Source: Blastococcus sp. URHD0036
Lineage (GTDB): Bacteria; Actinomycetota; Actinomycetes; Mycobacteriales; Geodermatophilaceae
Assembly (NCBI RefSeq): GCF_000701365.1
Contig: NZ_JNIK01000004.1
Coordinates: forward strand, 62,001 to 126,000
Reading direction: 5' to 3'
Length of the DNA stretch: 64,000 bases
The translations under genes were made by a program, and so were the position numbers. Below, piece after piece: positions 1 to 64,000 of the stretch. Each line of letters starts with the position of its first letter. Positions within the stretch are counted from its first letter, which is position 1. The notes beneath the pieces were generated by a model. It made no database searches, was not told the origin of the DNA, and saw only the letters and a list, made by a program, of their open reading frames with translations.

Positions 1-1458
1 GAACCGGTCGACGTCGATCACGGCGAGGGCCGGCATCGTGCCGGCCGCGATGAGCCCGTCCAGCCGGGCCTCGGCGTAGCGGCGGTTGGGCAGGTGGGTG
101 AGCGGGTCCTCGTAGGCCTGCCGGCGCAGCTGACCGGCGGCGCGCTCGGTCTCCAGCAGGCTCTTGCGCCGTCCGAACAGCTCCACCCACCGGGTACGCC
201 GCTCGTCGACGCGGTCGAGCTCGTCGGACAGGTAGGCCTGCAGGTACGGCAGCGCCCGCCCGGCGTCGTCCAGCTCGGCGTGCAGCGTGCAGAGCTCGCG
301 CAGCGCCGCCCGGCGCAGCCGGGGGAGGCCGTGCTCGGTGGCCAGGGCCAGGGCCTTCGCCAGCTGCTCGTCGGCGTCCCGGCCGTCGCCCTGGCGGCGC
401 AGCGCGCGGCCGAGCGCGAGGAGGGCGGCGGCCAGCACGGCCCGGTCGCCGATGGCGCTGGAGATCCGGACGGCGGCCCGCAGCGGACCGGCCGCGGCGG
501 CGTGCTCGCCCAGGCCGACCAGCGCCCAGCCGTGCACCACCTGGGCGGCGACGACCGCGTTCCCGGCCTCGGGCGGGAGGAGCGCGAGCGCGTCCTCGGC
601 CAGTTGGCGCGCCTCGGCGAAGTGCGGGGCCGCCGACTCGGGCACGCCGTCGTCGAGCAGTCCCTCACCGAGCTCCGCGCACAGCTCGCCCAGCCGGCTC
701 GCCGCGCGGGCGACGAGGATGTCCGGGTCGCCGTCCTCGCTGCCGAGCAGCTCGGGGGCGGCCGCGGCGTCCAGCGCGGTCCGGTGTGCGCGGCGCTGGT
801 AGTCCAGCGCCAGCGGCATGAGCTCGAGGTCGGCGAGGACGCCGGCCAGCGTGGCCAGGGTGTCGACCAGCAGCGCCGACGGCGGCAGCGCCGGGTCGAG
901 CAGGCTGGCCGCCTCCACCGCCTCGTCCATCGCCGCGTCGATCCGCCGCGACAGCAGCTCGATGCGGGCGTGCCGGGCCAGCCCGGCGGCGCGCTGGAGG
1001 TCGTCGTCGGTCGCGTCGAAGGCGGCCTTGGCGGAGCGGACGAGGGCGATGGCCAGGGCCGCGCGCGAGGCGGGGTCGGACTGGCCCTCGCCGTCGGAGG
1101 GGTCGAGCAGCCCGGCGATGCCGGCGTGCAGGTCCAGCGGAGCGGCCGGCGGCTCGCCGGGCGGGGACTCGACGGGGTCGCCGACGAGGGTGAACCCCGC
1201 CATGCGCAGCCGGCGCACCAGCAGCTCGGCGCGCAGGGTGTCGGCCCAGGCGCGACCGAGGCTGGCGGCGGCCTCGGTGCCGGGCTCGTCGGGCGGTCCC
1301 GGGGGCGCCGCGTACGGCGAGGGGTCGCCCTCGAGGTCGGCGAGGAGTTCCTCGGCGTCGTCCAGCCGCCAGTCCGACAGGGCAGCGGTCACCCGGTGAT
1401 GCAGGGCTCCCGGTGGCACGAGCGCACTGTGCACGGCGTCGTCCTGGGAGTCACGCAT
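1..1458 (-). CDS. Helical-repeat GGDEF protein, C-terminus outside window
   Basis: Likely cytoplasmic diguanylate cyclase (two GTP to c-di-GMP) or a degenerate relative, cut by the window edge so that only the first 486 codons are present. Residues 1-440 are Ala/Leu-rich and helical, resembling tetratricopeptide repeats, with no membrane segment. The GGDEF fold begins at about residue 450 (EDPLTHLPNRR, then AVIDVDRF); the GGDEF signature and inhibitory site lie beyond the edge, so activity cannot be judged. ATG at 1458 is the first plausible start; I see no strong ribosome-binding site. It lies 71 bases downstream of a paralogue with the same architecture on the same strand, so the two look like a tandem duplication and probably an operon. 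Confidence 0.85.
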   Translation of the reverse strand, partial: MRDSQDDAVHSALVPPGALHHRVTAALSDWRLDDAEELLADLEGDPSPYAAPPGPPDEPGTEAAASLGRAWADTLRAELLVRRLRMAGFTLVGDPVESPPGEPPAAPLDLHAGIAGLLDPSDGEGQSDPASRAALAIALVRSAKAAFDATDDDLQRAAGLARHARIELLSRRIDAAMDEAVEAASLLDPALPPSALLVDTLATLAGVLADLELMPLALDYQRRAHRTALDAAAAPELLGSEDGDPDILVARAASRLGELCAELGEGLLDDGVPESAAPHFAEARQLAEDALALLPPEAGNAVVAAQVVHGWALVGLGEHAAAAGPLRAAVRISSAIGDRAVLAAALLALGRALRRQGDGRDADEQLAKALALATEHGLPRLRRAALRELCTLHAELDDAGRALPYLQAYLSDELDRVDERRTRWVELFGRRKSLLETERAAGQLRRQAYEDPLTHLPNRRYAEARLDGLIAAGTMPALAVIDVDRF

Positions 1459-1529
1459 CCGTCCGGGGGCGCGCCGAGCCGGATCGGGCGCGTCTCCCGT
1501 TTCGTCACAGGAGTCCCACGGGGACGCCG

Positions 1530-3215
1530 TCATGCGGTCTCACCGCCGGCGGCACCGGGCGCGCGCACGCGGTTGCGTCCCCCGCGCTTGGCGCTGAACA
1601 GGTGGAGGTCGGCGGTGTCGAACAGCGAGCGCCACCCCGACGGCACCGCGGCCTGCTCGGGGTCGCGGGGCGGCGCGGTCGCGACACCGATGCTGACCGT
1701 GACCGGCTCGGGCAGCTGCAGGTCGCCCCAGTCGGCGTCGGCCACGGCCGCCCGCAGCCGCTCCATCGCCAGCAGCGCCTGGCTCTCGGTGGCCTCCGGC
1801 AGCACCACGAGGAACTCGTCGCCGGCCCACCGGTACACCTCGTCCCCGCCGCGGCAGTGCTCGCGCAGCAGGTCGGCCACCCGGCGCAGCACCTCGTCCC
1901 CGTGCGAGTGGGAGGTGTCGTCGTTGACCTCCTTGAAGCGGTCGACGTCCACCACGGCCAGCGACATCGGCGCCTCGCCCAGCGGCATGCTGCCCAGCCG
2001 CCGCTCGGCGCTGCGCCGGTTCCCGAGCCCGGTGAGCGGGTCCTCCAGCGCGTAGGTGCGCAGGACGGCGGCCTGCCGCTCGGCCTCGCGCAGCCGGCTG
2101 CGGCGGACGAACATCTCTGCCCACAGCTCCCGGCTCCGGGCGTGCGCCCGTCCCGCCTCGGACCGGTAGGCCTCCAGCCAGTGCAGCGCCTCGGCCGGCC
2201 GGCCCTGGGCGGCGGTGGCCTGCCCCAGCTCCAGCAGGCACTGCCGGTAGCGGCGCCGGTCACCGGTCGCGGCGAAGGCGCCGGCGGCGTCGACCAGCAG
2301 GTCGGTGGCCTCCTCCGCGGAGCCGCCGCCCGTGCGGTCGCGGGACAGCCGCGCCAGCAGCCGGGCCAGGACCAGGTCGGTGTAGCCGCGCAGCCAGATC
2401 CCGTCGTCGCGATGCACGCGCCGGTGCACCCGGCGCAGCGGGCCGAGCGCGTCCTCGAGGTCGCCGGCGCAGGCCATCGCCCACGCCTGGACGACGTCGA
2501 GGAGGTCCTGGTCGGCGGGGTCGGGTTCGCGGTCGAGCTCCCGCGCCTCCGTGGCGCAGGCGAGCGCGACGGCGGCCAGCTCCGCGGCGCGCTGGTCCTG
2601 GCCGCGGCGGCGCTGGGTCTGGGCCAGCTCGACGTGCTGCTGGGCGCACAGCCGCAGCAGCTGCCACCGGTCGGCCACGTCGGGCAGGGCGGCGGCGATG
2701 CGGGAGCCCTGCAGCGCCTGCGCCACCGCCAGCTGCTCCAGGTCCAGGGCGCCCAGGGTCAGCGAGAGCCACAGGTGCGCCTGGTGGTGCGGGCGGCCGC
2801 GGCCGGTCCCCCCGGCGGTGGGACCCGCGGCCTCGGCGAGCAGGCTGGCGTCGACGGCGAGCAGCATCGCGGCGTCGACGTGGTCGGCGGTGGCCTCCAC
2901 GTGCGCGAGGTAGGCGAGCGTGAGGGCCGTCGTCGCGGTGGGCGGGCAGCCGCCGAGGGCGGTCCGGGCGGCACCGACGGCCGCGGTGGCGGCGTCGGGA
3001 TCGGCGTCGATGAGGGCGCGACGGGCGTCGAACGCGTGCCGCCAGGCGACCCACGCGGGGTCGGTCGCAGAGTGGAGGAGGTCGGCGAGGTCGTCGTGCT
3101 CCCGGGCGAAGGACGGCGGGTCGACGGGGTCGCTTGCGGCCAGGAGACGCCAGAGCGCAGCATCCAGATCACGCTCCGTGACGCGGATGGTGCCGGGGAT
3201 GACGCATCCCTCCAC
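1530..3215 (-). CDS. Helical-repeat GGDEF diguanylate cyclase
   Basis: Probable soluble diguanylate cyclase of 561 residues. A long helical, TPR-like sensory region (about 1-375) is followed by a complete GGDEF domain (about 380-555: EDPLTGLGNRR, AVVDVDRFKEVND, signature AGDEF at 464-468). The first Gly of GGDEF is Ala, a change found in some active cyclases. An RxxD inhibitory site (RGGD) lies five residues upstream at the canonical spacing, so product feedback is plausible. The start is GTG at 3215; no good alternative start or Shine-Dalgarno is visible, so the N-terminus is uncertain. It is divergent from pheA and upstream of its tandem paralogue. The helical part presumably binds a partner or ligand, which I cannot name. 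Confidence 0.88.
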   Translation of the reverse strand: MEGCVIPGTIRVTERDLDAALWRLLAASDPVDPPSFAREHDDLADLLHSATDPAWVAWRHAFDARRALIDADPDAATAAVGAARTALGGCPPTATTALTLAYLAHVEATADHVDAAMLLAVDASLLAEAAGPTAGGTGRGRPHHQAHLWLSLTLGALDLEQLAVAQALQGSRIAAALPDVADRWQLLRLCAQQHVELAQTQRRRGQDQRAAELAAVALACATEARELDREPDPADQDLLDVVQAWAMACAGDLEDALGPLRRVHRRVHRDDGIWLRGYTDLVLARLLARLSRDRTGGGSAEEATDLLVDAAGAFAATGDRRRYRQCLLELGQATAAQGRPAEALHWLEAYRSEAGRAHARSRELWAEMFVRRSRLREAERQAAVLRTYALEDPLTGLGNRRSAERRLGSMPLGEAPMSLAVVDVDRFKEVNDDTSHSHGDEVLRRVADLLREHCRGGDEVYRWAGDEFLVVLPEATESQALLAMERLRAAVADADWGDLQLPEPVTVSIGVATAPPRDPEQAAVPSGWRSLFDTADLHLFSAKRGGRNRVRAPGAAGGETA

Positions 3216-3221
3216 TCGACG

Positions 3222-3236
3222 GGCCGGAGTCCGGCC
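3222..3236. promoter_or_regulatory. Small palindrome beside GGDEF start
   Basis: GGCCGGA-G-TCCGGCC is a perfect 7-bp inverted repeat a few bases upstream of the GTG start of the minus-strand GGDEF gene. It could be an operator; in DNA this GC-rich, chance is also possible. Confidence 0.3.
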
Positions 3237-3278
3237 ACCGCGACGACTGCTGCGGTGCGACGGCGAGGCGGTTCCCCC

Positions 3279-3301
3279 GGGGTGGACGTCCCGTCCACCC
3301 C
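3279..3301. promoter_or_regulatory. Perfect 10-bp inverted repeat over the pheA -35 region
   Basis: GGGGTGGACG-TCC-CGTCCACCCC lies in the divergent gap between the GGDEF gene and pheA, ending nine bases before the pheA -10 box. Its position over the expected -35 region suggests a regulator site rather than a terminator. The regulator is unknown. Confidence 0.45.
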
Positions 3302-3309
3302 GCCCGCAC

Positions 3310-3315
3310 TACCCT
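3310..3315 (+). promoter_or_regulatory. -10 box of pheA, leaderless
   Basis: TACCCT ends six bases before the ATG at 3322, the spacing expected when transcription starts on the initiation codon. No Shine-Dalgarno precedes this ATG. Confidence 0.55.
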
Positions 3316-3321
3316 CACCGG

Positions 3322-4296
3322 ATGCCCGCGATGCCCATGGACGCCGCGTCTCCCGACGCGAGGCCGACCAGCACGTCTCCGACGCGGTTCGCCTACCTGG
3401 GGCCCGAGGGTACCTTCGCCGAAGCCGCGCTGAGCAGGGCAGTCGGGGACTCGGCGCCGCGTTCGCCGCGCCCGACGGTGGCCGCCGCGCTGGCCGCGGT
3501 CCGGGCCGGGGAGGTCGACGCCGCGCTGGTGCCCTTCGAGAACAGCATCGAGGGCTCGGTGCCCGCGACCATGGACGGCCTCGCCGACGGTGCGCCGCTG
3601 CTGATCACCCGCGAGGTGTTCCTCGAGCCCACCTTCGTGCTGGCCGCGCGCCCGGGGACGGCGCTCCCGGACGTCCGCTCCGTGGCCAGCCACCCGCACG
3701 CGCTGGCCCAGGTCGCGCGGTGGCTGGCCGAGCACCTGCCCGGGCTCGCGCCGCAGTCGGAGACCTCGACCGCCGGGTCGGCCGAGGCGGTCGCCGGTGG
3801 GCGGTACGACGCCGCGGTGTGCGCGCCGATCGCCGCCCAGCGCTACGGGCTGGTCCCGCTCGCCGAGGACATCGCCGACCACCGCGGCGCGGTGACCCGC
3901 TTCGTGCTGGTCGCCCCGCCGGGACCGCTGCCGGCGGCCACCGGCAACGACAAGACCTCGCTGGTGGCGGTCGTGTCGGACCGCACCGGCGCCCTGCTCG
4001 ACGTGCTCCGCGAGTTCGCGGCCCGCGGGATCAGCCTGACCCGGATCGAGTCGCGCCCCACCCGCGAGCGCCGCTGGGTCTACTCGTTCTCCCTCGACTG
4101 CGAGGGGCACGTCGCCGAGGCCCGCGTGGGGGAGACCCTGGCGGCGCTGCACCGGGTCTGCGACGACGTCCGCTTCCTCGGCTCCTACCCGCGCTCGGAC
4201 GAGCGGGAGAACCGGCCGGTCGCCGAGGACGCCACCGACGACGCGTTCACCGACGCCGACGCCTGGCTCTCCCGGGTGCGTGCCGGCGACCTCTGA
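3322..4296 (+). CDS. pheA: Prephenate dehydratase
   Basis: Converts prephenate to phenylpyruvate in phenylalanine biosynthesis. The 324-residue protein has the monofunctional architecture: a dehydratase domain (about 15-195, beginning YLGPEGTFAEAAL and containing FENSIEGSV and the TRF motif in GAVTRFVLV) followed by an ACT domain (about 210-295, with the ESRP phenylalanine-binding motif) that gives allosteric inhibition by phenylalanine. ATG at 3322 is chosen because TACCCT lies six bases upstream, fitting leaderless expression; in-frame ATGs at 3331 and 3337 are alternatives. The last 112 bases overlap the 3' end of the MMPL gene on the other strand. Confidence 0.95.
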   Translation: MPAMPMDAASPDARPTSTSPTRFAYLGPEGTFAEAALSRAVGDSAPRSPRPTVAAALAAVRAGEVDAALVPFENSIEGSVPATMDGLADGAPLLITREVFLEPTFVLAARPGTALPDVRSVASHPHALAQVARWLAEHLPGLAPQSETSTAGSAEAVAGGRYDAAVCAPIAAQRYGLVPLAEDIADHRGAVTRFVLVAPPGPLPAATGNDKTSLVAVVSDRTGALLDVLREFAARGISLTRIESRPTRERRWVYSFSLDCEGHVAEARVGETLAALHRVCDDVRFLGSYPRSDERENRPVAEDATDDAFTDADAWLSRVRAGDL

Positions 4297-6368
4297 GCTG
4301 GTCCGCGGCCCAGCCCGCTGGGCCACCAGACGCGGTCGCCGATCAGGTGGACGGCCGCGGGCACCATCAGCGTCCGGACGACGAAGGTGTCGAGCAGGAC
4401 GCCGAAGCCGACCAGGAACCCCAGCTGGATGAGGATCACCAGGGGCAGCACGGTCAGCGCGCCGAACGTCGCGGCGAGCACCAGGCCGGCGCTGGTGATG
4501 ACCCCGCCGGTGACGGCCAGCGCGCCCAGGACGCCGTCACGCGTCCCGTGCCGCAGCGACTCCTCCCGCGCCCGGGTCATGAGGAAGATGTTGTAGTCGA
4601 TCCCCAGCGCGACGAGGAACACGAACCCGATGAGCAGCACCTGCGGGTCGCTGCTGGGGAAGCCGAACAGCGGGTCGAACACCAGGGCGGCGACGCCGAC
4701 GGTCGCGAGCACGCTGAGCGCCACCGTGGCCACCAGCAGCAGCGGGGCGACGAGGGCCCGGAGCAAGAGCGCCAGCACGATCGTGATGACCAGCAGCACC
4801 AGCGGCACGATCACCGCCAGGTCGCGGGCGGCGGTGTCCTGGGTGTCGAGGTCCTGCGCGGTCGAGCCGCCGACCAGCGCCTCCGGGTCGACCTCGCGCA
4901 CCGTCGTCCGCAGCTCGGCGACGGTCTCCTGCGCCCGGGTGCTGTCGGGGGCGTCGGTGAGGGTGGCGTCGAGCCGGACCAGTCCGTCGACCACGGTCGG
5001 CGCGTCGCCCGGCTGCGCACTGAACGGCTCGACCCCGCCCACGCCGTCGAGCCCGGCCGCGGCCGCGGCGACCGCCTCCCAGTCCTCGACGGGGGTGACG
5101 ACCGTCGCCGGGCTGGAGGCGCCGGCGTCGTAGTGCCGGGCCAGCGCGACCTGGCCCTCGCCGGAGGGTGATCCGCCGCGCACGGCGTCGGACAGGGGGA
5201 TGCCCTCGGCGTCGAAGGCCGGCGCGAACGCCGCGAGGACGACGAGCAGCCCGACGCTGCCCAGCAGCGCCCGGCCCGGCCGGCGGCCGACGCTCCCGGC
5301 CACCCGCTCCCAGCCCCGGCCGTGCGGGTGCTCGCTGCCGAAGCGCGGGCGGAACGGCCAGAACGCCGCCCGGCCGAGCAGGACGAGCACCGCGGGCAGG
5401 AACGTGAGCGCGGCGACCATCGCCAGGGCGATCCCCACCGCGGAGATCGGCCCCAGCCCGCGGTTGGACCCCAGGTCGGAGAAGAGCAGGCACAGGACGC
5501 CGAGGACGACGGTGGCCGCCGACGCGGCGATCGGCTCCCAGGACTGCCGCAGCGCCACCCGCATGGCACTCGCCGGGGACTGCTCGCGGCGCAGCTCCTC
5601 GCGGTACCGGGCGACCAGCAGCAGGCCGTAGTCGGTGGCTGCCCCGACGACGAGGATCGACGCGATGCCCTGGCTCTGGCCGTTCACCTCGATCCAGCCC
5701 CGCTCGGCCAGCAGGTAGGCCACCGCGAGCGCCGCGACCAGCGCCAGGCCCGCGGTGAGGATGACGAGGAACGGCAGGAGGGGGCTGCGGTAGACGACGA
5801 GCAGGATGACGAGGACCACCCCGAAGGCCGCGAGCAGCAGGAGCCCGTCGATGCCCGAGAAGCCCGCGGCGAAGTCGTTGAAGAGGGCGCCCGGGCCGGT
5901 GACGTACTCCGTGGTCCCCGCCACGCCGGGCAGCGCGCGCAGGTCGTCGATCACCGGGGCGAGGGCGTCGCCGAGGTCGGGGCTGAACGGCAGGACCGCC
6001 TGCACCGCCTCGCCGTCCTCGGAAGGGATGGGCGGGGAGGCCGTGCCGTTGAGGGCGCCCGCCTCCTCGGCGACCGCGACGGCGTCGTCGACCCGGGTGG
6101 CGATCTGGGTGAGGGCGGCCGGGTCGAGCGGACCGTCGTCGCTCTCCCACAGCAGGACGACCGGCAGGGAACGCTCGGTGTCGAACTCCCGCAGCAGCTC
6201 CGAGACCCGCGTGGACTCGGCGCTGTCGGGCAGGAAGGCCGCGGAGTCGTTGGTCTGCACGTCGCCGAGCCGGCCGCCCAGCGAGCCGAGCGGGGCCGAC
6301 AGGGCGATCCACGCCAGGACGACGAGGGCCGGCAGCAACCAGCGGGCGACGGAGGTCCTGCGGGGCAT
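4185..6368 (-). CDS. MMPL-family RND transporter
   Basis: Inner-membrane exporter of the MMPL/RND superfamily, about 727 residues. A first membrane helix (about 10-30) precedes an extracellular domain, a five-helix bundle (about 165-340), a second extracellular domain, and a second bundle (about 520-690), the usual duplicated layout. Substrate unknown; relatives export lipids or drugs. The ATG at 6368 has GAGGG about nine bases upstream; a GTG directly before it is an alternative. The last 30-40 residues are encoded antisense to the end of pheA and look non-native (Ser/Ala-rich), so the true conserved end is near ...DRVWWPS. Divergent from a MarR gene with a palindrome between them, so MarR control is likely. 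Confidence 0.9.
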   Translation of the reverse strand: MPRRTSVARWLLPALVVLAWIALSAPLGSLGGRLGDVQTNDSAAFLPDSAESTRVSELLREFDTERSLPVVLLWESDDGPLDPAALTQIATRVDDAVAVAEEAGALNGTASPPIPSEDGEAVQAVLPFSPDLGDALAPVIDDLRALPGVAGTTEYVTGPGALFNDFAAGFSGIDGLLLLAAFGVVLVILLVVYRSPLLPFLVILTAGLALVAALAVAYLLAERGWIEVNGQSQGIASILVVGAATDYGLLLVARYREELRREQSPASAMRVALRQSWEPIAASAATVVLGVLCLLFSDLGSNRGLGPISAVGIALAMVAALTFLPAVLVLLGRAAFWPFRPRFGSEHPHGRGWERVAGSVGRRPGRALLGSVGLLVVLAAFAPAFDAEGIPLSDAVRGGSPSGEGQVALARHYDAGASSPATVVTPVEDWEAVAAAAAGLDGVGGVEPFSAQPGDAPTVVDGLVRLDATLTDAPDSTRAQETVAELRTTVREVDPEALVGGSTAQDLDTQDTAARDLAVIVPLVLLVITIVLALLLRALVAPLLLVATVALSVLATVGVAALVFDPLFGFPSSDPQVLLIGFVFLVALGIDYNIFLMTRAREESLRHGTRDGVLGALAVTGGVITSAGLVLAATFGALTVLPLVILIQLGFLVGFGVLLDTFVVRTLMVPAAVHLIGDRVWWPSGLGRGPAQRSPARTRESQASASVNASSVASSATGRFSRSSERG

Positions 6369-6393
6369 CACGATTTCCCTCGAACGGCGATAG

Positions 6394-6408
6394 TCTCGAT
6401 CTTCGAGA
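6394..6408. promoter_or_regulatory. Putative MarR operator
   Basis: TCTCGA-TCT-TCGAGA is a perfect 6-bp inverted repeat with 3-bp spacer, centred between the divergent MMPL and MarR starts (25 and 43 bases away). MarR proteins typically bind such dyads in the shared promoter gap, repressing both genes. Confidence 0.6.
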
Positions 6409-6451
6409 GATCAGGGTAGTTCGGATGTAGCGGTCGGACGGAGGCGGTGCG

Positions 6452-6934
6452 ATGGACGGTCAGCCGGCACAGGACCCGGCAACGGCCGCCCGCCGGGAGG
6501 TCGGCCTGCTGCTGCGCCGGCTGACCGTCGAGCTCGACGCCGTCAGCTCCCGGTTCGCGCTCGCTCACGGGCTCAACCGCACCGATGTGCGCGCCCTGGT
6601 CGCCGTCATGGACGCTGCCCGGCGCGGCGAGGCGCTGTCGGCGGGCGGGCTCGGCGCGGCGGTGGACCTGCGGTCGGCCTCGGTGACCGCGCTCGTGGAC
6701 CGGCTGGAGCGGGTCGGTCACCTGCGCCGGGTCCGCGACCCCGGGGACCGGCGCCGGGTGACGCTGGAGATGTCGGAGTCCGCGACGGCCGCGGGTGCGG
6801 AGCACTTCGGGGGCCTCGCCCGCGACCTGGTCGAGGCGATGCGCGACTACAGCGACGACGAGATCGCCGTCGTCGCCCGGTTCCTCACCGACATGACCGA
6901 GGTCGCCGCCCGGCACGCCCGGGCCGCGGAGTGA
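6452..6934 (+). CDS. MarR-family transcriptional regulator
   Basis: Winged-helix regulator of 160 residues, the usual MarR size. The central part (about 45-110) carries the helix-turn-helix and the beta wing, recognisable as RSASVTALVDRLERVGHLRR followed by DPGDRRRVTLEMSE. ATG at 6452 is supported by GGAGG about ten bases upstream. It probably represses itself and the divergent MMPL exporter through the palindrome at 6394-6408, with a small phenolic or xenobiotic ligand relieving repression; the ligand is unknown. Confidence 0.92.
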   Translation: MDGQPAQDPATAARREVGLLLRRLTVELDAVSSRFALAHGLNRTDVRALVAVMDAARRGEALSAGGLGAAVDLRSASVTALVDRLERVGHLRRVRDPGDRRRVTLEMSESATAAGAEHFGGLARDLVEAMRDYSDDEIAVVARFLTDMTEVAARHARAAE

Positions 6935-7049
6935 CCCGGCTGGTCACCCAGCCGTCGCCTGCGGGTCGTCCGCGGCTCCGCTGACGGCAACCCGGCCCAC
7001 GGAGGGTGGCGGGCGCACCTCGCCGTCCACCTCTGGAGTGCCGCAGAAC

Positions 7050-8486
7050 ATGACCACCACCGAGCCGAACCGCCCGCCCGCCCCGGTCAGCCGCCGCTCG
7101 TTCCTCTCCCGCTCGGCGGTCGCCGGCCTGGGCGTCGCCCTCGTCGGCAGCGTCGACCAGATCTTCGGCGCCACCCCCGCGTCCGCCGCGCCCGGTGGGC
7201 AGCCGGGCCGCCCGGTCGGGTACGGCGAGCTGGTCCCCGACCCGCGCGGGCTGCTCTCCCTGCCGCCCGGTTTCAGCTACACCGTCGTCTCCCACGCCGG
7301 CGAGACCCGGCTGGAGAGCGGCGAGTTCTCCCCGTCCGACCCCGACGGCACCGCGGCGTTCGCCCGTCCCCGCGGCCAGGGTGCCGTGCTCGTCCAGAAC
7401 CACGAGATCAACGGGACCGAGCCGTTCCCGGTGCCGGCGCTGGCCGGCTTCACCTACGACGCGAACGCCGGCGGCGGCACCACCACGCTCGAGGTCGACC
7501 AGCACGGCAACCGGATCGGCGAGTACGTCAGCCTGGCCGGCACCCAGACCAACTGCGCGGGTGGCCGCACCCCCTGGAACACCTGGCTGACCTGCGAGGA
7601 GACCGAGGACCTCAAGGGCAAGGCGGGCTCGCGCGGCGCTCTGCTCCAGGACCACGGCTACGTGTTCGAGGTCGACCCCCACGACCGCAACGCCAACCGC
7701 GACCCGCAGCCGATCAAGGCGCTCGGCCGGTTCGCGCACGAGGCCGTCGTCGTCAACCCCGACACCTTCGAGCTCTACCTGACCGAGGACGCGAGCAACC
7801 CGAACGGCCTGCTCTACCGCTACACCCCTCCGGCATCGGCGCGGCCGCTGGGCAAGGGCTCCCTGAAGCGGCTCGGCCCCACGGACGGCACGCTCGAGGC
7901 GATGCGTGCCACCACGGGCACCGGCACGCACGTCCCCGACCTGTCGGTCGCCCGGCTCGGTGACGTGTACCGCCTCGAGTGGGTAGCCGTGCCGGACCGG
8001 GACGCCCGGACGCTGTCCACCCGCAAGCAGGCCTACGCCCAGCCGATCACCCGCAGCCGCAAGCTCGAGGGGATGTGGTGGGGCGACGGCGGGGCGTACG
8101 TCGTCGCCTCGTTCGCCCGCACCTCCGACGGCAGCGCGGCCCAGCACGACGGGCAGGTGTGGTTCCTCGACCCGGTGGCGCAGACGATCACGCTGCAGCT
8201 GCTGTTCGCGTACACGCCGGGTGACCAGGACAGCGACCCCGACGGCCCGGACAACATCACCGTCTCGCCGTACGGCGGGATCATCCTGGCCGAGGACGGC
8301 GAAGGGGCCCAGCACCTGCTCGGTGCCAACTCCGACGGGAAGACGTTCTTCCTCGCCCGCAACGAGGTGAGCGAGTCCGAGTTCGCCGGACCGACCTTCG
8401 CCCCGGACCGCAAGGTGCTGTTCGCCGCCATCCAGGAGGACGGCTACACCTTCGCCATCCAGGGGCCCTTCACCCGCCAGCACTGA
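7050..8486 (+). CDS. Secreted PhoX-like phosphatase (DUF839)
   Basis: Probable exported phosphatase of the PhoX/DUF839 family, 478 residues. The N-terminus has a Tat signal (SRRSFLS, Arg15-Arg16, hydrophobic stretch, cleavage near ATPASAAP), fitting a cofactor-loaded protein exported folded; PhoX enzymes hold an Fe/Ca cluster. Family motifs are visible: LVQNHE, GTQTNCAGGRTPWNTWLTCEE with the conserved Cys, FAHEAVVV and a late ILAEDG. ATG at 7050 gives a normal Tat peptide and has GGAG 11 bases upstream; a GTG at 7038 would add four residues. It ends at a strong hairpin shared with the convergent GroES-like gene. Substrate is inferred from family. Confidence 0.88.
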   Translation: MTTTEPNRPPAPVSRRSFLSRSAVAGLGVALVGSVDQIFGATPASAAPGGQPGRPVGYGELVPDPRGLLSLPPGFSYTVVSHAGETRLESGEFSPSDPDGTAAFARPRGQGAVLVQNHEINGTEPFPVPALAGFTYDANAGGGTTTLEVDQHGNRIGEYVSLAGTQTNCAGGRTPWNTWLTCEETEDLKGKAGSRGALLQDHGYVFEVDPHDRNANRDPQPIKALGRFAHEAVVVNPDTFELYLTEDASNPNGLLYRYTPPASARPLGKGSLKRLGPTDGTLEAMRATTGTGTHVPDLSVARLGDVYRLEWVAVPDRDARTLSTRKQAYAQPITRSRKLEGMWWGDGGAYVVASFARTSDGSAAQHDGQVWFLDPVAQTITLQLLFAYTPGDQDSDPDGPDNITVSPYGGIILAEDGEGAQHLLGANSDGKTFFLARNEVSESEFAGPTFAPDRKVLFAAIQEDGYTFAIQGPFTRQH

Positions 8487-8492
8487 TCCCCA

Positions 8493-8528
8493 CCGCCGCC
8501 CCCGCGCCCCTCGGTGCGGGGGCGGCGG
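8493..8528. terminator. 13-bp GC hairpin between convergent genes
   Basis: CCGCCGCCCCCGC pairs perfectly with 8516-8528 across a 10-base loop, seven bases after the PhoX-like stop. There is no U-tract. It can act in both directions, ending the PhoX-like gene and the GroES-like gene (stop at 8538). Confidence 0.65.
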
Positions 8529-8537
8529 CGTGCCCGG

Positions 8538-8870
8538 CTACAGGTAGAGGCCGGTGTTGGCGTCCTCGATGCGTTCCGCGGCGACGGCGTGCACGTCGCG
8601 CTCCCGGAGGATCACCAGGTCCTCGCCGTGCACCTCGACCTCGTGCTGGTCCTCGGGGGAGAACAGCACCTGGTCGCCGACCTTCACCTGGCGGACGCTG
8701 CCGCCGATGCCCCGGGCCTCGCCCCACACCAGCCGCTTGGCGACCTGGGCCGTGGCCGGGATGAGGATGCCGCCGGTGGACCGCCGCTCGCCGTCCTCGC
8801 GCCGCAGGGAGACCAGCACCCGGTCGTGCAGCATCTTGATCGGCAGCCCGCCGCTCTGGACCTCCGCCAC
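8538..8870 (-). CDS. GroES-like co-chaperonin
   Basis: Single-domain GroES/Cpn10-fold protein of 110 residues. It has MLHDRVLVSL, STGGILIPATA (mobile-loop region), VKVGDQVLFSPED, VHGEDLVILRERDVHAV. The usual hydrophobic mobile-loop tip and the roof loop differ from housekeeping GroES, and no groEL is adjacent, so this is likely an additional paralogue. GTG at 8870 begins the reading frame; ATG at 8834 (MLHDRV) would give a more canonical length of 98. Function beyond the fold is inference. Confidence 0.82.
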   Translation of the reverse strand: MAEVQSGGLPIKMLHDRVLVSLRREDGERRSTGGILIPATAQVAKRLVWGEARGIGGSVRQVKVGDQVLFSPEDQHEVEVHGEDLVILRERDVHAVAAERIEDANTGLYL

Positions 8871-8892
8871 GTCGACCGAGGTTACGCGGCGC

Positions 8893-11857
<2,965 letters not shown>

Positions 11858-11866
11858 CGTGGCGGT

Positions 11867-12301
11867 GTGACGGCACTGGGCATCCGCGAGGTCTCCGAGC
11901 ACACCGGCCTGAGCATCGACACGCTGCGCTGGTACGAGCGCGAGGGCCTCATCCCGCTGGTCGAGCGGACGTCGACCGGTCAGCGCCGCTACCCGCCGGC
12001 CGCCGTCCGGTTCATCGCGCTGGTGCAGGCGCTGCGCCGGACCGGCATGCCGGTCGCGGAGGTACGGCACTTCGTGCAGCTCGGCGGCGGCCGCCTGGAG
12101 AACCACCCCGTCCGGCTCGCGCTGCTCGAGGCCCAGCGGGAGTCGATCGAGCGGCAGGTGGACCAGCTGCACGAGGACCTCGCCGTGCTCACCGGGAAGA
12201 TGGCGGAGTACCGGCGGCTGATCGACGCCGGGCTGGACTGCGAGGACGAGGTCGCCGCTCCCGAGGGCGGGACGGGCCGACACCTACGATCGACGGCGTG
12301 A
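11867..12301 (+). CDS. MerR-family regulator
   Basis: 144-residue MerR regulator. The N-terminal winged helix is clear ([25 protein letters not shown], then [13 protein letters not shown]), followed by a long dimerisation coiled coil (about 75-125). Only one Cys (in LDCEDE) is present near the C-terminus, so it is not a metal-type MerR. Its position directly after the alcohol dehydrogenase, and the MerR dyad before that gene, point to aldehyde-responsive control of the pair. GTG at 11867; the stop overlaps the serS GTG by four bases. Confidence 0.92.
12285..12290 (+). promoter_or_regulatory. -10 box of serS
   Basis: TACGAT ends seven bases before the serS GTG at 12298, inside the 3' end of merR. 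It would let this essential gene be transcribed independently of the adh-merR promoter as a leaderless message. Confidence 0.5.
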
Positions 12302-13593
12302 TCGACCTGCGCCTCGTCCGCGAGAACCCCGACGTCGTCCGCGCCAGCCAGCGGGCCCGGGGAGCCGACGAGTCCCGCGTCGACGACCTGCTCGCCGCCG
12401 ACGCCGCCCGCCGCGACGCAGTCAGCCGCGCCGACGGCCTGCGCGGCATGCAGAAGACGGCCTCCCAGGCGGTCCGGGGCGCCTCCCCGGAGGAGCGCCC
12501 CGCGGTGCTCGAGCGGGCCAAGACCCTGGCCGCGGAGGTCAAGGAGGCCGAGGAGCTGCAGAAGGCCGCCGACGCGGCGCTGCGCGAGGCGCACCTGAAG
12601 ATCCCGAACGTCGTCCACGACGACGTCCCGCCCGGCGGCGAGGACGACGCGGTGACGCTGCGGACCGTCGGCGAGGTGCCCACCTACGACTTCGAGGTGC
12701 GCGACCACCTGGAGATCGGCGAGGCCCTCGGCGCGATCGACATGGAGCGCGGCGCGAAGGTCTCCGGCGCCCGCTTCTACTTCCTCACCGGCCCCGGCGC
12801 GCTGCTCGAGTTCGCCCTGGCCCAGCTGGCGATCACCCGCGCGGTGGCCGCCGGGTTCACCCCCGTGGTCGCCCCCGCGCTGGTCAAGCACGAGGCGATG
12901 GAGGGCACCGGCTTCACCTCCGAGCACGACGAGGAGATCTACCGGGTCGAGCGCGACGACCTGTACCTGGTCGGGACCTCGGAGGTGGCGATCGCCGGGA
13001 TGCACATGAAGGAGGTGCTCGACCTCTCCGCCGGCCCGCGCCGCTACGCCGGGTGGTCCTCCTGCTTCCGCCGCGAGGCCGGGTCCTACGGCAAGGACAC
13101 CCGCGGCATCATCCGCGTGCACTGGTTCGACAAGGTCGAGATGTTCAGCTTCTGCCGGCCCGAGGAGGCCGCCGCGGAGCACCTCCGCCTGCTGCAGTGG
13201 GAGGAGGAGTTCCTCCAGGCGATCGAGCTCCCGTACCGCGTGGTCGACATCGCCGCCGGTGACCTCGGCACCAGCGCCGCGCGCAAGTTCGACATCGAGG
13301 CCTGGTTCCCCAGCCAGGGCACCTACCGCGAGCTGACCAGCACGTCGGACTGCACGACCTTCCAGGCGCGGCGCCTGAACATCCGCTACCGGGACGACGA
13401 CGGCAAGCCACAGACCGCGGCCACGCTGAACGGCACCCTCTGCGCGATCGCCCGCACCATCGCCTGCCTGCTCGAGGTGCACCAGCGCGCCGACGGCTCG
13501 GTGCACGTCCCCGCGGCGCTGCGCCCGTGGCTGGGCGGGCACGAGGTGCTGACCCCGGGCATGTCGCTGGTCGCCCCGGTGCCCGTCACGTGA
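12298..13593 (+). CDS. serS: Seryl-tRNA synthetase
   Basis: Charges tRNA-Ser with serine. The 431-residue protein has the N-terminal coiled-coil arm (about 25-105, rich in Ala/Glu/Lys) that grips the long variable arm of tRNA-Ser, then the class II catalytic core. Motif 2 is [26 protein letters not shown]-like near 255-285, with the TSE serine pocket ([10 protein letters not shown]). Motif 3 is [16 protein letters not shown] near 385-400. GTG at 12298 overlaps the merR stop; the next gene also overlaps by four bases. Confidence 0.97.
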
Positions 13594-14504
13594 CGGCCGA
13601 TCCGGTCCGCGCCCACGGCATCCTCGACGGGTACGACGAGGTCGTCGAGCTGGGCGACCTCGGCCCGTGGCGGCCGAAGCTGGTGGCCAGCGACCTCGAC
13701 GGCACCCTGCTGGACGCCGGCTCGGAGGTCAGCCCGCGGAACCGCGCGGCCCTCGACGCGTGCTGGGCGGCGGGGATCCCGGTGGTCGGCGTGACCGGGC
13801 GCGGCCCGCGGCTGCTCGACAGCGTCCGGGACGCCCTCGACGGCCGGGGCATCGCGGTGCTCGCGCAGGGCGGCTTCGTCGTCGACCTGGAGCGGGACGA
13901 GGTGCTGCGGACCGTGGGGCTGCCCCGGGAACAGGCCGCGGCGGTGATCGACCGGATCGAGCAGGTCGCCGGCGACCTCGTCCTCGCCGTCGAGGACGCC
14001 GCCGAGCAGGGCGAGGTCCGCACCCAGCTCCGGGTGCAGCACGGCTTCGAGTGGCCCTATCCCGAGCCGGCGCACCTGCTGCCCCGGCACCAGGTGCTGC
14101 CGCCCGGCGCGGTGCTCAAGGTGTTCCTCCGGTCGGCCACCCTCGGCCAGGACGAGCTGCTGGCCCGCGCGCGCTCCGTCGTCGACCCGGCGGACGCCGA
14201 GATCACCCACGCCGGCCTGGGGTTCATCGAGGTGCTGCCGCCGGGGGTCACCAAGGCCACCGGGCTGGCGGTCGCCCTCGAGCGGTACGGCGTCGGCCTG
14301 GGCGACGTCCTGGTGTTCGGCGACATGCCCAACGACCTGCCGATGATCACCGCCGTCCGGGACGCGGGGGGCCGCTCGGTCGCCGTCGCCAACGCCCATC
14401 CCGCGGTGCGCGCGGCGGCGCAGGACCGCACCAGCGGCCACGACGTCGACGGCGTCGCCCGGTACCTGGAGGCGCTCTTCGGCGGGGGGCCCGGCGGTGT
14501 CTGA
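13590..14504 (+). CDS. Cof-type HAD hydrolase
   Basis: Haloacid dehalogenase-like phosphatase of the Cof/type IIB group, 304 residues. Motif I is [10 protein letters not shown] (nucleophile Asp in DLDGT), motif II VTGRG, motif III Lys in [10 protein letters not shown], motif [13 protein letters not shown] cap domain lies between motifs II and III. Likely acts on sugar phosphates or flavin-type substrates, not determinable here. The GTG start overlaps serS by four bases (GTGA). It is followed by an overlapping paralogue, so serS-HAD-HAD is a coupled operon. Confidence 0.9.
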
Positions 14505-15303
14505 CTGGCGCCCGCGGCTGATCGCCAGCGACATGGACGGCACGCTGCTCCGCGGCGACGACACCGTCAGCCCGGAGACCGTCGCCGAGCTCGAGCGGTG
14601 GCGGTCCGCGGGGGTGCCCGTCGTGCTGGCCACCGGCCGGCCGCCGCGGTGGATGGTGCGCATCCGCGAGCAGCTCCGGCACGGCACCGCCGTCTGCTGC
14701 AACGGCGCGGTGCTGCTGGACCTGGAGAGCCTCACCGTCCTCGACGAGGACGCACTGGCCCCCGACGTGCTGCAGGACGTGACGGCGGAGCTGCGGCGCG
14801 CGCAGCCCGACACCTGGTTCGCCGTCGAGTACGGGCTGGAGTTCCGCCACGAGCCGGTCTACCAGCCCCGCTGGGACCTGGACGCGCCCGGTGTGGCCGT
14901 GGCGACGCTGGAGGAGATGGTCACCGGCCCGGCGGCCAAGCTGCTGGCGCGGCACGAGTCGCTGCCCCGCGACGAGTTCATGTCCCTGGTCGAGCGGGTC
15001 GCCGGCGACCGGGCGACGGTCACCAACTCCTCCAGCGACGCGCTCGCCGAGATCTCCGCCCCGGGCGTCACCAAGGCCAGCGGCCTGGCGAAGGTGGCCG
15101 GGCAGCACGGCGTCGACCCGGCGGACGTCGTCGTCTTCGGGGACATGCCCAACGACATCGCGGCGTTCGAGTGGGTGCGTGATGCCGGCGGCCGGGCGGT
15201 CGCCATGGCCCACGCGCACCCCGATCTCCTCGCCGTCGCGACCGACGTCACGGGCACCAACGAGGAGGACGGCGTGGCGGCGTTCCTCGCCTCCCTCGCG
15301 TAG
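14497..15303 (+). CDS. Cof-type HAD hydrolase, tandem paralogue
   Basis: 268-residue type IIB HAD phosphatase, a tandem relative of the preceding gene: ASDMDGTLLRGDD (motif I), ATGRP (II), GVTKASGL (III Lys), GDMPNDIAAFEW (IV). It is shorter because it lacks the N-terminal lead-in of its neighbour. GTG at 14497 lies eight bases inside the previous gene. Substrate unknown. Confidence 0.9.
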   Translation: MSDWRPRLIASDMDGTLLRGDDTVSPETVAELERWRSAGVPVVLATGRPPRWMVRIREQLRHGTAVCCNGAVLLDLESLTVLDEDALAPDVLQDVTAELRRAQPDTWFAVEYGLEFRHEPVYQPRWDLDAPGVAVATLEEMVTGPAAKLLARHESLPRDEFMSLVERVAGDRATVTNSSSDALAEISAPGVTKASGLAKVAGQHGVDPADVVVFGDMPNDIAAFEWVRDAGGRAVAMAHAHPDLLAVATDVTGTNEEDGVAAFLASLA

Positions 15304-15367
15304 TTCCGAGTCGGCGTCGTCCGTGTGGCGGATGAGGCGGCACACACCTCGTGGGGGAGCGCTCGCC

Positions 15368-15394
15368 TCAAGGGCCGGGCGCTGCTGCCGACCC
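15368..15394 (+). promoter_or_regulatory. Possible FliA/WhiG-type promoter of the chemoreceptor
   Basis: TCAA (15368-15371), 15 bases, then GCCGACCC (15387-15394) resembles the motility-sigma consensus TAAA-N15-GCCGATAA. It lies 56 bases before the chemoreceptor ATG. The match is good at the GCCGA core and partial elsewhere. Confidence 0.4.
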
Positions 15395-15449
15395 TGGCTG
15401 CAGGACTTCCGGGAGTGCACCGGTGGCTCGTGCAGATGAGGAGCAGGAG

Positions 15450-17081
15450 ATGGACGCCTCCACGGCGATCGACAACCGGGGCCACACCGCTGCCCCGGAG
15501 ACCGCGCAGGGACAGGGCTGGGGGCTGCGCAGTCGCGTGCTCGGCGCCGTGATGGTCGTGGCGGTGACGACGCTGGGCGTCGGCGTGTTCGGCATCAGCC
15601 GGATGGCCACGCTGGACCAGAAGGCCGGCGAGGTCTACTCGCAGGGTGCCGAGCCGCTCGACGGGCTGCGTCGGCTGCAGGCGGACTGGTGGGAGCTGGC
15701 CGCCAACACCGCCCGCTCCGCGATCCCGACCCTGCCCGCGGAGAGCATCGCCAAGGCCGCCCAGAACGTGGTCACGATCGGCGACCGGCTCACCGCCGAC
15801 ACCGAGGCCGTCGCCGCGATGCCGCTCTCGCCGGCCGCCCAGGAGGCGTTCACCGAGTTCACCACCTCGGTCGACGCCTACCTGTCCACGCTCGCCGAGC
15901 TCCGGGCGCCGAACGTGGCCCCGGCCCGCCTCGGTGAGCTCGTGCAGAGCCTGGGCGGATACGAGACCGCCATCGCCGAGTCGCTCAGCACGGCGACCGC
16001 GGCCGCGGCGGCGGAGGCGGTGACTGTCACCGAGGAGGCGCACGACGCCTACACCTCGGCCCGCACCGTCACGGTCCTGATCATCGTCGCCGGTCTCGTC
16101 ATCGCCGTCGGCCTGGCGCTCGCGGTGGCCCGCAGCGTGACCAGCCCCGTGCAGCGGATCCGCGAGGTGCTCGCCCAGGTCGCCGCCGGTGACCTCCGGG
16201 TGCGCGCCGGGCAGACCGGTGGCGGCGAGCTCGGCGAGGTCGCGCAGTCCCTGGACCACACCCTCGACGCGCTCAGCTCCGTGCTGGTCCTCGTCGGCAA
16301 CTCGGCCCGCCAGCTGGCCGACGCCTCGCACCAGCTCGACGGTGCCTCCGCGGCGATCGCCGACAACGCCCGGACCGCCGCCGGCCAGGCCGACTCGGTC
16401 GTGGCGTCCGCCGGCGACGTCGCGCAGAGCGTCGACACCGTCGCGGCCGGCTCCTCGCAGATGGAGCAGGCGATCCGCGAGATCGCCACGAACGCCACCG
16501 AGGCCGCCCGCGTGGCCGGCCAGGCCGTGACGGTCGCGGAGAACACGACGCGCACGGTCGGCAAGCTCGGTGACTCCTCGCAGGAGATCGCGACGGTCGT
16601 CAAGCTGATCAACGGCATCGCCGAGCAGACCAACCTGCTGGCGCTCAACGCCACCATCGAGGCGGCGCGGGCCGGGGAGGCCGGCAAGGGCTTCGCGGTC
16701 GTGGCGTCGGAGGTCAAGGAGCTGGCGCAGGAGACGGCGCGGGCCACCGAGGACATCAGCCGCCGGGTCGAGGCCATCCAGGCCGACACCGCCGGCGCGG
16801 TCGACGCGATCGGTCAGATCAGCACGGTCATCGGCGAGATCAACGACTTCCAGGCCACCATCGCCGCGGCGGTCGAGGAGCAGACGGCCACGACCAACGA
16901 GATGAACCGGAACGTCGCCGAGGCCGCCAGCGGCTCGCAGTCGATCGCCAACGCCATCTCCGGCCTCGCCGCCGGCACGCAGGAGACCAACTCCCGGGTC
17001 GAGGACGCGCAGCGCGCGGCCGCCGAGCTCTCCCGGATGAGCGGTCAGCTCCAGGACGCGGTCAGCCGCTTCGCGGTCTGA
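15450..17081 (+). CDS. Methyl-accepting chemotaxis protein
   Basis: Transmembrane chemoreceptor, 543 residues. TM1 is about 30-49 and TM2 about 206-227, enclosing a helical ligand-binding domain of about 155 residues (four-helix-bundle type). A HAMP domain (about 228-280) leads to the cytoplasmic signalling domain, whose conserved hairpin tip is at about 388-430 ([20 protein letters not shown], ending in [15 protein letters not shown]). There is no C-terminal CheR-docking pentapeptide. Signals to CheA/CheW, which are not in this window. ATG at 15450 has GGAG immediately upstream. A motility-sigma-like promoter precedes it and a strong hairpin follows. Confidence 0.95.
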
Positions 17082-17094
17082 GTCCCACCCGCCC

Positions 17095-17132
17095 CGACGG
17101 CGCCGTCTCCCTCCGGGGAGGCGGCGCCGTCG
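17095..17132 (+). terminator. 17-bp hairpin after chemoreceptor gene
   Basis: 17095-17111 pairs with 17116-17132 with a single T-G wobble and a 4-base loop, 13 bases after the stop. No U-tract follows. Confidence 0.7.
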
Positions 17133-17173
17133 GCGTCTCGGCGGCCGGTCCTGATCGCCGCCCTCACGGCGAC

Positions 17174-17209
17174 GTCGCCGTCCTCACCTCGTGACGGGAG
17201 GACGGCGAC
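17174..17209. terminator. Second hairpin, 12 bp
   Basis: GTCGCCGTCCTC pairs perfectly with GAGGACGGCGAC across a 12-base loop. It sits between the chemoreceptor terminator and the convergent bpa gene, about 105 bases beyond the bpa stop. The rest of this gap (17133-17316) shows nothing else I can name. Confidence 0.4.
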
Positions 17210-17316
17210 GCGGGCGCGAGGCTCGTGGTCACGCGCGCCGGGTGGCGGTACGGCTCAGCGCGGGTCGGGCACGGCACCTGACCCCGGCGCGGGAGGACGA
17301 CGGTGGGACCGCGATG

Positions 17317-17868
17317 TCAGAGGTACTGGCCGCCGCCGGGGCGGAGGTCGGGCTGCTGCGCCATCCCCGCGCCCGTGCCGCCCGGCAGTGCGCGGCGGCG
17401 CATCTCCTCCAGCTGCGCGCGGGCGGCCATCTGCTGGGCGAACAGTGCCGTCTGGATGCCGTGGAAGACGCCCTCCAGCCAGCCGACCAGCTGGGCCTGG
17501 GCGATCCGCAGCTCGGCGTCGGACGGCGTCTGGTCCTCGCTGAACGGCAGCGTGATCCGCTCGAGCTCGTCGCGCAGCTCCGGGGCCAGGCCCTGCTCGA
17601 GCTCGCGGATGGACGACGCGTGGATGTCACGCAGCCGCTGCCGGCTGGCGTCGTCGAGGGGAGCGGCGCGGACCTCCTCGAGGAGCTGCTTGATCATCGT
17701 GCCGATCCGCATGACCTTCGCCGGCTGCTCGACCATGTCGCCGAAGCCCCCGACGCCGTCGGAGCCGCCGTCCCCGCCCGGCATGGGCATCGCGCCGACG
17801 GGGCTCCCGTCGGGCCCGACGACGACGACCTGCTGCGGCTGCTGGCTTCCGTTGCCCGGGATGGTCAT
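17317..17868 (-). CDS. bpa: Bacterial proteasome activator
   Basis: Bpa/PafE family (DUF2587), 183 residues. It forms an ATP-independent dodecameric ring that docks on the actinobacterial 20S proteasome and opens its gate for unfolded proteins. Visible features are a Gly/Pro-rich disordered N-terminus (1-40), a four-helix-bundle core (about 45-155, including QLVGWLEGVFHGIQTALFAQQMAARAQLEE-like segments) and the C-terminal gate-opening motif GQYL at 180-183. ATG at 17868 with a G-rich ribosome-binding region. No proteasome gene is in the window, so it acts in trans with a 20S core elsewhere. Confidence 0.93.
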   Translation of the reverse strand: MTIPGNGSQQPQQVVVVGPDGSPVGAMPMPGGDGGSDGVGGFGDMVEQPAKVMRIGTMIKQLLEEVRAAPLDDASRQRLRDIHASSIRELEQGLAPELRDELERITLPFSEDQTPSDAELRIAQAQLVGWLEGVFHGIQTALFAQQMAARAQLEEMRRRALPGGTGAGMAQQPDLRPGGGQYL

Positions 17869-17941
17869 GCCTCCATCTTCCCCTCCCCGGGGGCTCCTCC
17901 GCCCGGCCGGGGAGGACCCGTCCGCCCGGCGCCGGTGCGTC

Positions 17942-17947
17942 TAGGGT
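17942..17947 (+). promoter_or_regulatory. -10 box, leaderless
   Basis: TAGGGT ends seven bases before the ATG at 17955 of the cysteine-desulfurase-like gene. Upstream, CCTCCCCGG (17882-17890) and CCGGGGAGG (17907-17915) form a 9-bp inverted repeat of unknown role. Confidence 0.5.
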
Positions 17948-17954
17948 CGCGGAC

Positions 17955-19172
17955 ATGGGGGAGGCGCGGCTGGACATCGCCCGCGTCCGGGGCCGGTTCC
18001 CCGGCCTCTCCGACGGTCTCGTGCACGCCGAGGGCCCCATGGGCACCCTCCTGCCGGAGGACGTCGTGCACGCGGTCACCCAGGCGATGCGGGTCCCGGT
18101 GGCCCCGCGCGGAGGCGTGTTCCCCGCCTCGGCACGGGCGGAGGGCCTGGCGGCCGGCGCGCGGGCCGCGCTGGCCGACCTGACCGGGGGCGTGCCGGGC
18201 GGCGTCGTCCTCGGACCGAGCGCGACGGCGCTGACCTACGTCCTGGCCCGCGCCCTCGCCCGCACCTGGCGACCGGGTGACGAGATCGTGGTCAGCCGGC
18301 TGGACCACGACGCCAACATCCGCCCGTGGCTGCAGGTCGCCGAGCAGGCCGACGTCCGGGTGCGGTGGGCCGAGGTGGACATCGAGACCGGGGAGCTGCC
18401 CGCCTGGCAGTACGACGCGCTGCTCACGCCCCGGACCCGACTGGTCGCCGTCACCGCCGCCAGCAGCGCCATCGGCACCCGCCCCGACGTCGCCGGCATC
18501 GCCGCCCGCGCGCACGCGGCCGGCGCGCTGGTGTTCGTCGACGGCGTCCACGCCGTGGCCCACCACCCGGTCGACCGGGTCGCGATGGGGGCGGACTTCC
18601 TCACCGTCTCGGCCTACAAGTGGTGCGGCCCGCACGTCGGGGCCGTCGTCGCCGATCCGGCGGTGCTGTCGGGGCTGTGGCCGGACAAGCTGCTGCCGGC
18701 GCCGGACCGGGTGCCCGACCGGTTCGAGATCGGCGGGCAGCCGTACGAGCTGTACGCCGGGGTCACCGCGGCCGTGGAGCACCTGGCGAGCCTGTGCGGT
18801 GAGGCCGAGGGGGGTCGCCGCGAGCGGCTGCGGGCCTCGATGACCGCCGTCGCCTCCTACGAGGGCCAGCTGTTCGACTGGCTGGACCAGGCGCTGCGCG
18901 CGATGCGCCACGTGCAGGTGCTGGGTTCGGCGGCCGACCCCACCCCGGTGCTGTCGTTCACGGTCGACGGCATGCGGCCGCGGCAGGTGACGGCGGACCT
19001 GGCGCGCCGCGGCATCTGCGCCTGGGACGGCGACCGCTACGCCCGCGAGCTCTTCGACGCGCTCGGGGCCAGCGAGCAGGGCGGGACGGTCGGCCTCGGG
19101 CTGATGCACTACAACACCGCCGAGGAGGTCGGCTACGTGATCGACGCCGTGGCCGCGCTCCGCCCGCGCTGA
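17955..19172 (+). CDS. Cysteine desulfurase-like aminotransferase class V protein
   Basis: PLP enzyme of fold type I, 405 residues, in the cysteine-desulfurase-like branch. The PLP lysine is Lys222 in VSAYKWCGPHVG. The phosphate-binding region is GPSATALTYVLARAL, and DGVHAVAHHPVDRV carries the Asp and His that contact PLP. The catalytic Cys loop of true NifS/SufS is not obvious, so desulfurase activity is uncertain; isomerase or lyase activity is possible. No suf/isc genes are adjacent. ATG at 17955 is likely leaderless. Divergent from bpa. Confidence 0.85.
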   Translation: MGEARLDIARVRGRFPGLSDGLVHAEGPMGTLLPEDVVHAVTQAMRVPVAPRGGVFPASARAEGLAAGARAALADLTGGVPGGVVLGPSATALTYVLARALARTWRPGDEIVVSRLDHDANIRPWLQVAEQADVRVRWAEVDIETGELPAWQYDALLTPRTRLVAVTAASSAIGTRPDVAGIAARAHAAGALVFVDGVHAVAHHPVDRVAMGADFLTVSAYKWCGPHVGAVVADPAVLSGLWPDKLLPAPDRVPDRFEIGGQPYELYAGVTAAVEHLASLCGEAEGGRRERLRASMTAVASYEGQLFDWLDQALRAMRHVQVLGSAADPTPVLSFTVDGMRPRQVTADLARRGICAWDGDRYARELFDALGASEQGGTVGLGLMHYNTAEEVGYVIDAVAALRPR

Positions 19173-19267
19173 CCGGCACTCCATGACGGGTGAACCATCC
19201 GCCGTCCGGAGCCGTGCTCCCTGGCATCGGTGCCCGAGAGCGCGGGCCCCGCCGGAGGGAGATCCCC

Positions 19268-19825
19268 ATGCGCAGGACGTTGATCGTTCCCACGGTCCTG
19301 GCGGCGGGCCTGCTGGTGCTGACCAGCTGCGGCTCCGACGGCTACGGGGGCGGAGGCGGCTCCGGGGCGGCAGCCACGAGCAGCAGCTCCACCTCCGGGA
19401 ACGCCCTGCTGACCACGGCCGACACCGACCTCGGCACGATCGTCGTGGACGGGAGCGGGAGGACCGTCTACGTGTTCGACCACGACACGCAGGGCAGCGG
19501 CGCCAGCAGCTGCTCCGGCCAGTGCCTGCAGGCCTGGCCGCCGGTCGTCGCGGACTCCGCCGACCCGGTGGTCGACGGCGTCACGGGGGAGATCGGCACG
19601 ATCACCCGCGACGACGGCACGCTTCAGGTCACCCTCGACGGATGGCCCCTGTACCGCTGGCAGGGCGACGCGGCACCCGGTGACACCACCGGACAGGGCG
19701 TGCAGGGTGTCTGGTGGGTGGTGGACACGGACGGCACCCGGATCACGGACGCCGCGGCACCGGACACGCCGGCATCCCGCAGCCCGGCGCCGAGCACCTC
19801 GGCGCCGGCCGGCCCGGTCTACTGA
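19268..19825 (+). CDS. Lipoprotein with COG4315 repeats
   Basis: 185-residue secreted lipoprotein. The signal peptide ends in the lipobox LVLTSC with Cys21 as the lipidation site. After a Gly/Ser linker come two copies of the secreted repeat of unknown function (PF03640/COG4315): TVYVFDHDTQGSGASSCSGQC then WPLYRWQGDAAPGDTTGQG. The C-terminus is Pro/Ser-rich. ATG at 19268 is supported by GGAGGGA. It lies just upstream of an ECF sigma/anti-sigma pair on the same strand, so it may be a target of, or sensor for, that system; this is inference. Confidence 0.9.
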   Translation: MRRTLIVPTVLAAGLLVLTSCGSDGYGGGGGSGAAATSSSSTSGNALLTTADTDLGTIVVDGSGRTVYVFDHDTQGSGASSCSGQCLQAWPPVVADSADPVVDGVTGEIGTITRDDGTLQVTLDGWPLYRWQGDAAPGDTTGQGVQGVWWVVDTDGTRITDAAAPDTPASRSPAPSTSAPAGPVY

Positions 19826-19842
19826 CCGAGGAGGGCAGCCGG

Positions 19843-19878
19843 ATGAGTGATCGGCCACGCCGGGTGGACGCGGGCTGA
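19843..19878 (+). CDS. Possible 11-residue leader peptide of the sigma gene
   Basis: ATG at 19843 follows a good Shine-Dalgarno (GAGGAGGG) and opens an 11-codon frame, MSDRPRRVDAG. Its TGA (19876-19878) overlaps the ATG of the sigma factor in the string TGATG. The sigma ATG has a weaker site of its own, so translation may be coupled through this leader. The alternative is that the sites are coincidental. Confidence 0.4.
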   Translation: MSDRPRRVDAG

Positions 19879-20402
19879 TGCGCACGCGCGGCGGCGACGT
19901 CGGGGAGGAGGGCCTGCGCGCCCTCTACGACGAGCACGCCTCCGCACTGCTGGGCTACTCCCTCCGCCTCTGCGGGGGCGACCGGGCCCGGGCCGAGGAC
20001 CTCGTCCAGGAGGTCCTCGTCCGGGCCTGGCGTCACCTCGACCAACTGGACGAGTCCGCGGCGCCGGTCCGGCCGTGGCTGTTCACCGTCGCCCACCACC
20101 TGGCGATCGACGCCCACCGGGCCCGCGACGCCCGGCCGGCGGAGGTCCCGGTCCACGACACCGGCGAGCTGCCAGGGCTCGACGAGGTGGAGCGCGCCCT
20201 CGACCGGATCGTCGTCGCCGACGCTCTGGACGCGCTCTCCCGGGAGCACCGGGCGGTGATCGTGGAGACCTACTACCGCGGCCGTACCGTCGCCGAGGCG
20301 GCTGCCGTGCTCGGGGTGCCACCGGGCACCGTCAAGTCCCGGTGCCACTACGCGCTCCGGGCGCTGAAGCTGGCCCTGGCCGAGAGGGGTGTGACGACGT
20401 GA
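19878..20402 (+). CDS. ECF RNA polymerase sigma factor
   Basis: Extracytoplasmic-function sigma-70 factor of 174 residues. Region 2 (about 12-85: LYDEHASALLGYSLRLCGGD, AEDLVQEVLVRAWRH, RPWLFTVAHHLAIDAHR) recognises the -10 element. Region 4 (about 115-165: ALDALSREHRAVIVETYYRG, GVPPGTVKSRCHYALRALK) recognises the -35. The gene overlaps its anti-sigma partner by four bases (GTGA). Control is therefore probably by release from that membrane partner. Regulon unknown; the lipoprotein gene upstream is a candidate. Confidence 0.95.
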   Translation: MRTRGGDVGEEGLRALYDEHASALLGYSLRLCGGDRARAEDLVQEVLVRAWRHLDQLDESAAPVRPWLFTVAHHLAIDAHRARDARPAEVPVHDTGELPGLDEVERALDRIVVADALDALSREHRAVIVETYYRGRTVAEAAAVLGVPPGTVKSRCHYALRALKLALAERGVTT

Positions 20403-21040
20403 CCTGCCCCCAGGGGGCGACCGACGCCGGCGCCTACGTCCTCGACGCGCTGGAGCCGGCCGAGCGGGCCGGCTTCGACGCCCACCTGACCGGCTGCGCG
20501 GCGTGCCGGACGGAGGTGGACGAGCTGAGCGGGTTGCCGCCGCTGCTGGCCCGGCTCGACGCCGAGGAGGCCGCGGGGTCCCCCGTGCGGCCTCCCGCGG
20601 ACCTGTACGACCGGGTGCGCGCGGCGGTGGCCGACGACGTCGGGCCGCGGCGGTCCCGCCCGCGGCGGCTGCTGCTGGCCGCGGCGGCCCTGGCGCTCGC
20701 GGTGGCCGGGGCGGTGGTCGGGGTCGTGCCGTGGAGCGGGTCCGCGTCCGCGCCGGTCCTGCACACCGTCACGGCCGGCGACACGCGGGTCACCGTGGCC
20801 GTGACAGGTGACGACGACGGCACCGGGCTCGACGTCGTCGTGGCGGGGCTGCCCGGCGGCACCGAGTGCCGGCTGTTCGTCGTCGACGGAGCGGACGACT
20901 GGCACGCGACCGGGGAGTGGGCCGCCGACCCCGCCGGCCGGGCGCGGTTCCGGGCCTGGACGCCGGTCGCCCGCGACGAGCTGACCGGGGCCGTCCTCCT
21001 CGACGCGTCGGGCGGTGAGCTGGTCCGCGTGCCGCTCTGA
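20399..21040 (+). CDS. Anti-sigma factor with zinc-finger domain
   Basis: 213-residue membrane anti-sigma factor. The N-terminal cytoplasmic domain carries the zf-HC2/ZAS signature HLTGCAACRTEV (HxxxCxxC). One membrane helix follows at about 80-105 (RLLLAAAALALAVAGAVVGVV), then an extracytoplasmic domain of about 105 residues that would sense the signal. GTG at 20399 overlaps the sigma stop, so it is made in step with its target. Its stop lies four bases from the convergent quinone oxidoreductase stop. Confidence 0.92.
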   Translation: MTCPQGATDAGAYVLDALEPAERAGFDAHLTGCAACRTEVDELSGLPPLLARLDAEEAAGSPVRPPADLYDRVRAAVADDVGPRRSRPRRLLLAAAALALAVAGAVVGVVPWSGSASAPVLHTVTAGDTRVTVAVTGDDDGTGLDVVVAGLPGGTECRLFVVDGADDWHATGEWAADPAGRARFRAWTPVARDELTGAVLLDASGGELVRVPL

Positions 21041-21043
21041 GCG

Positions 21044-22036
21044 TCAGTCTTCGGGGAGCAGCAGCACCTTCCCGATGTGCCCGCTGGCGGCGACGAGCTC
21101 GTGCGCCTCGGCCGCGCGCGACATCGGCAGCCGCCGGTCGACGATCGGCCGCACCACGCCCCGCTCCACGTCGGGCCACACGTCGTGCCGCACGGCCGCG
21201 ACGATGTCGGCCTTGCCCCCGGGCCCGGTCGCCGGCCGCGAGCGCAGCGTCGTCGCGTGCACCGCGGCGCGCTTGCGCATCAGCAGGCCCAGGTCCAGCT
21301 CGGCCTTCGTCCCGCCCTGCATGCCGATGCACACCAGCCGCCCGCCGGTGGCCAGCGCCTCGACGTTCCGGGCCAGGTACTTGGCGCCCATGATGTCGAG
21401 GACGACGTCCACGCCGGCGCCGTCGGTCTCCGCCCGCACCCGCTCGACGAAGTCCTCGTCCCGGTAGTTGATCGTGACGTCGGCGCCGAGCTCGCGGCAG
21501 AAGTCGAGCTTGGCGGCGCTGCCCGCGGTGGTGAACACCCGGGCGCCGGCGCGGGCGGCCAGCTGGATCGCCATCGTGCCGATGCCGCTGGAGCCGCCGT
21601 GCACCAGGAAGCTCTCGCCGCGACGCAGCCCGGCCAGCAGGAAGACGTTGGACCACACGGTGCAGACGACCTCGGGCAGGGCGGCGGCGGTGGCCAGCTC
21701 CACGCCGGCCGGCCGCGGGAGCAGTTGCCCGGCCGGGACGGCGACCCGCTCGGCGTACCCGCCGCCGGACAGCAGGGCGCAGACCTCGTCGCCCACCTGC
21801 CAGCCGGTCACGCCCGGGCCGACCTCGCTGATGATCCCGCTGCACTCCAGGCCGAGGACCTCGCTGGCGCCCGGCGGCGGCGGGTAGAAGCCCTGCCGCT
21901 GCAGCAGGTCGGCGCGGTTGACCGCGGTGGCGACGACGTCGACCACCACCTCGCCCGGCCCGCAGACCGGGTCGGGGACCTCGCCCCAGCCCATGACCTC
22001 GGGACCGCCGGATCCGTCCAGGGTGACCGCTCGCAT
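21044..22036 (-). CDS. NAD(P)H:quinone oxidoreductase, PIG3 type
   Basis: Zinc-free medium-chain reductase, 330 residues. Begins MRAVTLDGSGGPEVM and has NRADLLQRQGFYPPPPGASEVLGLECSG, typical of the PIG3/TP53I3 quinone oxidoreductase group. The dinucleotide fold is VHGGSSGIGTMAIQLAARAGARV. No zinc ligands are present. Reduces quinones with NADPH by single-electron transfer; the physiological substrate is unknown. ATG at 22036 is leaderless by spacing. Confidence 0.92.
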   Translation of the reverse strand: MRAVTLDGSGGPEVMGWGEVPDPVCGPGEVVVDVVATAVNRADLLQRQGFYPPPPGASEVLGLECSGIISEVGPGVTGWQVGDEVCALLSGGGYAERVAVPAGQLLPRPAGVELATAAALPEVVCTVWSNVFLLAGLRRGESFLVHGGSSGIGTMAIQLAARAGARVFTTAGSAAKLDFCRELGADVTINYRDEDFVERVRAETDGAGVDVVLDIMGAKYLARNVEALATGGRLVCIGMQGGTKAELDLGLLMRKRAAVHATTLRSRPATGPGGKADIVAAVRHDVWPDVERGVVRPIVDRRLPMSRAAEAHELVAASGHIGKVLLLPED

Positions 22037-22042
22037 GCGGCG

Positions 22043-22048
22043 ACAGTA
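22043..22048 (-). promoter_or_regulatory. -10 box of quinone oxidoreductase, leaderless
   Basis: On the minus strand TACTGT ends six bases before the ATG at 22036. Confidence 0.5.
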
Positions 22049-22149
22049 GAAGGTCCCTCGTGCTCCGCGGGTCCCGGTGCCAGGCTCATGGGTGTCCGCC
22101 GGTGCTCAGCCGCGGCCCCGTGGTCCCCGGCGGTCGCTGGAGGTGCCCC

Positions 22150-23016
22150 ATGACCGCCGTCCCCCCGCCCGTGTGGCCGCAGGCTGCTCCCTCCCGCCGC
22201 TGGGGCGCCGGCCGCGTCGTGGCCCTGGTCTTCGCGATCCTGCTGCTGCTCCCCGGGGTCGGCCTCGTGCTCGGCGGGGGGCTGCTCCTGTGGGCCGACG
22301 GTCCGGGCCGCGACGACGACGGCTACCTGACCACCCCGGACGACGACTTCTCCACGACCGGGTCGGCGCTGGTCAGCGAGAACATCGAGCTCTCCGACAC
22401 CGGCACCGACTGGGCGCTGGTCGAGTCGTGGCTGGGCACCGCCCGGCTCGACGTGACCGGAGCCGACGGCACCGACGTCTTCGTCGGCATCGCGCCGGTC
22501 GCAGAGGGACAGGCCTACCTGGAGGGGGTCGCGCGGACGGTCGTCGACGACCTGGGGTCCGGAGCCGACAACGGCCGGCTCGTGCCCGGCGGAGAGCCGG
22601 CCACCCCGCCCGCCGACCAGGACTTCTGGGTCGCGCAGAGCAGCGGGACCGGTGCCCAGCAGCTGACCTGGGACCCGACGGAGGGCGACTGGCTGCTGGT
22701 GGTCATGAACACCGACGGCTCGGCGGGCGTCTCCGTCGAGGCGGGCATCGGTGCGACGGTCCCGGGCCTGACCGGCCTCGCCTGGGGGGTGCTCATCGGC
22801 GGCGTCGTCCTGCTGCTGATCAGCGCCCTGCTGTTCGTGCTGGCGTTCCGGCGCGGCCGCCGGCCGCTGCCGCCGACCGGCTCCTGGGGGCCCGCCCCCA
22901 CCGGACCGCCCCCGGCGTGGTCCCCGCCCCCGCCGGTGGACCGGCACACCGCGCGCGACGCGACCGCCGCGCCGCCGGTCACGCCGGGCGCCGTCAACCC
23001 CGACCGGCCGGCCTGA
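22150..23016 (+). CDS. Two-helix membrane protein of unknown function
   Basis: 288-residue membrane protein that I do not recognise. A first helix (about 21-50, VVALVFAILLLLPGVGLVLGGGLLLW) and a second (about 205-235, GLAWGVLIGGVVLLLISALLFVLAF) enclose an extracellular Asp/Thr-rich beta domain. The C-terminal tail is Pro-rich and probably cytoplasmic. ATG at 22150 has GGAGGT at the right distance. Not clearly in an operon; it is convergent with the acyl-CoA ligase gene, with a hairpin between. Confidence 0.8.
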   Translation: MTAVPPPVWPQAAPSRRWGAGRVVALVFAILLLLPGVGLVLGGGLLLWADGPGRDDDGYLTTPDDDFSTTGSALVSENIELSDTGTDWALVESWLGTARLDVTGADGTDVFVGIAPVAEGQAYLEGVARTVVDDLGSGADNGRLVPGGEPATPPADQDFWVAQSSGTGAQQLTWDPTEGDWLLVVMNTDGSAGVSVEAGIGATVPGLTGLAWGVLIGGVVLLLISALLFVLAFRRGRRPLPPTGSWGPAPTGPPPAWSPPPPVDRHTARDATAAPPVTPGAVNPDRPA

Positions 23017-23027
23017 CCCGGACGCGC

Positions 23028-23067
23028 GTCGGGCCGGCCCGCGGCCGAGGCCACGGACCGGCCCGAC
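23028..23067. terminator. 10-bp hairpin between convergent genes
   Basis: GTCGGGCCGG pairs with CCGGCCCGAC at 23058-23067 over a 20-base loop, 11 bases after the membrane-protein stop and just before the acyl-CoA ligase stop (23074). Confidence 0.5.
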
Positions 23068-23073
23068 CGGACG

Positions 23074-24672
23074 TCAGGCGCGGGCCTTGAGGTCCTTGCG
23101 GAGGATCTTCCCCGCCGCGGACTTGGGCACCTGCTCGATGAACTCGACGAACCGGATCTTCTTGTGCGGGGCCACGTGCTCGGTCATGTAGGCCATGACC
23201 GCCTCCTCGGTGATCTCCGACCCCGGGGAGCGGACGACGAAGGCCTTGGGCAGCTCCTCGCCGCTCTCGGCGTCCTTGACCCCGATGACGGCGGCGTCGG
23301 CGATCTCCGGGTGGTTGATCAGCACGGCCTCGAGCTCCGCCGGGGCCACCTGGTAGCCCTTGTACTTGATCAGCTCCTTGACCCGGTCGACCACCGTGTA
23401 CCGGCCGTCGGCGTCGACGACGGCGACGTCACCGGTGTGCAGCCAGCCGTCGGCGTCGAGGGTGTCCTCGGTGGCCTTCTGGTTGTTGAGGTAGCCCTTC
23501 ATGACCTGCGGCCCGCGGACCCACAGCTCGCCGCTCTCACCCGGGGCGGCGTCCTCGCCGGTGCCCGGGTCGATCAGCCGGCACTCGGTGTTCGGGATCG
23601 CGTACCCCACCGAGCCCTTCGGCACGTCGGTGGTGACGCCGGGGGGCTGCCGGCCGATGTCGGGCGTGGTGTGCGAGACCGGCGACAGCTCGGTCATCCC
23701 GTAGCCCTGGGCCACGGTGACGCCGTCCGCAGCGCCCTTGCGCAGCCGCTCCTGGGCGGCGAGCGCCAGGTTCTCGTCCAGCGGCGCCGCACCCGACATG
23801 ACCGACGCCAGCGACGACACGTCGTAGGAGTCGACCAGCGGGTGCTTGGCCAGCGCCAGCAGGATCGGCGGCGCCACGTAAGCGCGGGTGATCTTGTGGT
23901 CCTGGATGGTGCGCAGGAAGTCCTCGAGGTCGAACCGCGGCAGCGTCACCACGGCCCCGCCCCAGGCCAGGCCCTGGTTCATCAGCACGGTCAGGCCGTA
24001 GATGTGGAAGAACGGCAGGACGGCGATGATCCGCTCGTCCTCGCCCAGGTCGATCAGCGGCCGGCACTGGGACACGTTGGCCACCAGGTTGCGGTGGGTC
24101 AGCATCACGCCCTTGGGCAGGCCCGTCGTCCCGCTGGAGTAGGGGAGCGCGACCAGGTCGTTCGCCGGGTCGATGTCCACCTGCACCGACGGCGCGTCGC
24201 CGCCGAGCAGGTCCAGCATCCCGGCGTGGCCCTCCATGCCGTCGAGGACGATCACCTCGTCGACCGGCGTCTTCTCCACCGCGGCGCCGGCGCGGTCCAT
24301 GAAGAGCGAGATGGTGATCAGGACCTTGGCGCCGGAGTCCTTGAGCTGGAAGGCGATCTCCTCGGGCGTGTAGAGCGAGTTGATCGGCGACATGACGCAC
24401 CCGGCGGCGGCGATGCCGTGGAACACCACGGGGAACCACTGCGTGTTCGGGCAGAAGACGGCGACGACGTCGCCCTTGCGCAGGCCGCGGGCGTGCAGGT
24501 TCGCGGCGACGCGGTCGACGTAGGCGGCGAGCTGGCCGTGCGTGATCGTGTCGCCCTTGAGCCCGTCGATCAGGGCCGGCGCGTCCGGCCGGTCGCGGCC
24601 GGCCGCGAGGACGAACTCCGGCACGGAGACGTCGGGGATCTCGACGTCGGGATACGGGCTGTTCAGGGCCAC
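23074..24672 (-). CDS. 4-coumarate--CoA ligase-family acyl-CoA synthetase
   Basis: AMP-forming acid:CoA ligase, 532 residues. P-loop motif PYSSGTTGLPKGVMLTH is at about 176-192, A5 region QGYGMTELSPVSH, A7/A8 GWLHTGDVAVVDADGRYTVVDRVKELIKYKGYQVAPAELE, and the catalytic Lys is in KSAAGKILRKDL near the C-terminus. Closest to the 4CL/medium-to-long-chain group; the carboxylic acid is not known. GTG at 24672 is firmly supported by AGGAGG seven bases upstream. The next gene upstream is a hotdog thioesterase, so the two may adjust the same acyl-CoA pool. Confidence 0.93.
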   Translation of the reverse strand: MALNSPYPDVEIPDVSVPEFVLAAGRDRPDAPALIDGLKGDTITHGQLAAYVDRVAANLHARGLRKGDVVAVFCPNTQWFPVVFHGIAAAGCVMSPINSLYTPEEIAFQLKDSGAKVLITISLFMDRAGAAVEKTPVDEVIVLDGMEGHAGMLDLLGGDAPSVQVDIDPANDLVALPYSSGTTGLPKGVMLTHRNLVANVSQCRPLIDLGEDERIIAVLPFFHIYGLTVLMNQGLAWGGAVVTLPRFDLEDFLRTIQDHKITRAYVAPPILLALAKHPLVDSYDVSSLASVMSGAAPLDENLALAAQERLRKGAADGVTVAQGYGMTELSPVSHTTPDIGRQPPGVTTDVPKGSVGYAIPNTECRLIDPGTGEDAAPGESGELWVRGPQVMKGYLNNQKATEDTLDADGWLHTGDVAVVDADGRYTVVDRVKELIKYKGYQVAPAELEAVLINHPEIADAAVIGVKDAESGEELPKAFVVRSPGSEITEEAVMAYMTEHVAPHKKIRFVEFIEQVPKSAAGKILRKDLKARA

Positions 24673-24754
24673 GTGGCCTCCTCTTCGGTGCAGGTGTGGC
24701 GCCAGTCTCACACCGGAGACGAACCCGGGCATGCCCGGGTTCCCGGGCGGTACC

Positions 24755-25174
24755 TCAGCGGGGCCAGAGGACCGACTGCGTGCACCGGAACAGGGCCAGC
24801 GTCCGGTCGCCGGCGGTCACCACGGCGTCCCAGACCTGCGTCGTGCGTCCGGCGTGCGCGTTGGTCGCCACGCAGCTGATCCGGCCCTCCCGGGCGGTGG
24901 CGAGGTGGTTGCTCTTGAGCTCGATGGTCGTGAAGCCCGTCGACCCCCCGGGCAGCAGCGCGCGGGTGGGCAGGCCGCAACTGGTGTCGGCGAGGGTCAC
25001 GACCGTGCCGGCGTGCAGGTACCCGTTGGGCGCCAGGTGGTCGGGGCGGACGTCGAGGTGGCTGGTCAGCCGTCCGCGCTCGTGGCTGTCGACGACGATG
25101 CCCAGGAGTCCGGGCAGGGTGCCCGGGAGGAGGTCGTTCAGCTCGTCGGCGGTGAGGAACCCGGTGGCGGACAT
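24755..25174 (-). CDS. PaaI-family hotdog thioesterase
   Basis: 139-residue hotdog-fold acyl-CoA thioesterase. The family core PDHLAPNGYLHAGTVVTLADTSCGLPTRALLP is visible, with the catalytic Asp in LADT and the HAG loop, followed by TTIELKSNHLATAREG. Hydrolyses small aromatic or short-chain acyl-CoAs, probably as a tetramer. ATG at 25174 fits a leaderless message. Same strand as the acyl-CoA ligase, 82 bases upstream of it. Confidence 0.9.
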   Translation of the reverse strand: MSATGFLTADELNDLLPGTLPGLLGIVVDSHERGRLTSHLDVRPDHLAPNGYLHAGTVVTLADTSCGLPTRALLPGGSTGFTTIELKSNHLATAREGRISCVATNAHAGRTTQVWDAVVTAGDRTLALFRCTQSVLWPR

Positions 25175-25181
25175 GCACGGC

Positions 25182-25187
25182 AACCTA
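25182..25187 (-). promoter_or_regulatory. -10 box of thioesterase, leaderless
   Basis: On the minus strand TAGGTT ends seven bases before the ATG at 25174. Confidence 0.5.
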
Positions 25188-25296
25188 ACGACGGCTCGCG
25201 GCCCGGATGCCGCCGCATCGTCGTGACTGCCGCGCTGCCGCGCGGCGGTCGTCGCCACACCGCGGCTGTGCCGCCGCGCGGGAAAGGTGCCGAGCG

Positions 25297-26157
25297 CTAC
25301 GCCAGGCCGCGGACCGTCCTCGCCGGGGGCCGGTCGCCACGGATGGAGGCCACCATGTCCAGCGTCTGGCGGGTGGGCGCGACGTCGTGCGCGCGGAAGA
25401 CTCGGGCGCCCAGCCAGGCGCTGATCGCCGTCGTGGCCAGCGTGCCGGTCAGCCGCTGGTCGAGGACGACGTCCAGGGTCTCGCCGACGAAGTCCTTGTT
25501 CGACAGCGCCACCAGCACCGGCCAGCCGGTGTCGACGAGCTCGCCCAGCCGGCGGGTGGCCTCCAGCGAGTGCCGGGTGTTCTTGCCGAAGTCGTGGCCG
25601 GGGTCGATGAGCACCCGCTCGCGGTCGACGCCGGCCGCCACGGCTGCCTCGGCCAGCGCCGTCGTCCGCGTGACGATGTCGGCGACGACGTCGTCGTAGA
25701 CGACCCGGTGCGGGCGGGTGCGCGGCGGCAGCCCGCCGGCGTGCGTGCAGACGATCCCCGCGCCGACCTCGGCGGCGACGACGGCGAGCTCGGGGTCGAC
25801 CCCGCCCCAGGCGTCGTTGACGACGTCGGCGCCGGCGGCGAGGACCTCGCGGGCGACCTCGGCCCGCCAGGTGTCGATGGAGATCGGCAGCGTGGGGTGC
25901 GCGGCGCGGATGGCGGCGACCAGGTCGACGGTGCGCCGGATCTCCTCCGCGGCGTCGACCTCGTCACCGGGCGCGGCCTTCACCCCACCGACGTCCACCA
26001 TGTCCGCGCCCTCGGCGACGACCTGGTCGACCCGCTCGACGGCCCGGTCGAGCTCGTAGGTCGCGCCGCGGTCGTAGAACGAGTCGGGGGTGCGGTTGAC
26101 GATCGCCATGACGACCAGGTGGCCGTCGGGCACGTCGAGCGCGCCGATGCGGAGCAA
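25297..26157 (-). CDS. folP2: FolP2-type dihydropteroate synthase homologue
   Basis: 286-residue TIM-barrel protein of the dihydropteroate synthase superfamily. Its motifs match mycobacterial FolP2 rather than FolP1: MAIVNRTPDSFYDRG (not NVTPDSFSDGG), VDVGGVKAAPGDEV, ISIDTWRAEVA, NDAWGGVD, LIDPGHDFGKNT, LVALSNKDFVGETL, and the end MVASIRGDRPPARTVRGLA. FolP2 lacks demonstrated folate-synthase activity and its role is unsettled. The start is an uncommon TTG at 26157, preceded by a strong GGGAGG at correct spacing. Divergent from the MaoC gene. In mycobacteria folP2 is next to gpgS; here gpgS is 37 kb away. Confidence 0.9.
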   Translation of the reverse strand: MLRIGALDVPDGHLVVMAIVNRTPDSFYDRGATYELDRAVERVDQVVAEGADMVDVGGVKAAPGDEVDAAEEIRRTVDLVAAIRAAHPTLPISIDTWRAEVAREVLAAGADVVNDAWGGVDPELAVVAAEVGAGIVCTHAGGLPPRTRPHRVVYDDVVADIVTRTTALAEAAVAAGVDRERVLIDPGHDFGKNTRHSLEATRRLGELVDTGWPVLVALSNKDFVGETLDVVLDQRLTGTLATTAISAWLGARVFRAHDVAPTRQTLDMVASIRGDRPPARTVRGLA

Positions 26158-26226
26158 CCCGTTCCTCCCTCTCCCGAGCCGGTGTGGTGGAGTTCGCCAA
26201 GGTAATCGACCGAGAGGACAGGGCAC

Positions 26227-26688
26227 ATGGCGCAGACGGTTGTCGAGGGCATCGAGGGCGTGCAGGGCCTCGTCGGCCAGCACATGGGCTACAGCGACTG
26301 GGTGACGATCACCCAGGAGCAGGTGAACCAGTTCGCCGAGGCGACCGGCGACCACCAGTGGATCCACGTCGACCCGGAGCGCGCGAAGAAGGAGAGCCCC
26401 TTCGGCGGGCCCATCGCGCACGGCTACCTGACGCTGTCGCTGGTTCCCGGGTTGCTGCCCGAGATCGTGGACATGCAGGGCTTCCGGATGGGCGTCAACT
26501 ACGGCACCGAGAAGGTGCGCTTCCCCTCGCCGGTGCCGGTGGGCGCCCGCGTGCGGGCCGGCGCCACCCTGGCCTCGGCGACCCCGTTCGACGGGGGGAT
26601 CACCGTGAACATCGACGTCACGATCGAGATCGAAGGCGGCACGAAGCCGGCCATGGTCGCCACCGTCGTCTACCGCCGCTACCTCTGA
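26227..26688 (+). CDS. MaoC-family (R)-specific enoyl-CoA hydratase
   Basis: 153-residue single-hotdog hydratase. The hydratase-2 active site is present: EATGDHQWIHVDPERA (Asp and His) and GPIAHGYLTLSLVP. Hydrates trans-2-enoyl-CoA to (R)-3-hydroxyacyl-CoA, or serves a fatty-acid or polyketide-like route. ATG at 26227 has a GA-rich ribosome-binding region. It ends at a near-perfect long palindrome and is convergent with a serine hydrolase. Confidence 0.92.
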   Translation: MAQTVVEGIEGVQGLVGQHMGYSDWVTITQEQVNQFAEATGDHQWIHVDPERAKKESPFGGPIAHGYLTLSLVPGLLPEIVDMQGFRMGVNYGTEKVRFPSPVPVGARVRAGATLASATPFDGGITVNIDVTIEIEGGTKPAMVATVVYRRYL

Positions 26689-26693
26689 GCCGG

Positions 26694-26736
26694 GTGGAGG
26701 AGATCCGTGGGCGTCACGCCCACGGATCTCCTCCAC
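26694..26736. repeat. Dispersed palindrome, family B copy 1 (20-bp perfect stem)
   Basis: 26694-26713 pairs perfectly with 26717-26736 around the 3-base loop TCA. It begins six bases after the MaoC stop and ends one base before the serine hydrolase stop, so it can terminate both convergent genes. Its GGAGGAGATCC arm recurs at 55588-55598 in the same kind of convergent junction. Confidence 0.8.
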
Positions 26737-26737
26737 G

Positions 26738-27979
26738 TCAGACGAGTGCCTGGTTGACCAGCTGGCGGAGGAAGTTGCGGATCGGCAGCGTGCTCGAGGG
26801 CAGCAGCTGCGTGTAGAAGGTGACCGTCAGGTCCTCGATCGGGTCGACGTAGAACGCGGTGGACGCCGCCCCGCCCCAGCTGTAGTCGCCGACGCTGGAC
26901 ACCACGCCGTAGCGGGCCGGGTCGAGGACCATCGAGAACCCGAGGCCGAACCCCACGCCCCGCAGCGGGGTCTCGGCGAACAGCGGCCGGCCGAACGTCT
27001 CCAGGTCCTGGTTCCCCGGCAGGTGGTTGCGGACCATGTGCGCCACCGTCCGTGACCCCAGCACCCGGCCCCCGTCGTGGGAGCCGCCGCGGCGCAGGCA
27101 CTCGACGAACCGCAGGTAGTCCGCCGCGGTCGACACCAGTCCGCCACCCCCGGAGAGGAACGCGGGTTTGGACAGCGCGGCCTCGCCCATCGCGTCCAGC
27201 GGCGCGAACGTCGTCCCGGTGGTGGCGGGGACGGCGGCGTAGAGGCGGGCCAGCGAGTCGGGGTCGTCGTCCGGGCGGAGGCCGAACGACGTCTCGGTCA
27301 TGCCCAGCGGGCCGAGGACGCGCTCGGCGAACACCTCGTCGAGCGGCTTGCCGGCCAGGACCTCGACGAGGCGGCCGAGCACGTCGGTGGAGACGCCGTA
27401 GTTCCACTCGCTGCCGGGCTGGAAGACCAGCGGGATGGCCGCCCACTGCCGGCAGACCTCCGCGGAGTCGGCGCCCGGCGGGCTCCCCCACTCGAACCCC
27501 GCGGCCCGGTACATCGCGTCGACCGGATGCGCGTGGTGGAAGCCGTAGGTGAGCCCCGCGGTGTGGCTCAGCAGGTGCCACACGCGGATGGGCTCCATCA
27601 GCGGGGCGGTGACCGGCTTCTGCGCCGAGCCGGCGACGTACACGCGGGTGTCGGCGAACTCCGGCAGCCAGGTGCTGATCGGGTCGGTGAGCTGGAAGGC
27701 GCCCTCCTCGTACAGCGACATCGCCGCCACCGAGGTCACCGGCTTGGTCATCGAGTAGATGCGCCAGCGGGTGCCGGGCTCGACGGGGAGGCCCCGCTCG
27801 ACGTCCCGGTGCCCGTACCGGCCCACGTGCGCCAGACGGCCGGCGCGGGAGACGGTGACGAGGAAGCCGGGGAGCCGCCCCTCGTCGACGAAGCGGGCCA
27901 GCCGCCGGTCCAGGCGCTCCAGTCGCGCGGGATCCAGACCGACCTCTGCCGGGTCGGTGTCCACCTGCAGTTCCGTCAC
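26738..27979 (-). CDS. Serine hydrolase of the beta-lactamase/EstB family
   Basis: 413-residue penicillin-binding-protein-like hydrolase without a signal peptide. The SxxK catalytic motif is SMTK at residues 76-79, and WNYGVSTDVLGRL supplies the Tyr of the YxN/YxS motif. The fold matches class C beta-lactamase relatives such as EstB esterases; esterase or peptidase activity is more likely than beta-lactam resistance, since it is cytoplasmic. GTG at 27979 is preceded by GGAGG. The gene follows hup on the same strand but is separated from it by a 36-bp palindrome. Confidence 0.9.
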   Translation of the reverse strand: MTELQVDTDPAEVGLDPARLERLDRRLARFVDEGRLPGFLVTVSRAGRLAHVGRYGHRDVERGLPVEPGTRWRIYSMTKPVTSVAAMSLYEEGAFQLTDPISTWLPEFADTRVYVAGSAQKPVTAPLMEPIRVWHLLSHTAGLTYGFHHAHPVDAMYRAAGFEWGSPPGADSAEVCRQWAAIPLVFQPGSEWNYGVSTDVLGRLVEVLAGKPLDEVFAERVLGPLGMTETSFGLRPDDDPDSLARLYAAVPATTGTTFAPLDAMGEAALSKPAFLSGGGGLVSTAADYLRFVECLRRGGSHDGGRVLGSRTVAHMVRNHLPGNQDLETFGRPLFAETPLRGVGFGLGFSMVLDPARYGVVSSVGDYSWGGAASTAFYVDPIEDLTVTFYTQLLPSSTLPIRNFLRQLVNQALV

Positions 27980-28003
27980 CCCGTCGTCCTCCCTCGATAC
28001 AGC

Positions 28004-28039
28004 GAGTCCCCCCTCACCGTGCACGGTGAGGGGGGACTC
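28004..28039 (-). terminator. 36-bp perfect palindrome downstream of hup
   Basis: 18 bases (28004-28021, beginning GAGTCCCCCCTCACC) are exactly complementary to the next 18. It starts 16 bases beyond the hup stop and ends 24 bases before the serine hydrolase start on the same strand. It is probably a terminator that insulates the strongly expressed hup gene; no U-tract. Confidence 0.65.
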
Positions 28040-28055
28040 CGCAGTCCGGGGGGTG

Positions 28056-28343
28056 TTACTTGACCGGGACGCTGCTGGCGGCCTTCTTGAGGTTCGAGCC
28101 GGCGGTCACCTTGGCGGTGTGGGCGGCGGCGATCTCGATCGACTCACCGGTCTGCGGGTTGCGGCCGGTGCGGGCGGAGCGCTGCGAGCGCTCGACGGTC
28201 AGCAGGCCGGAGATGGTGACCTTGTCGCCGCGGGTGATGGCGTCGACGAGCTCCTCCTGGAGGCCGGCGATCACGGAGTCGACGGTCGAGGCGGGCACGT
28301 CGGCGCGCTTGGCGATGGCGGAGACGAGTTCGGCCTTGTTCAC
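28056..28343 (-). CDS. hup: HU-family DNA-binding protein
   Basis: Histone-like nucleoid protein, 95 residues, the core HU length without the Lys-rich tail seen in mycobacterial HupB. It starts VNKAELVSAIAKRADVP and has the beta-arm signature GRNPQTGESIEIAAAHTAKV. Binds and bends DNA as a dimer. GTG at 28343 has GAGAGG upstream. A GC palindrome (GGCGCCGG-GAGT-CCGGCGCC, 28368-28387) lies just upstream in its leader or promoter. Confidence 0.95.
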   Translation of the reverse strand: MNKAELVSAIAKRADVPASTVDSVIAGLQEELVDAITRGDKVTISGLLTVERSQRSARTGRNPQTGESIEIAAAHTAKVTAGSNLKKAASSVPVK

Positions 28344-28367
28344 GGGGGTCCTCTCGGATGGGTGGCC

Positions 28368-28387
28368 GGCGCCGGGAGTCCGGCGCC
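28368..28387. promoter_or_regulatory. 8-bp palindrome upstream of hup
   Basis: GGCGCCGG-GAGT-CCGGCGCC lies 25 bases before the hup start. It is either an operator or a leader hairpin. Confidence 0.35.
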
Positions 28388-28510
28388 CGGTCGGTGCGGA
28401 CGGGTCCGTCTCCTCGCCGGGCGGGCCGGGAGAGGCGGACCGGGGGCGCACGTTGCCATGTCTGCCCGGAATCCCGCCACTGTGGGGGGAGGAACGCCTC
28501 GCAGGTCACA

Positions 28511-28526
28511 GCCGCCCCAGGGCGGC
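28511..28526. promoter_or_regulatory. 7-bp palindrome upstream of aldo-keto reductase
   Basis: GCCGCCC-CA-GGGCGGC covers the expected -35 region of the promoter whose -10 is TACGGT at 28543. Candidate operator, regulator unknown. Confidence 0.3.
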
Positions 28527-28542
28527 CGGACACCCCGGCACC

Positions 28543-28548
28543 TACGGT
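28543..28548 (+). promoter_or_regulatory. -10 box of aldo-keto reductase, leaderless
   Basis: TACGGT ends six bases before the GTG at 28555. Confidence 0.5.
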
Positions 28549-28554
28549 GGGGAC

Positions 28555-29481
28555 GTGCCTCGCATCCCCCGGACGGACCTCGTCGTCAGCGATCTGTGCC
28601 TCGGTGGCAACGTCTTCGGGTGGACGGCGGACGAGCCCACCTCGCATGCCCTCCTCGACCGGTTCGTCGACGCGGTGCCGAGCACTTCTCGGCCGATGGT
28701 CGACACCGCGGAGATGTACGGCAACGGCCGGTCGGAGCAGATCCTCGGCGGGTGGCTGGCCGGCGCCGGGCGGCGGGACCGCGTCGTCGTCGCCACGAAG
28801 GCCTCGCCGGGGCGCAAGGAGCACCCGCTGTCGGCGGCCGAGATCCGCGCCGCGGCCGAGCGGTCGCTGACCAACCTCGGCACCGACCACATCGACGTCT
28901 ACTACGCCCACTACGACGACGACAGCACGCCGCTGGAGGAGACGCTCCGGGCGTTCGACGAGCTGGTGCAGGCCGGGAAGGTCCGGTACGCGGCGACGTC
29001 GAACTACTCCGCGGCCCGGCTCACCGAGGCGCTGGCCACCGCGGAGCGACTGGGCGTGACCGGCTACGTGGCGCTGCAGCCGCACTACAACCTGATGGAG
29101 CGGGCGGTCTACGAGGACGAGCTGAGGGACGTCGTCGCCGGTGCCGACCTCGGGTGCTTCCCCTACTTCGCGCTGGCGAAGGGCTTCCTGACCGGCAAGT
29201 ACCGCGCCGGCGAGCAGATCGACTCGCCGCGGGCGAAGGGTGCGGCGGCGTACGTGGGGGAGCGCGGCGACCGGGTGCTGCGGGCGCTGCGCGAGGTCGC
29301 CGACGCGCACGGGACGACGGGCTCGGCGGTGGCGCTGCGCTGGCTGGCCGACCAGCCGACGGTCACCGCGCCGATCGCCAGCGGTCGCTCGGTCGACCAG
29401 CTGGCCGACCTGCTGCCGATGCTCGACCTGGTGCTCACCGACTCCGAGCGCACCGCGCTGACCGACGCCTCGGCGCAGTAG
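28555..29481 (+). CDS. Aldo/keto reductase
   Basis: NADPH-dependent TIM-barrel oxidoreductase, 308 residues. Catalytic tetrad regions are visible: MVDTAEMYGNGRSEQILG (Asp and Tyr), VVVATKAS (Lys), YYAHYDDDSTPLEETL (His), and SNYSAARL. The cofactor-binding end is APIASGRSVDQLADLLPML. It resembles the AKR11/12-like, potassium-channel-beta-type reductases; substrate unknown. GTG at 28555 with a leaderless promoter. A 19-bp hairpin follows the stop. Confidence 0.92.
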   Translation: MPRIPRTDLVVSDLCLGGNVFGWTADEPTSHALLDRFVDAVPSTSRPMVDTAEMYGNGRSEQILGGWLAGAGRRDRVVVATKASPGRKEHPLSAAEIRAAAERSLTNLGTDHIDVYYAHYDDDSTPLEETLRAFDELVQAGKVRYAATSNYSAARLTEALATAERLGVTGYVALQPHYNLMERAVYEDELRDVVAGADLGCFPYFALAKGFLTGKYRAGEQIDSPRAKGAAAYVGERGDRVLRALREVADAHGTTGSAVALRWLADQPTVTAPIASGRSVDQLADLLPMLDLVLTDSERTALTDASAQ

Positions 29482-29522
29482 CGGAGTACGGGAGCGCAGG
29501 TTTCCTGCGCTCCCGCACTCCG
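29482..29522. terminator. 19-bp hairpin between convergent genes
   Basis: 29482-29500 pairs with 29504-29522 around a TTT loop with one A-C mismatch. It begins directly after the aldo-keto reductase TAG and ends six bases before the DUF1059 stop. Confidence 0.65.
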
Positions 29523-29527
29523 GTAGG

Positions 29528-29695
29528 TCAGTGGATGTGCGCGCGGACGGCGGCCACGAGGTCGGCGGAGACCTCGGTCAGGCCGTGGTCGGCGGCCGCG
29601 TGGGCGGCCACCTGGCTCAGGATGCCGGGCTCGTCGGGAGCGCTGAACGAGTGGCTGCAGCCGGGGACGACGTCGCCACAGGCGAAGGTCTTCAC
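29528..29695 (-). CDS. DUF1059 small protein
   Basis: 55-residue cytoplasmic protein matching DUF1059: VKTFACGDVVPGCSHSF with paired cysteines, then HAAADHGLTEVSADLVAAVRAHI. The two Cys and two His suggest metal or redox chemistry, but no function is established. GTG at 29695 has a strong GAGGAG seven bases upstream, which fixes the start. It lies downstream of the EAL gene on the same strand with an 82-base gap. Confidence 0.88.
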   Translation of the reverse strand: MKTFACGDVVPGCSHSFSAPDEPGILSQVAAHAAADHGLTEVSADLVAAVRAHIH

Positions 29696-29777
29696 GGGTT
29701 CTCCTCGGGGGAAGGGGGAGTGCGGGGGAGGTGGTGCGCGCCCCGGGGCTGAGGGCGGGTCATCGGGTGCGGCCCGG

Positions 29778-30881
29778 TCAGCGGGTGCCTGCCGCCGCGG
29801 TGACGAGGTCCTCGACACGCAGCAGACCGACGACGCCGCCGGTCTCGTCGGTGCAGACCACCGGGTCGAACCGCTGTGCCGGCGAGCGGGTCATCGCGCG
29901 GGCCAGCGTCTCGGTCGCGCCGGCGGAGAGCCGGACCCGCAGGGAGACGGGGGCGGTGTACGCCTCGGCGGTCCGCGGGTCGGCCAGCCGCAGCGCGAGC
30001 GGCTCGCCGAGCGGACCCACGAGGACGGCCGGGGGGACGAGAGGGGCGGGCTCCTCGGCCGCGCACTGGCGCACCGGCCGGACCAGCGGGGCGACGCTCT
30101 CGGTCAGCCGGGCGCGGGCGGTCTGCGCCGTGATCAGCCGGACGACGTCGGGGTCGAGCTGACGGAACTCGGGGGCGGGGCGGCCGAGCAGCCAGCCCTG
30201 GGCCAGCGGGGTGCCCAGCCGGGCGAACGCGGCCAGCTCGCCGGGGGTCTCTATGCCCTCGGCCAGCAGCCAGGCGTCGATCCGTCCGGCGAACTCGCCG
30301 ACCAGCTCGGCCAGGGCCAGCTTCGTCGGGTCGGTGTCGACGTCCTGCACCAGCGCGCGGTCGAGCTTCACCAACTGCGGGCGGACCGTGGTCATCTGCT
30401 GCAGCCCGGAGTACCCGGCGCCGGCGTCGTCCAGGGCCACCAGCGCGCCGCGGACGCGCAGGCCGTCGACGTGCCGGCGGAGCGCGTCGACGTCGTCGAC
30501 CGCGGTGTGCTCGGTCAGCTCGACGACGATCCGCGCGAGGTCGCCGACGGAGTGCAGGGCGTCCTGGATGGGCGCCGTCCCCAGCAGGTGCGGGCTGACG
30601 TTCACGGTGAGGAAGGTGTTGGGCGGCAGAGCGTCGCGGGCGGCCAGCGCCTTGTGCACGGCCAGCGCCTCCAGCTCCGGGCCCACGCCGGCGTCGGCCG
30701 CGGCCGCGAACCAGACGTCGGGGGTCGCGGTGCCCGGGAAGCGGGACAGGGCCTCGTAGCCGGCCACGCGGGCCCCCGCGAGGTCGACGATCGGCTGGAA
30801 GACCAGCGTGAGGTCGTCGGGGTCGGCCAGCAGCGGACGGCAGTCGGGCAGCGCCCTGCTGCGGGTGGAGATCGCCGTCAT
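29778..30881 (-). CDS. EAL-domain c-di-GMP phosphodiesterase
   Basis: 367-residue soluble protein. The EAL domain (about 22-245) hydrolyses c-di-GMP to pGpG. Its key residues are all visible: EAL at 43-45, Asn in TVNVSP, Glu in VELTEHT, the Asp pair in LDDAGAGYSG, Lys in VKLD, Glu in AEGIET, and AQGWLLGRP. It is therefore predicted to be active. A C-terminal region (about 275-365) ends in a CBS-like segment (VVCTDETGGVVGLLRVEDLV) that may sense a nucleotide. ATG at 30881 is nine bases after a CCGAT box. Divergent from the SpoIIE phosphatase gene. Confidence 0.94.
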   Translation of the reverse strand: MTAISTRSRALPDCRPLLADPDDLTLVFQPIVDLAGARVAGYEALSRFPGTATPDVWFAAAADAGVGPELEALAVHKALAARDALPPNTFLTVNVSPHLLGTAPIQDALHSVGDLARIVVELTEHTAVDDVDALRRHVDGLRVRGALVALDDAGAGYSGLQQMTTVRPQLVKLDRALVQDVDTDPTKLALAELVGEFAGRIDAWLLAEGIETPGELAAFARLGTPLAQGWLLGRPAPEFRQLDPDVVRLITAQTARARLTESVAPLVRPVRQCAAEEPAPLVPPAVLVGPLGEPLALRLADPRTAEAYTAPVSLRVRLSAGATETLARAMTRSPAQRFDPVVCTDETGGVVGLLRVEDLVTAAAGTR

Positions 30882-30888
30882 GGACTCC

Positions 30889-30916
30889 CCATCGGATGGC
30901 GCCGGGTCGCGGTTGA
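30889..30916 (-). promoter_or_regulatory. Possible FliA/WhiG-type promoter of the EAL gene
   Basis: On the minus strand TCAA (30916-30913), 16 bases, then TCCGATGG (30896-30889). CCGAT ends nine bases before the ATG, so the start site would fall on or next to it. The third GGDEF gene has the same 9-base spacing after GCCGAT. Confidence 0.4.
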
Positions 30917-30932
30917 CGCGGGACGGCCGCTT

Positions 30933-30987
30933 TCACCCCCCAGAGGGAGGGCCACGCCGCGAGTCGGACGGATACGTTCCGGATGCG
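30933..30987. promoter_or_regulatory. Conserved intergenic block, copy 1
   Basis: TCACCCCCCAGAGGGAGGGC (30933-30952) occurs identically, reversed, at 50967-50986. The following bases also align: CGCCGCG, then GTCGGA, GG, GTTCCGG and TGCG, with small gaps. The block lies 51 bases from the EAL start on one side and 99 bases from the SpoIIE start on the other. It is probably a bidirectional regulatory element. Confidence 0.7.
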
Positions 30988-31051
30988 CGTGTCAGCATGG
31001 TCGCCGTTCGCGCCCGGCTGGCGGTCGCGGGCGCGTCAGCGAGGAGGAACC

Positions 31052-33763
31052 GTGCCCGGCCCGGTGCCCTCCGCCGTCCCCGATCCGCTGTCGGACCCGC
31101 ATCGGATCGCCGCGGCCCGTCGGCTGTTCCTGGAGGTCCCCGGCCCGGCGGCGTTCGACCGGCTCTCCGGCCTGGCCGCGCGGCTGCTCGGCGTGGGCCA
31201 CGCGAAGGTCACGATCTTCACCGACGCCGACACCGTCGTGGGCGGGCACGGCCTGCCGCCGGGCGTCGTGGGCGGCCCGGCGCTGCTCACCGGGGCGCTC
31301 TCGGCGATCACCGTGCGCGGTGCCCAGCCGCTGGTGGTCCCCGACGCGGCCGCCGACCCGGCGGTCGCCGACCTGCCGGCCGTCACGTCGGGGCAGGTCG
31401 CCGCCTACCTCGGTGCGCCCCTGGTCTCCGCGTCGGGGCACGTGGTCGGCGTCCTCGCGGTGTACGACGAGACGCCGCGGGAGTGGACCGAGGACGACGG
31501 GGAGCTGCTGGAACAGCTGGCCACCTCCGTCGTCGCCGAGCTCGAGCTCTCCGCCGCGAAGTCGGCGATCGGCACCTCGGCCGCCCGCCTCTCGATCGCG
31601 CTCGAGGCCAGCGGCATCGGCATCTGGGAGCGGGACCTGCGCACCGGGGCGGTGACGTGGGACGAGCGGTGCGCGGCCGTGTTCGGCATGGACCAGGCGC
31701 TGCCCGCCACCGACATCGAGGCGGTGCTCGCCTCCCGGGTGCACCCCGACGACCACGAAGCGGTCCGCAAGGAGATGGAACGGGCGGACACGGAGACCGG
31801 CGAGTACGCCCTCGAGTCCCGGGCCGTGCGCGCGGACGGCTCGGTGCGCTGGACGGTGTCCCGCGGCCGCGTCGTCCGCAACGCCCGCGGCGAGAAGATC
31901 CGCATGATCGGGACGATCCTCGACGTCAGCGAGGCGCGGGAGCAGTCGCAGCGGCGGATGGCCGCCGTCCAGCGGGCCGCGGCGATCGCCGAGGTCGCTG
32001 CCGAGATGGCCAACGCGACCGCCGTCCGGCAGCTCGCCGACATCGCCCTCCGGGGTGCTGCCGTGCTGGGCGCCTCGTCCAGCGGCCTGACGGTGCAGGA
32101 GCCCGGCGGCGGGCTGCGGCTGCACCTGACCCGGCAGCTGGTCGACACCGTGGCCAGCGCGGCCGACGTGCAGCTCCCCCCGGAGGGCGTGGTCCTGCCC
32201 CCCGAGGACGAGGACCTGCCCCACGTGCACGTGACCCGGACCGGCGAGCGGCTGTTCTTCGCCGATGCACGCCAGGCCGAGACCCGGTTCCCGCGGATGG
32301 CCGAGATCAACGAGGCCCTCGGCACACGGGCGCTGGCGGTCCTGCCGCTGCGGGTGGAGGGCCGGCTGCTGGGCAGCTACGCGGTCGTGTGGGACACCCA
32401 CCACCACGGCTTCGCCGACGAGGACGTCGAGCTGCTGGACGGTCTCACCGCGCAGCTCGCCCTGAGCGTGTCCCGGTTGCAGGCCGATGCCGAGCGCGAC
32501 GCGGCCAACCGGCGGCTGCAGCTGCTGGCCGACGTCGGCCGGGTGCTGTCCGGGGACTTCGACATCACCCGGCAGGTCACCCAGCTGGCCGAGCTCGTGG
32601 TGCCGGCGCTCGGCGACTGGTGCTGGCTCGTGGTCACCGACGAGCAGGGCCGCATGGAGGAGCTCGCTTCGGCGCACCGCGATCCCGACCGCGCCGGCCA
32701 GCTGGCCGAGTACGTGCACGCGATGGTCGCGGTGATGACCGACGACGCCACGGCCCGGATCGTCACCCGGACCGGGCGGCCGCTGGTGCTGCCGCACATC
32801 GACGCCGAGCGGATCCGGCTGGCCCTGCCCGACGAGGAGACCCGGTCGGCGCTGTCCCGGCTGGACATGGAGGGCGGCGTGGTCGTGCCCCTGGTGGCCC
32901 GCGGCCGGACCATCGGCGCCCTCGGCCTGTTCAACGGGGTCGACCGCGGCGAGCACACCCAGGACCAGGTGGACGCCGCCGTGGAGGTGGGCCGGCGGGC
33001 GGGTCTCGCCCTGCACTCGGCGCGGCTGCACGCCCAGCAGCGGGACCTCGCCGACGCGCTCCAGCACAGCATGCTCACCGCGCCGCCGGCGGTGGCCGGC
33101 TGCCAGGTCGTGGTGCGCTACGTGCCCGCGGCGGCCGGCGCGGACATCGGCGGGGACTGGTACGACGCCTTCGCCCAGGAGGACGGGACGACGGTGCTGG
33201 CCATCGGCGACGTCGTCGGCCACGACCGGCACGCCGCCGCGGCGATGGGACAGGTCCGGAGCCTACTGCGCGGGATCAGCCACGCCACCGGGGCGGCGCC
33301 GGCGGAGGTGCTCACCCGGCTGGACCGTGCCATCACCGGGCTGGTGCCCGGTGTCATGGCGACCGCCATCGTCGCCCGCCTGGAGCGCCCGGCCGGGATC
33401 TCCGCGGGCGCGGTCCTGATGCGCTGGTCCGACGCCGGCCACCCCACGCCGGTGGTCATCGCCCCGGACGGCGCGGTCCAGGTGCTGGACCTCCCCGGTG
33501 ACCTGCTCCTGGGCGTGGACGCCTCGTCGGCCCGCTCCGACCGCTGCCTGCTCCTCCCCGCGGGAAGCACGGTGCTGCTCTACACCGACGGGCTCGTCGA
33601 GCGCCGGGACCGCGACCTCGACACCGGCACCGGCGAGCTGGTGGCGGTGCTGGAGCAGGCCGGGGGCCTGCCGCTGGAGGAGCTGTGCGACCGGGTGCTG
33701 GAGCGGCTGTTCCTGCCCGACGCCGAGGACGACGTCGCCCTCCTCGCCCTCAGAGTCGGTTGA
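31052..33763 (+). CDS. GAF/PAS multi-sensor SpoIIE-type protein phosphatase
   Basis: 903-residue cytoplasmic PP2C-family phosphatase of the RsbU/SpoIIE kind. Order of domains: GAF (about 20-165), PAS (about 175-295, GIGIWERDLRTGAVTWDERCAAVFGM), GAF (about 310-460), GAF (about 470-640), PP2C/SpoIIE (about 665-903). Metal-binding motifs are DIGGDWYDAF near 698, IGDVVGHDRHAAAAMGQ, MRWSDAGHPTPVVI, LLYTDGLVERRDRDLDTG and DDVALLALRV. It would dephosphorylate an anti-anti-sigma factor in response to small-molecule or redox cues; no such partner is in the window. GTG at 31052 follows GAGGAGG. Confidence 0.93.
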   Translation: MPGPVPSAVPDPLSDPHRIAAARRLFLEVPGPAAFDRLSGLAARLLGVGHAKVTIFTDADTVVGGHGLPPGVVGGPALLTGALSAITVRGAQPLVVPDAAADPAVADLPAVTSGQVAAYLGAPLVSASGHVVGVLAVYDETPREWTEDDGELLEQLATSVVAELELSAAKSAIGTSAARLSIALEASGIGIWERDLRTGAVTWDERCAAVFGMDQALPATDIEAVLASRVHPDDHEAVRKEMERADTETGEYALESRAVRADGSVRWTVSRGRVVRNARGEKIRMIGTILDVSEAREQSQRRMAAVQRAAAIAEVAAEMANATAVRQLADIALRGAAVLGASSSGLTVQEPGGGLRLHLTRQLVDTVASAADVQLPPEGVVLPPEDEDLPHVHVTRTGERLFFADARQAETRFPRMAEINEALGTRALAVLPLRVEGRLLGSYAVVWDTHHHGFADEDVELLDGLTAQLALSVSRLQADAERDAANRRLQLLADVGRVLSGDFDITRQVTQLAELVVPALGDWCWLVVTDEQGRMEELASAHRDPDRAGQLAEYVHAMVAVMTDDATARIVTRTGRPLVLPHIDAERIRLALPDEETRSALSRLDMEGGVVVPLVARGRTIGALGLFNGVDRGEHTQDQVDAAVEVGRRAGLALHSARLHAQQRDLADALQHSMLTAPPAVAGCQVVVRYVPAAAGADIGGDWYDAFAQEDGTTVLAIGDVVGHDRHAAAAMGQVRSLLRGISHATGAAPAEVLTRLDRAITGLVPGVMATAIVARLERPAGISAGAVLMRWSDAGHPTPVVIAPDGAVQVLDLPGDLLLGVDASSARSDRCLLLPAGSTVLLYTDGLVERRDRDLDTGTGELVAVLEQAGGLPLEELCDRVLERLFLPDAEDDVALLALRVG

Positions 33764-33800
33764 GTCGCGTGATCCGTCGTCCTCCGGACGACACCGCGAC
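33764..33800 (+). terminator. Compound hairpin after SpoIIE gene
   Basis: Outer GTCGCG/CGCGAC and inner GTCGTCC-TCC-GGACGAC pair in a nested stem starting at the stop codon. No U-tract. The remaining 80 bases to the convergent gene show nothing else. Confidence 0.5.
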
Positions 33801-33882
33801 CAGGAGCCGTCCCCGGCTGCGCTGAGCCCCGCCGTCGCTTCGATCGCGGGACCCTCCGGGCCCCACTCCTCGGCGACCCCGC

Positions 33883-35106
33883 CTACACGGCGGTGACGGT
33901 GTATTCGTGGCCGGCCGCGCGCAGCCGGTCGGCCAGCACGGTCCCGAGCGCGCTCGCCGGGGTCAGCGACCCCGCGCGGTCGGGCAGCCGCTCCCCGTCG
34001 AGGGCGAGGGCGAGCGCGCTCTCGCCGAGCATGACCGCCGTCGCCTTGTAGCCGGGGTCGCCCTTTCCGGCCGCGGTCGCCCGGTACCGGCGGCCGGACT
34101 CCGTGGTCGCGTCGACCTCCATGCGGAACCAGCCGCGCTCGCGGGTGGCCTCGTCCGGGCCCGTGCCCGGCGCGGGCAGCACCCTGTCCAGCAGCGCGCG
34201 GGTCGGCCCGAACGACATCGCCCCCAGCGCACCGGCCAGCCCGGCGGTGACCGCGACCGCGGTGGCCGCGCCGGAGATCCCCCGGCCGGCGGCCATCACC
34301 TCGCCGTAGCGCAGGCCCCGGCCGTAGGACCAGTCCTGGACGGCGTTGCTGCGGCGCACGATCCGGGTGTTGAACGAGGCCATGACGAACGGGGCGGTCC
34401 AGCGGCCGTCGCTGTCGCGGGAGGGCGGGCCGGCGTCCGCGGGCTGGCGGGTGCTGGGCTCGGCGTTGCGGTCGGGGCTGAGGGCGAACGGGTCGCCGAC
34501 CACCTCGCGCAGCGACCGGTCGAGGCCCACGGCCTCCACCTGCGCCCGCAGCGAGTCGATGGTGCCGCCGCTGAACCCGCCCTTGACGGTGGCCACCAGC
34601 CGGACGTCGGTCAGGCCACCGGCGTCGTCCGCCCGCGCGCACTCGGCCAGCAGGAGCACCGCCAGGTCGGAGGGGACGGAGTCGAAGCCGCAGGCGTGCA
34701 CGATCCGTGCGCCGGACTCCCGGGCGGGAGCGTCGGTGCGGGCGATGGCGTCGCGGGCGAACAGCACCTCCCCGGTCAGGTCGGCGTAGTGCGTGCCCGC
34801 GCGGGCACAGGCCTCGACCACCGGCAGGCCGTAGCGGGCGTAGGGGCCGACCGTCGTCGCCAGCACGCGGGTGCTCTCGGCGAGGGCGGCGATCGCAGCC
34901 GGATCGCGGGAGTCGGCCACGACCAGCGGCCAGTCCCGCGCCGCGGCGGGCAGCCGCGAGCGGACGGCCTCCAGCTTCTCCCGGGACCGCCCGCCGAGGG
35001 CGATCCGCAGGTCGGCCGGTGCGGCTCCGGCGAGGTAGGCGGCCAGGAGTTCGCCGACGAAGCCGGAGGCGCCGTAGACGACGAGGTCGTGCTCTCGGTC
35101 GGGCAT
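33883..35106 (-). CDS. Saccharopine dehydrogenase-like / trans-acting enoyl reductase family
   Basis: 407-residue protein with an N-terminal NAD(P)-binding Rossmann fold (LVVYGASGFVGELLAAYLAG) and the saccharopine-dehydrogenase-like sequence VEACARAGTHYADLTGEV, HACGFDSVPSDLAVLLL. This matches the actinobacterial family that includes mycobacterial trans-acting enoyl reductases used in glycolipid synthesis, but no polyketide synthase is nearby, so the substrate is open. ATG at 35106, with GAGGAT six bases upstream at leaderless spacing. Confidence 0.85.
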   Translation of the reverse strand: MPDREHDLVVYGASGFVGELLAAYLAGAAPADLRIALGGRSREKLEAVRSRLPAAARDWPLVVADSRDPAAIAALAESTRVLATTVGPYARYGLPVVEACARAGTHYADLTGEVLFARDAIARTDAPARESGARIVHACGFDSVPSDLAVLLLAECARADDAGGLTDVRLVATVKGGFSGGTIDSLRAQVEAVGLDRSLREVVGDPFALSPDRNAEPSTRQPADAGPPSRDSDGRWTAPFVMASFNTRIVRRSNAVQDWSYGRGLRYGEVMAAGRGISGAATAVAVTAGLAGALGAMSFGPTRALLDRVLPAPGTGPDEATRERGWFRMEVDATTESGRRYRATAAGKGDPGYKATAVMLGESALALALDGERLPDRAGSLTPASALGTVLADRLRAAGHEYTVTAV

Positions 35107-35239
35107 GGGCCCATCCTCACCGAGAGCGCCGGGCCCCGCCCTCCGGTGGCACGGGGTACTCGTGCCCTGGTGGCGCGCGCGCCGAGGGGAGGAACGTGCC
35201 TCCGGTCGAGCGGGGGAGGGACTCCCAGAGGACGGCGCC

Positions 35240-36568
35240 ATGGAACTGATCCGGTCCACCGACGGCCGCTACGACGAGCTGCGCGAGGTGTTCAACGCGG
35301 CGATCGACCGGAGACCGGCGGTGATCGCCCGGTGCGCCACGCCACAGGACGTCGTCGACGCCCTGCGCCTGGCCCGGGACGGCGGTCTGGCGGTCGCCGT
35401 CCGCGCGGGGGGCCACTCGGTCGCCGGGTTCAGCACCAACGACGGCGGGCTGGTGATCGACGTCCGGCCCATGGACGGCATCGAGGTCGACCCGGATTCG
35501 CGGACCGTCACGGTCGGCGCGGGCGTCACGTGGGGGGCGTTCGACCGGGCGACGCAGGAGCACGGGCTCGCGACCACGGGCGGACGCGTCTCCACGACCG
35601 GCGTGGCCGGGCTGACCCTCGGCGGCGGCTCCGGCTGGCTGGAGCGCCTGCACGGGCTGACCTGCGACAACCTCCGCTCGGTTGATCTGGTGACGGCGGC
35701 CGGCGAGCAGGTCACCGCCAGCGCGACCCAGGAGCCCGATCTGTTCTGGGCACTGCACGGCGGCGGCGGCAACTTCGGCGTCGCGACGTCGTTCACCTTC
35801 GACCTCCACCCGCTGGGCCCGACCGTGCTCGCCGGCCTGCAGCTGTGGCCGGGCAGCGCCGGCCGGGACCTGGCCCTGGCCTACCGCGACCTGATGGAGA
35901 CCGCGGACGAGCGGCTGGGCAACGCCCTGGTGTTCCTCACCGGCCCGCCCGAGCCGTTCGTGCCCGAGCACCTGCAGGGGACGACGGTCGCGGGGATCGC
36001 CCTGATGTGGGCGGGGGACGTCGACGACGGCATGGAGGCCACCCGTCCCTTCCGCGACCTGCGGCCCGAGGTCGACCTCGTCGGGCCGATGCCCTACGCC
36101 GGCTTCCAGTGCATGATCGACGACCCGCCGGGTCTCCAGCAGTACTGGAGCGGCGACTACCACGACGCCATGCCCGATGACGCCGTCGACGTCTTCGTGA
36201 AGTACGGCTCCGACCGGGCGTCGGCGCTGACGCAGCACCTCATGGTGCGGTGGGGCGGGGCGATCGAGCGGGTCCCGGACGACGCGACGCCGCTGGGCCA
36301 CCGGGCCGCGCAATGGGTCACGCACCCCTTCGCGACGTGGGAGGACCCGGCCGACACGGCGGCCAACGTCGCCTGGGTGCGGGCGTTCCGCGAGGACATC
36401 GACCGCTACACCAACGGCGGCACGTACCTGAACTTCATCGGCGCCGAGGGGCAGGACCGCATCCGGGCGGCCTACGGCGAGGCCAACTACGCCCGGCTGG
36501 CCGGCATCAAGCGCCGGTTCGACCCGGAGAACACCTTCCGCGGGAACCAGAACATCGAGCCGGCCTGA
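35240..36568 (+). CDS. FAD-binding oxidoreductase, berberine-bridge-enzyme-like
   Basis: 442-residue flavoprotein of the PCMH/BBE family. The FAD-binding part contains RAGGHSVAGF with His59 and HGLTCDNLRS with Cys142, the two residues that give bicovalent flavin attachment in this family, and GLTLGGGSGWLERL. The C-terminal BBE segment is NYARLAGIKRRFDPENTFRGNQNI. Such enzymes oxidise sugars or alcohols with oxygen; the substrate is unknown and there is no signal peptide. ATG at 35240 has AGAGGA upstream. A palindromic hairpin follows. Confidence 0.9.
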   Translation: MELIRSTDGRYDELREVFNAAIDRRPAVIARCATPQDVVDALRLARDGGLAVAVRAGGHSVAGFSTNDGGLVIDVRPMDGIEVDPDSRTVTVGAGVTWGAFDRATQEHGLATTGGRVSTTGVAGLTLGGGSGWLERLHGLTCDNLRSVDLVTAAGEQVTASATQEPDLFWALHGGGGNFGVATSFTFDLHPLGPTVLAGLQLWPGSAGRDLALAYRDLMETADERLGNALVFLTGPPEPFVPEHLQGTTVAGIALMWAGDVDDGMEATRPFRDLRPEVDLVGPMPYAGFQCMIDDPPGLQQYWSGDYHDAMPDDAVDVFVKYGSDRASALTQHLMVRWGGAIERVPDDATPLGHRAAQWVTHPFATWEDPADTAANVAWVRAFREDIDRYTNGGTYLNFIGAEGQDRIRAAYGEANYARLAGIKRRFDPENTFRGNQNIEPA

Positions 36569-36575
36569 GCCCCAG

Positions 36576-36616
36576 CGGAGTCGCTCGAGTGCGCATCCCG
36601 CGCTCGAGCGACTCCG
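36576..36616. terminator. 14-bp hairpin between convergent genes
   Basis: CGGAGTCGCTCGAG pairs perfectly with CTCGAGCGACTCCG at 36603-36616. It lies eight bases after the BBE-like stop and just before the acyl-CoA oxidase stop at 36623. Confidence 0.6.
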
Positions 36617-36622
36617 ACAGGA

Positions 36623-38674
36623 CTACTGCCCCGGCGGGACGTCGACGGCGGTGGCGGTGTCGTCGGGCGCCTGGGCACCCAGCTCCGCGCGCAGCTCGGC
36701 GTCGTGGGCGGCCATCGCCTCCTGGCGGCCGGCCTCCTCCTCGAGGATCGCCGCGTTCTTCCACGCGTGCGGGATGGCGAAGGCGTCCACCAGCGTCGAC
36801 ATGTGCGGCCGCAGGTCCTTCAGCAGCTGGTTCACCGCGCCGGTGACCGCCTTCGAGCGCGCCGGGGTCAGCTGGCCGTGCTCGAGGAACCAGCCCTTGT
36901 CCTCCTCGATGGAGTGCAGCGCGTAGAGGTCGCACACCGCCGACAGCAGCTCCCTCGCGTCGGGGTCGGTGGTCCGCTCGATGCCCTCGACGAACGCCTC
37001 CAGCACGATCCGGTCGATGTGCGTCTGGGCGGTGCGCAGCACGTGGTCCTGCACGTCGTTGAACATGTCGAACGGCTCCATGCCGTCGGTCTCGGAGTTG
37101 CGCCGCAGCCGCCGGATCGCGCCCTCGAGGGTGTGCTTCTCGCGGAACTCGAACATCTTGAGCTGCCAGCCGCGGTCGAGCAGCGGCACCTCCTCGTCGC
37201 GGCCGGGGACGGCGTCGACCAGCCGGGCGATGAGCCCGCGGGCCGCCGTCCGCTCCAGGACCGTCTCGCGCACCATGTCGGCGAAGAACGAGACCTTCCC
37301 CCACCCGTCGAGCGAGCCGAAGGCGTCCCGGTAGCCGGTGAGCAGGCCCTTCGCGACCAGCTGCAGCAGGACGGTGTTGTCGCCCTCGAAGGTGCTGAAG
37401 ACGTCGGTGTCGGCCTTGAGCTGGGGCAGCCGGTTCTCCGCCAGGTAGCCGGCGCCGCCGCAGGCCTCGCGGCACATCTGGATGGTGCGGGTGGCGTGCC
37501 AGGTGTTGGCCACCTTGAGGCCGGCCGCCCGGGACTCGAGCTCGCGCTGGGCGGCCTCGTCGATCTCCTGGCCGTGCTCGTGCACCGCCGTCTGCACGTC
37601 GTGCATCGTTCCGACCAGTTCCTCCTGCGCGAAGTGCAGCGCGTAGGTGGTGGCCAGCGCCGGCAGCAGCTTGCGCTGGTGCACGAGGTAGTCGTTGACG
37701 ACGATCTCGCGGTCCCGGCCCGGCGCGGCGAACTGGCGGCGCACGTCGCCGTAGCGGACGGCGATGTCCAGCGCCGTCTTGGTGGCCGACCCGGCGGCGC
37801 CGCCGACGCTGACCCGCCCGCGCACCAGCGTGCCCAGCATGGTGAAGAAGCGGCGGGTCTCGTTCTCGATGCTCGAGGTGTACGTGCCGTCGGCGGCGAC
37901 CTGGCCGTAGCGGTCCAGCAGCATGTCCCGCGGGACCCGCACGTGGTCGAAGCTCAGCCGGCCGTTGTCGACGCCGAGCAGGCCCGCCTTGGGGCCGTCG
38001 TCGCCGATCGTCACGCCGGGGCACGGGCTGCCCTCGTCGTCCCGGATCGGGACCAGCCAGGCGTGCACGCCGTGGTTGGTGCCCCGGCTGACCAGCTGCG
38101 CGAAGACGACGGCCATCCGGCCGTCCTTCGCCGCGTTGCCGATGTAGTCCTTGCGGGCGGCCTGGTGCGGGGTGTGCAGGTCGAAGGTCTGCGTCGCGGG
38201 GTCGTACTCGCAGGTCGTCCGCAGCTGCTGGACGTCGGAGCCGTGCCCCGTCTCGGTCATCGCGAAGCAGCCGGGGAGGGCGAAGCTCATGATGTCGGGC
38301 AGGTAGGCGTCGTGGTGCCGCTTGGTGCCGAGCAGCTGGACGGCGCCGCCGAACAGCCCCCACTGGACGCCGGCCTTGACCATCAGCGACAGGTCGCCGA
38401 AGGCCACCATCTCGATCGAGGTCACCGAACCGCCGGCGTCGGCCTCGCCGCCGTACTGCTTGGGGAAGCCCAGCCCCACCCGCCCGGTCGCGGCGATCTC
38501 GCCCGCCAGCCGGGTGATCCGCTCCCGCGCCTCCTGCATGGACTCGCCGTACACCGGGGCGTACTTCGCGTCCCCGAGCTGCTCGCGGGCGTCGCGGCGC
38601 ACGTGCGCCCAGCGTCCGTCGAGCACCTCCTGCAGGCGAGCGGGGTCGACGCTGCGGGGCAGGGACTGCGTCAC
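36623..38674 (-). CDS. Acyl-CoA oxidase/dehydrogenase-family protein
   Basis: 683-residue FAD enzyme with acyl-CoA oxidase architecture: ACAD-like core plus an extended C-terminal helical domain. Typical segments are LPGCFAMTETGHGSDVQQLRTTCEYDP, HQAARKDYIGNAAKDG and ACGGAGYLAENRLPQLKADTDVFSTFEGDNTVLLQLVAKGL. It would perform the first step of beta-oxidation. Whether oxygen or an electron-transfer protein is the acceptor cannot be read here. GTG at 38674 has AGGAGG. The start overlaps the TetR stop by four bases (GTGA), so it is co-translated with the regulator. Confidence 0.9.
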   Translation of the reverse strand: MTQSLPRSVDPARLQEVLDGRWAHVRRDAREQLGDAKYAPVYGESMQEARERITRLAGEIAATGRVGLGFPKQYGGEADAGGSVTSIEMVAFGDLSLMVKAGVQWGLFGGAVQLLGTKRHHDAYLPDIMSFALPGCFAMTETGHGSDVQQLRTTCEYDPATQTFDLHTPHQAARKDYIGNAAKDGRMAVVFAQLVSRGTNHGVHAWLVPIRDDEGSPCPGVTIGDDGPKAGLLGVDNGRLSFDHVRVPRDMLLDRYGQVAADGTYTSSIENETRRFFTMLGTLVRGRVSVGGAAGSATKTALDIAVRYGDVRRQFAAPGRDREIVVNDYLVHQRKLLPALATTYALHFAQEELVGTMHDVQTAVHEHGQEIDEAAQRELESRAAGLKVANTWHATRTIQMCREACGGAGYLAENRLPQLKADTDVFSTFEGDNTVLLQLVAKGLLTGYRDAFGSLDGWGKVSFFADMVRETVLERTAARGLIARLVDAVPGRDEEVPLLDRGWQLKMFEFREKHTLEGAIRRLRRNSETDGMEPFDMFNDVQDHVLRTAQTHIDRIVLEAFVEGIERTTDPDARELLSAVCDLYALHSIEEDKGWFLEHGQLTPARSKAVTGAVNQLLKDLRPHMSTLVDAFAIPHAWKNAAILEEEAGRQEAMAAHDAELRAELGAQAPDDTATAVDVPPGQ

Positions 38675-39447
38675 TGTTCCTCCTGGGTCGTGCGGTTGCC
38701 GGGAACGGCGCCTCGGGGAGCTCCGCCCGGGAGCACACCGGCGAGGCCGGCCCAGGCGAGTTCGGTGAGGTGGGCGGCGAGATCCGCCCGGATCATCGGT
38801 CGGTCGGCGCGCAGCCACCAGTCGGCGGCCGAACGGACCAGGCCGACCAGCCCGTGGCCCCACGGCCCCGCCGGAGCCGGGTCGCGGCCGGCCCGCGCGA
38901 GCGCGTCGGCGACCAGGGCCGCCGCCTGCTCGCCGACGAGGTCGGACAGGGAGCTGATCGGGTCGGCATCGACCGGACGGTCGAGCAGCGGGTGCGAGAC
39001 GACGAAGCGGTAGAGCTCCGGATCGGCCTCGAGGAACGCCAGGTAGGTCTCGATCGCGGCCCCGACCCGGGCGCGGGGATCGGTGCTGCTGGCCATGGCC
39101 TCGCGCAGCCGCGCGGTCAGCTGCCCGGCGACCCGGGCGCACACGGCCACGTACAGCTCGCCGCGGTCGGCGAAGTGCCGGTAGACGACGGTCTTGCTGG
39201 TGCCGGCGGACGCGGCGATCTCGTCCATCCCGACACCGGCGCCGTGCCGGGCGACGGCGGTCAGGGTGGCGTCGACCAGCTGCTCGCGGCGGGCCCGGCG
39301 GTGCTCGTCCCAGCGGGAGTCCCGCCGGTCGCGGGCGAGCGGCCGGGGCTCGGACTCGCGGCGCTCGCCGCCGGGCTCCGATGTGCGAGGGGAACGGAGC
39401 TGCGTCACCTTGTCCTGCGACGTCGATTTCACCGCCTCGGCTTTCAT
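38671..39447 (-). CDS. TetR-family regulator of the fad cluster
   Basis: 258-residue TetR regulator with an unusually long, charged N-terminal lead-in (about 60 residues) before the helix-turn-helix (about 70-115: RREQLVDATLTAVARHGAGVGMDEIAASAGTSKTVVYRHFADRGELY). The C-terminal domain is the all-helical ligand-binding type; an acyl-CoA ligand is likely from context. ATG at 39447 is leaderless, and a perfect dyad (39457-39478) overlaps its -10 box, indicating autoregulation and joint control of the divergent thiolase operon. Coupled to the acyl-CoA oxidase gene downstream. Confidence 0.9.
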   Translation of the reverse strand: MKAEAVKSTSQDKVTQLRSPRTSEPGGERRESEPRPLARDRRDSRWDEHRRARREQLVDATLTAVARHGAGVGMDEIAASAGTSKTVVYRHFADRGELYVAVCARVAGQLTARLREAMASSTDPRARVGAAIETYLAFLEADPELYRFVVSHPLLDRPVDADPISSLSDLVGEQAAALVADALARAGRDPAPAGPWGHGLVGLVRSAADWWLRADRPMIRADLAAHLTELAWAGLAGVLPGGAPRGAVPGNRTTQEEQ

Positions 39448-39454
39448 GTAACCC

Positions 39455-39460
39455 AAGGTA
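39455..39460 (-). promoter_or_regulatory. -10 box of tetR, leaderless
   Basis: On the minus strand TACCTT ends seven bases before the ATG at 39447 and is partly covered by the operator dyad. Confidence 0.5.
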
Positions 39461-39478
39461 CCGAGTACCATCGGTACC
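39457..39478. promoter_or_regulatory. TetR operator of the fad cluster
   Basis: GGTACCGA-GTACCA-TCGGTACC is a perfect 8-bp inverted repeat with 6-base spacer between the divergent tetR and thiolase genes, 9 and 33 bases from their starts. Size and symmetry fit a TetR dimer site. Confidence 0.7.
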
Positions 39479-39511
39479 TGCAACGCGAGATCACCCGACC
39501 CGGAGGTCCTC

Positions 39512-40804
39512 ATGGCCACCACCCGCAAGGCCGCGATCGTCGGCGGCAACCGCATCCCCTTCGCCCGGTCCAACTCGGCGTACGCGCAGGCGTCCAACCA
39601 GGACATGCTCACCGCGACGCTCGACGGTCTGGTCGCGCGGTTCGGGCTGCAGGGCCAGCAGGTCGGTGAGGTCGTCGCCGGCGCCGTCCTCAAGCACGCG
39701 CGGGACTTCAACCTGACCCGCGAGTCGGTACTCGGCTCCGCGCTCGACCCGCGCACCCCCGCCTACGACGTCCAGCAGGCCTGCGGCACGGGGCTGGAGG
39801 CGGCGGTCCTCGTCGCGAACAAGATCGCGCTGGGCCAGATCGACTCCGGCATCGCCGGTGGCGTCGACACCACCTCGGACGCGCCACTCGCCGTCGGCGA
39901 GGACCTGCGCCGCATCCTGATCTCGCTGAACAGCGCCAAGACGGTGCAGGACCGGCTCAAGGCCATCGCACGGATCCGCCCCGGCATGATCGCCCCCGAG
40001 ATCCCGCGCAACGCCGAGCCGCGCACCGGCCTGGCCATGGGGGAGCACGCCCAGCTCACCGCGCACGAGTGGCAGATCGGCCGCGAGGAGCAGGACGAGC
40101 TGACCGTCCGCTCGCACCAGAACATGGCCGCCGCCTACGAGCGCGGCTTCTTCGACGACCTGGTGACGCCGTTCCTGGGGCTCTCTCGCGACCAGAACCT
40201 GCGGCCGGACACCTCCCTGGAGAAGCTGGCGACGCTGAAGCCGGTGTTCGGCAAGGCGCTGCCCGAGGGCGCCGAGGCCACCATGACGGCGGGCAACTCG
40301 ACGCCGCTGACCGACGGTGCCTCGGCGGTGCTGCTGGCCTCCGACGAGTGGGCCGCCGAGCACTCCCTGCCGGTGCTCGCCCACCTCGTCGACGCGCAGA
40401 CCGCCGCGGTCGACTACGTGCACGGTGGCGAGGGCCTGCTCATGGCGCCGGTCTACGCCGTGCCGACGATGCTCGCCCGCAACGGCCTGACCCTCCAGGA
40501 CTTCGACTTCTACGAGATCCACGAGGCCTTCGCCTCCACCGTGCTCGCCACGATGAAGGCCTGGGAGGACCCGGCCTACTGCAAGGAGAAGCTGGGCCTC
40601 GACGCGCCGCTGGGCTCGATCGACCGCGCCAAGCTCAACGTGCACGGCTCCTCGCTGGCCGCGGGTCACCCGTTCGCCGCGACCGGCGGCCGGATCGTCG
40701 CGTCGCTCGCGAAGACCCTCCACGAGGCGGGCCCTGGGAAGCGCGGCCTGATCTCCATCTGCGCCGCCGGCGGTCAGGGCGTCGTCGCGATCCTCGAGTC
40801 CTGA
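39512..40804 (+). CDS. Acetyl-CoA C-acyltransferase (FadA2-like thiolase)
   Basis: 430-residue thiolase that splits 3-oxoacyl-CoA with CoA (or works in reverse). The nucleophile is Cys91 in VQQACGTGLEA; the catalytic His is near 386 in AAGHPFAATGGR, and the second Cys near 417 in SICAAGGQG. ATG at 39512 has GGAGG. First gene of a four-gene run (thiolase, FabG4-like, MaoC, acyl-CoA dehydrogenase) whose members match the mycobacterial fadA2-fabG4-htdX-fadE5 neighbourhood. Likely controlled by the divergent TetR. Confidence 0.94.
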   Translation: MATTRKAAIVGGNRIPFARSNSAYAQASNQDMLTATLDGLVARFGLQGQQVGEVVAGAVLKHARDFNLTRESVLGSALDPRTPAYDVQQACGTGLEAAVLVANKIALGQIDSGIAGGVDTTSDAPLAVGEDLRRILISLNSAKTVQDRLKAIARIRPGMIAPEIPRNAEPRTGLAMGEHAQLTAHEWQIGREEQDELTVRSHQNMAAAYERGFFDDLVTPFLGLSRDQNLRPDTSLEKLATLKPVFGKALPEGAEATMTAGNSTPLTDGASAVLLASDEWAAEHSLPVLAHLVDAQTAAVDYVHGGEGLLMAPVYAVPTMLARNGLTLQDFDFYEIHEAFASTVLATMKAWEDPAYCKEKLGLDAPLGSIDRAKLNVHGSSLAAGHPFAATGGRIVASLAKTLHEAGPGKRGLISICAAGGQGVVAILES

Positions 40805-40822
40805 CCCCGCTCCGCACGTTCC

Positions 40823-40862
40823 ACGTGCAACCCCGCGGTCCCCGCACCGCGGGGCTGCACGT
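40823..40862 (+). terminator. 17-bp hairpin between thiolase and fabG4-like gene
   Basis: 40823-40839 pairs with 40846-40862 with one A-C mismatch and a 6-base loop. It lies inside a presumed operon, so it may act as a partial terminator or mRNA stabiliser setting gene ratios. The next start is 21 bases on. Confidence 0.6.
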
Positions 40863-40882
40863 CTCCTGGAAGGACCCGCACC

Positions 40883-42226
40883 GTGGCTGACTGGTACACG
40901 AACTTCGCGAACTCCGGCTTCGGGACGACGGTCACGAAGCAGCTCGGCTTGCCGCGGCCGGCGGTCCTGCGCCGGTACGAGCCGGGCCGCCCCCTCCTGC
41001 CGGGCCCGGTGGTGATCGGCTCGGCCGGGAGCGGCCGGCTGCGGGAGACGCTGACCCGGGTGGTGACGGACGCCGGTGGAACGGTGCTCCCCGCGGTCGA
41101 GCCCGACGGCGAGAAGCCGGCCGCCGTCCTCCTCGACGCCACCGGCGTGACCGGCCCCGGCCAGCTCGTCGCCGCGCACGACTTCCTCGCCCCGGCCATC
41201 AAGCGCCTGCGCGCCTCCGGACGGGTGCTGGTCCTCGCCGACCCGCCCGCGGACGCCGACTCCCCGGCCACCGCCGCGGCCCGGCAGGCACTGGACGGCC
41301 TGGTCCGGTCGATCGGCAAGGAGCTGCTGAACGGCTCGACGGCGAACCTGGTCTTCGTGCCCGAGGGTGCGGAGAGCTCGCTCGCCTCGCCGGTCCGCTT
41401 CTTCCTCTCCGGTCGTTCCGCCTACGTCGACGGTCAGGTCGTGACCCTCTCGGCCGCGGACGTGCCCACCGGCGAGGACGCCGACAGGCCGCTCGCCGGC
41501 CGGGTCGCCGTCGTCACCGGCGCGGCCCGGGGCATCGGCGCCGCCATCGCGCGGGTCATGGCCCGCGACGGCGCGCACGTGGTCGCCGTCGACATCCCGG
41601 CCGCCGGCCAGTCGCTGGCCGAGGTCGCCAACGAGGTGGGCGGGACGGCGCTGCAGCTCGACATCACCGCCGCCGACGCACCGGCCCGGCTGGTCGAGCA
41701 CCTCCGCGAGCGGCACGGCGGGGTCGATGTCGTCGTCCACAACGCCGGTATCACCCGCGACAAGCTGCTGGTCAACATGGACGCCGCCCGCTGGAACTCG
41801 GTGATGGCGGTGAACCTGCAGGCGCAACTGGACATCACCGAGGCGCTGCTGGCCGCCGAGGGCGTGCTGCGGGACGGCGCCCGGGTGGTCTGCGTGAGCT
41901 CGCAGTCGGGCATCGCCGGCAACCGCGGTCAGACCAACTACGCCGCGAGCAAGGCCGGGATCATCGGCATGGTCCGCGCCTGGGCGCCGGCGTTCGCCGC
42001 GCGCCGGGCCACCATCAACGCGGTCGCGCCCGGGTTCATCGTCACGGAGATGACCGCGAACATGCCGTTCGGCACCCGCGAGGTCGGCTCGCGGATCAAC
42101 TCCCTGCAGCAGGGCGGGCTCCCCGTGGACGTCGCCGAGACGATCGCTTGGCTCGCGCAGCCGGGCAGTGCGGGCGTGAACGGCCAGACCGTGCGGGTCT
42201 GCGGCCAGTCGATGCTGGGGGCCTGA
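40883..42226 (+). CDS. fabG4: 3-oxoacyl-CoA/ACP reductase, FabG4 type
   Basis: 447-residue high-molecular-weight FabG. An N-terminal flavodoxin-like domain without catalytic residues (about 1-195) is fused to a classical SDR domain (about 205-447): GRVAVVTGAARGIGAAIARV for NAD(H), NAG in HNAGITRDKLL, and catalytic Ser/Tyr/Lys in SSQSGIAGNRGQTNYAASK (Tyr near 352, Lys near 356). FabG4 of mycobacteria reduces 3-oxoacyl-CoA using NADH. GTG at 40883 with a GGA-type site upstream. The MaoC gene starts one base after its stop. Confidence 0.93.
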   Translation: MADWYTNFANSGFGTTVTKQLGLPRPAVLRRYEPGRPLLPGPVVIGSAGSGRLRETLTRVVTDAGGTVLPAVEPDGEKPAAVLLDATGVTGPGQLVAAHDFLAPAIKRLRASGRVLVLADPPADADSPATAAARQALDGLVRSIGKELLNGSTANLVFVPEGAESSLASPVRFFLSGRSAYVDGQVVTLSAADVPTGEDADRPLAGRVAVVTGAARGIGAAIARVMARDGAHVVAVDIPAAGQSLAEVANEVGGTALQLDITAADAPARLVEHLRERHGGVDVVVHNAGITRDKLLVNMDAARWNSVMAVNLQAQLDITEALLAAEGVLRDGARVVCVSSQSGIAGNRGQTNYAASKAGIIGMVRAWAPAFAARRATINAVAPGFIVTEMTANMPFGTREVGSRINSLQQGGLPVDVAETIAWLAQPGSAGVNGQTVRVCGQSMLGA

Positions 42227-42227
42227 C

Positions 42228-43082
42228 GTGGCCACGACCGTGCTCGACGGGCCGCCGAACATGGCGGCACTGTTCGCCAGGGCGGCACTCACCTCGCGGG
42301 GTCGCGGCGGGGACCTGCCGGAGACGCGGCTGGCCCGCCACGGCGTCGCGGTCGAGCCGGCGGAGGTGGCCGCCTACGCGCGGATCTGCCGGTTCCCGTT
42401 CGGCGACGCGCTGCCGGCCACGTACCCGCACCTGCTGACGTTCCCGCTGCAGATGGCGCTGATGAGCGACCGGGCCTTCCCGCTCGCGCTCCCCGGGCTG
42501 GTGCACGTGCGCAACCGCATCGACCAGCTCCGGCCGATCGGGCTGGGTGAGGAGCTGGACCTCGAGGTCTGGGCCGAGCGGTTCGCCCGGCACCGCAGCG
42601 GCGCGACCGTCGACCTCTGCGCCTCCGTCTCCGCCGGCGGCGCGGAGGTGTGGCGCGGCCGGTCGACGTACCTGGCCCGCGGCGCGACGGCGCCCGAGGG
42701 TGCGCCGGAGGCCGATGTGGACGTCGAGGTGGGGGTGCTGCCGCCGGCGACCATCACCTGGCGGATCCCCGACGACGCCGGCCGCCGCTACGCGAAGGTC
42801 TCCGGGGACGTGAACCCGATCCACCTCTCCGGGCTGACCGCGAAGGCCTTCGGGTTCAAGCGCGCCATCGCCCACGGCATGTGGGTGGAGGCGTGCGTGC
42901 TGGCAGCCGTGGACAACCGGCTCCCCGACGCGTTCACCGTCGACGTGGGCTTCCGCAAGCCGCTGTACCTGCCCTCGACGGTCACCCTCGCCACCGCTGT
43001 CCGCGAGGGTGGCTGGGACGCCGCCGTCCGCAACGCGAGGGCCGGCACCGACCACCTGTCCGCCACGATCCGACCGCTGTAA
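42228..43082 (+). CDS. MaoC-family hydroxyacyl-CoA dehydratase (HtdX-like)
   Basis: 284-residue double-hotdog dehydratase. The C-terminal half carries the active-site region KVSGDVNPIHLSGLTAKAFGFKRAIAHGMW (Asp/His hydratase-2 pattern). The N-terminal half is a degenerate hotdog contributing to the substrate tunnel. It interconverts (R)-3-hydroxyacyl and trans-2-enoyl thioesters, filling the step between FabG4 and the acyl-CoA dehydrogenase. GTG at 42228 directly follows the fabG4 stop, so it is co-translated. Confidence 0.9.
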   Translation: MATTVLDGPPNMAALFARAALTSRGRGGDLPETRLARHGVAVEPAEVAAYARICRFPFGDALPATYPHLLTFPLQMALMSDRAFPLALPGLVHVRNRIDQLRPIGLGEELDLEVWAERFARHRSGATVDLCASVSAGGAEVWRGRSTYLARGATAPEGAPEADVDVEVGVLPPATITWRIPDDAGRRYAKVSGDVNPIHLSGLTAKAFGFKRAIAHGMWVEACVLAAVDNRLPDAFTVDVGFRKPLYLPSTVTLATAVREGGWDAAVRNARAGTDHLSATIRPL

Positions 43083-43093
43083 GCGAGGGACCC

Positions 43094-44308
43094 ATGCCCG
43101 TCTCGTTCGATCTCACCGAGGACCAGCTCGAGCTGCAGAAGTGGGTGCACGAGTTCGCCGCGAACGTCGTCCGCCCGGCGGCCGACGAGTGGGACGAGCG
43201 GGAGGAGTTCCCCTGGCCGGTGCTGCAGGAGGCGGCGAAGATCGGGCTCTACTCGCTGGACTTCTTCGCGACCCAGTGGTTCGACGAGTCCGGGCTCGGC
43301 ATCCCGGTCACCATGGAGGAGCTCTTCTGGGGTGACGCCGGCATCGGCCTGGCGATCGTCGGCACGACGCTGGCCGCCGCCTCGGTGCGCGCCAACGGCA
43401 CCGACGAGCAGGTCGGCCAGTGGATCCCGGCCATGTTCGGCACCGAGGCCGAGCCGAAGGTCGCGGCGTTCTGCTCGAGCGAGCCCGACGCCGGGTCCGA
43501 CGTGGGCGCGATGCGCACCCGCGCGGTCTACGACGAGAAGACCGGCGAGTGGGTGCTCAACGGCACCAAGACCTGGGCCACCAACGGCGGGATCGCCGAC
43601 ATCCACGTGGTCAACGCGGTCGTCGACCCCGAGCTGAAGGCCCGCGGGCACGCCAGCTTCGTCGTCCCGCCGGGGACGCCGGGCATCAGCCAGGGGCAGA
43701 AGTTCCTCAAGCACGGCATCCGCGCGTCGCACACGGCCGAGGTCGTGCTCGAGGACTGCCGGGTCCCGGCCGACTGCCTGCTCGGCGGCCGGGAGAAGCT
43801 CGACGAGCGGCTCGCCCGTGCCCGCGAGGGCCTGAAGAGCGGTCGCACCCAGCCGTCGATGGCCACGTTCGAGCGCACCCGCCCCGCCGTCGGCGCCCAG
43901 GCGGTCGGCGTCGCCCGGGCCGCCTACGACTACGCGCTGGAGTACGCCAAGCAGCGCGAGCAGTTCGGCCGCGCGATCATCGAGAACCAGTCCATCGCCT
44001 TCATGCTCGCCGACATGAAGACGGCCATCGACTCCGCGCGGCTGCTGGTCTGGCGGGCCGCCTGGATGGCCCGGGTGGGCAAGCAGTTCACCGCCGCCGA
44101 GGGCTCGATGTCCAAGCTCGTCGCGGGGGAGACGGCCGTCCGGGTGACCGAGCGGGCCATGCAGATCCTCGGCGGCAACGGCTTCACCCGCGAGTACCCG
44201 GTCGAGCGGATGGCCCGCGACGCGAAGATCTACACGATCTTCGAGGGGACCTCGGAGATCCAGCGACTGGTCATCGCGCGGACCATCTCGGGGGTGCACG
44301 TCCGCTGA
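43094..44308 (+). CDS. Acyl-CoA dehydrogenase
   Basis: 404-residue FAD acyl-CoA dehydrogenase. Signatures are AAFCSSEPDAGSDVGAMRTRA, GTKTWATNGG, YAKQREQFGRAI and the catalytic Glu near 384 in IYTIFEGTSEIQRLVIAR. Oxidises acyl-CoA to trans-2-enoyl-CoA with electrons passed to ETF. It is shorter than mycobacterial FadE5 (about 610 residues), so the cluster is analogous rather than identical at this position. ATG at 43094 has GAGGGA six bases upstream and is 11 bases after the MaoC stop. Confidence 0.94.
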   Translation: MPVSFDLTEDQLELQKWVHEFAANVVRPAADEWDEREEFPWPVLQEAAKIGLYSLDFFATQWFDESGLGIPVTMEELFWGDAGIGLAIVGTTLAAASVRANGTDEQVGQWIPAMFGTEAEPKVAAFCSSEPDAGSDVGAMRTRAVYDEKTGEWVLNGTKTWATNGGIADIHVVNAVVDPELKARGHASFVVPPGTPGISQGQKFLKHGIRASHTAEVVLEDCRVPADCLLGGREKLDERLARAREGLKSGRTQPSMATFERTRPAVGAQAVGVARAAYDYALEYAKQREQFGRAIIENQSIAFMLADMKTAIDSARLLVWRAAWMARVGKQFTAAEGSMSKLVAGETAVRVTERAMQILGGNGFTREYPVERMARDAKIYTIFEGTSEIQRLVIARTISGVHVR

Positions 44309-44567
44309 CCCGCGTACCGGATCTGGCTCGGACTGAACTGAGTTCGACAACCGCGGGCCTACCGGTTCGTCGGGTTCCGGTTCGATTTCGGCTGCGCTGA
44401 CCTGCGGTTTTGCGGCCACAGGTCACGATCGGGTCACGCGGCGCCCCACGCGTTCGCGGTGCGTGGCGTGGCGTCGGGTGTCCCTGGCCGCGTGGTCCGG
44501 TCTCTCCGACGCCCGGACCTCCGGGCCAGCGAGCCCGGCGCGACCGGGCCCACCTCGGGGAGTTCCC
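44309..44567 (+). other. 259-base leader/promoter region of the surface protein gene
   Basis: No gene. Holds several short dyads: GAACT-G-AGTTC (near 44335), TGACCTG...CAGGTCA (44399-44427), and a CGCC(C)CACGC/GCGTGGCG hairpin around 44441-44470. It is more structured than most gaps here and could hold a regulatory leader, but I cannot match it to a known riboswitch. Confidence 0.3.
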
Positions 44568-46277
44568 GTGCAACTCGCAGCACCGTCCCGGCGCGCTCTC
44601 GGCCTCGCGGCCGTCGGAGCGATCGCCACGTCCACCACGCTCCTCTCGCTCGGTGGTGTCGCCCAGGCGATCACCATGGGGGCGGTCGAGACCACGACCC
44701 CGACGTTCGGCGTCTCCTACGACTACGACGGCGGCACCGACACCTGGACGGTCCCGGCCGGCTACTGCGCCGTCGACTGGCACCTCGAGGGCGCCCAGGG
44801 CGGCGCGGGCAGCGGTGTCGGTGAGGACGGCGGCCTGGGCGGGTCGCTGGACATCACGACCTACATCGACGACACCACGGTGGCCACGACGTTCACGATG
44901 GCGCCCGGCCAGGCCGGGAGCGACGCCTCCTCGGACGGGCTCACCGGCGGTGCCGGCGGCCTGAACCACCTCGCCGCCGACGTCGACGGCGACTATGACG
45001 GTGGCGACGGCTGGTCCGACGACGACACCATCGCCGGTGGTGGCGGCGGGGCCGCCTCGACCGTGACCGGGTCCGACGACTCCGAGCTCATCGCCTTCGG
45101 TGGCAACGGTGGCGGCGACGCGGACTACTACGGCTACGGCGCCTGGAACGACTCCAACTACGTGTATGCGACCACCAGCGAGCCGCAGACCGACGGAGTC
45201 GCCGACGGTGGCGACGGTTTCATCTCCGCGACGGCCTACCTCTGCGCGCCGGCCGAGCCCACCCTCGACTGGCTGGAGGGTGACGACGGCAAGCTGATCG
45301 TGCACTTCTCCGAGGGCGAGTTCGGCGACGCCCCGACCACGGGCTACCAGTACACCCTCGACAACGGCACCACCTGGACGACCCTGACCACGTCCACCGT
45401 GGACGGCGAGGTGGTCGGCACGATCTCCGGACGGACCAACGGCACCACGTACACGGTCGCGATCCGCTCGATCGCCGCGAACGGCGCCCACAGCGAGGCG
45501 ACCGACCCCGAGACGGCCATGGCCTACAAGCGGATCGGCGTGCCCCCGAACGTCGTCGCCACCGCAGGGCCGTCGTCCATCGTCATCACGTGGGACGCCC
45601 CCACCACGGCCGGCACCTACCCGCTGGCCGGGTACATCGTCGGCGGCAGCGCCCGCGAGATCAACGGCCCCAACGGCGCCGACGGCATCGCCTGCGAGAC
45701 GGCGGCCGACGTGCGCCGCTGCGTCGTCACCGCGGAGCCCGGCTGGAGCTACAGCTTCAGCGTCACGTCCGTCGACACCGAGGACAACCCGGGCTTCGGC
45801 TCGGCGATGGTCACCGTCTCCGACGTCCAGCGCTCCTCGGTCCCGGCCACCGTCCCCACCAAGGACGGCGACCTGGTCCGCCCCGCCGGCCAGTCCGGCT
45901 CGGTCGCGCCGGGTTCCACCGTCCGGGTCACCGGCGGCGGGTACCTCCCGGGTTCGACCGTCACGCTGATCGCGTACTCGACCCCGCAGGTGCTGACCAC
46001 GACCGTCGCTGACGGCAGCGGCAACATCGACGTCACGGTGACCGTCCCGGCCGGTCTGGCCGCGGGCAACCACACGCTGGTCGCCGCGGGTGTCGACGCG
46101 CAGGGCAACACGCACTACCTGACCCTGCCGATCACCGTCACCGGTGGCACCACCGGCTCGGGCGGGCTGGCCTACACCGGCGCGGACATCGCCGTGCCGG
46201 CCATCGGTGGCCTCGCCGCGCTGGCGATCGGCGGTGGGTTCGTGCTCGCCGGCCGTCGCAAGCGCACCGCCGAGTAA
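44568..46277 (+). CDS. Sortase-anchored surface protein (LAYTG) with Gly-rich and FN3/Ig-like domains
   Basis: 569-residue exported protein. A signal peptide (about 1-35, RRALGLAAVGAIATSTTLLSLGGVAQA) is followed by a Gly/Asp-rich beta domain (about 40-210) resembling the glycine-rich PF12810 type, two FN3-like domains (about 220-420), an Ig-like domain (about 430-525) and the cell-wall sorting signal: LAYTG at 534-538, hydrophobic helix, then RRKRTAE. LAxTG is the class E sortase motif of high-GC actinobacteria, so it should be attached to peptidoglycan. No sortase gene is in the window. GTG at 44568 has GGGGAG. Ligand unknown. Confidence 0.88.
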   Translation: MQLAAPSRRALGLAAVGAIATSTTLLSLGGVAQAITMGAVETTTPTFGVSYDYDGGTDTWTVPAGYCAVDWHLEGAQGGAGSGVGEDGGLGGSLDITTYIDDTTVATTFTMAPGQAGSDASSDGLTGGAGGLNHLAADVDGDYDGGDGWSDDDTIAGGGGGAASTVTGSDDSELIAFGGNGGGDADYYGYGAWNDSNYVYATTSEPQTDGVADGGDGFISATAYLCAPAEPTLDWLEGDDGKLIVHFSEGEFGDAPTTGYQYTLDNGTTWTTLTTSTVDGEVVGTISGRTNGTTYTVAIRSIAANGAHSEATDPETAMAYKRIGVPPNVVATAGPSSIVITWDAPTTAGTYPLAGYIVGGSAREINGPNGADGIACETAADVRRCVVTAEPGWSYSFSVTSVDTEDNPGFGSAMVTVSDVQRSSVPATVPTKDGDLVRPAGQSGSVAPGSTVRVTGGGYLPGSTVTLIAYSTPQVLTTTVADGSGNIDVTVTVPAGLAAGNHTLVAAGVDAQGNTHYLTLPITVTGGTTGSGGLAYTGADIAVPAIGGLAALAIGGGFVLAGRRKRTAE

Positions 46278-46293
46278 CACCCCGCACCACCGC

Positions 46294-46332
46294 ACAGCGG
46301 CCGTCGTCCCTCCCCGGGACGGCGGCCGCTGT
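46294..46332 (+). terminator. 17-bp hairpin after surface protein gene
   Basis: 46294-46310 pairs with 46316-46332 with one T-G wobble and a 5-base loop, 16 bases after the stop. No U-tract. Confidence 0.65.
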
Positions 46333-46354
46333 CGCGTTCCCGGAGTGCCAGAGG

Positions 46355-47122
46355 TCAGCGGGCGCTCCAGGAACCGCCGTCCAGCCGCAGGGTGTTGCCG
46401 CTCAGGTAGGCCGCGTCGTCGCCGGCGAGGAAGGCCACGGCGCGGCCGATGTCCTCCTCCGGCCGGCCGATCCGCCCCAGCGGGATGCCGGCGCGGTAGC
46501 GCTCGCGTTGCTCGGCGGTCAGGTCCCGCTCCATCGACGGGGAGTCGACGATCGGCACGACGGTGTTGGTCCGGATGCCGTCGGGGCCCCACTCCGCCGC
46601 AGCCGCCTTCCCGATCGTCTCGATGGCCGCCTTCACCGCCGCGTAGACGCCGTAGTGCGCCGGCCGGCGCAGCGCGCCGCTGGCGAAGTTGACGATCGAG
46701 CCGCCGCCGGCCGCCTTCAGGTGCGGGTGGCAGGCGCGCATGAGCGCGAGCGTCGCCACCGGGCCGGATGCCCACAGCTCCGCGACGTCCTCGTCGGTGA
46801 CGTCGAGCAGGTCGGCGGCGCGCATCTCCGGGGACTGCGCGGCGTTGACCAGCACGTCCAGCCGGCCGAACGCGGCCACGGCGGAGTCGACGGCCGCGCG
46901 CCGGTCCGCCGGATCGGTGACGTCGGCGGGAGCGGCGAGGGCCGTGCCACCGGTCGCCCCGATCTCGGCGACCACGGCCTCGAGCTTCCCCGGATTCCGG
47001 CCGACGCAGACGACCGCGGCTCCCTCGGCGGCCAGTGCCAGGGCGCAGCCCCGCCCGCCGCCCTGCCCGGCGCCGGTCACCAGCGCCACCCGGCCGGTCA
47101 GCCGGCCGACTCGTCCGCCCAC
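46355..47122 (-). CDS. Short-chain dehydrogenase/reductase
   Basis: 255-residue classical SDR. Cofactor motif GRVALVTGAGQGGGRGCALALA, and VNAAQSP in place of NNAG. Catalytic residues fall in VNFASGALRRPAHYGVYAAVKAA (Ser, Tyr, Lys), ending with a SGNTLRLDGGS C-terminus. Substrate unknown. GTG at 47122 has GGGAGG. Divergent from a second SDR gene with a short dyad between them (GACCTG/CAGGTC). Confidence 0.9.
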   Translation of the reverse strand: MGGRVGRLTGRVALVTGAGQGGGRGCALALAAEGAAVVCVGRNPGKLEAVVAEIGATGGTALAAPADVTDPADRRAAVDSAVAAFGRLDVLVNAAQSPEMRAADLLDVTDEDVAELWASGPVATLALMRACHPHLKAAGGGSIVNFASGALRRPAHYGVYAAVKAAIETIGKAAAAEWGPDGIRTNTVVPIVDSPSMERDLTAEQRERYRAGIPLGRIGRPEEDIGRAVAFLAGDDAAYLSGNTLRLDGGSWSAR

Positions 47123-47142
47123 GATGCCTCCCTCGCCGCACC

Positions 47143-47165
47143 GACCTGATGCGATGCTGCAGGTC
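47143..47165. promoter_or_regulatory. Dyad between divergent SDR genes
   Basis: GACCTG (47143-47148) and CAGGTC (47160-47165) form a 6-bp inverted repeat with 11-base spacer between the two SDR starts. A candidate operator for an unlinked regulator. Confidence 0.35.
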
Positions 47166-47188
47166 AATCATTACCAGTGGAGGCGGCC

Positions 47189-47953
47189 ATGGACGGGCTC
47201 GACGGCAAGGTGGTGGTCGTCGCGGGCGGCGGCGGGGGGACCGGCCGGGCCACGGCCCGCCTGCTCGGCGCCTCCGGCGCCCGGGTCGTGGTCGGCGACA
47301 TCGACGCCGACCGTGCCGAGGAGGTCGCGACGGCGATCCGGGCGGACGGCGGCGAGGCGGTGGCGCAGACCTTCGACATGGGCGACCCGGCGAGCACCAG
47401 CGACCTGATCGGGGCCGCGGTCGAGCGGTTCGGCCGGCTGGACGGTCTGCACAACGTGGCCGGCAACCCGTCGGCGCACCGGCACGACGGCGACGTCGTC
47501 TCCACCCCGGACGAGACCTGGGACCTCCAGCTGCGCTCCCACCTGCTCGCCTACGCCGCGGCCTGCCGGACGGCGATCCCGCTGATGCTCGACGGCGGGG
47601 GCGGGTCGATCGTCAACACGTCGTCCAACGCCGCCCGCGGCGCCGGCACGACGCGCATCGCGTACCAGGCGGCCAAGGCCGGCGTGGAGACGCTGACCCG
47701 GCACGTGGCCGCCACCTGGGGGAAGCGCGGCGTCCGCTGCAACGCCCTGAGCTACGGGGTGGTGCTCACCGACAACGCGCGGGCGCAGTTGTCGCCGGAG
47801 TTCTTCGCCGCGGCGCTCGCCCAGACGTGGAGCCCGCGGCTGGGGGAGCCCGACGATGTCGCCGGCATCGCCGCGCTGCTCCTCTCCGACGCGGGCGCCT
47901 GGATCAACGGTCAGGTCATCGACGTCAACGGCGGGATGCTGCTGACCGGGTGA
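47189..47953 (+). CDS. Short-chain dehydrogenase/reductase
   Basis: 254-residue SDR: GKVVVVAGGGGGTGRATARLLG (cofactor loop rich in Gly), HNVAGNPS in place of NNAG, catalytic Ser/Tyr/Lys in VNTSSNAARGAGTTRIAYQAAK, and WINGQVIDVNGGM at the end. Divergent partner of the preceding SDR; the two may act in one pathway such as steroid, terpene or acyl-CoA modification, which is inference. ATG at 47189 is preceded by GGAGG; an upstream GTG at 47177 lies in front of that site. Confidence 0.9.
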   Translation: MDGLDGKVVVVAGGGGGTGRATARLLGASGARVVVGDIDADRAEEVATAIRADGGEAVAQTFDMGDPASTSDLIGAAVERFGRLDGLHNVAGNPSAHRHDGDVVSTPDETWDLQLRSHLLAYAAACRTAIPLMLDGGGGSIVNTSSNAARGAGTTRIAYQAAKAGVETLTRHVAATWGKRGVRCNALSYGVVLTDNARAQLSPEFFAAALAQTWSPRLGEPDDVAGIAALLLSDAGAWINGQVIDVNGGMLLTG

Positions 47954-47987
47954 GCGCCACCCGCGGTCGCCCGCGCCGCCCGGGCGC

Positions 47988-47993
47988 TAGCCT
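47988..47993 (+). promoter_or_regulatory. -10 box of tRNA-Ser
   Basis: TAGCCT lies 11 bases before the first tRNA base, suitable for a short 5' leader. Confidence 0.4.
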
Positions 47994-48004
47994 CGACCCC
48001 GCCA

Positions 48005-48092
48005 GGAGGGCTCGCCTAGTGGCCGATGGCGGCGGTCTTGAAAACCGCTAAGAGGTAATCCCTCTTCGTGGGTTCGAATCCCACGCCCTCCG
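48005..48092 (+). tRNA. tRNA-Ser (UGA)
   Basis: 88-base class II tRNA. The acceptor stem GGAGGGC (48005-48011) pairs with GCCCTCC (48085-48091), with discriminator G. Anticodon stem GCGGT/ACCGC encloses loop CTTGAAA, whose anticodon TGA is at 48039-48041. A long variable arm and the T-loop GTTCGAATC are present. Reads UCA/UCG serine codons. CCA is not encoded. It is charged by the serS product in this window. Confidence 0.97.
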
Positions 48093-48122
48093 CCGAACCG
48101 CCGCCGAGGAGGCAGCACCCCC

Positions 48123-48890
48123 ATGACCGAGGACCTCACCCTGTCCGCGCCCGCCAACCTGCGCGACCTCGGCGGCATCCCCGCCGAGGGCGGCGTCGTC
48201 CGCCGCGGGGTGGCGATCCGCGCCGACGACCTGTCGCTGACCCCGCGGGAGGACGCCGAGGCGCTCGTCGCCGAGGGGCTGGGCGCGGTGATCGACCTGC
48301 GCTCCCCCGGCGAGGTCCGCAACACCGGCCGCGGCGTCTTCGGCGAGCTGCCGGTGGCCTACCACCACCTCCCGCTGATGCCCGGCCTGCGCCCGACCAC
48401 CGGACCCGGCGCCGGGGTGGACCCGCGCGAGCCGGCCGGGATGGGCGGCATGTACGCGGACCTGTTCTCGACCGCCGCGGGACAGATCGTGACGGCGCTG
48501 GCGGTGCTCGCCGTGACGCCCGGCGCGACGGCGTTCCACTGCTCGGCGGGCAAGGACCGCACCGGCGTCCTGGCGGCGGCGTTCCTGCTGGCCCTCGGCG
48601 CCGAGGACGACGACGTCGTCGCCGACTACGCGGTCACCGGGACGAACATCGAGGCCGTCGGACGGCGGCTGCAGCCCCTGATGGGCGCGATCCTCGCCTC
48701 GCACGGCGTCGACCGGAACGCCTTCACCCGGTCCGCGATCGGGCAGGACTTCTCCGGGGCCGCGATGGAGACCGCCCTGGCCACCCTGCGCGAGCGGCAC
48801 GGGGACCCCCTGCGCCCGCTCCGCGACGCCGGGCTCAGCGCCGAGCTCGTCGCGATGCTGCGCCGGCGGGCGGTCCAGCCGGCGGGCTGA
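48123..48890 (+). CDS. Tyrosine-protein phosphatase family
   Basis: 255-residue phosphatase of the Y_phosphatase3/PtpB-like family. It starts with the family's LSAPANLRDLGGIPAEGG and has FHCSAGKDRTGVLAA, the CX5R P-loop (Cys140, Arg146) with the extra Asp of the lipid/protein dual-specificity group. Acts on phosphotyrosine, phosphoserine or phosphoinositides. ATG at 48123 has GAGGAGG. Starts 30 bases after the tRNA. Its last 56 bases overlap the convergent membrane protein gene. Confidence 0.92.
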   Translation: MTEDLTLSAPANLRDLGGIPAEGGVVRRGVAIRADDLSLTPREDAEALVAEGLGAVIDLRSPGEVRNTGRGVFGELPVAYHHLPLMPGLRPTTGPGAGVDPREPAGMGGMYADLFSTAAGQIVTALAVLAVTPGATAFHCSAGKDRTGVLAAAFLLALGAEDDDVVADYAVTGTNIEAVGRRLQPLMGAILASHGVDRNAFTRSAIGQDFSGAAMETALATLRERHGDPLRPLRDAGLSAELVAMLRRRAVQPAG

Positions 48891-49830
48891 CCGGCGGGAG
48901 CTCCTCGCCCGGCCCGGGCAGGCGGTACCGCCACCACTCCGCCGTCTGGGCGATCCAGAAGACGGCGAACAGGGCGATCAGCGAGGCCTCGAGCCAGAAC
49001 AGCGTCAGGACGTCGGTCAGCACGAGCAGCCCCTCGACGACGCCGACCCCGACCATCGCGAGGGCGATGGCCGGGTAGCGCTGCCGCGGCGAGAGCCCGA
49101 CCCGCAGCGCCGTCCGGCCGCGTTCCAGCAGTCCGGCCTCCGGCGCCGGCCGGTGCTCGGCGACGCGCAGGGCGTTGGAGACCGCCACCGCGACGATGCA
49201 GAGGAACAGCCCGACGGCCGCCACCCAGTGGGCGCGGTCGATGAAGCCCTGGCGGAAGAAGGCGAAGCTGACCAGGCCGAACAGGTACAGCAGCCAGGCC
49301 GCGCCGTAGCCGAGCCGGTACGTGCGGGACCGCTCGGCCCACGGCTTGCCGGCGAGGACGAAGGCGACGACCAGCCCCAGGCCGCCGACCGCGAGCAGCG
49401 CCCAGACGTTGTTCGCGATGTTCGCCTCGGCGGTCTGCTCGAGGGCGCCCACGCTCGGGCAGTCGATCCCGTCGACGTAGCCGCCGGCCGCCCGGCAGGC
49501 GGCGACCGCCTCCTCGTGGTCCACGCCACGGGACGTCGGGACGAGCGCCACGACCGTGGCCAGCATCCCGCCGAGGTTGAGCAGGACGTCCTCGGTGCGC
49601 GTCGTGCCCTGCAGGGCGAGCATGCAGACGCCGAAGGAGAACAGCGAGGCGACGAAGACCGCCTGCGCCGGCGTGTAGTAGTAGGCGCTGATCGAGGTCA
49701 GGATCTCGCCGTCCGCGGCGATCTGCCGGCCGACCGCCGCCGCCAGCAGCGCGAGGACGCCGACCATCGACACGCGGACGTAGGTGTAGCTCTTCGCCAG
49801 CACCGCGTCGGTGCCGATCGGTGCTGCCAC
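48835..49830 (-). CDS. Multi-pass membrane protein of unknown function
   Basis: 331-residue integral membrane protein with seven or eight predicted helices (for example residues 21-35, 57-73, 83-97, 142-160, 176-190, 200-216, 253-272, 277-297). A loop between helices 3 and 4 has two Cys (VAACRAAGG, GIDCPS) that could form a disulfide. I do not recognise the family. GTG at 49830 is preceded by GGGGGGA. The C-terminal tail is Pro/Arg-rich and encoded antisense to the end of the phosphatase gene. Confidence 0.82.
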   Translation of the reverse strand: MAAPIGTDAVLAKSYTYVRVSMVGVLALLAAAVGRQIAADGEILTSISAYYYTPAQAVFVASLFSFGVCMLALQGTTRTEDVLLNLGGMLATVVALVPTSRGVDHEEAVAACRAAGGYVDGIDCPSVGALEQTAEANIANNVWALLAVGGLGLVVAFVLAGKPWAERSRTYRLGYGAAWLLYLFGLVSFAFFRQGFIDRAHWVAAVGLFLCIVAVAVSNALRVAEHRPAPEAGLLERGRTALRVGLSPRQRYPAIALAMVGVGVVEGLLVLTDVLTLFWLEASLIALFAVFWIAQTAEWWRYRLPGPGEELPPVSPPAGPPAGAASRRARR

Positions 49831-49877
49831 GTCGTCCCCCCACCGAACGGTCCCGCCGACCGTAACGCCCGCGGACG

Positions 49878-49921
49878 CGACCGAGCTCCCTTCCGGCCGC
49901 GGCCGGAGGGGAGCTCGGTCG
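49878..49921 (-). terminator. 44-bp near-perfect palindrome (22-bp stem)
   Basis: 49878-49899 pairs with 49900-49921 with a single T-G wobble. It starts 11 bases beyond the stop of the SHOCT-domain gene, upstream of the membrane protein gene on the same strand. Probable terminator, no U-tract. Confidence 0.65.
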
Positions 49922-49931
49922 AGAGCTGCGG

Positions 49932-50873
49932 TCAGCCGAGCAGCTTGGCCTTCTGCGCCGCGAACTCCTCCTCGGTGAGGATCCCGGCGTCGCGGAGCTC
50001 ACCGAGCCGGCGCAGCTGCTCGATCGGGTCGGGCGCCGGTGCCGCCGCGGGCGCCGCGGGCTGCGGTGCGCCGGGGAACTGCGGCGGCGTCACGTGGTGC
50101 ACGTACTGCGACTGCCGCTCCACGGTCTTCCGGTGCCGGGCGTCGCTCACCAGCGGGGCCAGGAAGTCGTACACCTGCTGGGGGCTCTCGATGTTGTCGA
50201 GGACCACCTGACCGCTGGTCCGTCCGGGCTCGGGGACGGCGTTCAGGTCGAAGGTCGACTGCTGGACGCCGTAGGCCGGGTCGTCCAGGCCGAGCACGAG
50301 GTCGCCGACGTCCTTGCCGCGCTGCCAGACGGCCTGTCGGATGTCCATGTCCCGGATCGCCCACAGCGGCACGCTCTCGGTGCGGGTGCCGAGGAGCCCG
50401 CTCTCGATCCAGACGCGGTCGGCGGTGATCCGGTAGCGCGCCTTCGCCACCCCGGCCGCGCCGGTGGCACCGCCCTTGCTCTCCCCGGCCCAGAGCGTGG
50501 TGGGGTCGTTGGCCCACTGCTCGGTCCGCTTCGCCGACTGCTCGGCGAGCTTCGCCTTGCCCTGCTCGGCGACCGCCTTCCCCTGGTCGGCGACCTGCTT
50601 GAGCCGGTCCTTCCAGCTGGGCTTGGCCGCCGCGGGCGCGCTCGACGGGGGTGCCGCGAACCCGGCGTCGTTCGAGCCGTAGTAGAGGACGTTCGTGTCC
50701 CCGGGCGCCGGCGGTGGCGGTGGCGGGGCCTCGCCGGGCAGGGGCAGCTCCCGGGTGGGCACGTCGACGCCCGTGGTGCCCTGGTCCGAGACGTGCTCGG
50801 TCCAGGCCGTGCCGTTCCAGTAGCGCAGCTCGTGCGTCCCGCTCGGATCGGGCAGCCAGTTCGCGTCGACCAT
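49932..50873 (-). CDS. DUF2510 / PH-like / SHOCT domain protein
   Basis: 313-residue protein. The N-terminal DUF2510 motif is WLPDPSGTHELRYWNGTAWTEHV. A charged coiled-coil linker (about 85-120, rich in KQ/AEQ) follows. A bacterial PH-like domain (about 140-265) and a C-terminal SHOCT motif (DPIEQLRRLGELRDAGILTEEEFAAQKAKLLG-type, about 283-313) complete it. SHOCT ends are thought to mediate oligomerisation; function unknown. ATG at 50873 has GGAGGG. Its upstream gap, shared with a GGDEF gene, contains the conserved block also found near the EAL/SpoIIE pair. Confidence 0.88.
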   Translation of the reverse strand: MVDANWLPDPSGTHELRYWNGTAWTEHVSDQGTTGVDVPTRELPLPGEAPPPPPPAPGDTNVLYYGSNDAGFAAPPSSAPAAAKPSWKDRLKQVADQGKAVAEQGKAKLAEQSAKRTEQWANDPTTLWAGESKGGATGAAGVAKARYRITADRVWIESGLLGTRTESVPLWAIRDMDIRQAVWQRGKDVGDLVLGLDDPAYGVQQSTFDLNAVPEPGRTSGQVVLDNIESPQQVYDFLAPLVSDARHRKTVERQSQYVHHVTPPQFPGAPQPAAPAAAPAPDPIEQLRRLGELRDAGILTEEEFAAQKAKLLG

Positions 50874-50937
50874 CGATGTCCCTCCGGCGTCGCAGGGACC
50901 GTCCCGGCGACCGCGACACCATGCCAGCGCCCCCGTC

Positions 50938-50986
50938 CGCACCGGAACACCTCCGACCGCGGCGCTGCCCTCCCTCTGGGGGGTGA
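50938..50986. promoter_or_regulatory. Conserved intergenic block, copy 2
   Basis: The reverse complement of 50967-50986 is identical to 30933-30952, and the adjoining bases down to 50938 align with copy 1 (CGCCGCG, GTCGGA, GTTCCGG, TGCG). It lies 42 bases from the GGDEF start and 93 bases from the SHOCT start. Orientation relative to the c-di-GMP gene is the same as in copy 1. Confidence 0.7.
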
Positions 50987-51013
50987 GGCGAACTCCTGCG
51001 GCGACCTCACCGC

Positions 51014-51021
51014 GCCGATCC
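51014..51021 (+). promoter_or_regulatory. GCCGATCC -10-like box of the GGDEF gene
   Basis: GCCGAT is followed by nine bases and the GTG at 51029, as CCGAT is followed by nine bases and ATG in the EAL gene. The expected -35 position (TCCT) is a poor match, so the sigma-class assignment is tentative. Confidence 0.35.
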
Positions 51022-51028
51022 CTCCGGT

Positions 51029-52066
51029 GTGAGGTTGCCGTCCACGTTCCGGGCCCGAGACGCACGGAGCACCGTGCGTTCCGCCGTCCTGATCGTCGGC
51101 GTGTGCGCCGTCGTGCTCGTGGTGTTCACGGTCTTCGGGCCGAACTCCGTCAGCCCGACGTCGCGCACGACGTCGTGGGTCGGGGCGGTCATCCTCTTCG
51201 TCGCGGCCGGCGCCTGCCTGCTGGCCCGCCCGGACACCCTCGACCGGCGCGGCGCCTTCCTCGGCATCGGGATCGGCGGGGCCCTGCTGGTCTGCGTGAT
51301 GAACGTCCTCACCCGCGACCCCTCGGCCGCCGCGCAGGCGTTCCTGGCGTTCCCCGTGCTGTGGGCGGCCACCCACCTCCGGCGCGGGGCCGTCGCCCTG
51401 ATCACCGGCGTCGCGCTGCTGGGCGACGCCGCGAGCCTGCTGGCGATCCTGCCCGCCGCGGACGCCCTCATCGACGTCGTCTTCTTCGGGGCGGTGCTCG
51501 TGGTGACGGCCGCGATGCTCGACCGCGCCGCCGTCGTCCAGGACCGCCTGGTCCAGGCGCTGCAGCAGCAGGCCACCGTCGACTCCCTCACCGGCCTGCT
51601 CAACCGCCGGGTGTTCGAGGAGGCTCTGGCCCACGCGCTGGACCGGGCACCGCACCCCGACGGCACCGCGCTGGTGCTCCTCGACGTCGACTCGTTCAAG
51701 CAGATCAACGACCGCCACGGGCACCCCGTGGGTGACGACGCGCTCGTCCACCTGGCCGGGCTGGTCCGCCGGCACGTCCGCGCCGGCGACGCGGTGCTGA
51801 GCCGGCTGGGCGGCGACGAGCTCGCCGTCCTGCTGCCCGGCTGCACGCCGGAGGTCGCCGCCCAGCGGGCCGACGAGCTGCTGCAGTCGGTGCGCTCCAC
51901 CCCGCTGGCGCTGCCGGGCGGCGGGCTCCTGGCGCTGTCGGTCAGCGTGGGTGTCGCGCACGCGCCGGAGCACGCGCAGGGGATGCGGGACCTGTACGCG
52001 GCCGCCGACGCCGCCCTCTACTCGGCCAAGCGCGGCGGTCGCGACCGCGTCGAGGTCGCGCCCTAG
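51029..52066 (+). CDS. Membrane-bound GGDEF protein
   Basis: 345-residue protein with about six membrane helices (17-165) as sensor, followed by a GGDEF domain (about 180-345: DSLTGLLNRRVFEEAL, LLDVDSFKQINDRHGHPVGDD). The signature is GGDEL (about 261-265) instead of GGDEF. Between RAGD and the signature there are six residues rather than the canonical five, so the inhibitory site is out of register. Cyclase activity is plausible, but product inhibition is probably lost. GTG at 51029 lacks a Shine-Dalgarno and fits a leaderless message. Its stop is four bases from the convergent reductase. Confidence 0.9.
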   Translation: MRLPSTFRARDARSTVRSAVLIVGVCAVVLVVFTVFGPNSVSPTSRTTSWVGAVILFVAAGACLLARPDTLDRRGAFLGIGIGGALLVCVMNVLTRDPSAAAQAFLAFPVLWAATHLRRGAVALITGVALLGDAASLLAILPAADALIDVVFFGAVLVVTAAMLDRAAVVQDRLVQALQQQATVDSLTGLLNRRVFEEALAHALDRAPHPDGTALVLLDVDSFKQINDRHGHPVGDDALVHLAGLVRRHVRAGDAVLSRLGGDELAVLLPGCTPEVAAQRADELLQSVRSTPLALPGGGLLALSVSVGVAHAPEHAQGMRDLYAAADAALYSAKRGGRDRVEVAP

Positions 52067-52070
52067 CCCG

Positions 52071-53180
52071 TCACCGCAGGTGGCGGACGGCGGCGGCGAG
52101 CGTCCGCGCGCCGAGCCGCCCGTCGGCCAGGCCGAGCGCCACGACGTCGTCGAACACCCGCTGGTCGGCGGCCGCGCCCCGGACGGCCGCGTCCATCAGC
52201 AGCGGCCACCGGGACAGCTGCGAGGCCGCGGACGTCGACCGCAGGTGGGCGCCCAGCCGTCGCCGCAGCGCCCGCCGGTAGACCCGCCCGGCCTCGGCAC
52301 CCGCGCCGGCCGCGCTCCCGGCCAGCGCCCCCGACAGGACGGCGTAGAAGATCCCCTCCCCGGTCAGCGGGTTGATCAGCGAGGCCGCGTCGCCGGCGAG
52401 CAGCACCCGGCCGTCGGGCTGGCGCGGCCGGCCGGTCGACAGCGGCAGCCGGTGGGCGCGCAGCCCCTCCGGTTCCACGCCGGGCAGCAGCCGGTGCAGA
52501 CCCGCGACCAGCGCCTCCCGGCTCGCCCCGCCGGAGACCAGCTCGCCGTACCCGACGTTGGCCCGCCCGTCGCCCAGCGGGAACGACCACGCGTAGGCCG
52601 GCCAGCGCAGCTCCGTCGTCACCAGCACCTGGGTGCCCGGGCGCACCGGCGGCTCGGGGGCGTAGCCGCGGATGGCCACGGCGATCCGGTCGTCGCGGGT
52701 ACGGGGGAGGTCCAGCGCCCGGCGGACGACGGACTCCGCGCCGTCCGCCCCGACGAGGACCGAGGCCCGGAGGGTCCCGTCGACGACCACGCCGTCGTCG
52801 TCCACCTCGAGCGACCGGACCCGGTGCCGGCGGAACTCCGCGCCCGCCGCCTGCGCCGCCGCCAGGATGCGGGCGTCGAGCACCTCCCGCGGCACCACGT
52901 GCGAGGGCCGGTGCGTGTCCCGCTCGACGACGGCGCCGCGCGGCGCCCGCAGCGACAGCCGCGGCACCGCCGGGTAGCCGGCGACCAGCTGGTGCGGATC
53001 GGCGCCGAGGACGGCCAGGACGTCGAGCGCCTCCGGGGCGATGCCGTCGCCGCAGACCTTGTCGCGGGGGAAGTCGGCCCGGTCGAGCACGAGCACCGAG
53101 GCGCCGGACCGCCGCGCGGCCAGGGCGGCCGCGGCGCCCGCGGGGCCACCGCCGACCACGACGACGTCCCAGCTCTCCAC
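52071..53180 (-). CDS. Geranylgeranyl reductase-family flavoprotein
   Basis: 369-residue FAD protein of the geranylgeranyl reductase/p-hydroxybenzoate hydroxylase superfamily. Dinucleotide motif VVVGGGPAGAAAALAARRSG; the family segment DFPRDKVCGDGIAPEALDVL; second FAD motif GRVLLAGDAASLINPLTGEGIFYA. Probably reduces isoprenoid chains, such as menaquinone or polar-lipid isoprenoids. menB lies 4 kb away, which makes a menaquinone link attractive but unproven. GTG at 53180 with a leaderless promoter. Confidence 0.9.
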   Translation of the reverse strand: MESWDVVVVGGGPAGAAAALAARRSGASVLVLDRADFPRDKVCGDGIAPEALDVLAVLGADPHQLVAGYPAVPRLSLRAPRGAVVERDTHRPSHVVPREVLDARILAAAQAAGAEFRRHRVRSLEVDDDGVVVDGTLRASVLVGADGAESVVRRALDLPRTRDDRIAVAIRGYAPEPPVRPGTQVLVTTELRWPAYAWSFPLGDGRANVGYGELVSGGASREALVAGLHRLLPGVEPEGLRAHRLPLSTGRPRQPDGRVLLAGDAASLINPLTGEGIFYAVLSGALAGSAAGAGAEAGRVYRRALRRRLGAHLRSTSAASQLSRWPLLMDAAVRGAAADQRVFDDVVALGLADGRLGARTLAAAVRHLR

Positions 53181-53187
53181 CGCGCGA

Positions 53188-53193
53188 ACGCTA
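53188..53193 (-). promoter_or_regulatory. -10 box of reductase gene, leaderless
   Basis: On the minus strand TAGCGT ends seven bases before the GTG at 53180, just after the stop of the alpha/beta hydrolase. Confidence 0.5.
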
Positions 53194-53195
53194 GT

Positions 53196-54104
53196 TCAGG
53201 GCTGCTGGGCGAGCAGGGCGCGCCAGCTGTCCCGGTCGTGCGCGGCCGGCTCGGTGGTGCGCAGGAAGTCGGTGACCACCCGGCAGAACCGGTCGGGGTC
53301 GTCGATGTGCGGCCAGTGGCCGGCGCCCTCGAAGACCTCCACCCGCGCGGTCGGGACCAGCGTCCGCACGATGTCGGCGTGGCTGATCGGCACGATCGGG
53401 TCGCGGCTGCCCCAGACGACCAGCATCGGGATCGCGTTCGCCAGGTACAGCCGGTCCACCGCGGTCACCGCCTGGCCGCGGGCGTCGACGACGCTGCGCA
53501 GGGTGCGCAGGAAGGCCCGTCGCGCCTCGACGTCGCGCAGCGCCAGCAGCGCCTCCCCGGCCTCGGCCAGGTCGCGGGCCTGCTTCCAGCCGACGAGGCG
53601 GCCGACGCCCTCCACCGCCTTGAACCCCGCCCGCAGGACGCCGGAGACGCCGGCCAGACCGGTGAGCACCAGCTCGGCGCCCGGCAGGGTGGCCGCGCGC
53701 AGGCCGGCGGTGAGCTCGGGCCCGAGGCCGCCGCTGCCGACCAGCACGATCCGCTGGCAGCGCTCGGGGAACTGGTAGGCGAACTGCAGCGCGATCCCGC
53801 CGCCGAGGGAGTGGCCGACCACGGTGACCTGCTCGACGTCGAGCACCGAGAGCAGGTCGCGCATCCCGTTGGCGTAGCCGGCGATCGAGTAGTCGGCCCG
53901 CGGCTTGTCGGAGTTCCCGTGCCCGAGGAGGTCCGGCGCGATCACGGTGTGGTGCTCCGCGAGTGGCCCGATCACGCTCGCCCAGGTCTGCGCGTTGTTG
54001 CCGATGCCGTGCACGAGGAGCAGGGCCGGGCCGCTGCCGGCGCGCAGGAACGCCCGCCGGTGGCCGTGCACCACCCGCGTCTCCTGCACCACCCCGGCCG
54101 TCAT
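53196..54104 (-). CDS. Alpha/beta-fold hydrolase
   Basis: 302-residue hydrolase. Oxyanion region LLVHGIGNNAQTW, nucleophile elbow VGHSLGGGIALQFA (Ser near 107), acid in VVWGSRDPIVPISHA, and His in EGAGHWPHIDDPDRF. Esterase, lipase or C-C hydrolase; substrate unknown. ATG at 54104. A short dyad GGAAC-ACC-GTTCC (54115-54127) is just upstream and could be an operator. Probably leads into the reductase gene 15 bases downstream. Confidence 0.9.
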   Translation of the reverse strand: MTAGVVQETRVVHGHRRAFLRAGSGPALLLVHGIGNNAQTWASVIGPLAEHHTVIAPDLLGHGNSDKPRADYSIAGYANGMRDLLSVLDVEQVTVVGHSLGGGIALQFAYQFPERCQRIVLVGSGGLGPELTAGLRAATLPGAELVLTGLAGVSGVLRAGFKAVEGVGRLVGWKQARDLAEAGEALLALRDVEARRAFLRTLRSVVDARGQAVTAVDRLYLANAIPMLVVWGSRDPIVPISHADIVRTLVPTARVEVFEGAGHWPHIDDPDRFCRVVTDFLRTTEPAAHDRDSWRALLAQQP

Positions 54105-54114
54105 GGGGCCCAGT

Positions 54115-54127
54115 GGAACACCGTTCC
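54115..54127. promoter_or_regulatory. Short dyad upstream of hydrolase
   Basis: GGAAC-ACC-GTTCC, 10 bases before the hydrolase ATG. Low-confidence operator candidate. Confidence 0.3.
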
Positions 54128-54151
54128 TTTGCGCGCGGGTTACGCGGCTCT

Positions 54152-54198
54152 CGTGCGGGATGGCGGTTCTGCACCGTGCAGAACCGCCATCCCGCACG
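54152..54198 (-). terminator. 22-bp perfect hairpin downstream of LOG gene
   Basis: 54152-54173 is exactly complementary to 54177-54198 around a 3-base loop. It follows the LOG stop (54206) and precedes the hydrolase on the same strand, separating the NIPSNAP-LOG unit from the hydrolase. No U-tract. Confidence 0.7.
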
Positions 54199-54205
54199 GG
54201 GAGGG

Positions 54206-54775
54206 TCAGGGCGGGGTGGCGGTCCACTTGCGGGGCGGGTGCTCGTAGCCCTCGACGAACGCCAGCAGCCCGGCGGCGTCGGTCACCACACCGAGGGCGT
54301 CGAGCCGGCGGCGGTCGAGGTAGCCGTCGTCGGCCATGCGGCGCAGCTGGGTGAGCAGCGGCTGCCAGAACCCGTCGACGTCGACCAGGACCGTGGGCTT
54401 GGCGTGCAGGCCGAGCATCCCCCAGGTCCACGCCTCGAACAGCTCCTCGAGGGTGCCCGCCGCGCCGGGCAGGGCGACGAAGGCGTCGGAGAGCTCGGCC
54501 ATCCGGGCCTTGCGCTCGTGCATCGAGGAGACGACGTCGAGCCGGGGCAGCCCGCGATGGGCCACCTCGTCGTCCACCAGGTGCTGCGGGATGACGCCCA
54601 CGACCTCGCCGCCGGCGGCCAGCGCCGCGTCGGCGACGACGCCCATCAGTCCGACGTTCCCCCCGCCGTACACGATGCCCACGCCGGCGCGGGCGAGGTC
54701 GGTGGCCAGCGCCGCGGCGGCGGCGCGGTGGGACTCCGGGCCGCTCTGCGAGCCGGTGAAGACGGCGACGCGCAC
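54206..54775 (-). CDS. LOG-family Rossmann-fold protein
   Basis: 189-residue TIGR00730/LOG protein, whose relatives are cytokinin-nucleotide phosphoribohydrolases. Motifs are [23 protein letters not shown] and MHERKARM. The catalytic PGGxGTxxE motif reads PGAAGTLEE (about 103-111): the second Gly is Ala, so activity may be altered. GTG at 54775. It starts one base after the stop of the NIPSNAP gene, indicating a two-gene operon. Confidence 0.88.
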
Positions 54776-54776
54776 C

Positions 54777-55079
54777 TCAGCGGGCCAGCACGTCGTCGAC
54801 GAACCCGTTGACCTGCTCGGTGACCACCCGGGGGAAGGTCTCGAAGGCGGCGGCCTTCTCCGGAGAGGCGTCGTAGGCGGCCACGGCGGCGGTGAACGCG
54901 GCCTCGTCGCCGTCGTGCGCGACCGCCCAGGTGAAGGTGTCGAGCGCGGAGTCGGCGTAGGCGAACACCACGCGGAACCCGAACTGCTCGCGGACGGGGA
55001 GGACCGTCGGGAACCAGGCGAGGAAGTCGGCCATCCGGCCCGGCTCGAGGCGGTAGCGGCGCAGCTGCACGGTGGTCAC
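54777..55079 (-). CDS. NIPSNAP-family protein
   Basis: 100-residue dimeric alpha/beta-barrel protein of the NIPSNAP group: [50 protein letters not shown]. No established function in bacteria. GTG at 55079 has AGGA eight bases upstream. First gene of a two-gene operon with LOG and divergent from the NUDIX gene. Confidence 0.85.
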
Positions 55080-55121
55080 CGGTCGATCCTGCCAGCGCCG
55101 TCCGTGGGGTTCACTGGGGCG

Positions 55122-55583
55122 GTGTTCTCCCCGACCGACGGCTGGACCACCTGCGACCTCGGCCACCGGCACTGGGGACGCGCGGGTGCCGCCGGGCTGC
55201 TGCTGCACCGCGCCGGCGAGGACGGGCCGGAGCTGCTCCTCCAGCACCGCGCCGAGTGGTCGCACCACGGCGGCACGTGGGGCACGCCCGGCGGCGCGCT
55301 GCACCTGGACGAAGGGCCGTCGGAGGGCGCGCTGCGGGAGGTGCGCGAGGAGCTCGGGCTGACCGCCGACGACGTCGTCCTGGGGGAGTGCTCCGTCGAC
55401 GACCACGGGGGCTGGGCGTACACGACGGTGCTGGCGACGCCGGCCCGGCCGATCGACCCCGCCGGGCTGCGGCTGGACGGCGAGAGCACCGCGGTGGGCT
55501 GGATCCCGCTGACCGGCCTGGACCGGGTGCCGCTGCACCCCGGCCTGGCCGCCTCCCTGCCCCGCCTCCTACCGCTGCTCTAG
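55122..55583 (+). CDS. NUDIX hydrolase
   Basis: 153-residue NUDIX pyrophosphohydrolase. The box is complete at about 55-77: GALHLDE, then REVREELGL (Gx5Ex7REUxEExGU). The region before it (LGHRHWGRAGAAGLLLHR, QHRAEWSHHGGTWGTPGG) resembles actinobacterial enzymes that clean oxidised or ADP-ribose-type nucleotides. GTG at 55122 is chosen; a GTG 18 bases upstream is possible. It ends at a palindrome shared with the convergent endonuclease-like gene. Confidence 0.9.
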   Translation: MFSPTDGWTTCDLGHRHWGRAGAAGLLLHRAGEDGPELLLQHRAEWSHHGGTWGTPGGALHLDEGPSEGALREVREELGLTADDVVLGECSVDDHGGWAYTTVLATPARPIDPAGLRLDGESTAVGWIPLTGLDRVPLHPGLAASLPRLLPLL

Positions 55584-55585
55584 GG

Positions 55586-55628
55586 GCGGAGGAGATCCAG
55601 GGGCGTCACGCCGACGATTCTCCTCCGC
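55586..55628. repeat. Dispersed palindrome, family B copy 2 (degenerate)
   Basis: GCGGAGGAGA (55586-55595) pairs with 55619-55628, and an inner GGCG pairs with CGCC around the loop TCA, with unpaired bases between. The GGAGGAGATCC and GGGCGTCACGCC segments match the perfect copy at 26694-26736. The loop TCA is the stop codon of the minus-strand gene. Confidence 0.65.
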
Positions 55629-56424
55629 GGACCGGGGCGACGAGGGCGCGGTGGTCCCCGACGTCGACGGCGATCGCCCGGCCCGGCCCGGCGGGCTCGG
55701 CCCCGAGCGCCACGAGGTGGTCCAGCTGCAGCCGCGGATCGGCGCCCGGGAACGTCGCCGCCCGCACCAGGGGGACGCCGCCCAGCACCCGCGCCGGCAG
55801 CGCCCCCGGCAGGTTCAGGTCGCCGGCCAGCACGACCGGCCCGGGCAGCGCGGAGATCCAGCGGCGGAGCGCCCGCAGCTGACGCAGCGCCGTCGGCGGC
55901 GAGAAGGACAGGTGGGTGCCCACGACGGTGAGCCCCTCCAGGCGGGCGGCGACGGCGACGCGCGGCTCGTCGGGCACCCACCACCAGCGGAGTCGTCCGG
56001 AGCGGGGGTCCGGCGCCTTGACCGGCAGCCGGGCGCGGCCGCCGCCCAGTGGGAGGACCGACCACTCCAGCACCGGCCGGCGGCTGACCAGGGCGATGCC
56101 GTACCGCGGTCCGGGGAGCTCCGCGCCGGGGCCGCGGGCGACCGGCGGGTCCTCCGGCGACCAGGAGCGGACCGGACCGGGGGTGCCGGCCACGGTGGCG
56201 ACGAACCGCCACCCGGTCGATCCGAGGGCCGCGGCCACGACCGCAGCCTGGTCGGTGCTCCCGGAGCGCGGCTGCCCGGCGTCCACCTCCTGCACGGCGA
56301 GCACGTCGACGTCGAGCGAGGCGACCGAGGCGGCGATCCGCTCCGCCGTCAGGACGGCTCCCGTGGGGCCCCGGCCGGAGGCCAGGTTGAGCGTGCCGAC
56401 CTGCAGTACCGCGCCGTCGGTCAC
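55606..56424 (-). CDS. Endonuclease/exonuclease/phosphatase-family protein
   Basis: 272-residue EEP-fold protein. Core motifs are visible: GTLNLASG, LAVQEVDAGQPRSG (catalytic Glu), YGIALVSRRP, VVGTHLSFSP, VLAGDLNLPG (Asp and Asn) and DHRALVAPV (Asp-His). A metal-dependent phosphodiesterase acting on nucleic acid, lipid or phosphoester; no signal peptide. GTG at 56424 is supported by a leaderless -10 box; an upstream ATG at 56472 would overlap that promoter. Confidence 0.88.
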   Translation of the reverse strand: MTDGAVLQVGTLNLASGRGPTGAVLTAERIAASVASLDVDVLAVQEVDAGQPRSGSTDQAAVVAAALGSTGWRFVATVAGTPGPVRSWSPEDPPVARGPGAELPGPRYGIALVSRRPVLEWSVLPLGGGRARLPVKAPDPRSGRLRWWWVPDEPRVAVAARLEGLTVVGTHLSFSPPTALRQLRALRRWISALPGPVVLAGDLNLPGALPARVLGGVPLVRAATFPGADPRLQLDHLVALGAEPAGPGRAIAVDVGDHRALVAPVRGGESSA

Positions 56425-56431
56425 CCGACCG

Positions 56432-56437
56432 ACGGTA
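56432..56437 (-). promoter_or_regulatory. -10 box of EEP gene, leaderless
   Basis: On the minus strand TACCGT ends seven bases before the GTG at 56424. Confidence 0.5.
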
Positions 56438-56498
56438 CGGGACACGAATCGGGGAAACGTGGTGTGTGACACCTCCGGACACGGGTAAGGGCCTGCGC

Positions 56499-57368
56499 GT
56501 GAGCACCCGTCACCGCGCGCCCGAAGCCACCGGTCGCCCTTCGTCCGGCCGTCCGGCAGCTCCTCGTGCGGCCGTCTGGGCCCGCACCCCCGCGGCGGAC
56601 CGCCGTACCTGGCGGGTCCTCATGACGGCCGCCGTGGCCGGGCTGGTGGCGGCGCCCGTGCTCGCCACCGCGGGTTCGGGCGGGGCCGAGGCGTCCGCGA
56701 GCTCCGCCGACGGGGCCGGCGGCGGAGGTGGTGCCGGGGCCGTCGCCGGGGGACCGGACACGTCGGCGCCGGAGGACTTCGGCCGGCTCTCCCCCCTCTT
56801 CGGGGCCCCTGGGCTCGACGGCTGGCCGTTCACCACCACCGCCGCCGCCAGCGGTGGGTACTCCGCCGCGCGGGTCTCGGGCATCGGCGTCGCCGGGAGC
56901 CGGTTGCAGGGCTTCCTCGTGACGGTCGACTCCCCGCAGGCGGGCGGTGCCGCGGGCGCCCTCCCCGGCGCACCGCTCCCGGCCGCCGACGCCGGCGGTG
57001 CCGCCGCCGGTGGCGCTCCCGTTGCCGGCGGTGGCCCGGCTCCCGGAACTCCGACCGCGCAGCCCCCCGCCACGGGCAGCACGCCCGTCGTCCCCGTCCC
57101 CGGAACGCCGGGCACCTCCGCGCCTGCTCCCGCGCCCGCGCTCCCGCCGGTCGTGTCCGGCCCGGTCGGCGGGGTCGTCCAGGGCACGGGTGAGGTGGTC
57201 GGCGGCGTGACCGGCGGTGTCGGCTCCGTCGTCGGCGGTGTGACCGGCGGCGATCCGGTCGGCGGGGTCGTCCAGGGCACGGGCGAGGTCGTCGGCGGCG
57301 TGACCGGCGGTGTCGGCACGGTCGTGGGCGGCGTCACCAGCGGGGTCGGCGGGCTGCTCGGCGGGTGA
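56499..57368 (+). CDS. Exported low-complexity protein with GGV repeats
   Basis: 289-residue protein. A basic, disordered N-terminus (1-42) precedes one hydrophobic helix (about 43-60, VLMTAAVAGLVAAPVLATAG) that acts as signal peptide or anchor. The rest is Ala/Gly/Pro-rich with no recognisable enzyme domain. The C-terminal 65 residues are two copies of a 31-residue unit (PVGGVVQGTGEVVGG...) ending in LLGG, encoded by a 93-bp direct repeat. Likely cell-surface or wall-associated; function unknown. GTG at 56499 is the best start; GTGs at 56463-56466 are alternatives. Confidence 0.7.
   Translation: MSTRHRAPEATGRPSSGRPAAPRAAVWARTPAADRRTWRVLMTAAVAGLVAAPVLATAGSGGAEASASSADGAGGGGGAGAVAGGPDTSAPEDFGRLSPLFGAPGLDGWPFTTTAAASGGYSAARVSGIGVAGSRLQGFLVTVDSPQAGGAAGALPGAPLPAADAGGAAAGGAPVAGGGPAPGTPTAQPPATGSTPVVPVPGTPGTSAPAPAPALPPVVSGPVGGVVQGTGEVVGGVTGGVGSVVGGVTGGDPVGGVVQGTGEVVGGVTGGVGTVVGGVTSGVGGLLGG
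57162..57347 (+). repeat. 93-bp tandem repeat, two copies, in coding sequence
   Basis: Copies start at 57162 and 57255 (CCGGTCGGCGGGGTCGTCC) and are nearly identical for about 80 bases before small substitutions. In frame, 31 codons each, themselves built of GGV(V/T) units. Confidence 0.75.
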
Positions 57369-57410
57369 CCGGCCCCCGGAACCGGCCGCGGGCCGGCGCG
57401 GCAGCGGCAC

Positions 57411-57416
57411 TAGCGT
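57411..57416 (+). promoter_or_regulatory. -10 box of menB, leaderless
   Basis: TAGCGT ends seven bases before the ATG at 57424. Confidence 0.55.
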
Positions 57417-57423
57417 GCCGGTC

Positions 57424-58311
57424 ATGAGCGCGCGCGACGACGTCTCGGAGATCTTCGACCCGACGGCGTGGCGGCCGGTCGAGGACTTCGAGTTCGCCGA
57501 CATCACCTACCACCGGGCCGTCGAGGCCGGCGTCGTCCGCATCGCCTTCGACCGGCCCGAGGTGCGCAACGCCTTCCGGCCGCAGACCGTCGACGAACTG
57601 CTCACGGCCCTCGAGCACGCCCGGCTGTCCACCGACGTCGGGTGCGTGCTGCTCACCGGCAACGGTCCGAGCCCCAAGGACGCCGGCTGGGCGTTCTGCT
57701 CCGGCGGCGACCAGCGGGTACGCGGCCGGTACGGCTACGAGCACGCCGCGGGCAGCTCCGGGCGGCTGCACATCCTGGAGGCGCAGCGGCTGATCCGCTT
57801 CATGCCCAAGGTCGTCATCTGCGTCGTCCCCGGCTGGGCGGCCGGCGGCGGGCACAGCCTGCACGTCGTCAGCGACCTCACCCTGGCCAGCGCCGAGCAC
57901 GCCCGGTTCAAGCAGACCGACGCCGACGTCGGCAGCTTCGACGGCGGCTTCGGCTCGGCCTACCTGGCCCGCCAGGTCGGGCAGAAGTTCGCCCGCGAGA
58001 TCTTCTTCCTCGGCGACGAGTACTCCGCCGCGGACGCCGTCGCGATGGGCATGGTCAACCGGGCGGTGCCGCACGCCGAGCTCGAGGCGACCGCGCTGGA
58101 CTGGGGCAAGCGGATCGTGGCCAAGAGCCCGACCGCGCAGCGGATGCTCAAGTACTCGTTCAACCTGATCGACGACGGCCTGGTGGGCCAGCAGCTCTTC
58201 GCCGGGGAGACGACCCGGCTGGCGTACATGGCCGAGGAAGCCGTGGAGGGCCGGGACGCCTTCCTGGAGAAGCGGGACCCTGACTTCTCCCGGTTCCCCT
58301 GGCACGTCTGA
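57424..58311 (+). CDS. menB: 1,4-dihydroxy-2-naphthoyl-CoA synthase
   Basis: Crotonase-fold enzyme of menaquinone synthesis that cyclises o-succinylbenzoyl-CoA. The 295-residue sequence has MenB-specific segments: PSPKDAGWAFCSGGDQRVRGRYGY, RLHILEAQRLIRFMPK, VPGWAAGGGHSLHVV, RFKQTDADVGSFDGGFGSAYLARQVGQKFAREIFFLG, and the SRFPWHV-type C-terminus. ATG at 57424 with a leaderless promoter. A short hairpin and a small unknown gene follow. No other men gene is in the window except a possible downstream reductase at 52-53 kb. Confidence 0.96.
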   Translation: MSARDDVSEIFDPTAWRPVEDFEFADITYHRAVEAGVVRIAFDRPEVRNAFRPQTVDELLTALEHARLSTDVGCVLLTGNGPSPKDAGWAFCSGGDQRVRGRYGYEHAAGSSGRLHILEAQRLIRFMPKVVICVVPGWAAGGGHSLHVVSDLTLASAEHARFKQTDADVGSFDGGFGSAYLARQVGQKFAREIFFLGDEYSAADAVAMGMVNRAVPHAELEATALDWGKRIVAKSPTAQRMLKYSFNLIDDGLVGQQLFAGETTRLAYMAEEAVEGRDAFLEKRDPDFSRFPWHV

Positions 58312-58335
58312 CCGCCGAAGTGGCCGCTTCGGCGG
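58312..58335 (+). terminator. 9-bp hairpin after menB
   Basis: CCGCCGAAG-TGGCCG-CTTCGGCGG directly follows the menB stop. Confidence 0.5.
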
Positions 58336-58356
58336 GGGAGTGAGGAGGACGACGCC

Positions 58357-58665
58357 GTGATCGTCGAGGTGGTCGGGGGCGCGGACCAGCGCCCGGAGGT
58401 GCGGGTCGTCGAGGTCGAGGAGCTGAGCCGGGTGGTCCTGGCCCTCGGCGAGGTCACCGACGCGGAGGCCGACGAGGCCCTGCAGGCGGCCGGTCTGGGC
58501 CGGCTCGAGGGCGCCGACACCGCGCTGCTCGAGGTGGCGGCGTTGCGCGCCGCGGCCGGCGCCCCCGCCGGGGAGTGGGTGCAGCGGTGGGAGGAGCTCG
58601 TGGCGCGGGACGCTCCCGACGGGGGCAGGCTCCGGGTCAGGGTGGAGGGCGCAGCCGGGGCGTGA
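58357..58665 (+). CDS. Small acidic protein of unknown function
   Basis: 102-residue acidic protein rich in Glu, Ala and Val, probably one small alpha/beta domain (MIVEVVGGADQRPEVRVVEVEEL, then helical DAEADEALQAAGLGRLEG). No family recognised. GTG at 58357 has a strong GAGGAGG, which makes it a real gene. It is 45 bases after menB on the same strand, so it may be read with it if the hairpin between leaks. Confidence 0.75.
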   Translation: MIVEVVGGADQRPEVRVVEVEELSRVVLALGEVTDAEADEALQAAGLGRLEGADTALLEVAALRAAAGAPAGEWVQRWEELVARDAPDGGRLRVRVEGAAGA

Positions 58666-58704
58666 TCGCGCCCACACCCGCGTGGAGGTCCTCTGTCCTT
58701 GTGG

Positions 58705-58716
58705 TCGGTCCACCGA
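58705..58716. promoter_or_regulatory. Short dyad upstream of TetR gene
   Basis: TCGGT-CC-ACCGA, 46 bases before the TetR GTG. Weak candidate for an autoregulatory operator. Confidence 0.3.
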
Positions 58717-58762
58717 ACGGCCAGGATGTCGCGGTGCGCACGACCAGGGACGGGAGCGCGGT

Positions 58763-59359
58763 GTGAGCGGGACGCCCGGCAGACCACTGAGTGCCGAACT
58801 GTCCGAGCAGCTGCTCGCAGTCGCGGTCGACATCCTGGCCGAGGAGGGCTGGGGCCGGCTCAACAGCGACCGCGTCGCCGCCCGCGCCCACGCCGGCAAG
58901 GCCGGCATCTACCGCCGCTGGCCCACGATGTCGGCACTGGCCCGGCACGCGGTGAGCCGCTTCCGGCTGGTCGACCGGCCGGAGGACACCGGAACGCTCC
59001 GCGGTGACGTCTCCGCCCTGGTCGACCGACTGCGCCGCCCGCTGTCCCACGAGGAGTGCGCCGTCGCGAGCCTGGTGGGCGCCGCGCGGCACGACGACGA
59101 ACTGCGCGCCGGTCTCGACGCCGCCCTGGTGCGGCCGCTGGCGCTCGCCGTCTCCTCCGTCGGCGACTGCGCGACCGCCCGGGACGAGCCGATCCCCGAG
59201 GCCCGGCTGGCGCTGCTGCGCTCGGTGATCGAGGCCTTCTACTGGCAGCGCTACACCGCCGCCGGAGACGGGTCCCTCAGCGACGAGCGGCTCGAGCGGC
59301 TGGTGGACGACGTCCTGATGCCGCTGATCGCCCCCGAGCGGGAGTCCGCCGCGGTCTGA
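58763..59359 (+). CDS. TetR-family regulator
   Basis: 198-residue TetR regulator. The helix-turn-helix spans about 10-58 (LSEQLLAVAVDILAEEGWGRLNSDRVAARAHAGKAGIYRRWPT), with the WPT ending typical of the TetR_C_16-like group; the rest is helical ligand-binding domain. GTG at 58763 has GGGAG upstream. Target unknown; it is convergent with another TetR gene seven bases away. Confidence 0.9.
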   Translation: MSGTPGRPLSAELSEQLLAVAVDILAEEGWGRLNSDRVAARAHAGKAGIYRRWPTMSALARHAVSRFRLVDRPEDTGTLRGDVSALVDRLRRPLSHEECAVASLVGAARHDDELRAGLDAALVRPLALAVSSVGDCATARDEPIPEARLALLRSVIEAFYWQRYTAAGDGSLSDERLERLVDDVLMPLIAPERESAAV

Positions 59360-59365
59360 GCCCGC

Positions 59366-60031
59366 TCAGTCCCGCCCGTTGAGGGTCTCGCTGCTCGCCA
59401 GCGCCGACTCCAGCCCGAGCAGGACCCGCTCCACCAGCTGGGCCGCCTCGCGTGCCCGGGCGGGTGCCTCCGCGGCTGATGGCAGCGGCTGCCGGTACTC
59501 GTCGGCGACGGCCCGCGCGGTCGAGGTCCACGTGGCCGAGGTCAGCCCCGCCGCGCGGCGGAACTCCTCCGGCTTGCGGTCGAGCAGCTCGGCCCACGCC
59601 TCGGCGAGGGCCGTCTGCAGCATCCGCCGCGAGGTCTCGGCGAGCTCGCGCTCGTGCACCCGGAGCGCCGGGGTGACCGCGACCGTCGCGACCATCCCGC
59701 GGTGTCCCGGCTCGGCCAGCCGCGCGATGTGGTCGCCCACGATCTCGATCAGCGAGCGGCGCAGCGCCTGCTCGGGGGACTCGTCGGCGGCACGCCCGCT
59801 GACCGCCTCCGCGGGAGCCGCGACCCACTCGGCGCGGTCGGCGAAGAACAGCTCCTCCTTGGTGGAGAAGTGGTTGAACACCGTCTGCACGGCGACGTCG
59901 GCGGTCGAGGCGATGTCGGCGATGGTCACCGCGTCGAAGCCCCGCTCGGCGAACAGGCCCTGGGCGGTCGAGAGGACCAGGGCCCGAGTCGCTGCCTTCT
60001 TCCGCGCCCGCCGGTCGCCCCCGTCACTCAT
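59366..60031 (-). CDS. TetR-family regulator
   Basis: 221-residue TetR regulator. Helix-turn-helix about 14-60 (ATRALVLSTAQGLFAERGFDAVTIADIASTADVAVQTVFNHFSTKEEL), in which VQTVFNHF is the recognition helix. C-terminal helical domain with an Arg-rich dimer face. ATG at 60031 is leaderless. No target can be assigned; the DUF5946 gene lies immediately upstream on the same strand. Confidence 0.92.
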   Translation of the reverse strand: MSDGGDRRARKKAATRALVLSTAQGLFAERGFDAVTIADIASTADVAVQTVFNHFSTKEELFFADRAEWVAAPAEAVSGRAADESPEQALRRSLIEIVGDHIARLAEPGHRGMVATVAVTPALRVHERELAETSRRMLQTALAEAWAELLDRKPEEFRRAAGLTSATWTSTARAVADEYRQPLPSAAEAPARAREAAQLVERVLLGLESALASSETLNGRD

Positions 60032-60038
60032 CGCTCAA

Positions 60039-60044
60039 ACCCTA
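60039..60044 (-). promoter_or_regulatory. -10 box of TetR gene, leaderless
   Basis: On the minus strand TAGGGT ends seven bases before the ATG at 60031. Confidence 0.5.
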
Positions 60045-60069
60045 ACCACCGAGAGTCATCGCTCGCGAC

Positions 60070-60537
60070 TCAGGACCGGGCTGCCCGGCTCCAGTCCTCG
60101 GCGACCGTGCGTGCCCAGGTGTCCACGAGCGCCTCCAGCCCGACGACGTCGAGGTCGGCGGCGACGTCCGCGGTCGTCATCTGCCAGACGGTCGGGCGGT
60201 GCGGCGCGGGATCGGGGTTCGGGTCGTCGTCCAGCCGCCGCACGAGCGTGTCGACGACGGCGTGCACCGCGGCCGGGTCGTCGGGGTCGGGGTGCTGCGC
60301 GGCGTAGGCGGTGTCGGCCAGTGCCACGGTGGCTGCGGCGCGGGCGTCGCCGGCCGCCTCCTCCCGCAGACCCCGGGTGGTCTCCTCGAACAGCCGGCGG
60401 CAGGCCGCCGCGGCGCCGTCCGCCCCGCTGCGGCCCGTCGGTGGTGCGAGCACCGCCCCGCACCCGGGGCAGGCGGCGGGCTCCGCCGCGGTGGTGGCGG
60501 GAGGAGTGGCGGGACGCGGTGCGGACACGGCGTCCAT
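60070..60537 (-). CDS. DUF5946-family protein
   Basis: 155-residue conserved protein with an N-terminal CPGCGA motif (one CxxC pair), then a helical body with ALADTAYAAQHPDPDDPAAVHAVVDTL and PTVWQMTTADV, the pattern of DUF5946. Function unknown; the single CxxC may bind metal with a partner. ATG at 60537 is fixed by GGAGG four bases upstream. Divergent from the nicotinoprotein alcohol dehydrogenase. Confidence 0.82.
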   Translation of the reverse strand: MDAVSAPRPATPPATTAAEPAACPGCGAVLAPPTGRSGADGAAAACRRLFEETTRGLREEAAGDARAAATVALADTAYAAQHPDPDDPAAVHAVVDTLVRRLDDDPNPDPAPHRPTVWQMTTADVAADLDVVGLEALVDTWARTVAEDWSRAARS

Positions 60538-60657
60538 CGTCCTCCACCCCGGGGCCTCCCGCCGGTCGCGCCCGCGCGGGACCCGGTGCGCGGCCGGCCG
60601 CGCCGTCCGGGGAAGCTGAGGGGACGTCGTCGCAGGTGAGGAAGGAGCCCGTACCCG

Positions 60658-61776
60658 GTGCGGACCACAGGAGCGGTGCTGTTCGAGCCCGAGACCGACT
60701 ACCGGGTCGTCGACCTCGAGGTGGTCGACCCGGGTCCGGGCGAGGTCCTGGTCGAGATGGCGTTCGCCGGCCTGTGCCACTCCGACGAGCACATGCGGCA
60801 CGCCAACCCCGGCGGCGCGTACCCGATCGTCGGGGGGCACGAGGGCTCGGCCGTCGTCCTCGCCGTCGGACCGGGCGTGACCCGGGTGGCCCCTGGCGAC
60901 CACGTCGTCACCAGCTTCCTGCCCGCGTGCGGGCACTGCCGCTACTGCGCGACCGGCCGGTCCAGCATCTGCGACGCCGGCGCGACGATCGCGACCGGCC
61001 GACTGCCCACCGGCACGATGCCGTTCCGGCTGGACGACGGCCGGGAGCTCGGGGGCTTCTGCATGGTGGGGGCCTTCGCCCGGCACACCGTGCTGCACGA
61101 GTTCTCCTGCGTGCGCATCGATCCACAGGCGCCGCTGGACACCGCGGCGCTGCTGGCGTGCAGCGTGCCGACCGGGTGGGGATCGTCGGTCTACGCCGGC
61201 GACGTGCAGCCGGGCGACACCGTCGTCGTGATGGGCCTCGGCGGGGTCGGCGTGAACGCCGTCCAGGGGGCCGCGCACGCCGGCGCGCTGCACGTGATCG
61301 GCGTCGACCCGGTGGAGATGAAGCGCTCGTTCGCCGAGACCGTCGGGGCCACGCACACCGTCGCCGACGCCGCGGCGGCCGCCGGCCTCGCCCGCGAGCT
61401 CTCCCGGGGCACCGGCGCCGACGTCGTCGTGGTGACGGTCGGGAAGATGTCGGCCGAGGTGCACGCCGGGGCCAGCCGCTGCCTGGGCAAGGGCGGCACG
61501 CTCGTGCTGACCGCGCTGGCCGACCGCCCGGGCGACGGCATGGCGACCCTCAACGGGCAGCTGACCACGGTGTTCGAGCACCGCGTGCAGGGGACGCTCT
61601 TCGGGCACTGCAACCCGTTCTCCGACATCCCGCGGTTGCTGCGGCTGCACGAGGAGGGCCGGCTCGAGCTCGACCGGCTGATCACGCGGCGGTACGCGCT
61701 GGACGAGCTGACGCAGGGCTTCCGCGACCAGGCGGCCGGGGAGACGGTGCGCGGCCTGCTCGTCCACCAGGCATAG
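60658..61776 (+). CDS. NDMA-dependent (nicotinoprotein) alcohol dehydrogenase
   Basis: 372-residue zinc medium-chain dehydrogenase of the actinobacterial nicotinoprotein group, with tightly bound NAD. Catalytic zinc: GLCHSDEHM and GGHEGSAVV. Structural-zinc cysteines: PACGHCRYCATGRSSIC. Cofactor fold: GLGGVGVNAVQGAAHAGA. The insert TGRLPTGTMPFRL is typical of this group. Oxidises alcohols, recycling bound NADH through an unknown electron acceptor (often mycofactocin-linked). GTG at 60658 with GAAGGAG upstream. The stop lies inside palindrome A copy 2. Confidence 0.9.
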   Translation: MRTTGAVLFEPETDYRVVDLEVVDPGPGEVLVEMAFAGLCHSDEHMRHANPGGAYPIVGGHEGSAVVLAVGPGVTRVAPGDHVVTSFLPACGHCRYCATGRSSICDAGATIATGRLPTGTMPFRLDDGRELGGFCMVGAFARHTVLHEFSCVRIDPQAPLDTAALLACSVPTGWGSSVYAGDVQPGDTVVVMGLGGVGVNAVQGAAHAGALHVIGVDPVEMKRSFAETVGATHTVADAAAAAGLARELSRGTGADVVVVTVGKMSAEVHAGASRCLGKGGTLVLTALADRPGDGMATLNGQLTTVFEHRVQGTLFGHCNPFSDIPRLLRLHEEGRLELDRLITRRYALDELTQGFRDQAAGETVRGLLVHQA

Positions 61777-61830
61777 GAAGCTCTCCCCACGCCTCCGGGA
61801 CCGCGGACGTGGGGAGAGCTTCCTATGCCT
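61769..61830. repeat. Dispersed palindrome, family A copy 2 (23-bp perfect stem)
   Basis: 61769-61791 is exactly complementary to 61808-61830 around a 16-base loop. AGGCATAGGAAGCTCTCC is shared with copy 1 at 10703. The left arm contains the stop codon of the alcohol dehydrogenase, so it can also serve as its terminator. Confidence 0.8.
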
Positions 61831-61888
61831 CGGGTCCTCGGGGGAGTTGTGGGGTTGCGCGGCGTCGGGGCGGGGCAGTGGTGCGACC

Positions 61889-62554
61889 GTGGCTGCATCC
61901 GCGATCGCCGTCCTCGACGTCGACGGCACTCTCGTCGACACCAACTACCAGCACGCCCTGGCCTGGTACCGGGCGTTCCGGTCGATGGGCGAGACCTTCC
62001 CGATCTGGCGTATCCACCGGCTGATCGGCATGGGCGGTGACCAGCTGGTGGCGGCCATCGGCGGCGACGAGCTGGAGGAGCGGATCGGCGACGAGCTGCG
62101 CGAGCGGTGGGTCGAGGAGGCCGATCCGCTGATGAAGGAGGTCGCGGTGCTGCCCGGCGCCCGCGAGCTGCTGCTGGCGCTCAAGGAGCGCGGTCACCGG
62201 GTGGTGCTGGCCAGCTCCGGCAAGCCGCACCACGTGGACCTCTCCCTCGACCTGCTCGACGCCCGCGACGTCGCCGACGCCTGGACCACCAGCGACGACG
62301 TCGAGGAGACCAAGCCCGCGCCGGACCTGCTGCAGGTGGCGCTGCAGAAGCTCGGCGCCCCGGAGGACGCGGCGGCGGTCCTCGTCGGCGACTCGGTCTG
62401 GGACGTCGAGGCGGCGAAGCGGGCCGGGATGCCGGCGGTCGTGGTGCGCTCGGGCGGCTTCGGCGACGACGAGCTGCGCGACGCCGGCGCCGTGGCGATC
62501 TTCGACACCCCGGGCGACCTCGCGGCCGCACTGGACGACACCCCGCTGGCCTAG
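61889..62554 (+). CDS. HAD-superfamily hydrolase, subfamily IA
   Basis: 221-residue HAD phosphatase with an alpha-helical cap. Motif I DVDGTLVDTN, motif II ASSGKP, motif III Lys in EETKPAPDLL, motif IV GDSVWDVEAAKRAG. Resembles phosphoglycolate phosphatase/beta-phosphoglucomutase relatives; substrate unknown. GTG at 61889 chosen from the length of the family; no strong ribosome-binding site. Ends 11 bases before the convergent gpgS stop. Confidence 0.88.
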   Translation: MAASAIAVLDVDGTLVDTNYQHALAWYRAFRSMGETFPIWRIHRLIGMGGDQLVAAIGGDELEERIGDELRERWVEEADPLMKEVAVLPGARELLLALKERGHRVVLASSGKPHHVDLSLDLLDARDVADAWTTSDDVEETKPAPDLLQVALQKLGAPEDAAAVLVGDSVWDVEAAKRAGMPAVVVRSGGFGDDELRDAGAVAIFDTPGDLAAALDDTPLA

Positions 62555-62565
62555 GAGCGTCGCCC

Positions 62566-63537
62566 TCAGCCGGAGGCGGCCTGGCGGGCCCGGTACTCCG
62601 AGATGCTCAGCATCGGCGGACGCTCGTCGACCGCGACCGGGCTGCTGTAGGGCACGAAGACGTCGCCGTCGCGGCGGAACTGGGTGAGCAGCCCGCTGAC
62701 CGCCCGGCCGTGCCCGGCCCGGGCCAGGATCGACGAGAGGACCTGCCCGGCCATCCGGCTCAGCGCGTCCTGGGTCTGCGAGGTGTGCCGGCGCACGCCG
62801 AGGTCCACCTGGGCCAGGCCGGGGAGCCCGATCAGCTCCAGCAGGTCGAGCAGCAGGCCGACCTCGACGCCGTAGCCGGAGGAGAACGGCACCTGTTCGA
62901 GGAACTCGCGGCGGCCGGCGTACTCCCCGGCCAGCGGCTGGACGACGCCGGCGAGCTCGGGCCACCAGGCGTTGAGCAGCGGCCGCGCGGTCAGCTCGGT
63001 GACCCGACCGCCCCCGGCCGGGCTGGTCACGCCGTCGGCGGACAGCGGCCGGGTGTAGCAGCCCTTGACGTAGCCGACGGCGGGGTCGGTGAGCAGCGGG
63101 CCGAGGAGTGCCGGCACGTAGTGCGAGACGTCGCCGAGCAGGTCGGCGTCGTGGAAGACGACGAGGTCGCCGGTGGTCGCGGCCAGCGACTTCCACAGCG
63201 CCTCGCCCTTGCCGGGGCGGGAGCCGTGGGCCGGCAGCACCTCGGCGGTGGTCACGACGTCCGCGCCGGCGGCCCGGGCGAGCTCCGCGGTGCGGTCGGT
63301 GGAGTCGGAGTCGACGACGACGAGCTCGTCGACCAGTGGCACCCGGCGCACCCAGAGCTCGACGATGTCGGTGACCAGCCGCCCGACCGTGGCCTCCTCG
63401 TCGCGGGCAGGGAGGACGACGCTGACCCGGTGCCCGCCGCGCCGCTTGGCGCGCAGCAGGGCCGCGGCGTCGATCTCGGCCGGCCCGGTGGCGGACGTCG
63501 TCCGCGACTCGAACCAGGCGCGCGCGTCGGGTCTCAC
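62566..63537 (-). CDS. gpgS: Glucosyl-3-phosphoglycerate synthase
   Basis: GT-A glycosyltransferase, family GT81, 323 residues. Transfers glucose from a nucleotide sugar to 3-phosphoglycerate, the first step toward glucosylglycerate and methylglucose lipopolysaccharide. Motifs: SVVLPARDEEATVGRLV, DSDSTDRT (metal-binding DSD), PGKGEALWKSL, VFHDADLLGDVSHYVPALLGPLL, KGCYTRPL, FSSGYGVEVGLLLD, and GVRRHTSQTQDAL with the catalytic loop. GTG at 63537 overlaps the stop of the upstream gene by four bases (GTGA), so the two are co-translated. Confidence 0.95.
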   Translation of the reverse strand: MRPDARAWFESRTTSATGPAEIDAAALLRAKRRGGHRVSVVLPARDEEATVGRLVTDIVELWVRRVPLVDELVVVDSDSTDRTAELARAAGADVVTTAEVLPAHGSRPGKGEALWKSLAATTGDLVVFHDADLLGDVSHYVPALLGPLLTDPAVGYVKGCYTRPLSADGVTSPAGGGRVTELTARPLLNAWWPELAGVVQPLAGEYAGRREFLEQVPFSSGYGVEVGLLLDLLELIGLPGLAQVDLGVRRHTSQTQDALSRMAGQVLSSILARAGHGRAVSGLLTQFRRDGDVFVPYSSPVAVDERPPMLSISEYRARQAASG

Positions 63538-64000
63538 CGGTCCACTGTCGGTGCTGGCCGGGCGTCCCGCCAGGGCCCGTCCAGGGGATTCACCTGCCGG
63601 TCACCGGACGTCCCCTCGCCCCGGACCCGTGCCAGCTCCCGCGCGGTGACGCTGTCGGGGCCGATCACGGCGCCCTCCCCGGTGGGCTCCGGGTGGCCGA
63701 GGTCGGTCAGCCAGCCGCGGAGCACCCGGTGCAGCTGCTCGGCGCCGACGACCTCGCCGGGCGGGGCGAACGAGCGGGGGTGGACCAGGAAACCGCGCTG
63801 CTGCGGCCCGCCGAGACCGCCGTGCGACCCCACGTGCGGCTCGAACGGCGAGGCCTCGTCGGTGGCGGGGTCGTAGGCGCTGTTGACCACGACGTCGGGG
63901 CAGTGCGGGAACGCCGACACCCGCGCGACCAGCCGGGGCGCGTGCTCGCCGTAGGGTGCCAGCGGGTCGCTGCCGAGCACCTCGCCCGTGGCCAGCCGGT
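63534..64000 (-). CDS. C-terminal part of an alkaline phosphatase-like ('phage holin family') protein
   Basis: Only the last 154 codons are present; the frame is open to the window edge. The visible part, LATGEVLGSDPLAPYG, then FPHCPDVVVNSAYDPATDE, HVGSHGGLGGPQQRGFLVHP, matches the end of a large actinobacterial family with N-terminal membrane helices and a type I phosphodiesterase/alkaline-phosphatase-like domain, often annotated as phage holin family. The metal-binding residues lie outside the window except the HGG region. Overlaps gpgS by four bases. It is not evidence for a prophage. Confidence 0.6.
   Translation of the reverse strand, partial: RLATGEVLGSDPLAPYGEHAPRLVARVSAFPHCPDVVVNSAYDPATDEASPFEPHVGSHGGLGGPQQRGFLVHPRSFAPPGEVVGAEQLHRVLRGWLTDLGHPEPTGEGAVIGPDSVTARELARVRGEGTSGDRQVNPLDGPWRDARPAPTVDR

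What the first reader, a model, noticed from the sequence alone, without database searches (positions are those of the whole stretch)
30933..30987. A conserved regulatory block shared by two divergent gaps that each border a c-di-GMP gene
TCACCCCCCAGAGGGAGGGC occurs at 30933-30952 (EAL/SpoIIE gap) and, reversed, at 50967-50986 (SHOCT/GGDEF gap). The next 30 or so bases also align (CGCCGCG, GTCGGA, GTTCCGG, TGCG). In both places the block has the same orientation relative to the c-di-GMP gene (EAL 51 bases away, GGDEF 42) and the partner gene (SpoIIE 99, SHOCT 93). A 20-base identity is very unlikely by chance in 64 kb even at this GC content. It suggests a bidirectional operator that co-regulates a cyclase, a phosphodiesterase, a SpoIIE phosphatase and a SHOCT protein: an undescribed c-di-GMP regulon.
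Basis: seen in the sequence. Interest (0 to 1): 0.72.

Follow-up and report, generated by a model that had tools for sequence, protein, structure and literature searches.

The report
Shared c-di-GMP gene promoter and regulon
Two identical DNA blocks in a soil bacterium look like binding sites inside one type of promoter that seems to control about half of its genes carrying the domain that makes the signal molecule c-di-GMP, a circuit predicted here from sequence.

Summary
The 20-base identity is real and not chance. Each block holds a 16-bp palindromic operator, YC[A/C]CCCnnnnGGGTGA, which matches the Streptomyces BldM homodimer site TCACcCgnncGgGTGA. In both gaps it sits upstream of a sigma-WhiG/FliA-type promoter (TCAAG-N16-CCGAT) that points into the c-di-GMP gene, with the start codon 9 nt after CCGAT. 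The arrangement recurs across the family (Geodermatophilaceae). A matrix trained without the window's genus gives the two sites 29.3 and 27.0; none reaches 18 in 800 kb sampled from the same genome. Sites of 18 or more lie in the 3 kb upstream of 16 of 32 GGDEF domains (15 distinct sites), and also before the EAL gene and a flagellar FlbD gene. The genome encodes WhiG, its anti-sigma RsiG, and a BldM-like regulator whose own gap carries the palindrome in most relatives seen. So a c-di-GMP regulon is supported. Equal bidirectional control of SpoIIE and SHOCT is not: the composite promoter reads only into the c-di-GMP genes, and SHOCT upstreams of 12 genomes outside the genus lack the operator. 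BldM as binder, activation and feedback are inferred. It is a new wiring of known parts.

The parts
29778..30881 (-). EAL-domain c-di-GMP phosphodiesterase gene (ATG 30881); EALSR motif intact, no strongly hydrophobic segment
   Evidence: Pfam EAL 4e-40; sequence; orthologue-level match in 83 of 108 family genomes searched, own included
30891..30895 (-). CCGAT -10-like element of the EAL promoter, 9 nt before the ATG
30912..30916 (-). TCAAC -35-like element, 16 nt from CCGAT
   Evidence: TCAA at this exact spacing in 62 of 80 anchored orthologues
30933..30948 (-). Operator 1 (TCCCTCTGGGGGGTGA), BldM-type palindrome, 16 nt upstream of the -35
   Evidence: composite matrix 29.3; profile R1 E 7.3e-6 in own genome
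30988..30999 (+). CGTGTCAGCATG, conserved element on the SpoIIE side (putative SpoIIE promoter element)
   Evidence: element form found upstream of the operator in 55 of 67 orthologous gaps, at variable distance
31052..33763 (+). GAF-PAS-SpoIIE phosphatase gene, divergent to EAL
   Evidence: Pfam; homologue beside EAL in all 30 EAL loci that were fetched with 1.5-kb flanks
49932..50873 (-). DUF2510-bPH_2-SHOCT protein gene
   Evidence: Pfam; family search
50920..50929 (-). CGCTGGCATG, element upstream of the SHOCT gene; CTGGCAT-like words also in relatives without the GGDEF neighbour
   Evidence: read by eye
50971..50986 (+). Operator 2 (TCCCTCTGGGGGGTGA), 7 nt upstream of the -35
   Evidence: composite matrix 27.0
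50994..50998 (+). TCCTG, weak -35-like element of the GGDEF promoter
51015..51019 (+). CCGAT -10-like element, 9 nt before GTG 51029, same spacing in both congeners
51029..52066 (+). GGDEF (GGDEL motif) diguanylate cyclase gene with hydrophobic N-terminal half (GTG 51029)
   Evidence: Pfam GGDEF 8.4e-39

Best explanation
Both blocks are the regulator site of one kind of composite promoter: a 16-bp palindromic operator, then 16 or 7 nt, then a sigma-WhiG/FliA-type promoter that drives an essentially leaderless c-di-GMP gene. The proposed binder is the family's BldM-like NarL-type regulator, acting as activator. RNA polymerase with WhiG reads the promoter, and WhiG is held back by RsiG when c-di-GMP is high. 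The regulon takes in about half of the genome's GGDEF-domain genes (several with an EAL domain too), the EAL phosphodiesterase and a flagellar gene, so c-di-GMP level and c-di-GMP enzyme supply would feed back on each other. Shown by sequence: the sites, their spacing, conservation, target genes, and the presence of WhiG and RsiG. Inferred: BldM as binder, activation rather than repression, leaderless transcripts, and the feedback.
For: EAL upstreams of 83 genomes: CCGAT/TCGAT in 80 of 83 (used as the anchor), TCAA exactly 17 nt before it in 62 of 80, start codon 9 nt after it in 58 of 80. The best match to the BldM consensus starts at -52 to -55 in 54 of 80; it scores 19 or more of 24 in 52 of 80, against 1.9% of shuffles. 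A profile without the window's genus ranks the window EAL site second of 94 own-genome hits. A composite matrix gives 29.3 and 27.0 for the window sites; in 800 kb of sampled own genome 0 reach 18, forward or reversed. 16 of 32 GGDEF upstreams score 18 or more (15 distinct sites), reversed control 0 of 32; start codon exactly 9 nt after CCGAT in 12 of the 17 distinct sites of 16 or more. Similar targets in seven relatives. WhiG equivalog NF004935 at 390 bits, cut-off 343; best PDB matches 6pfj/6pfv chain A, named there only 'RNA polymerase sigma factor' and recalled as the WhiG of the RsiG complex. Twin-motif RsiG is present. The bldM-candidate gap carries the palindrome at 22 or more of 24 in 54 of 80 loci, 0 of 800 shuffles. 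Spacing classes 15-18 and 5-8 differ by about one helical turn.
Against: No binding, transcript or expression data. The window GGDEF site has a weak -35 (TCCTG), and the congener G110 copy scores only 14.4. In 3 of 83 EAL upstreams no CCGAT/TCGAT anchor was found, and 13 of 80 lacked the operator right half as searched. 15 of 32 GGDEF domains have no own site of 16 or more. Of the 30 R1 hits with loci, 6 had no coding start downstream, among them the ninth-ranked, so R1 alone is not specific. In Streptomyces it is BldM Group II, not Group I, that depends on whiG (PMC4125116 passage), whereas the sites here look like Group I. No Streptomyces BldM sequence was compared in any call, and the best NCBIfam matches of the candidate are far below their cut-offs. 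The 80 loci are mostly close relatives.
Confidence: 0.75

Rival explanations
1. The same regulon, but the palindrome is bound by a different NarL/LuxR-type or other regulator, or by a repressor, not by the BldM-like protein.
For: The genome has other response regulators, one of them itself a target (L185); one LuxR-type regulator lies about 8.4 kb upstream of whiG (L150:277-993).
Against: The palindrome matches the footprinted BldM Group I site (PMC4125116 passages) and recurs in the gap of the BldM candidate in the family.
Confidence: 0.25
2. A true bidirectional operator that controls all four genes, SpoIIE and SHOCT included.
For: It lies between divergent genes in both gaps. SpoIIE stays beside EAL in all 30 EAL loci with 1.5-kb flanks. 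A CGGAAC-like word sits on the SpoIIE/SHOCT side in both gaps of the window genome and of G110, with variants in G109.
Against: The composite promoter scores -4.9 towards SpoIIE and -0.2 towards SHOCT. Distance to the SpoIIE-side element varies from 5 to 94 nt. SHOCT upstreams of 12 genomes outside the genus have no operator (best 4.6).
Confidence: 0.15
3. Chance identity, a generic intergenic repeat, or a recent copy of one gap into the other with no function.
For: The exact 20-mer's core is private to this genome, and similarity runs beyond the operator.
Against: Only two near-identical copies exist genome-wide. Both sites score independently against a matrix from other genera, and both congeners keep both promoters in degenerate form, one of the four weakly.
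Confidence: 0.03
4. The palindrome is part of sigma-WhiG promoter recognition itself (an extended upstream element), with no separate regulator.
For: It co-occurs with the -35/-10 in the regulon.
Against: It has two spacing classes about a helical turn apart and is a 16-bp palindrome, as expected of a dimeric protein; it also occurs in bldM-candidate gaps.
Confidence: 0.05

Closest known systems
BldM Group I regulon of Streptomyces venezuelae (PMC4125116; passages read)
   Same: 16-bp palindrome TCACcCgnncGgGTGA; orphan, atypical response regulator
   Different: There, whiG dependence belongs to Group II (BldM-WhiI site TGnnCCGnnCGGGTGA), not Group I; c-di-GMP and GGDEF have 0 occurrences in that paper's main text. 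Here a Group I-like operator sits on sigma-WhiG-type promoters of c-di-GMP and flagellar genes
WhiG targets of Rubrobacter radiotolerans (PMC8325347; passages read)
   Same: WhiG/RsiG switch; flagellar-type promoters, 5 of the 12 mapped ones in front of DGC/PDE genes
   Different: No BldM-type operator in the passages read; type IV pilus rather than flagellar genes; single-motif RsiG there, twin-motif here
RmdB as antagonist of RsiG-WhiG in Streptomyces (PMC13232838; abstract and passages read)
   Same: c-di-GMP enzymes act back on WhiG
   Different: Protein contact, not transcription of the enzymes by WhiG; BldM has 0 occurrences in its main text
Flagellar sigma-28 promoters (TAAA; GCCGATAA, as quoted in PMC8325347)
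   Same: -10 core GCCGAT
   Different: -35 is TCAAG, often degenerate (TGGAG, TCCAG), with an upstream palindrome; the start codon is mostly 9 nt after CCGAT

Membership tests
sigma-WhiG/FliA promoter | -10 core of GCCGATAA | tested here: met
   CCGAT at both window sites and in 73 of 80 anchored EAL upstreams, TCGAT in 7; the anchor was chosen on this core
sigma-WhiG/FliA promoter | -35 TAAA-like at fixed spacing | tested here: met
   TCAA at exactly 17 nt in 62 of 80; window EAL TCAAC met, window GGDEF TCCTG weak
sigma-WhiG/FliA promoter | cognate sigma factor in the genome | tested here: met
   one of six TIGR02479 matches is over the cut-off (283.5 bits); that protein passes the WhiG equivalog NF004935 (390 bits)
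sigma-WhiG/FliA promoter | transcript start at the predicted base | not testable with these tools
   needs 5'-end mapping
BldM Group I operator | 16-bp palindrome TCACcCgnncGgGTGA | tested here: met
   family operator consensus; window copies TCCCTCTGGGGGGTGA keep the right half and a degenerate left half
BldM Group I operator | a BldM orthologue in the genome | tested here: inconclusive
   NarL-type regulator between guaB and whiB/groEL; the Streptomyces gene order and sequence are recalled, not compared
BldM Group I operator | protein binding | not testable with these tools
   needs footprinting or ChIP
BldM-WhiI Group II operator | TGnnCCG left half-site | not tested
   left halves read as YC[A/C]CCC, closer to Group I; no search for WhiI was made
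RsiG-WhiG c-di-GMP switch | RsiG with twin E3S2R3[Q/H]3D motifs | tested here: met
   PF22802 two matches over the cut-off in one frame; both motifs exact

The most novel reading that the evidence does not exclude
A self-referential c-di-GMP circuit: a sigma factor gated by c-di-GMP (WhiG with RsiG) together with a BldM-type activator transcribes about half of the cell's GGDEF-domain genes and a conserved phosphodiesterase as leaderless mRNAs, alongside flagellar genes. The second messenger would thus set the supply of its own enzymes, and the Streptomyces sporulation regulators would be running a motility/attachment switch in Geodermatophilaceae.
Probability: 0.45. Interest if true: 0.8.

Novelty: new variant of a known kind. 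Interest (0 to 1): 0.68.

Why it matters
BldM and WhiG are known as Streptomyces development regulators. Finding their type of sites joined in one promoter on c-di-GMP and flagellar genes across a family of soil actinobacteria suggests what this pair does outside Streptomyces sporulation. It also gives a compact, directly testable case of a second messenger controlling the transcription of its own enzymes through a c-di-GMP-gated sigma factor. The 9-nt start spacing and the two spacing classes about one helical turn apart are sharp predictions.

Tried and rejected
Exact or near-exact 18-mer across the family: 0 of 111 other genomes with 1 mismatch or fewer; this first looked like refutation but only showed that the exact string is private. 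Blastn of the EAL-gap block in the own genome found only the sister site above noise, so a generic repeat was rejected. Sigma-70 and terminator scan of the first gap: nothing. Equal bidirectional control judged unlikely. Profile R1 does not span the 7-nt spacing class well: the window GGDEF site scored only 11.7 bits, so I built a two-spacing matrix. In that 800-kb sample the forward strands do exceed the reversed control at low scores (10 against 2 at 12 or more, 2 against 0 at 16 or more); one sampled stretch covers a GGDEF upstream that itself scores 16.3. Dropped rows: 7 lower-identity EAL copies (L135-L141, 55-59%, judged paralogous without a tree) were fetched but left out of the 83; 9 of the 92 genomes with an EAL match had only such lower-identity copies; of the 55 operators with spacing 15-18, the 3 of the window's genus were left out, giving the 52 training rows. 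For the neighbourhood table I took 22 of the 94 R1 hits, leaving out ones that looked intragenic. No Streptomyces BldM could be fetched for comparison. Paper searches for a prior description showed none in their listings; the library holds open-access papers only.

Full report
Observation. The 20-mer is present at both stated places and nowhere else in the window at up to 3 mismatches, against 0.03 expected. In the 5.18-Mb genome its 18-base core has exactly two copies; the next match has 2 mismatches. The distances to the four genes are as stated, worked out from the sequence and the reading frames, and the GGDEF start at 51029 is supported by the two congener homologues, which align from residue 1. 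Pfam confirms EAL, GAF-PAS-SpoIIE, DUF2510-bPH_2-SHOCT and GGDEF.

Who it is. The candidate BldM protein is 96% identical to one from Blastococcus sp. TF02A-26 and 90% to Trujillonella endophytica. Of the 80 loci returned (the best of 148), all but two carry genus or family titles that I read as Geodermatophilaceae; one of the two is titled MAG Frankiales, the other is flagged unverified. So the window lies in that family.

The exact string is private, the operator is not. With 1 mismatch or fewer the 18-mer occurs in 0 of the other 111 family genomes. But an EAL gene with a match at E 1e-60 or better is found in 92 of 108 genomes searched, and I collected the upstreams of 83 orthologue-level copies, one per genome, own included. 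Anchored on the last CCGAT/TCGAT before the start (found in 80 of 83; 73 CCGAT), TCAA stands exactly 17 nt upstream in 62 of 80, and the start codon 9 nt downstream in 58 of 80 and 8 nt in 14. The best match to the Streptomyces BldM consensus begins at -52 to -55 in 54 of 80; scores of 19 or more of 24 occur in 52 of 80 against 1.9% of 1600 dinucleotide shuffles. The column counts give YC[A/C]CCCnnnnGGGTGA. The distance from operator to -35 is 15-18 nt in 55 of 67 and 5-8 nt in 9 of 67: two classes about one helical turn apart, as expected of an activator touching RNA polymerase from one face.

Independent test on the window. I built profile R1 from 52 upstreams with the window's genus left out. 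In the whole own genome it ranks the window EAL site second of 94 matches at E 10 or less. A composite matrix from the same rows that allows both spacing classes gives 29.3 for the EAL site (gap 16) and 27.0 for the GGDEF site (gap 7). In 40 spread-out 20-kb stretches of the own genome, both strands, none reached 18, and none in the reversed control; 2 reached 16 forward, 0 reversed. In both congeners both promoters are found, with CCGAT 9 nt before the GGDEF GTG in all three species; the composite scores are 37.8 (G110) and 33.7 (G109) for EAL and 14.4 (G110) and 24.6 (G109) for GGDEF, so the G110 GGDEF copy is weak.

The regulon. I looked at the surroundings of 22 of the 94 R1 hits and scanned 16 downstream proteins against Pfam. 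Nine of 16 carry c-di-GMP domains: GGDEF-EAL in L182, L184, L187, L190, L194 and L198, GGDEF in L188, L192 and L196. The others are FlbD in a flagellar cluster, an OmpR-type regulator, PIG-L, PAP2 and three without a family. Of the 30 R1 hits with loci, 6 had no coding start downstream, the ninth-ranked among them. Turning the question round: the genome has 32 GGDEF matches, the window's own included. In the 3 kb upstream of each domain the composite site scores 18 or more in 16 of 32 (L372 repeats the site of L365, so 15 distinct) and 16 or more in 18 of 32 (17 distinct), with 0 of 32 in the reversed control; the start of the frame into GGDEF lies exactly 9 nt after CCGAT in 12 of those 17, a feature not in the matrix. 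In seven relatives R1 gave 76 matches at E 0.01 or less. I looked at the 30 that came with loci: 16 precede a gene with a GGDEF or EAL domain by home-made HMMs, or 12 of 26 without the four that were training rows; by eye, others are FlbD-like, homologues of the OmpR-type regulator (four of seven genomes), and one pilin-like gene.

The regulators. One of six FliA/WhiG-type matches in the genome is over the family cut-off, and that protein passes the WhiG equivalog model. Its best PDB matches are 6pfj and 6pfv chain A, labelled there only as RNA polymerase sigma factor and recalled by me as the WhiG of the RsiG-c-di-GMP complex, at 310 bits against 160 for FliA. By eye it lies upstream of the gene for EF-Ts. 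RsiG (PF22802) is present with two exact c-di-GMP motifs in one frame; in print, 16 of 16 Geodermatophilaceae have the twin-motif form (PMC8325347, passages). A NarL-type regulator sits between guaB and whiB/groEL, the place I recall for Streptomyces bldM; by eye its receiver lacks the usual phosphoacceptor. Its upstream 300 nt holds a palindrome scoring 22 or more of 24 in 54 of 80 loci, 0 of 800 mononucleotide shuffles, which fits autoregulation by the same protein; these loci are mostly close relatives and not independent.

What the block does not do. In the two window gaps the composite promoter scores -4.9 towards SpoIIE and -0.2 towards SHOCT. SpoIIE is conserved beside EAL in all 30 EAL loci fetched with 1.5-kb flanks, yet the element on its side (ATGCTGnCACG) lies 5-94 nt from the operator (sd 13; 55 of 67), against sd 4 for operator to -35. 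In SHOCT upstreams of 12 genomes outside the genus (13 loci, two from one genome) the best operator score on either strand is 4.6, against 17.7, 13.1 and 15.5 in the window genome, G110 and G109. I have not explained it.

Known and new. The operator is like the BldM Group I site (PMC4125116) and the promoter like the flagellar/WhiG consensus. WhiG promoters on DGC/PDE genes are known in Rubrobacter (PMC8325347), and a phosphodiesterase that frees WhiG from RsiG is known in Streptomyces (PMC13232838). In the listings I saw no description of the combination, or of this regulon in Geodermatophilaceae; the library is open-access only. I therefore call it a new variant of a known kind.

Certainty. 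I hold the conserved composite promoter and its link to c-di-GMP genes at about 0.95, WhiG as reader at about 0.85, BldM as binder at about 0.65, and the feedback loop at about 0.5. All function is inferred from sequence.

Noticed in passing
L149:11841-11868 (own contig C17:86841-86868): Palindrome CTCACCCAGCGGGGTGAG between the BldM-like gene and whiB; similar palindromes in most of 80 related loci; suggests autoregulation and perhaps control of whiB.
   Followed up: yes
window 30976-30982 and 50942-50948: GTTCCGG/CCGGAAC word 22-27 nt beyond the operator on the SpoIIE/SHOCT side in both gaps, with CGGAAC-like words in the congeners; may be a divergent-promoter element.
   Followed up: partly
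L185:4334-4394 and 4910-5200: The OmpR-type regulator in the regulon is divergent to what looks by eye like a second FlbD-like gene; a homologous regulator is an R1 target in four of seven relatives searched.
   Followed up: partly
C18:290952-291006 (L195): R1 hit (16.2 bits) upstream of what looks by eye like a phosphoglucomutase gene; a possible link of the regulon to glycogen.
   Followed up: no
L229 (G094): R1 hit upstream of a gene that looks by eye like a Flp-type pilin, hinting that pili are in the regulon in another genus.
   Followed up: no
window 1569-2048 (-): Another GGDEF domain in the window (C4:63569-64048) with no composite site in its 3-kb upstream (L382).
   Followed up: yes
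L186:5217-6472: Two small proteins in tandem that look secreted, without a Pfam family, each with its own composite site (30.0 and 31.3).
   Followed up: no
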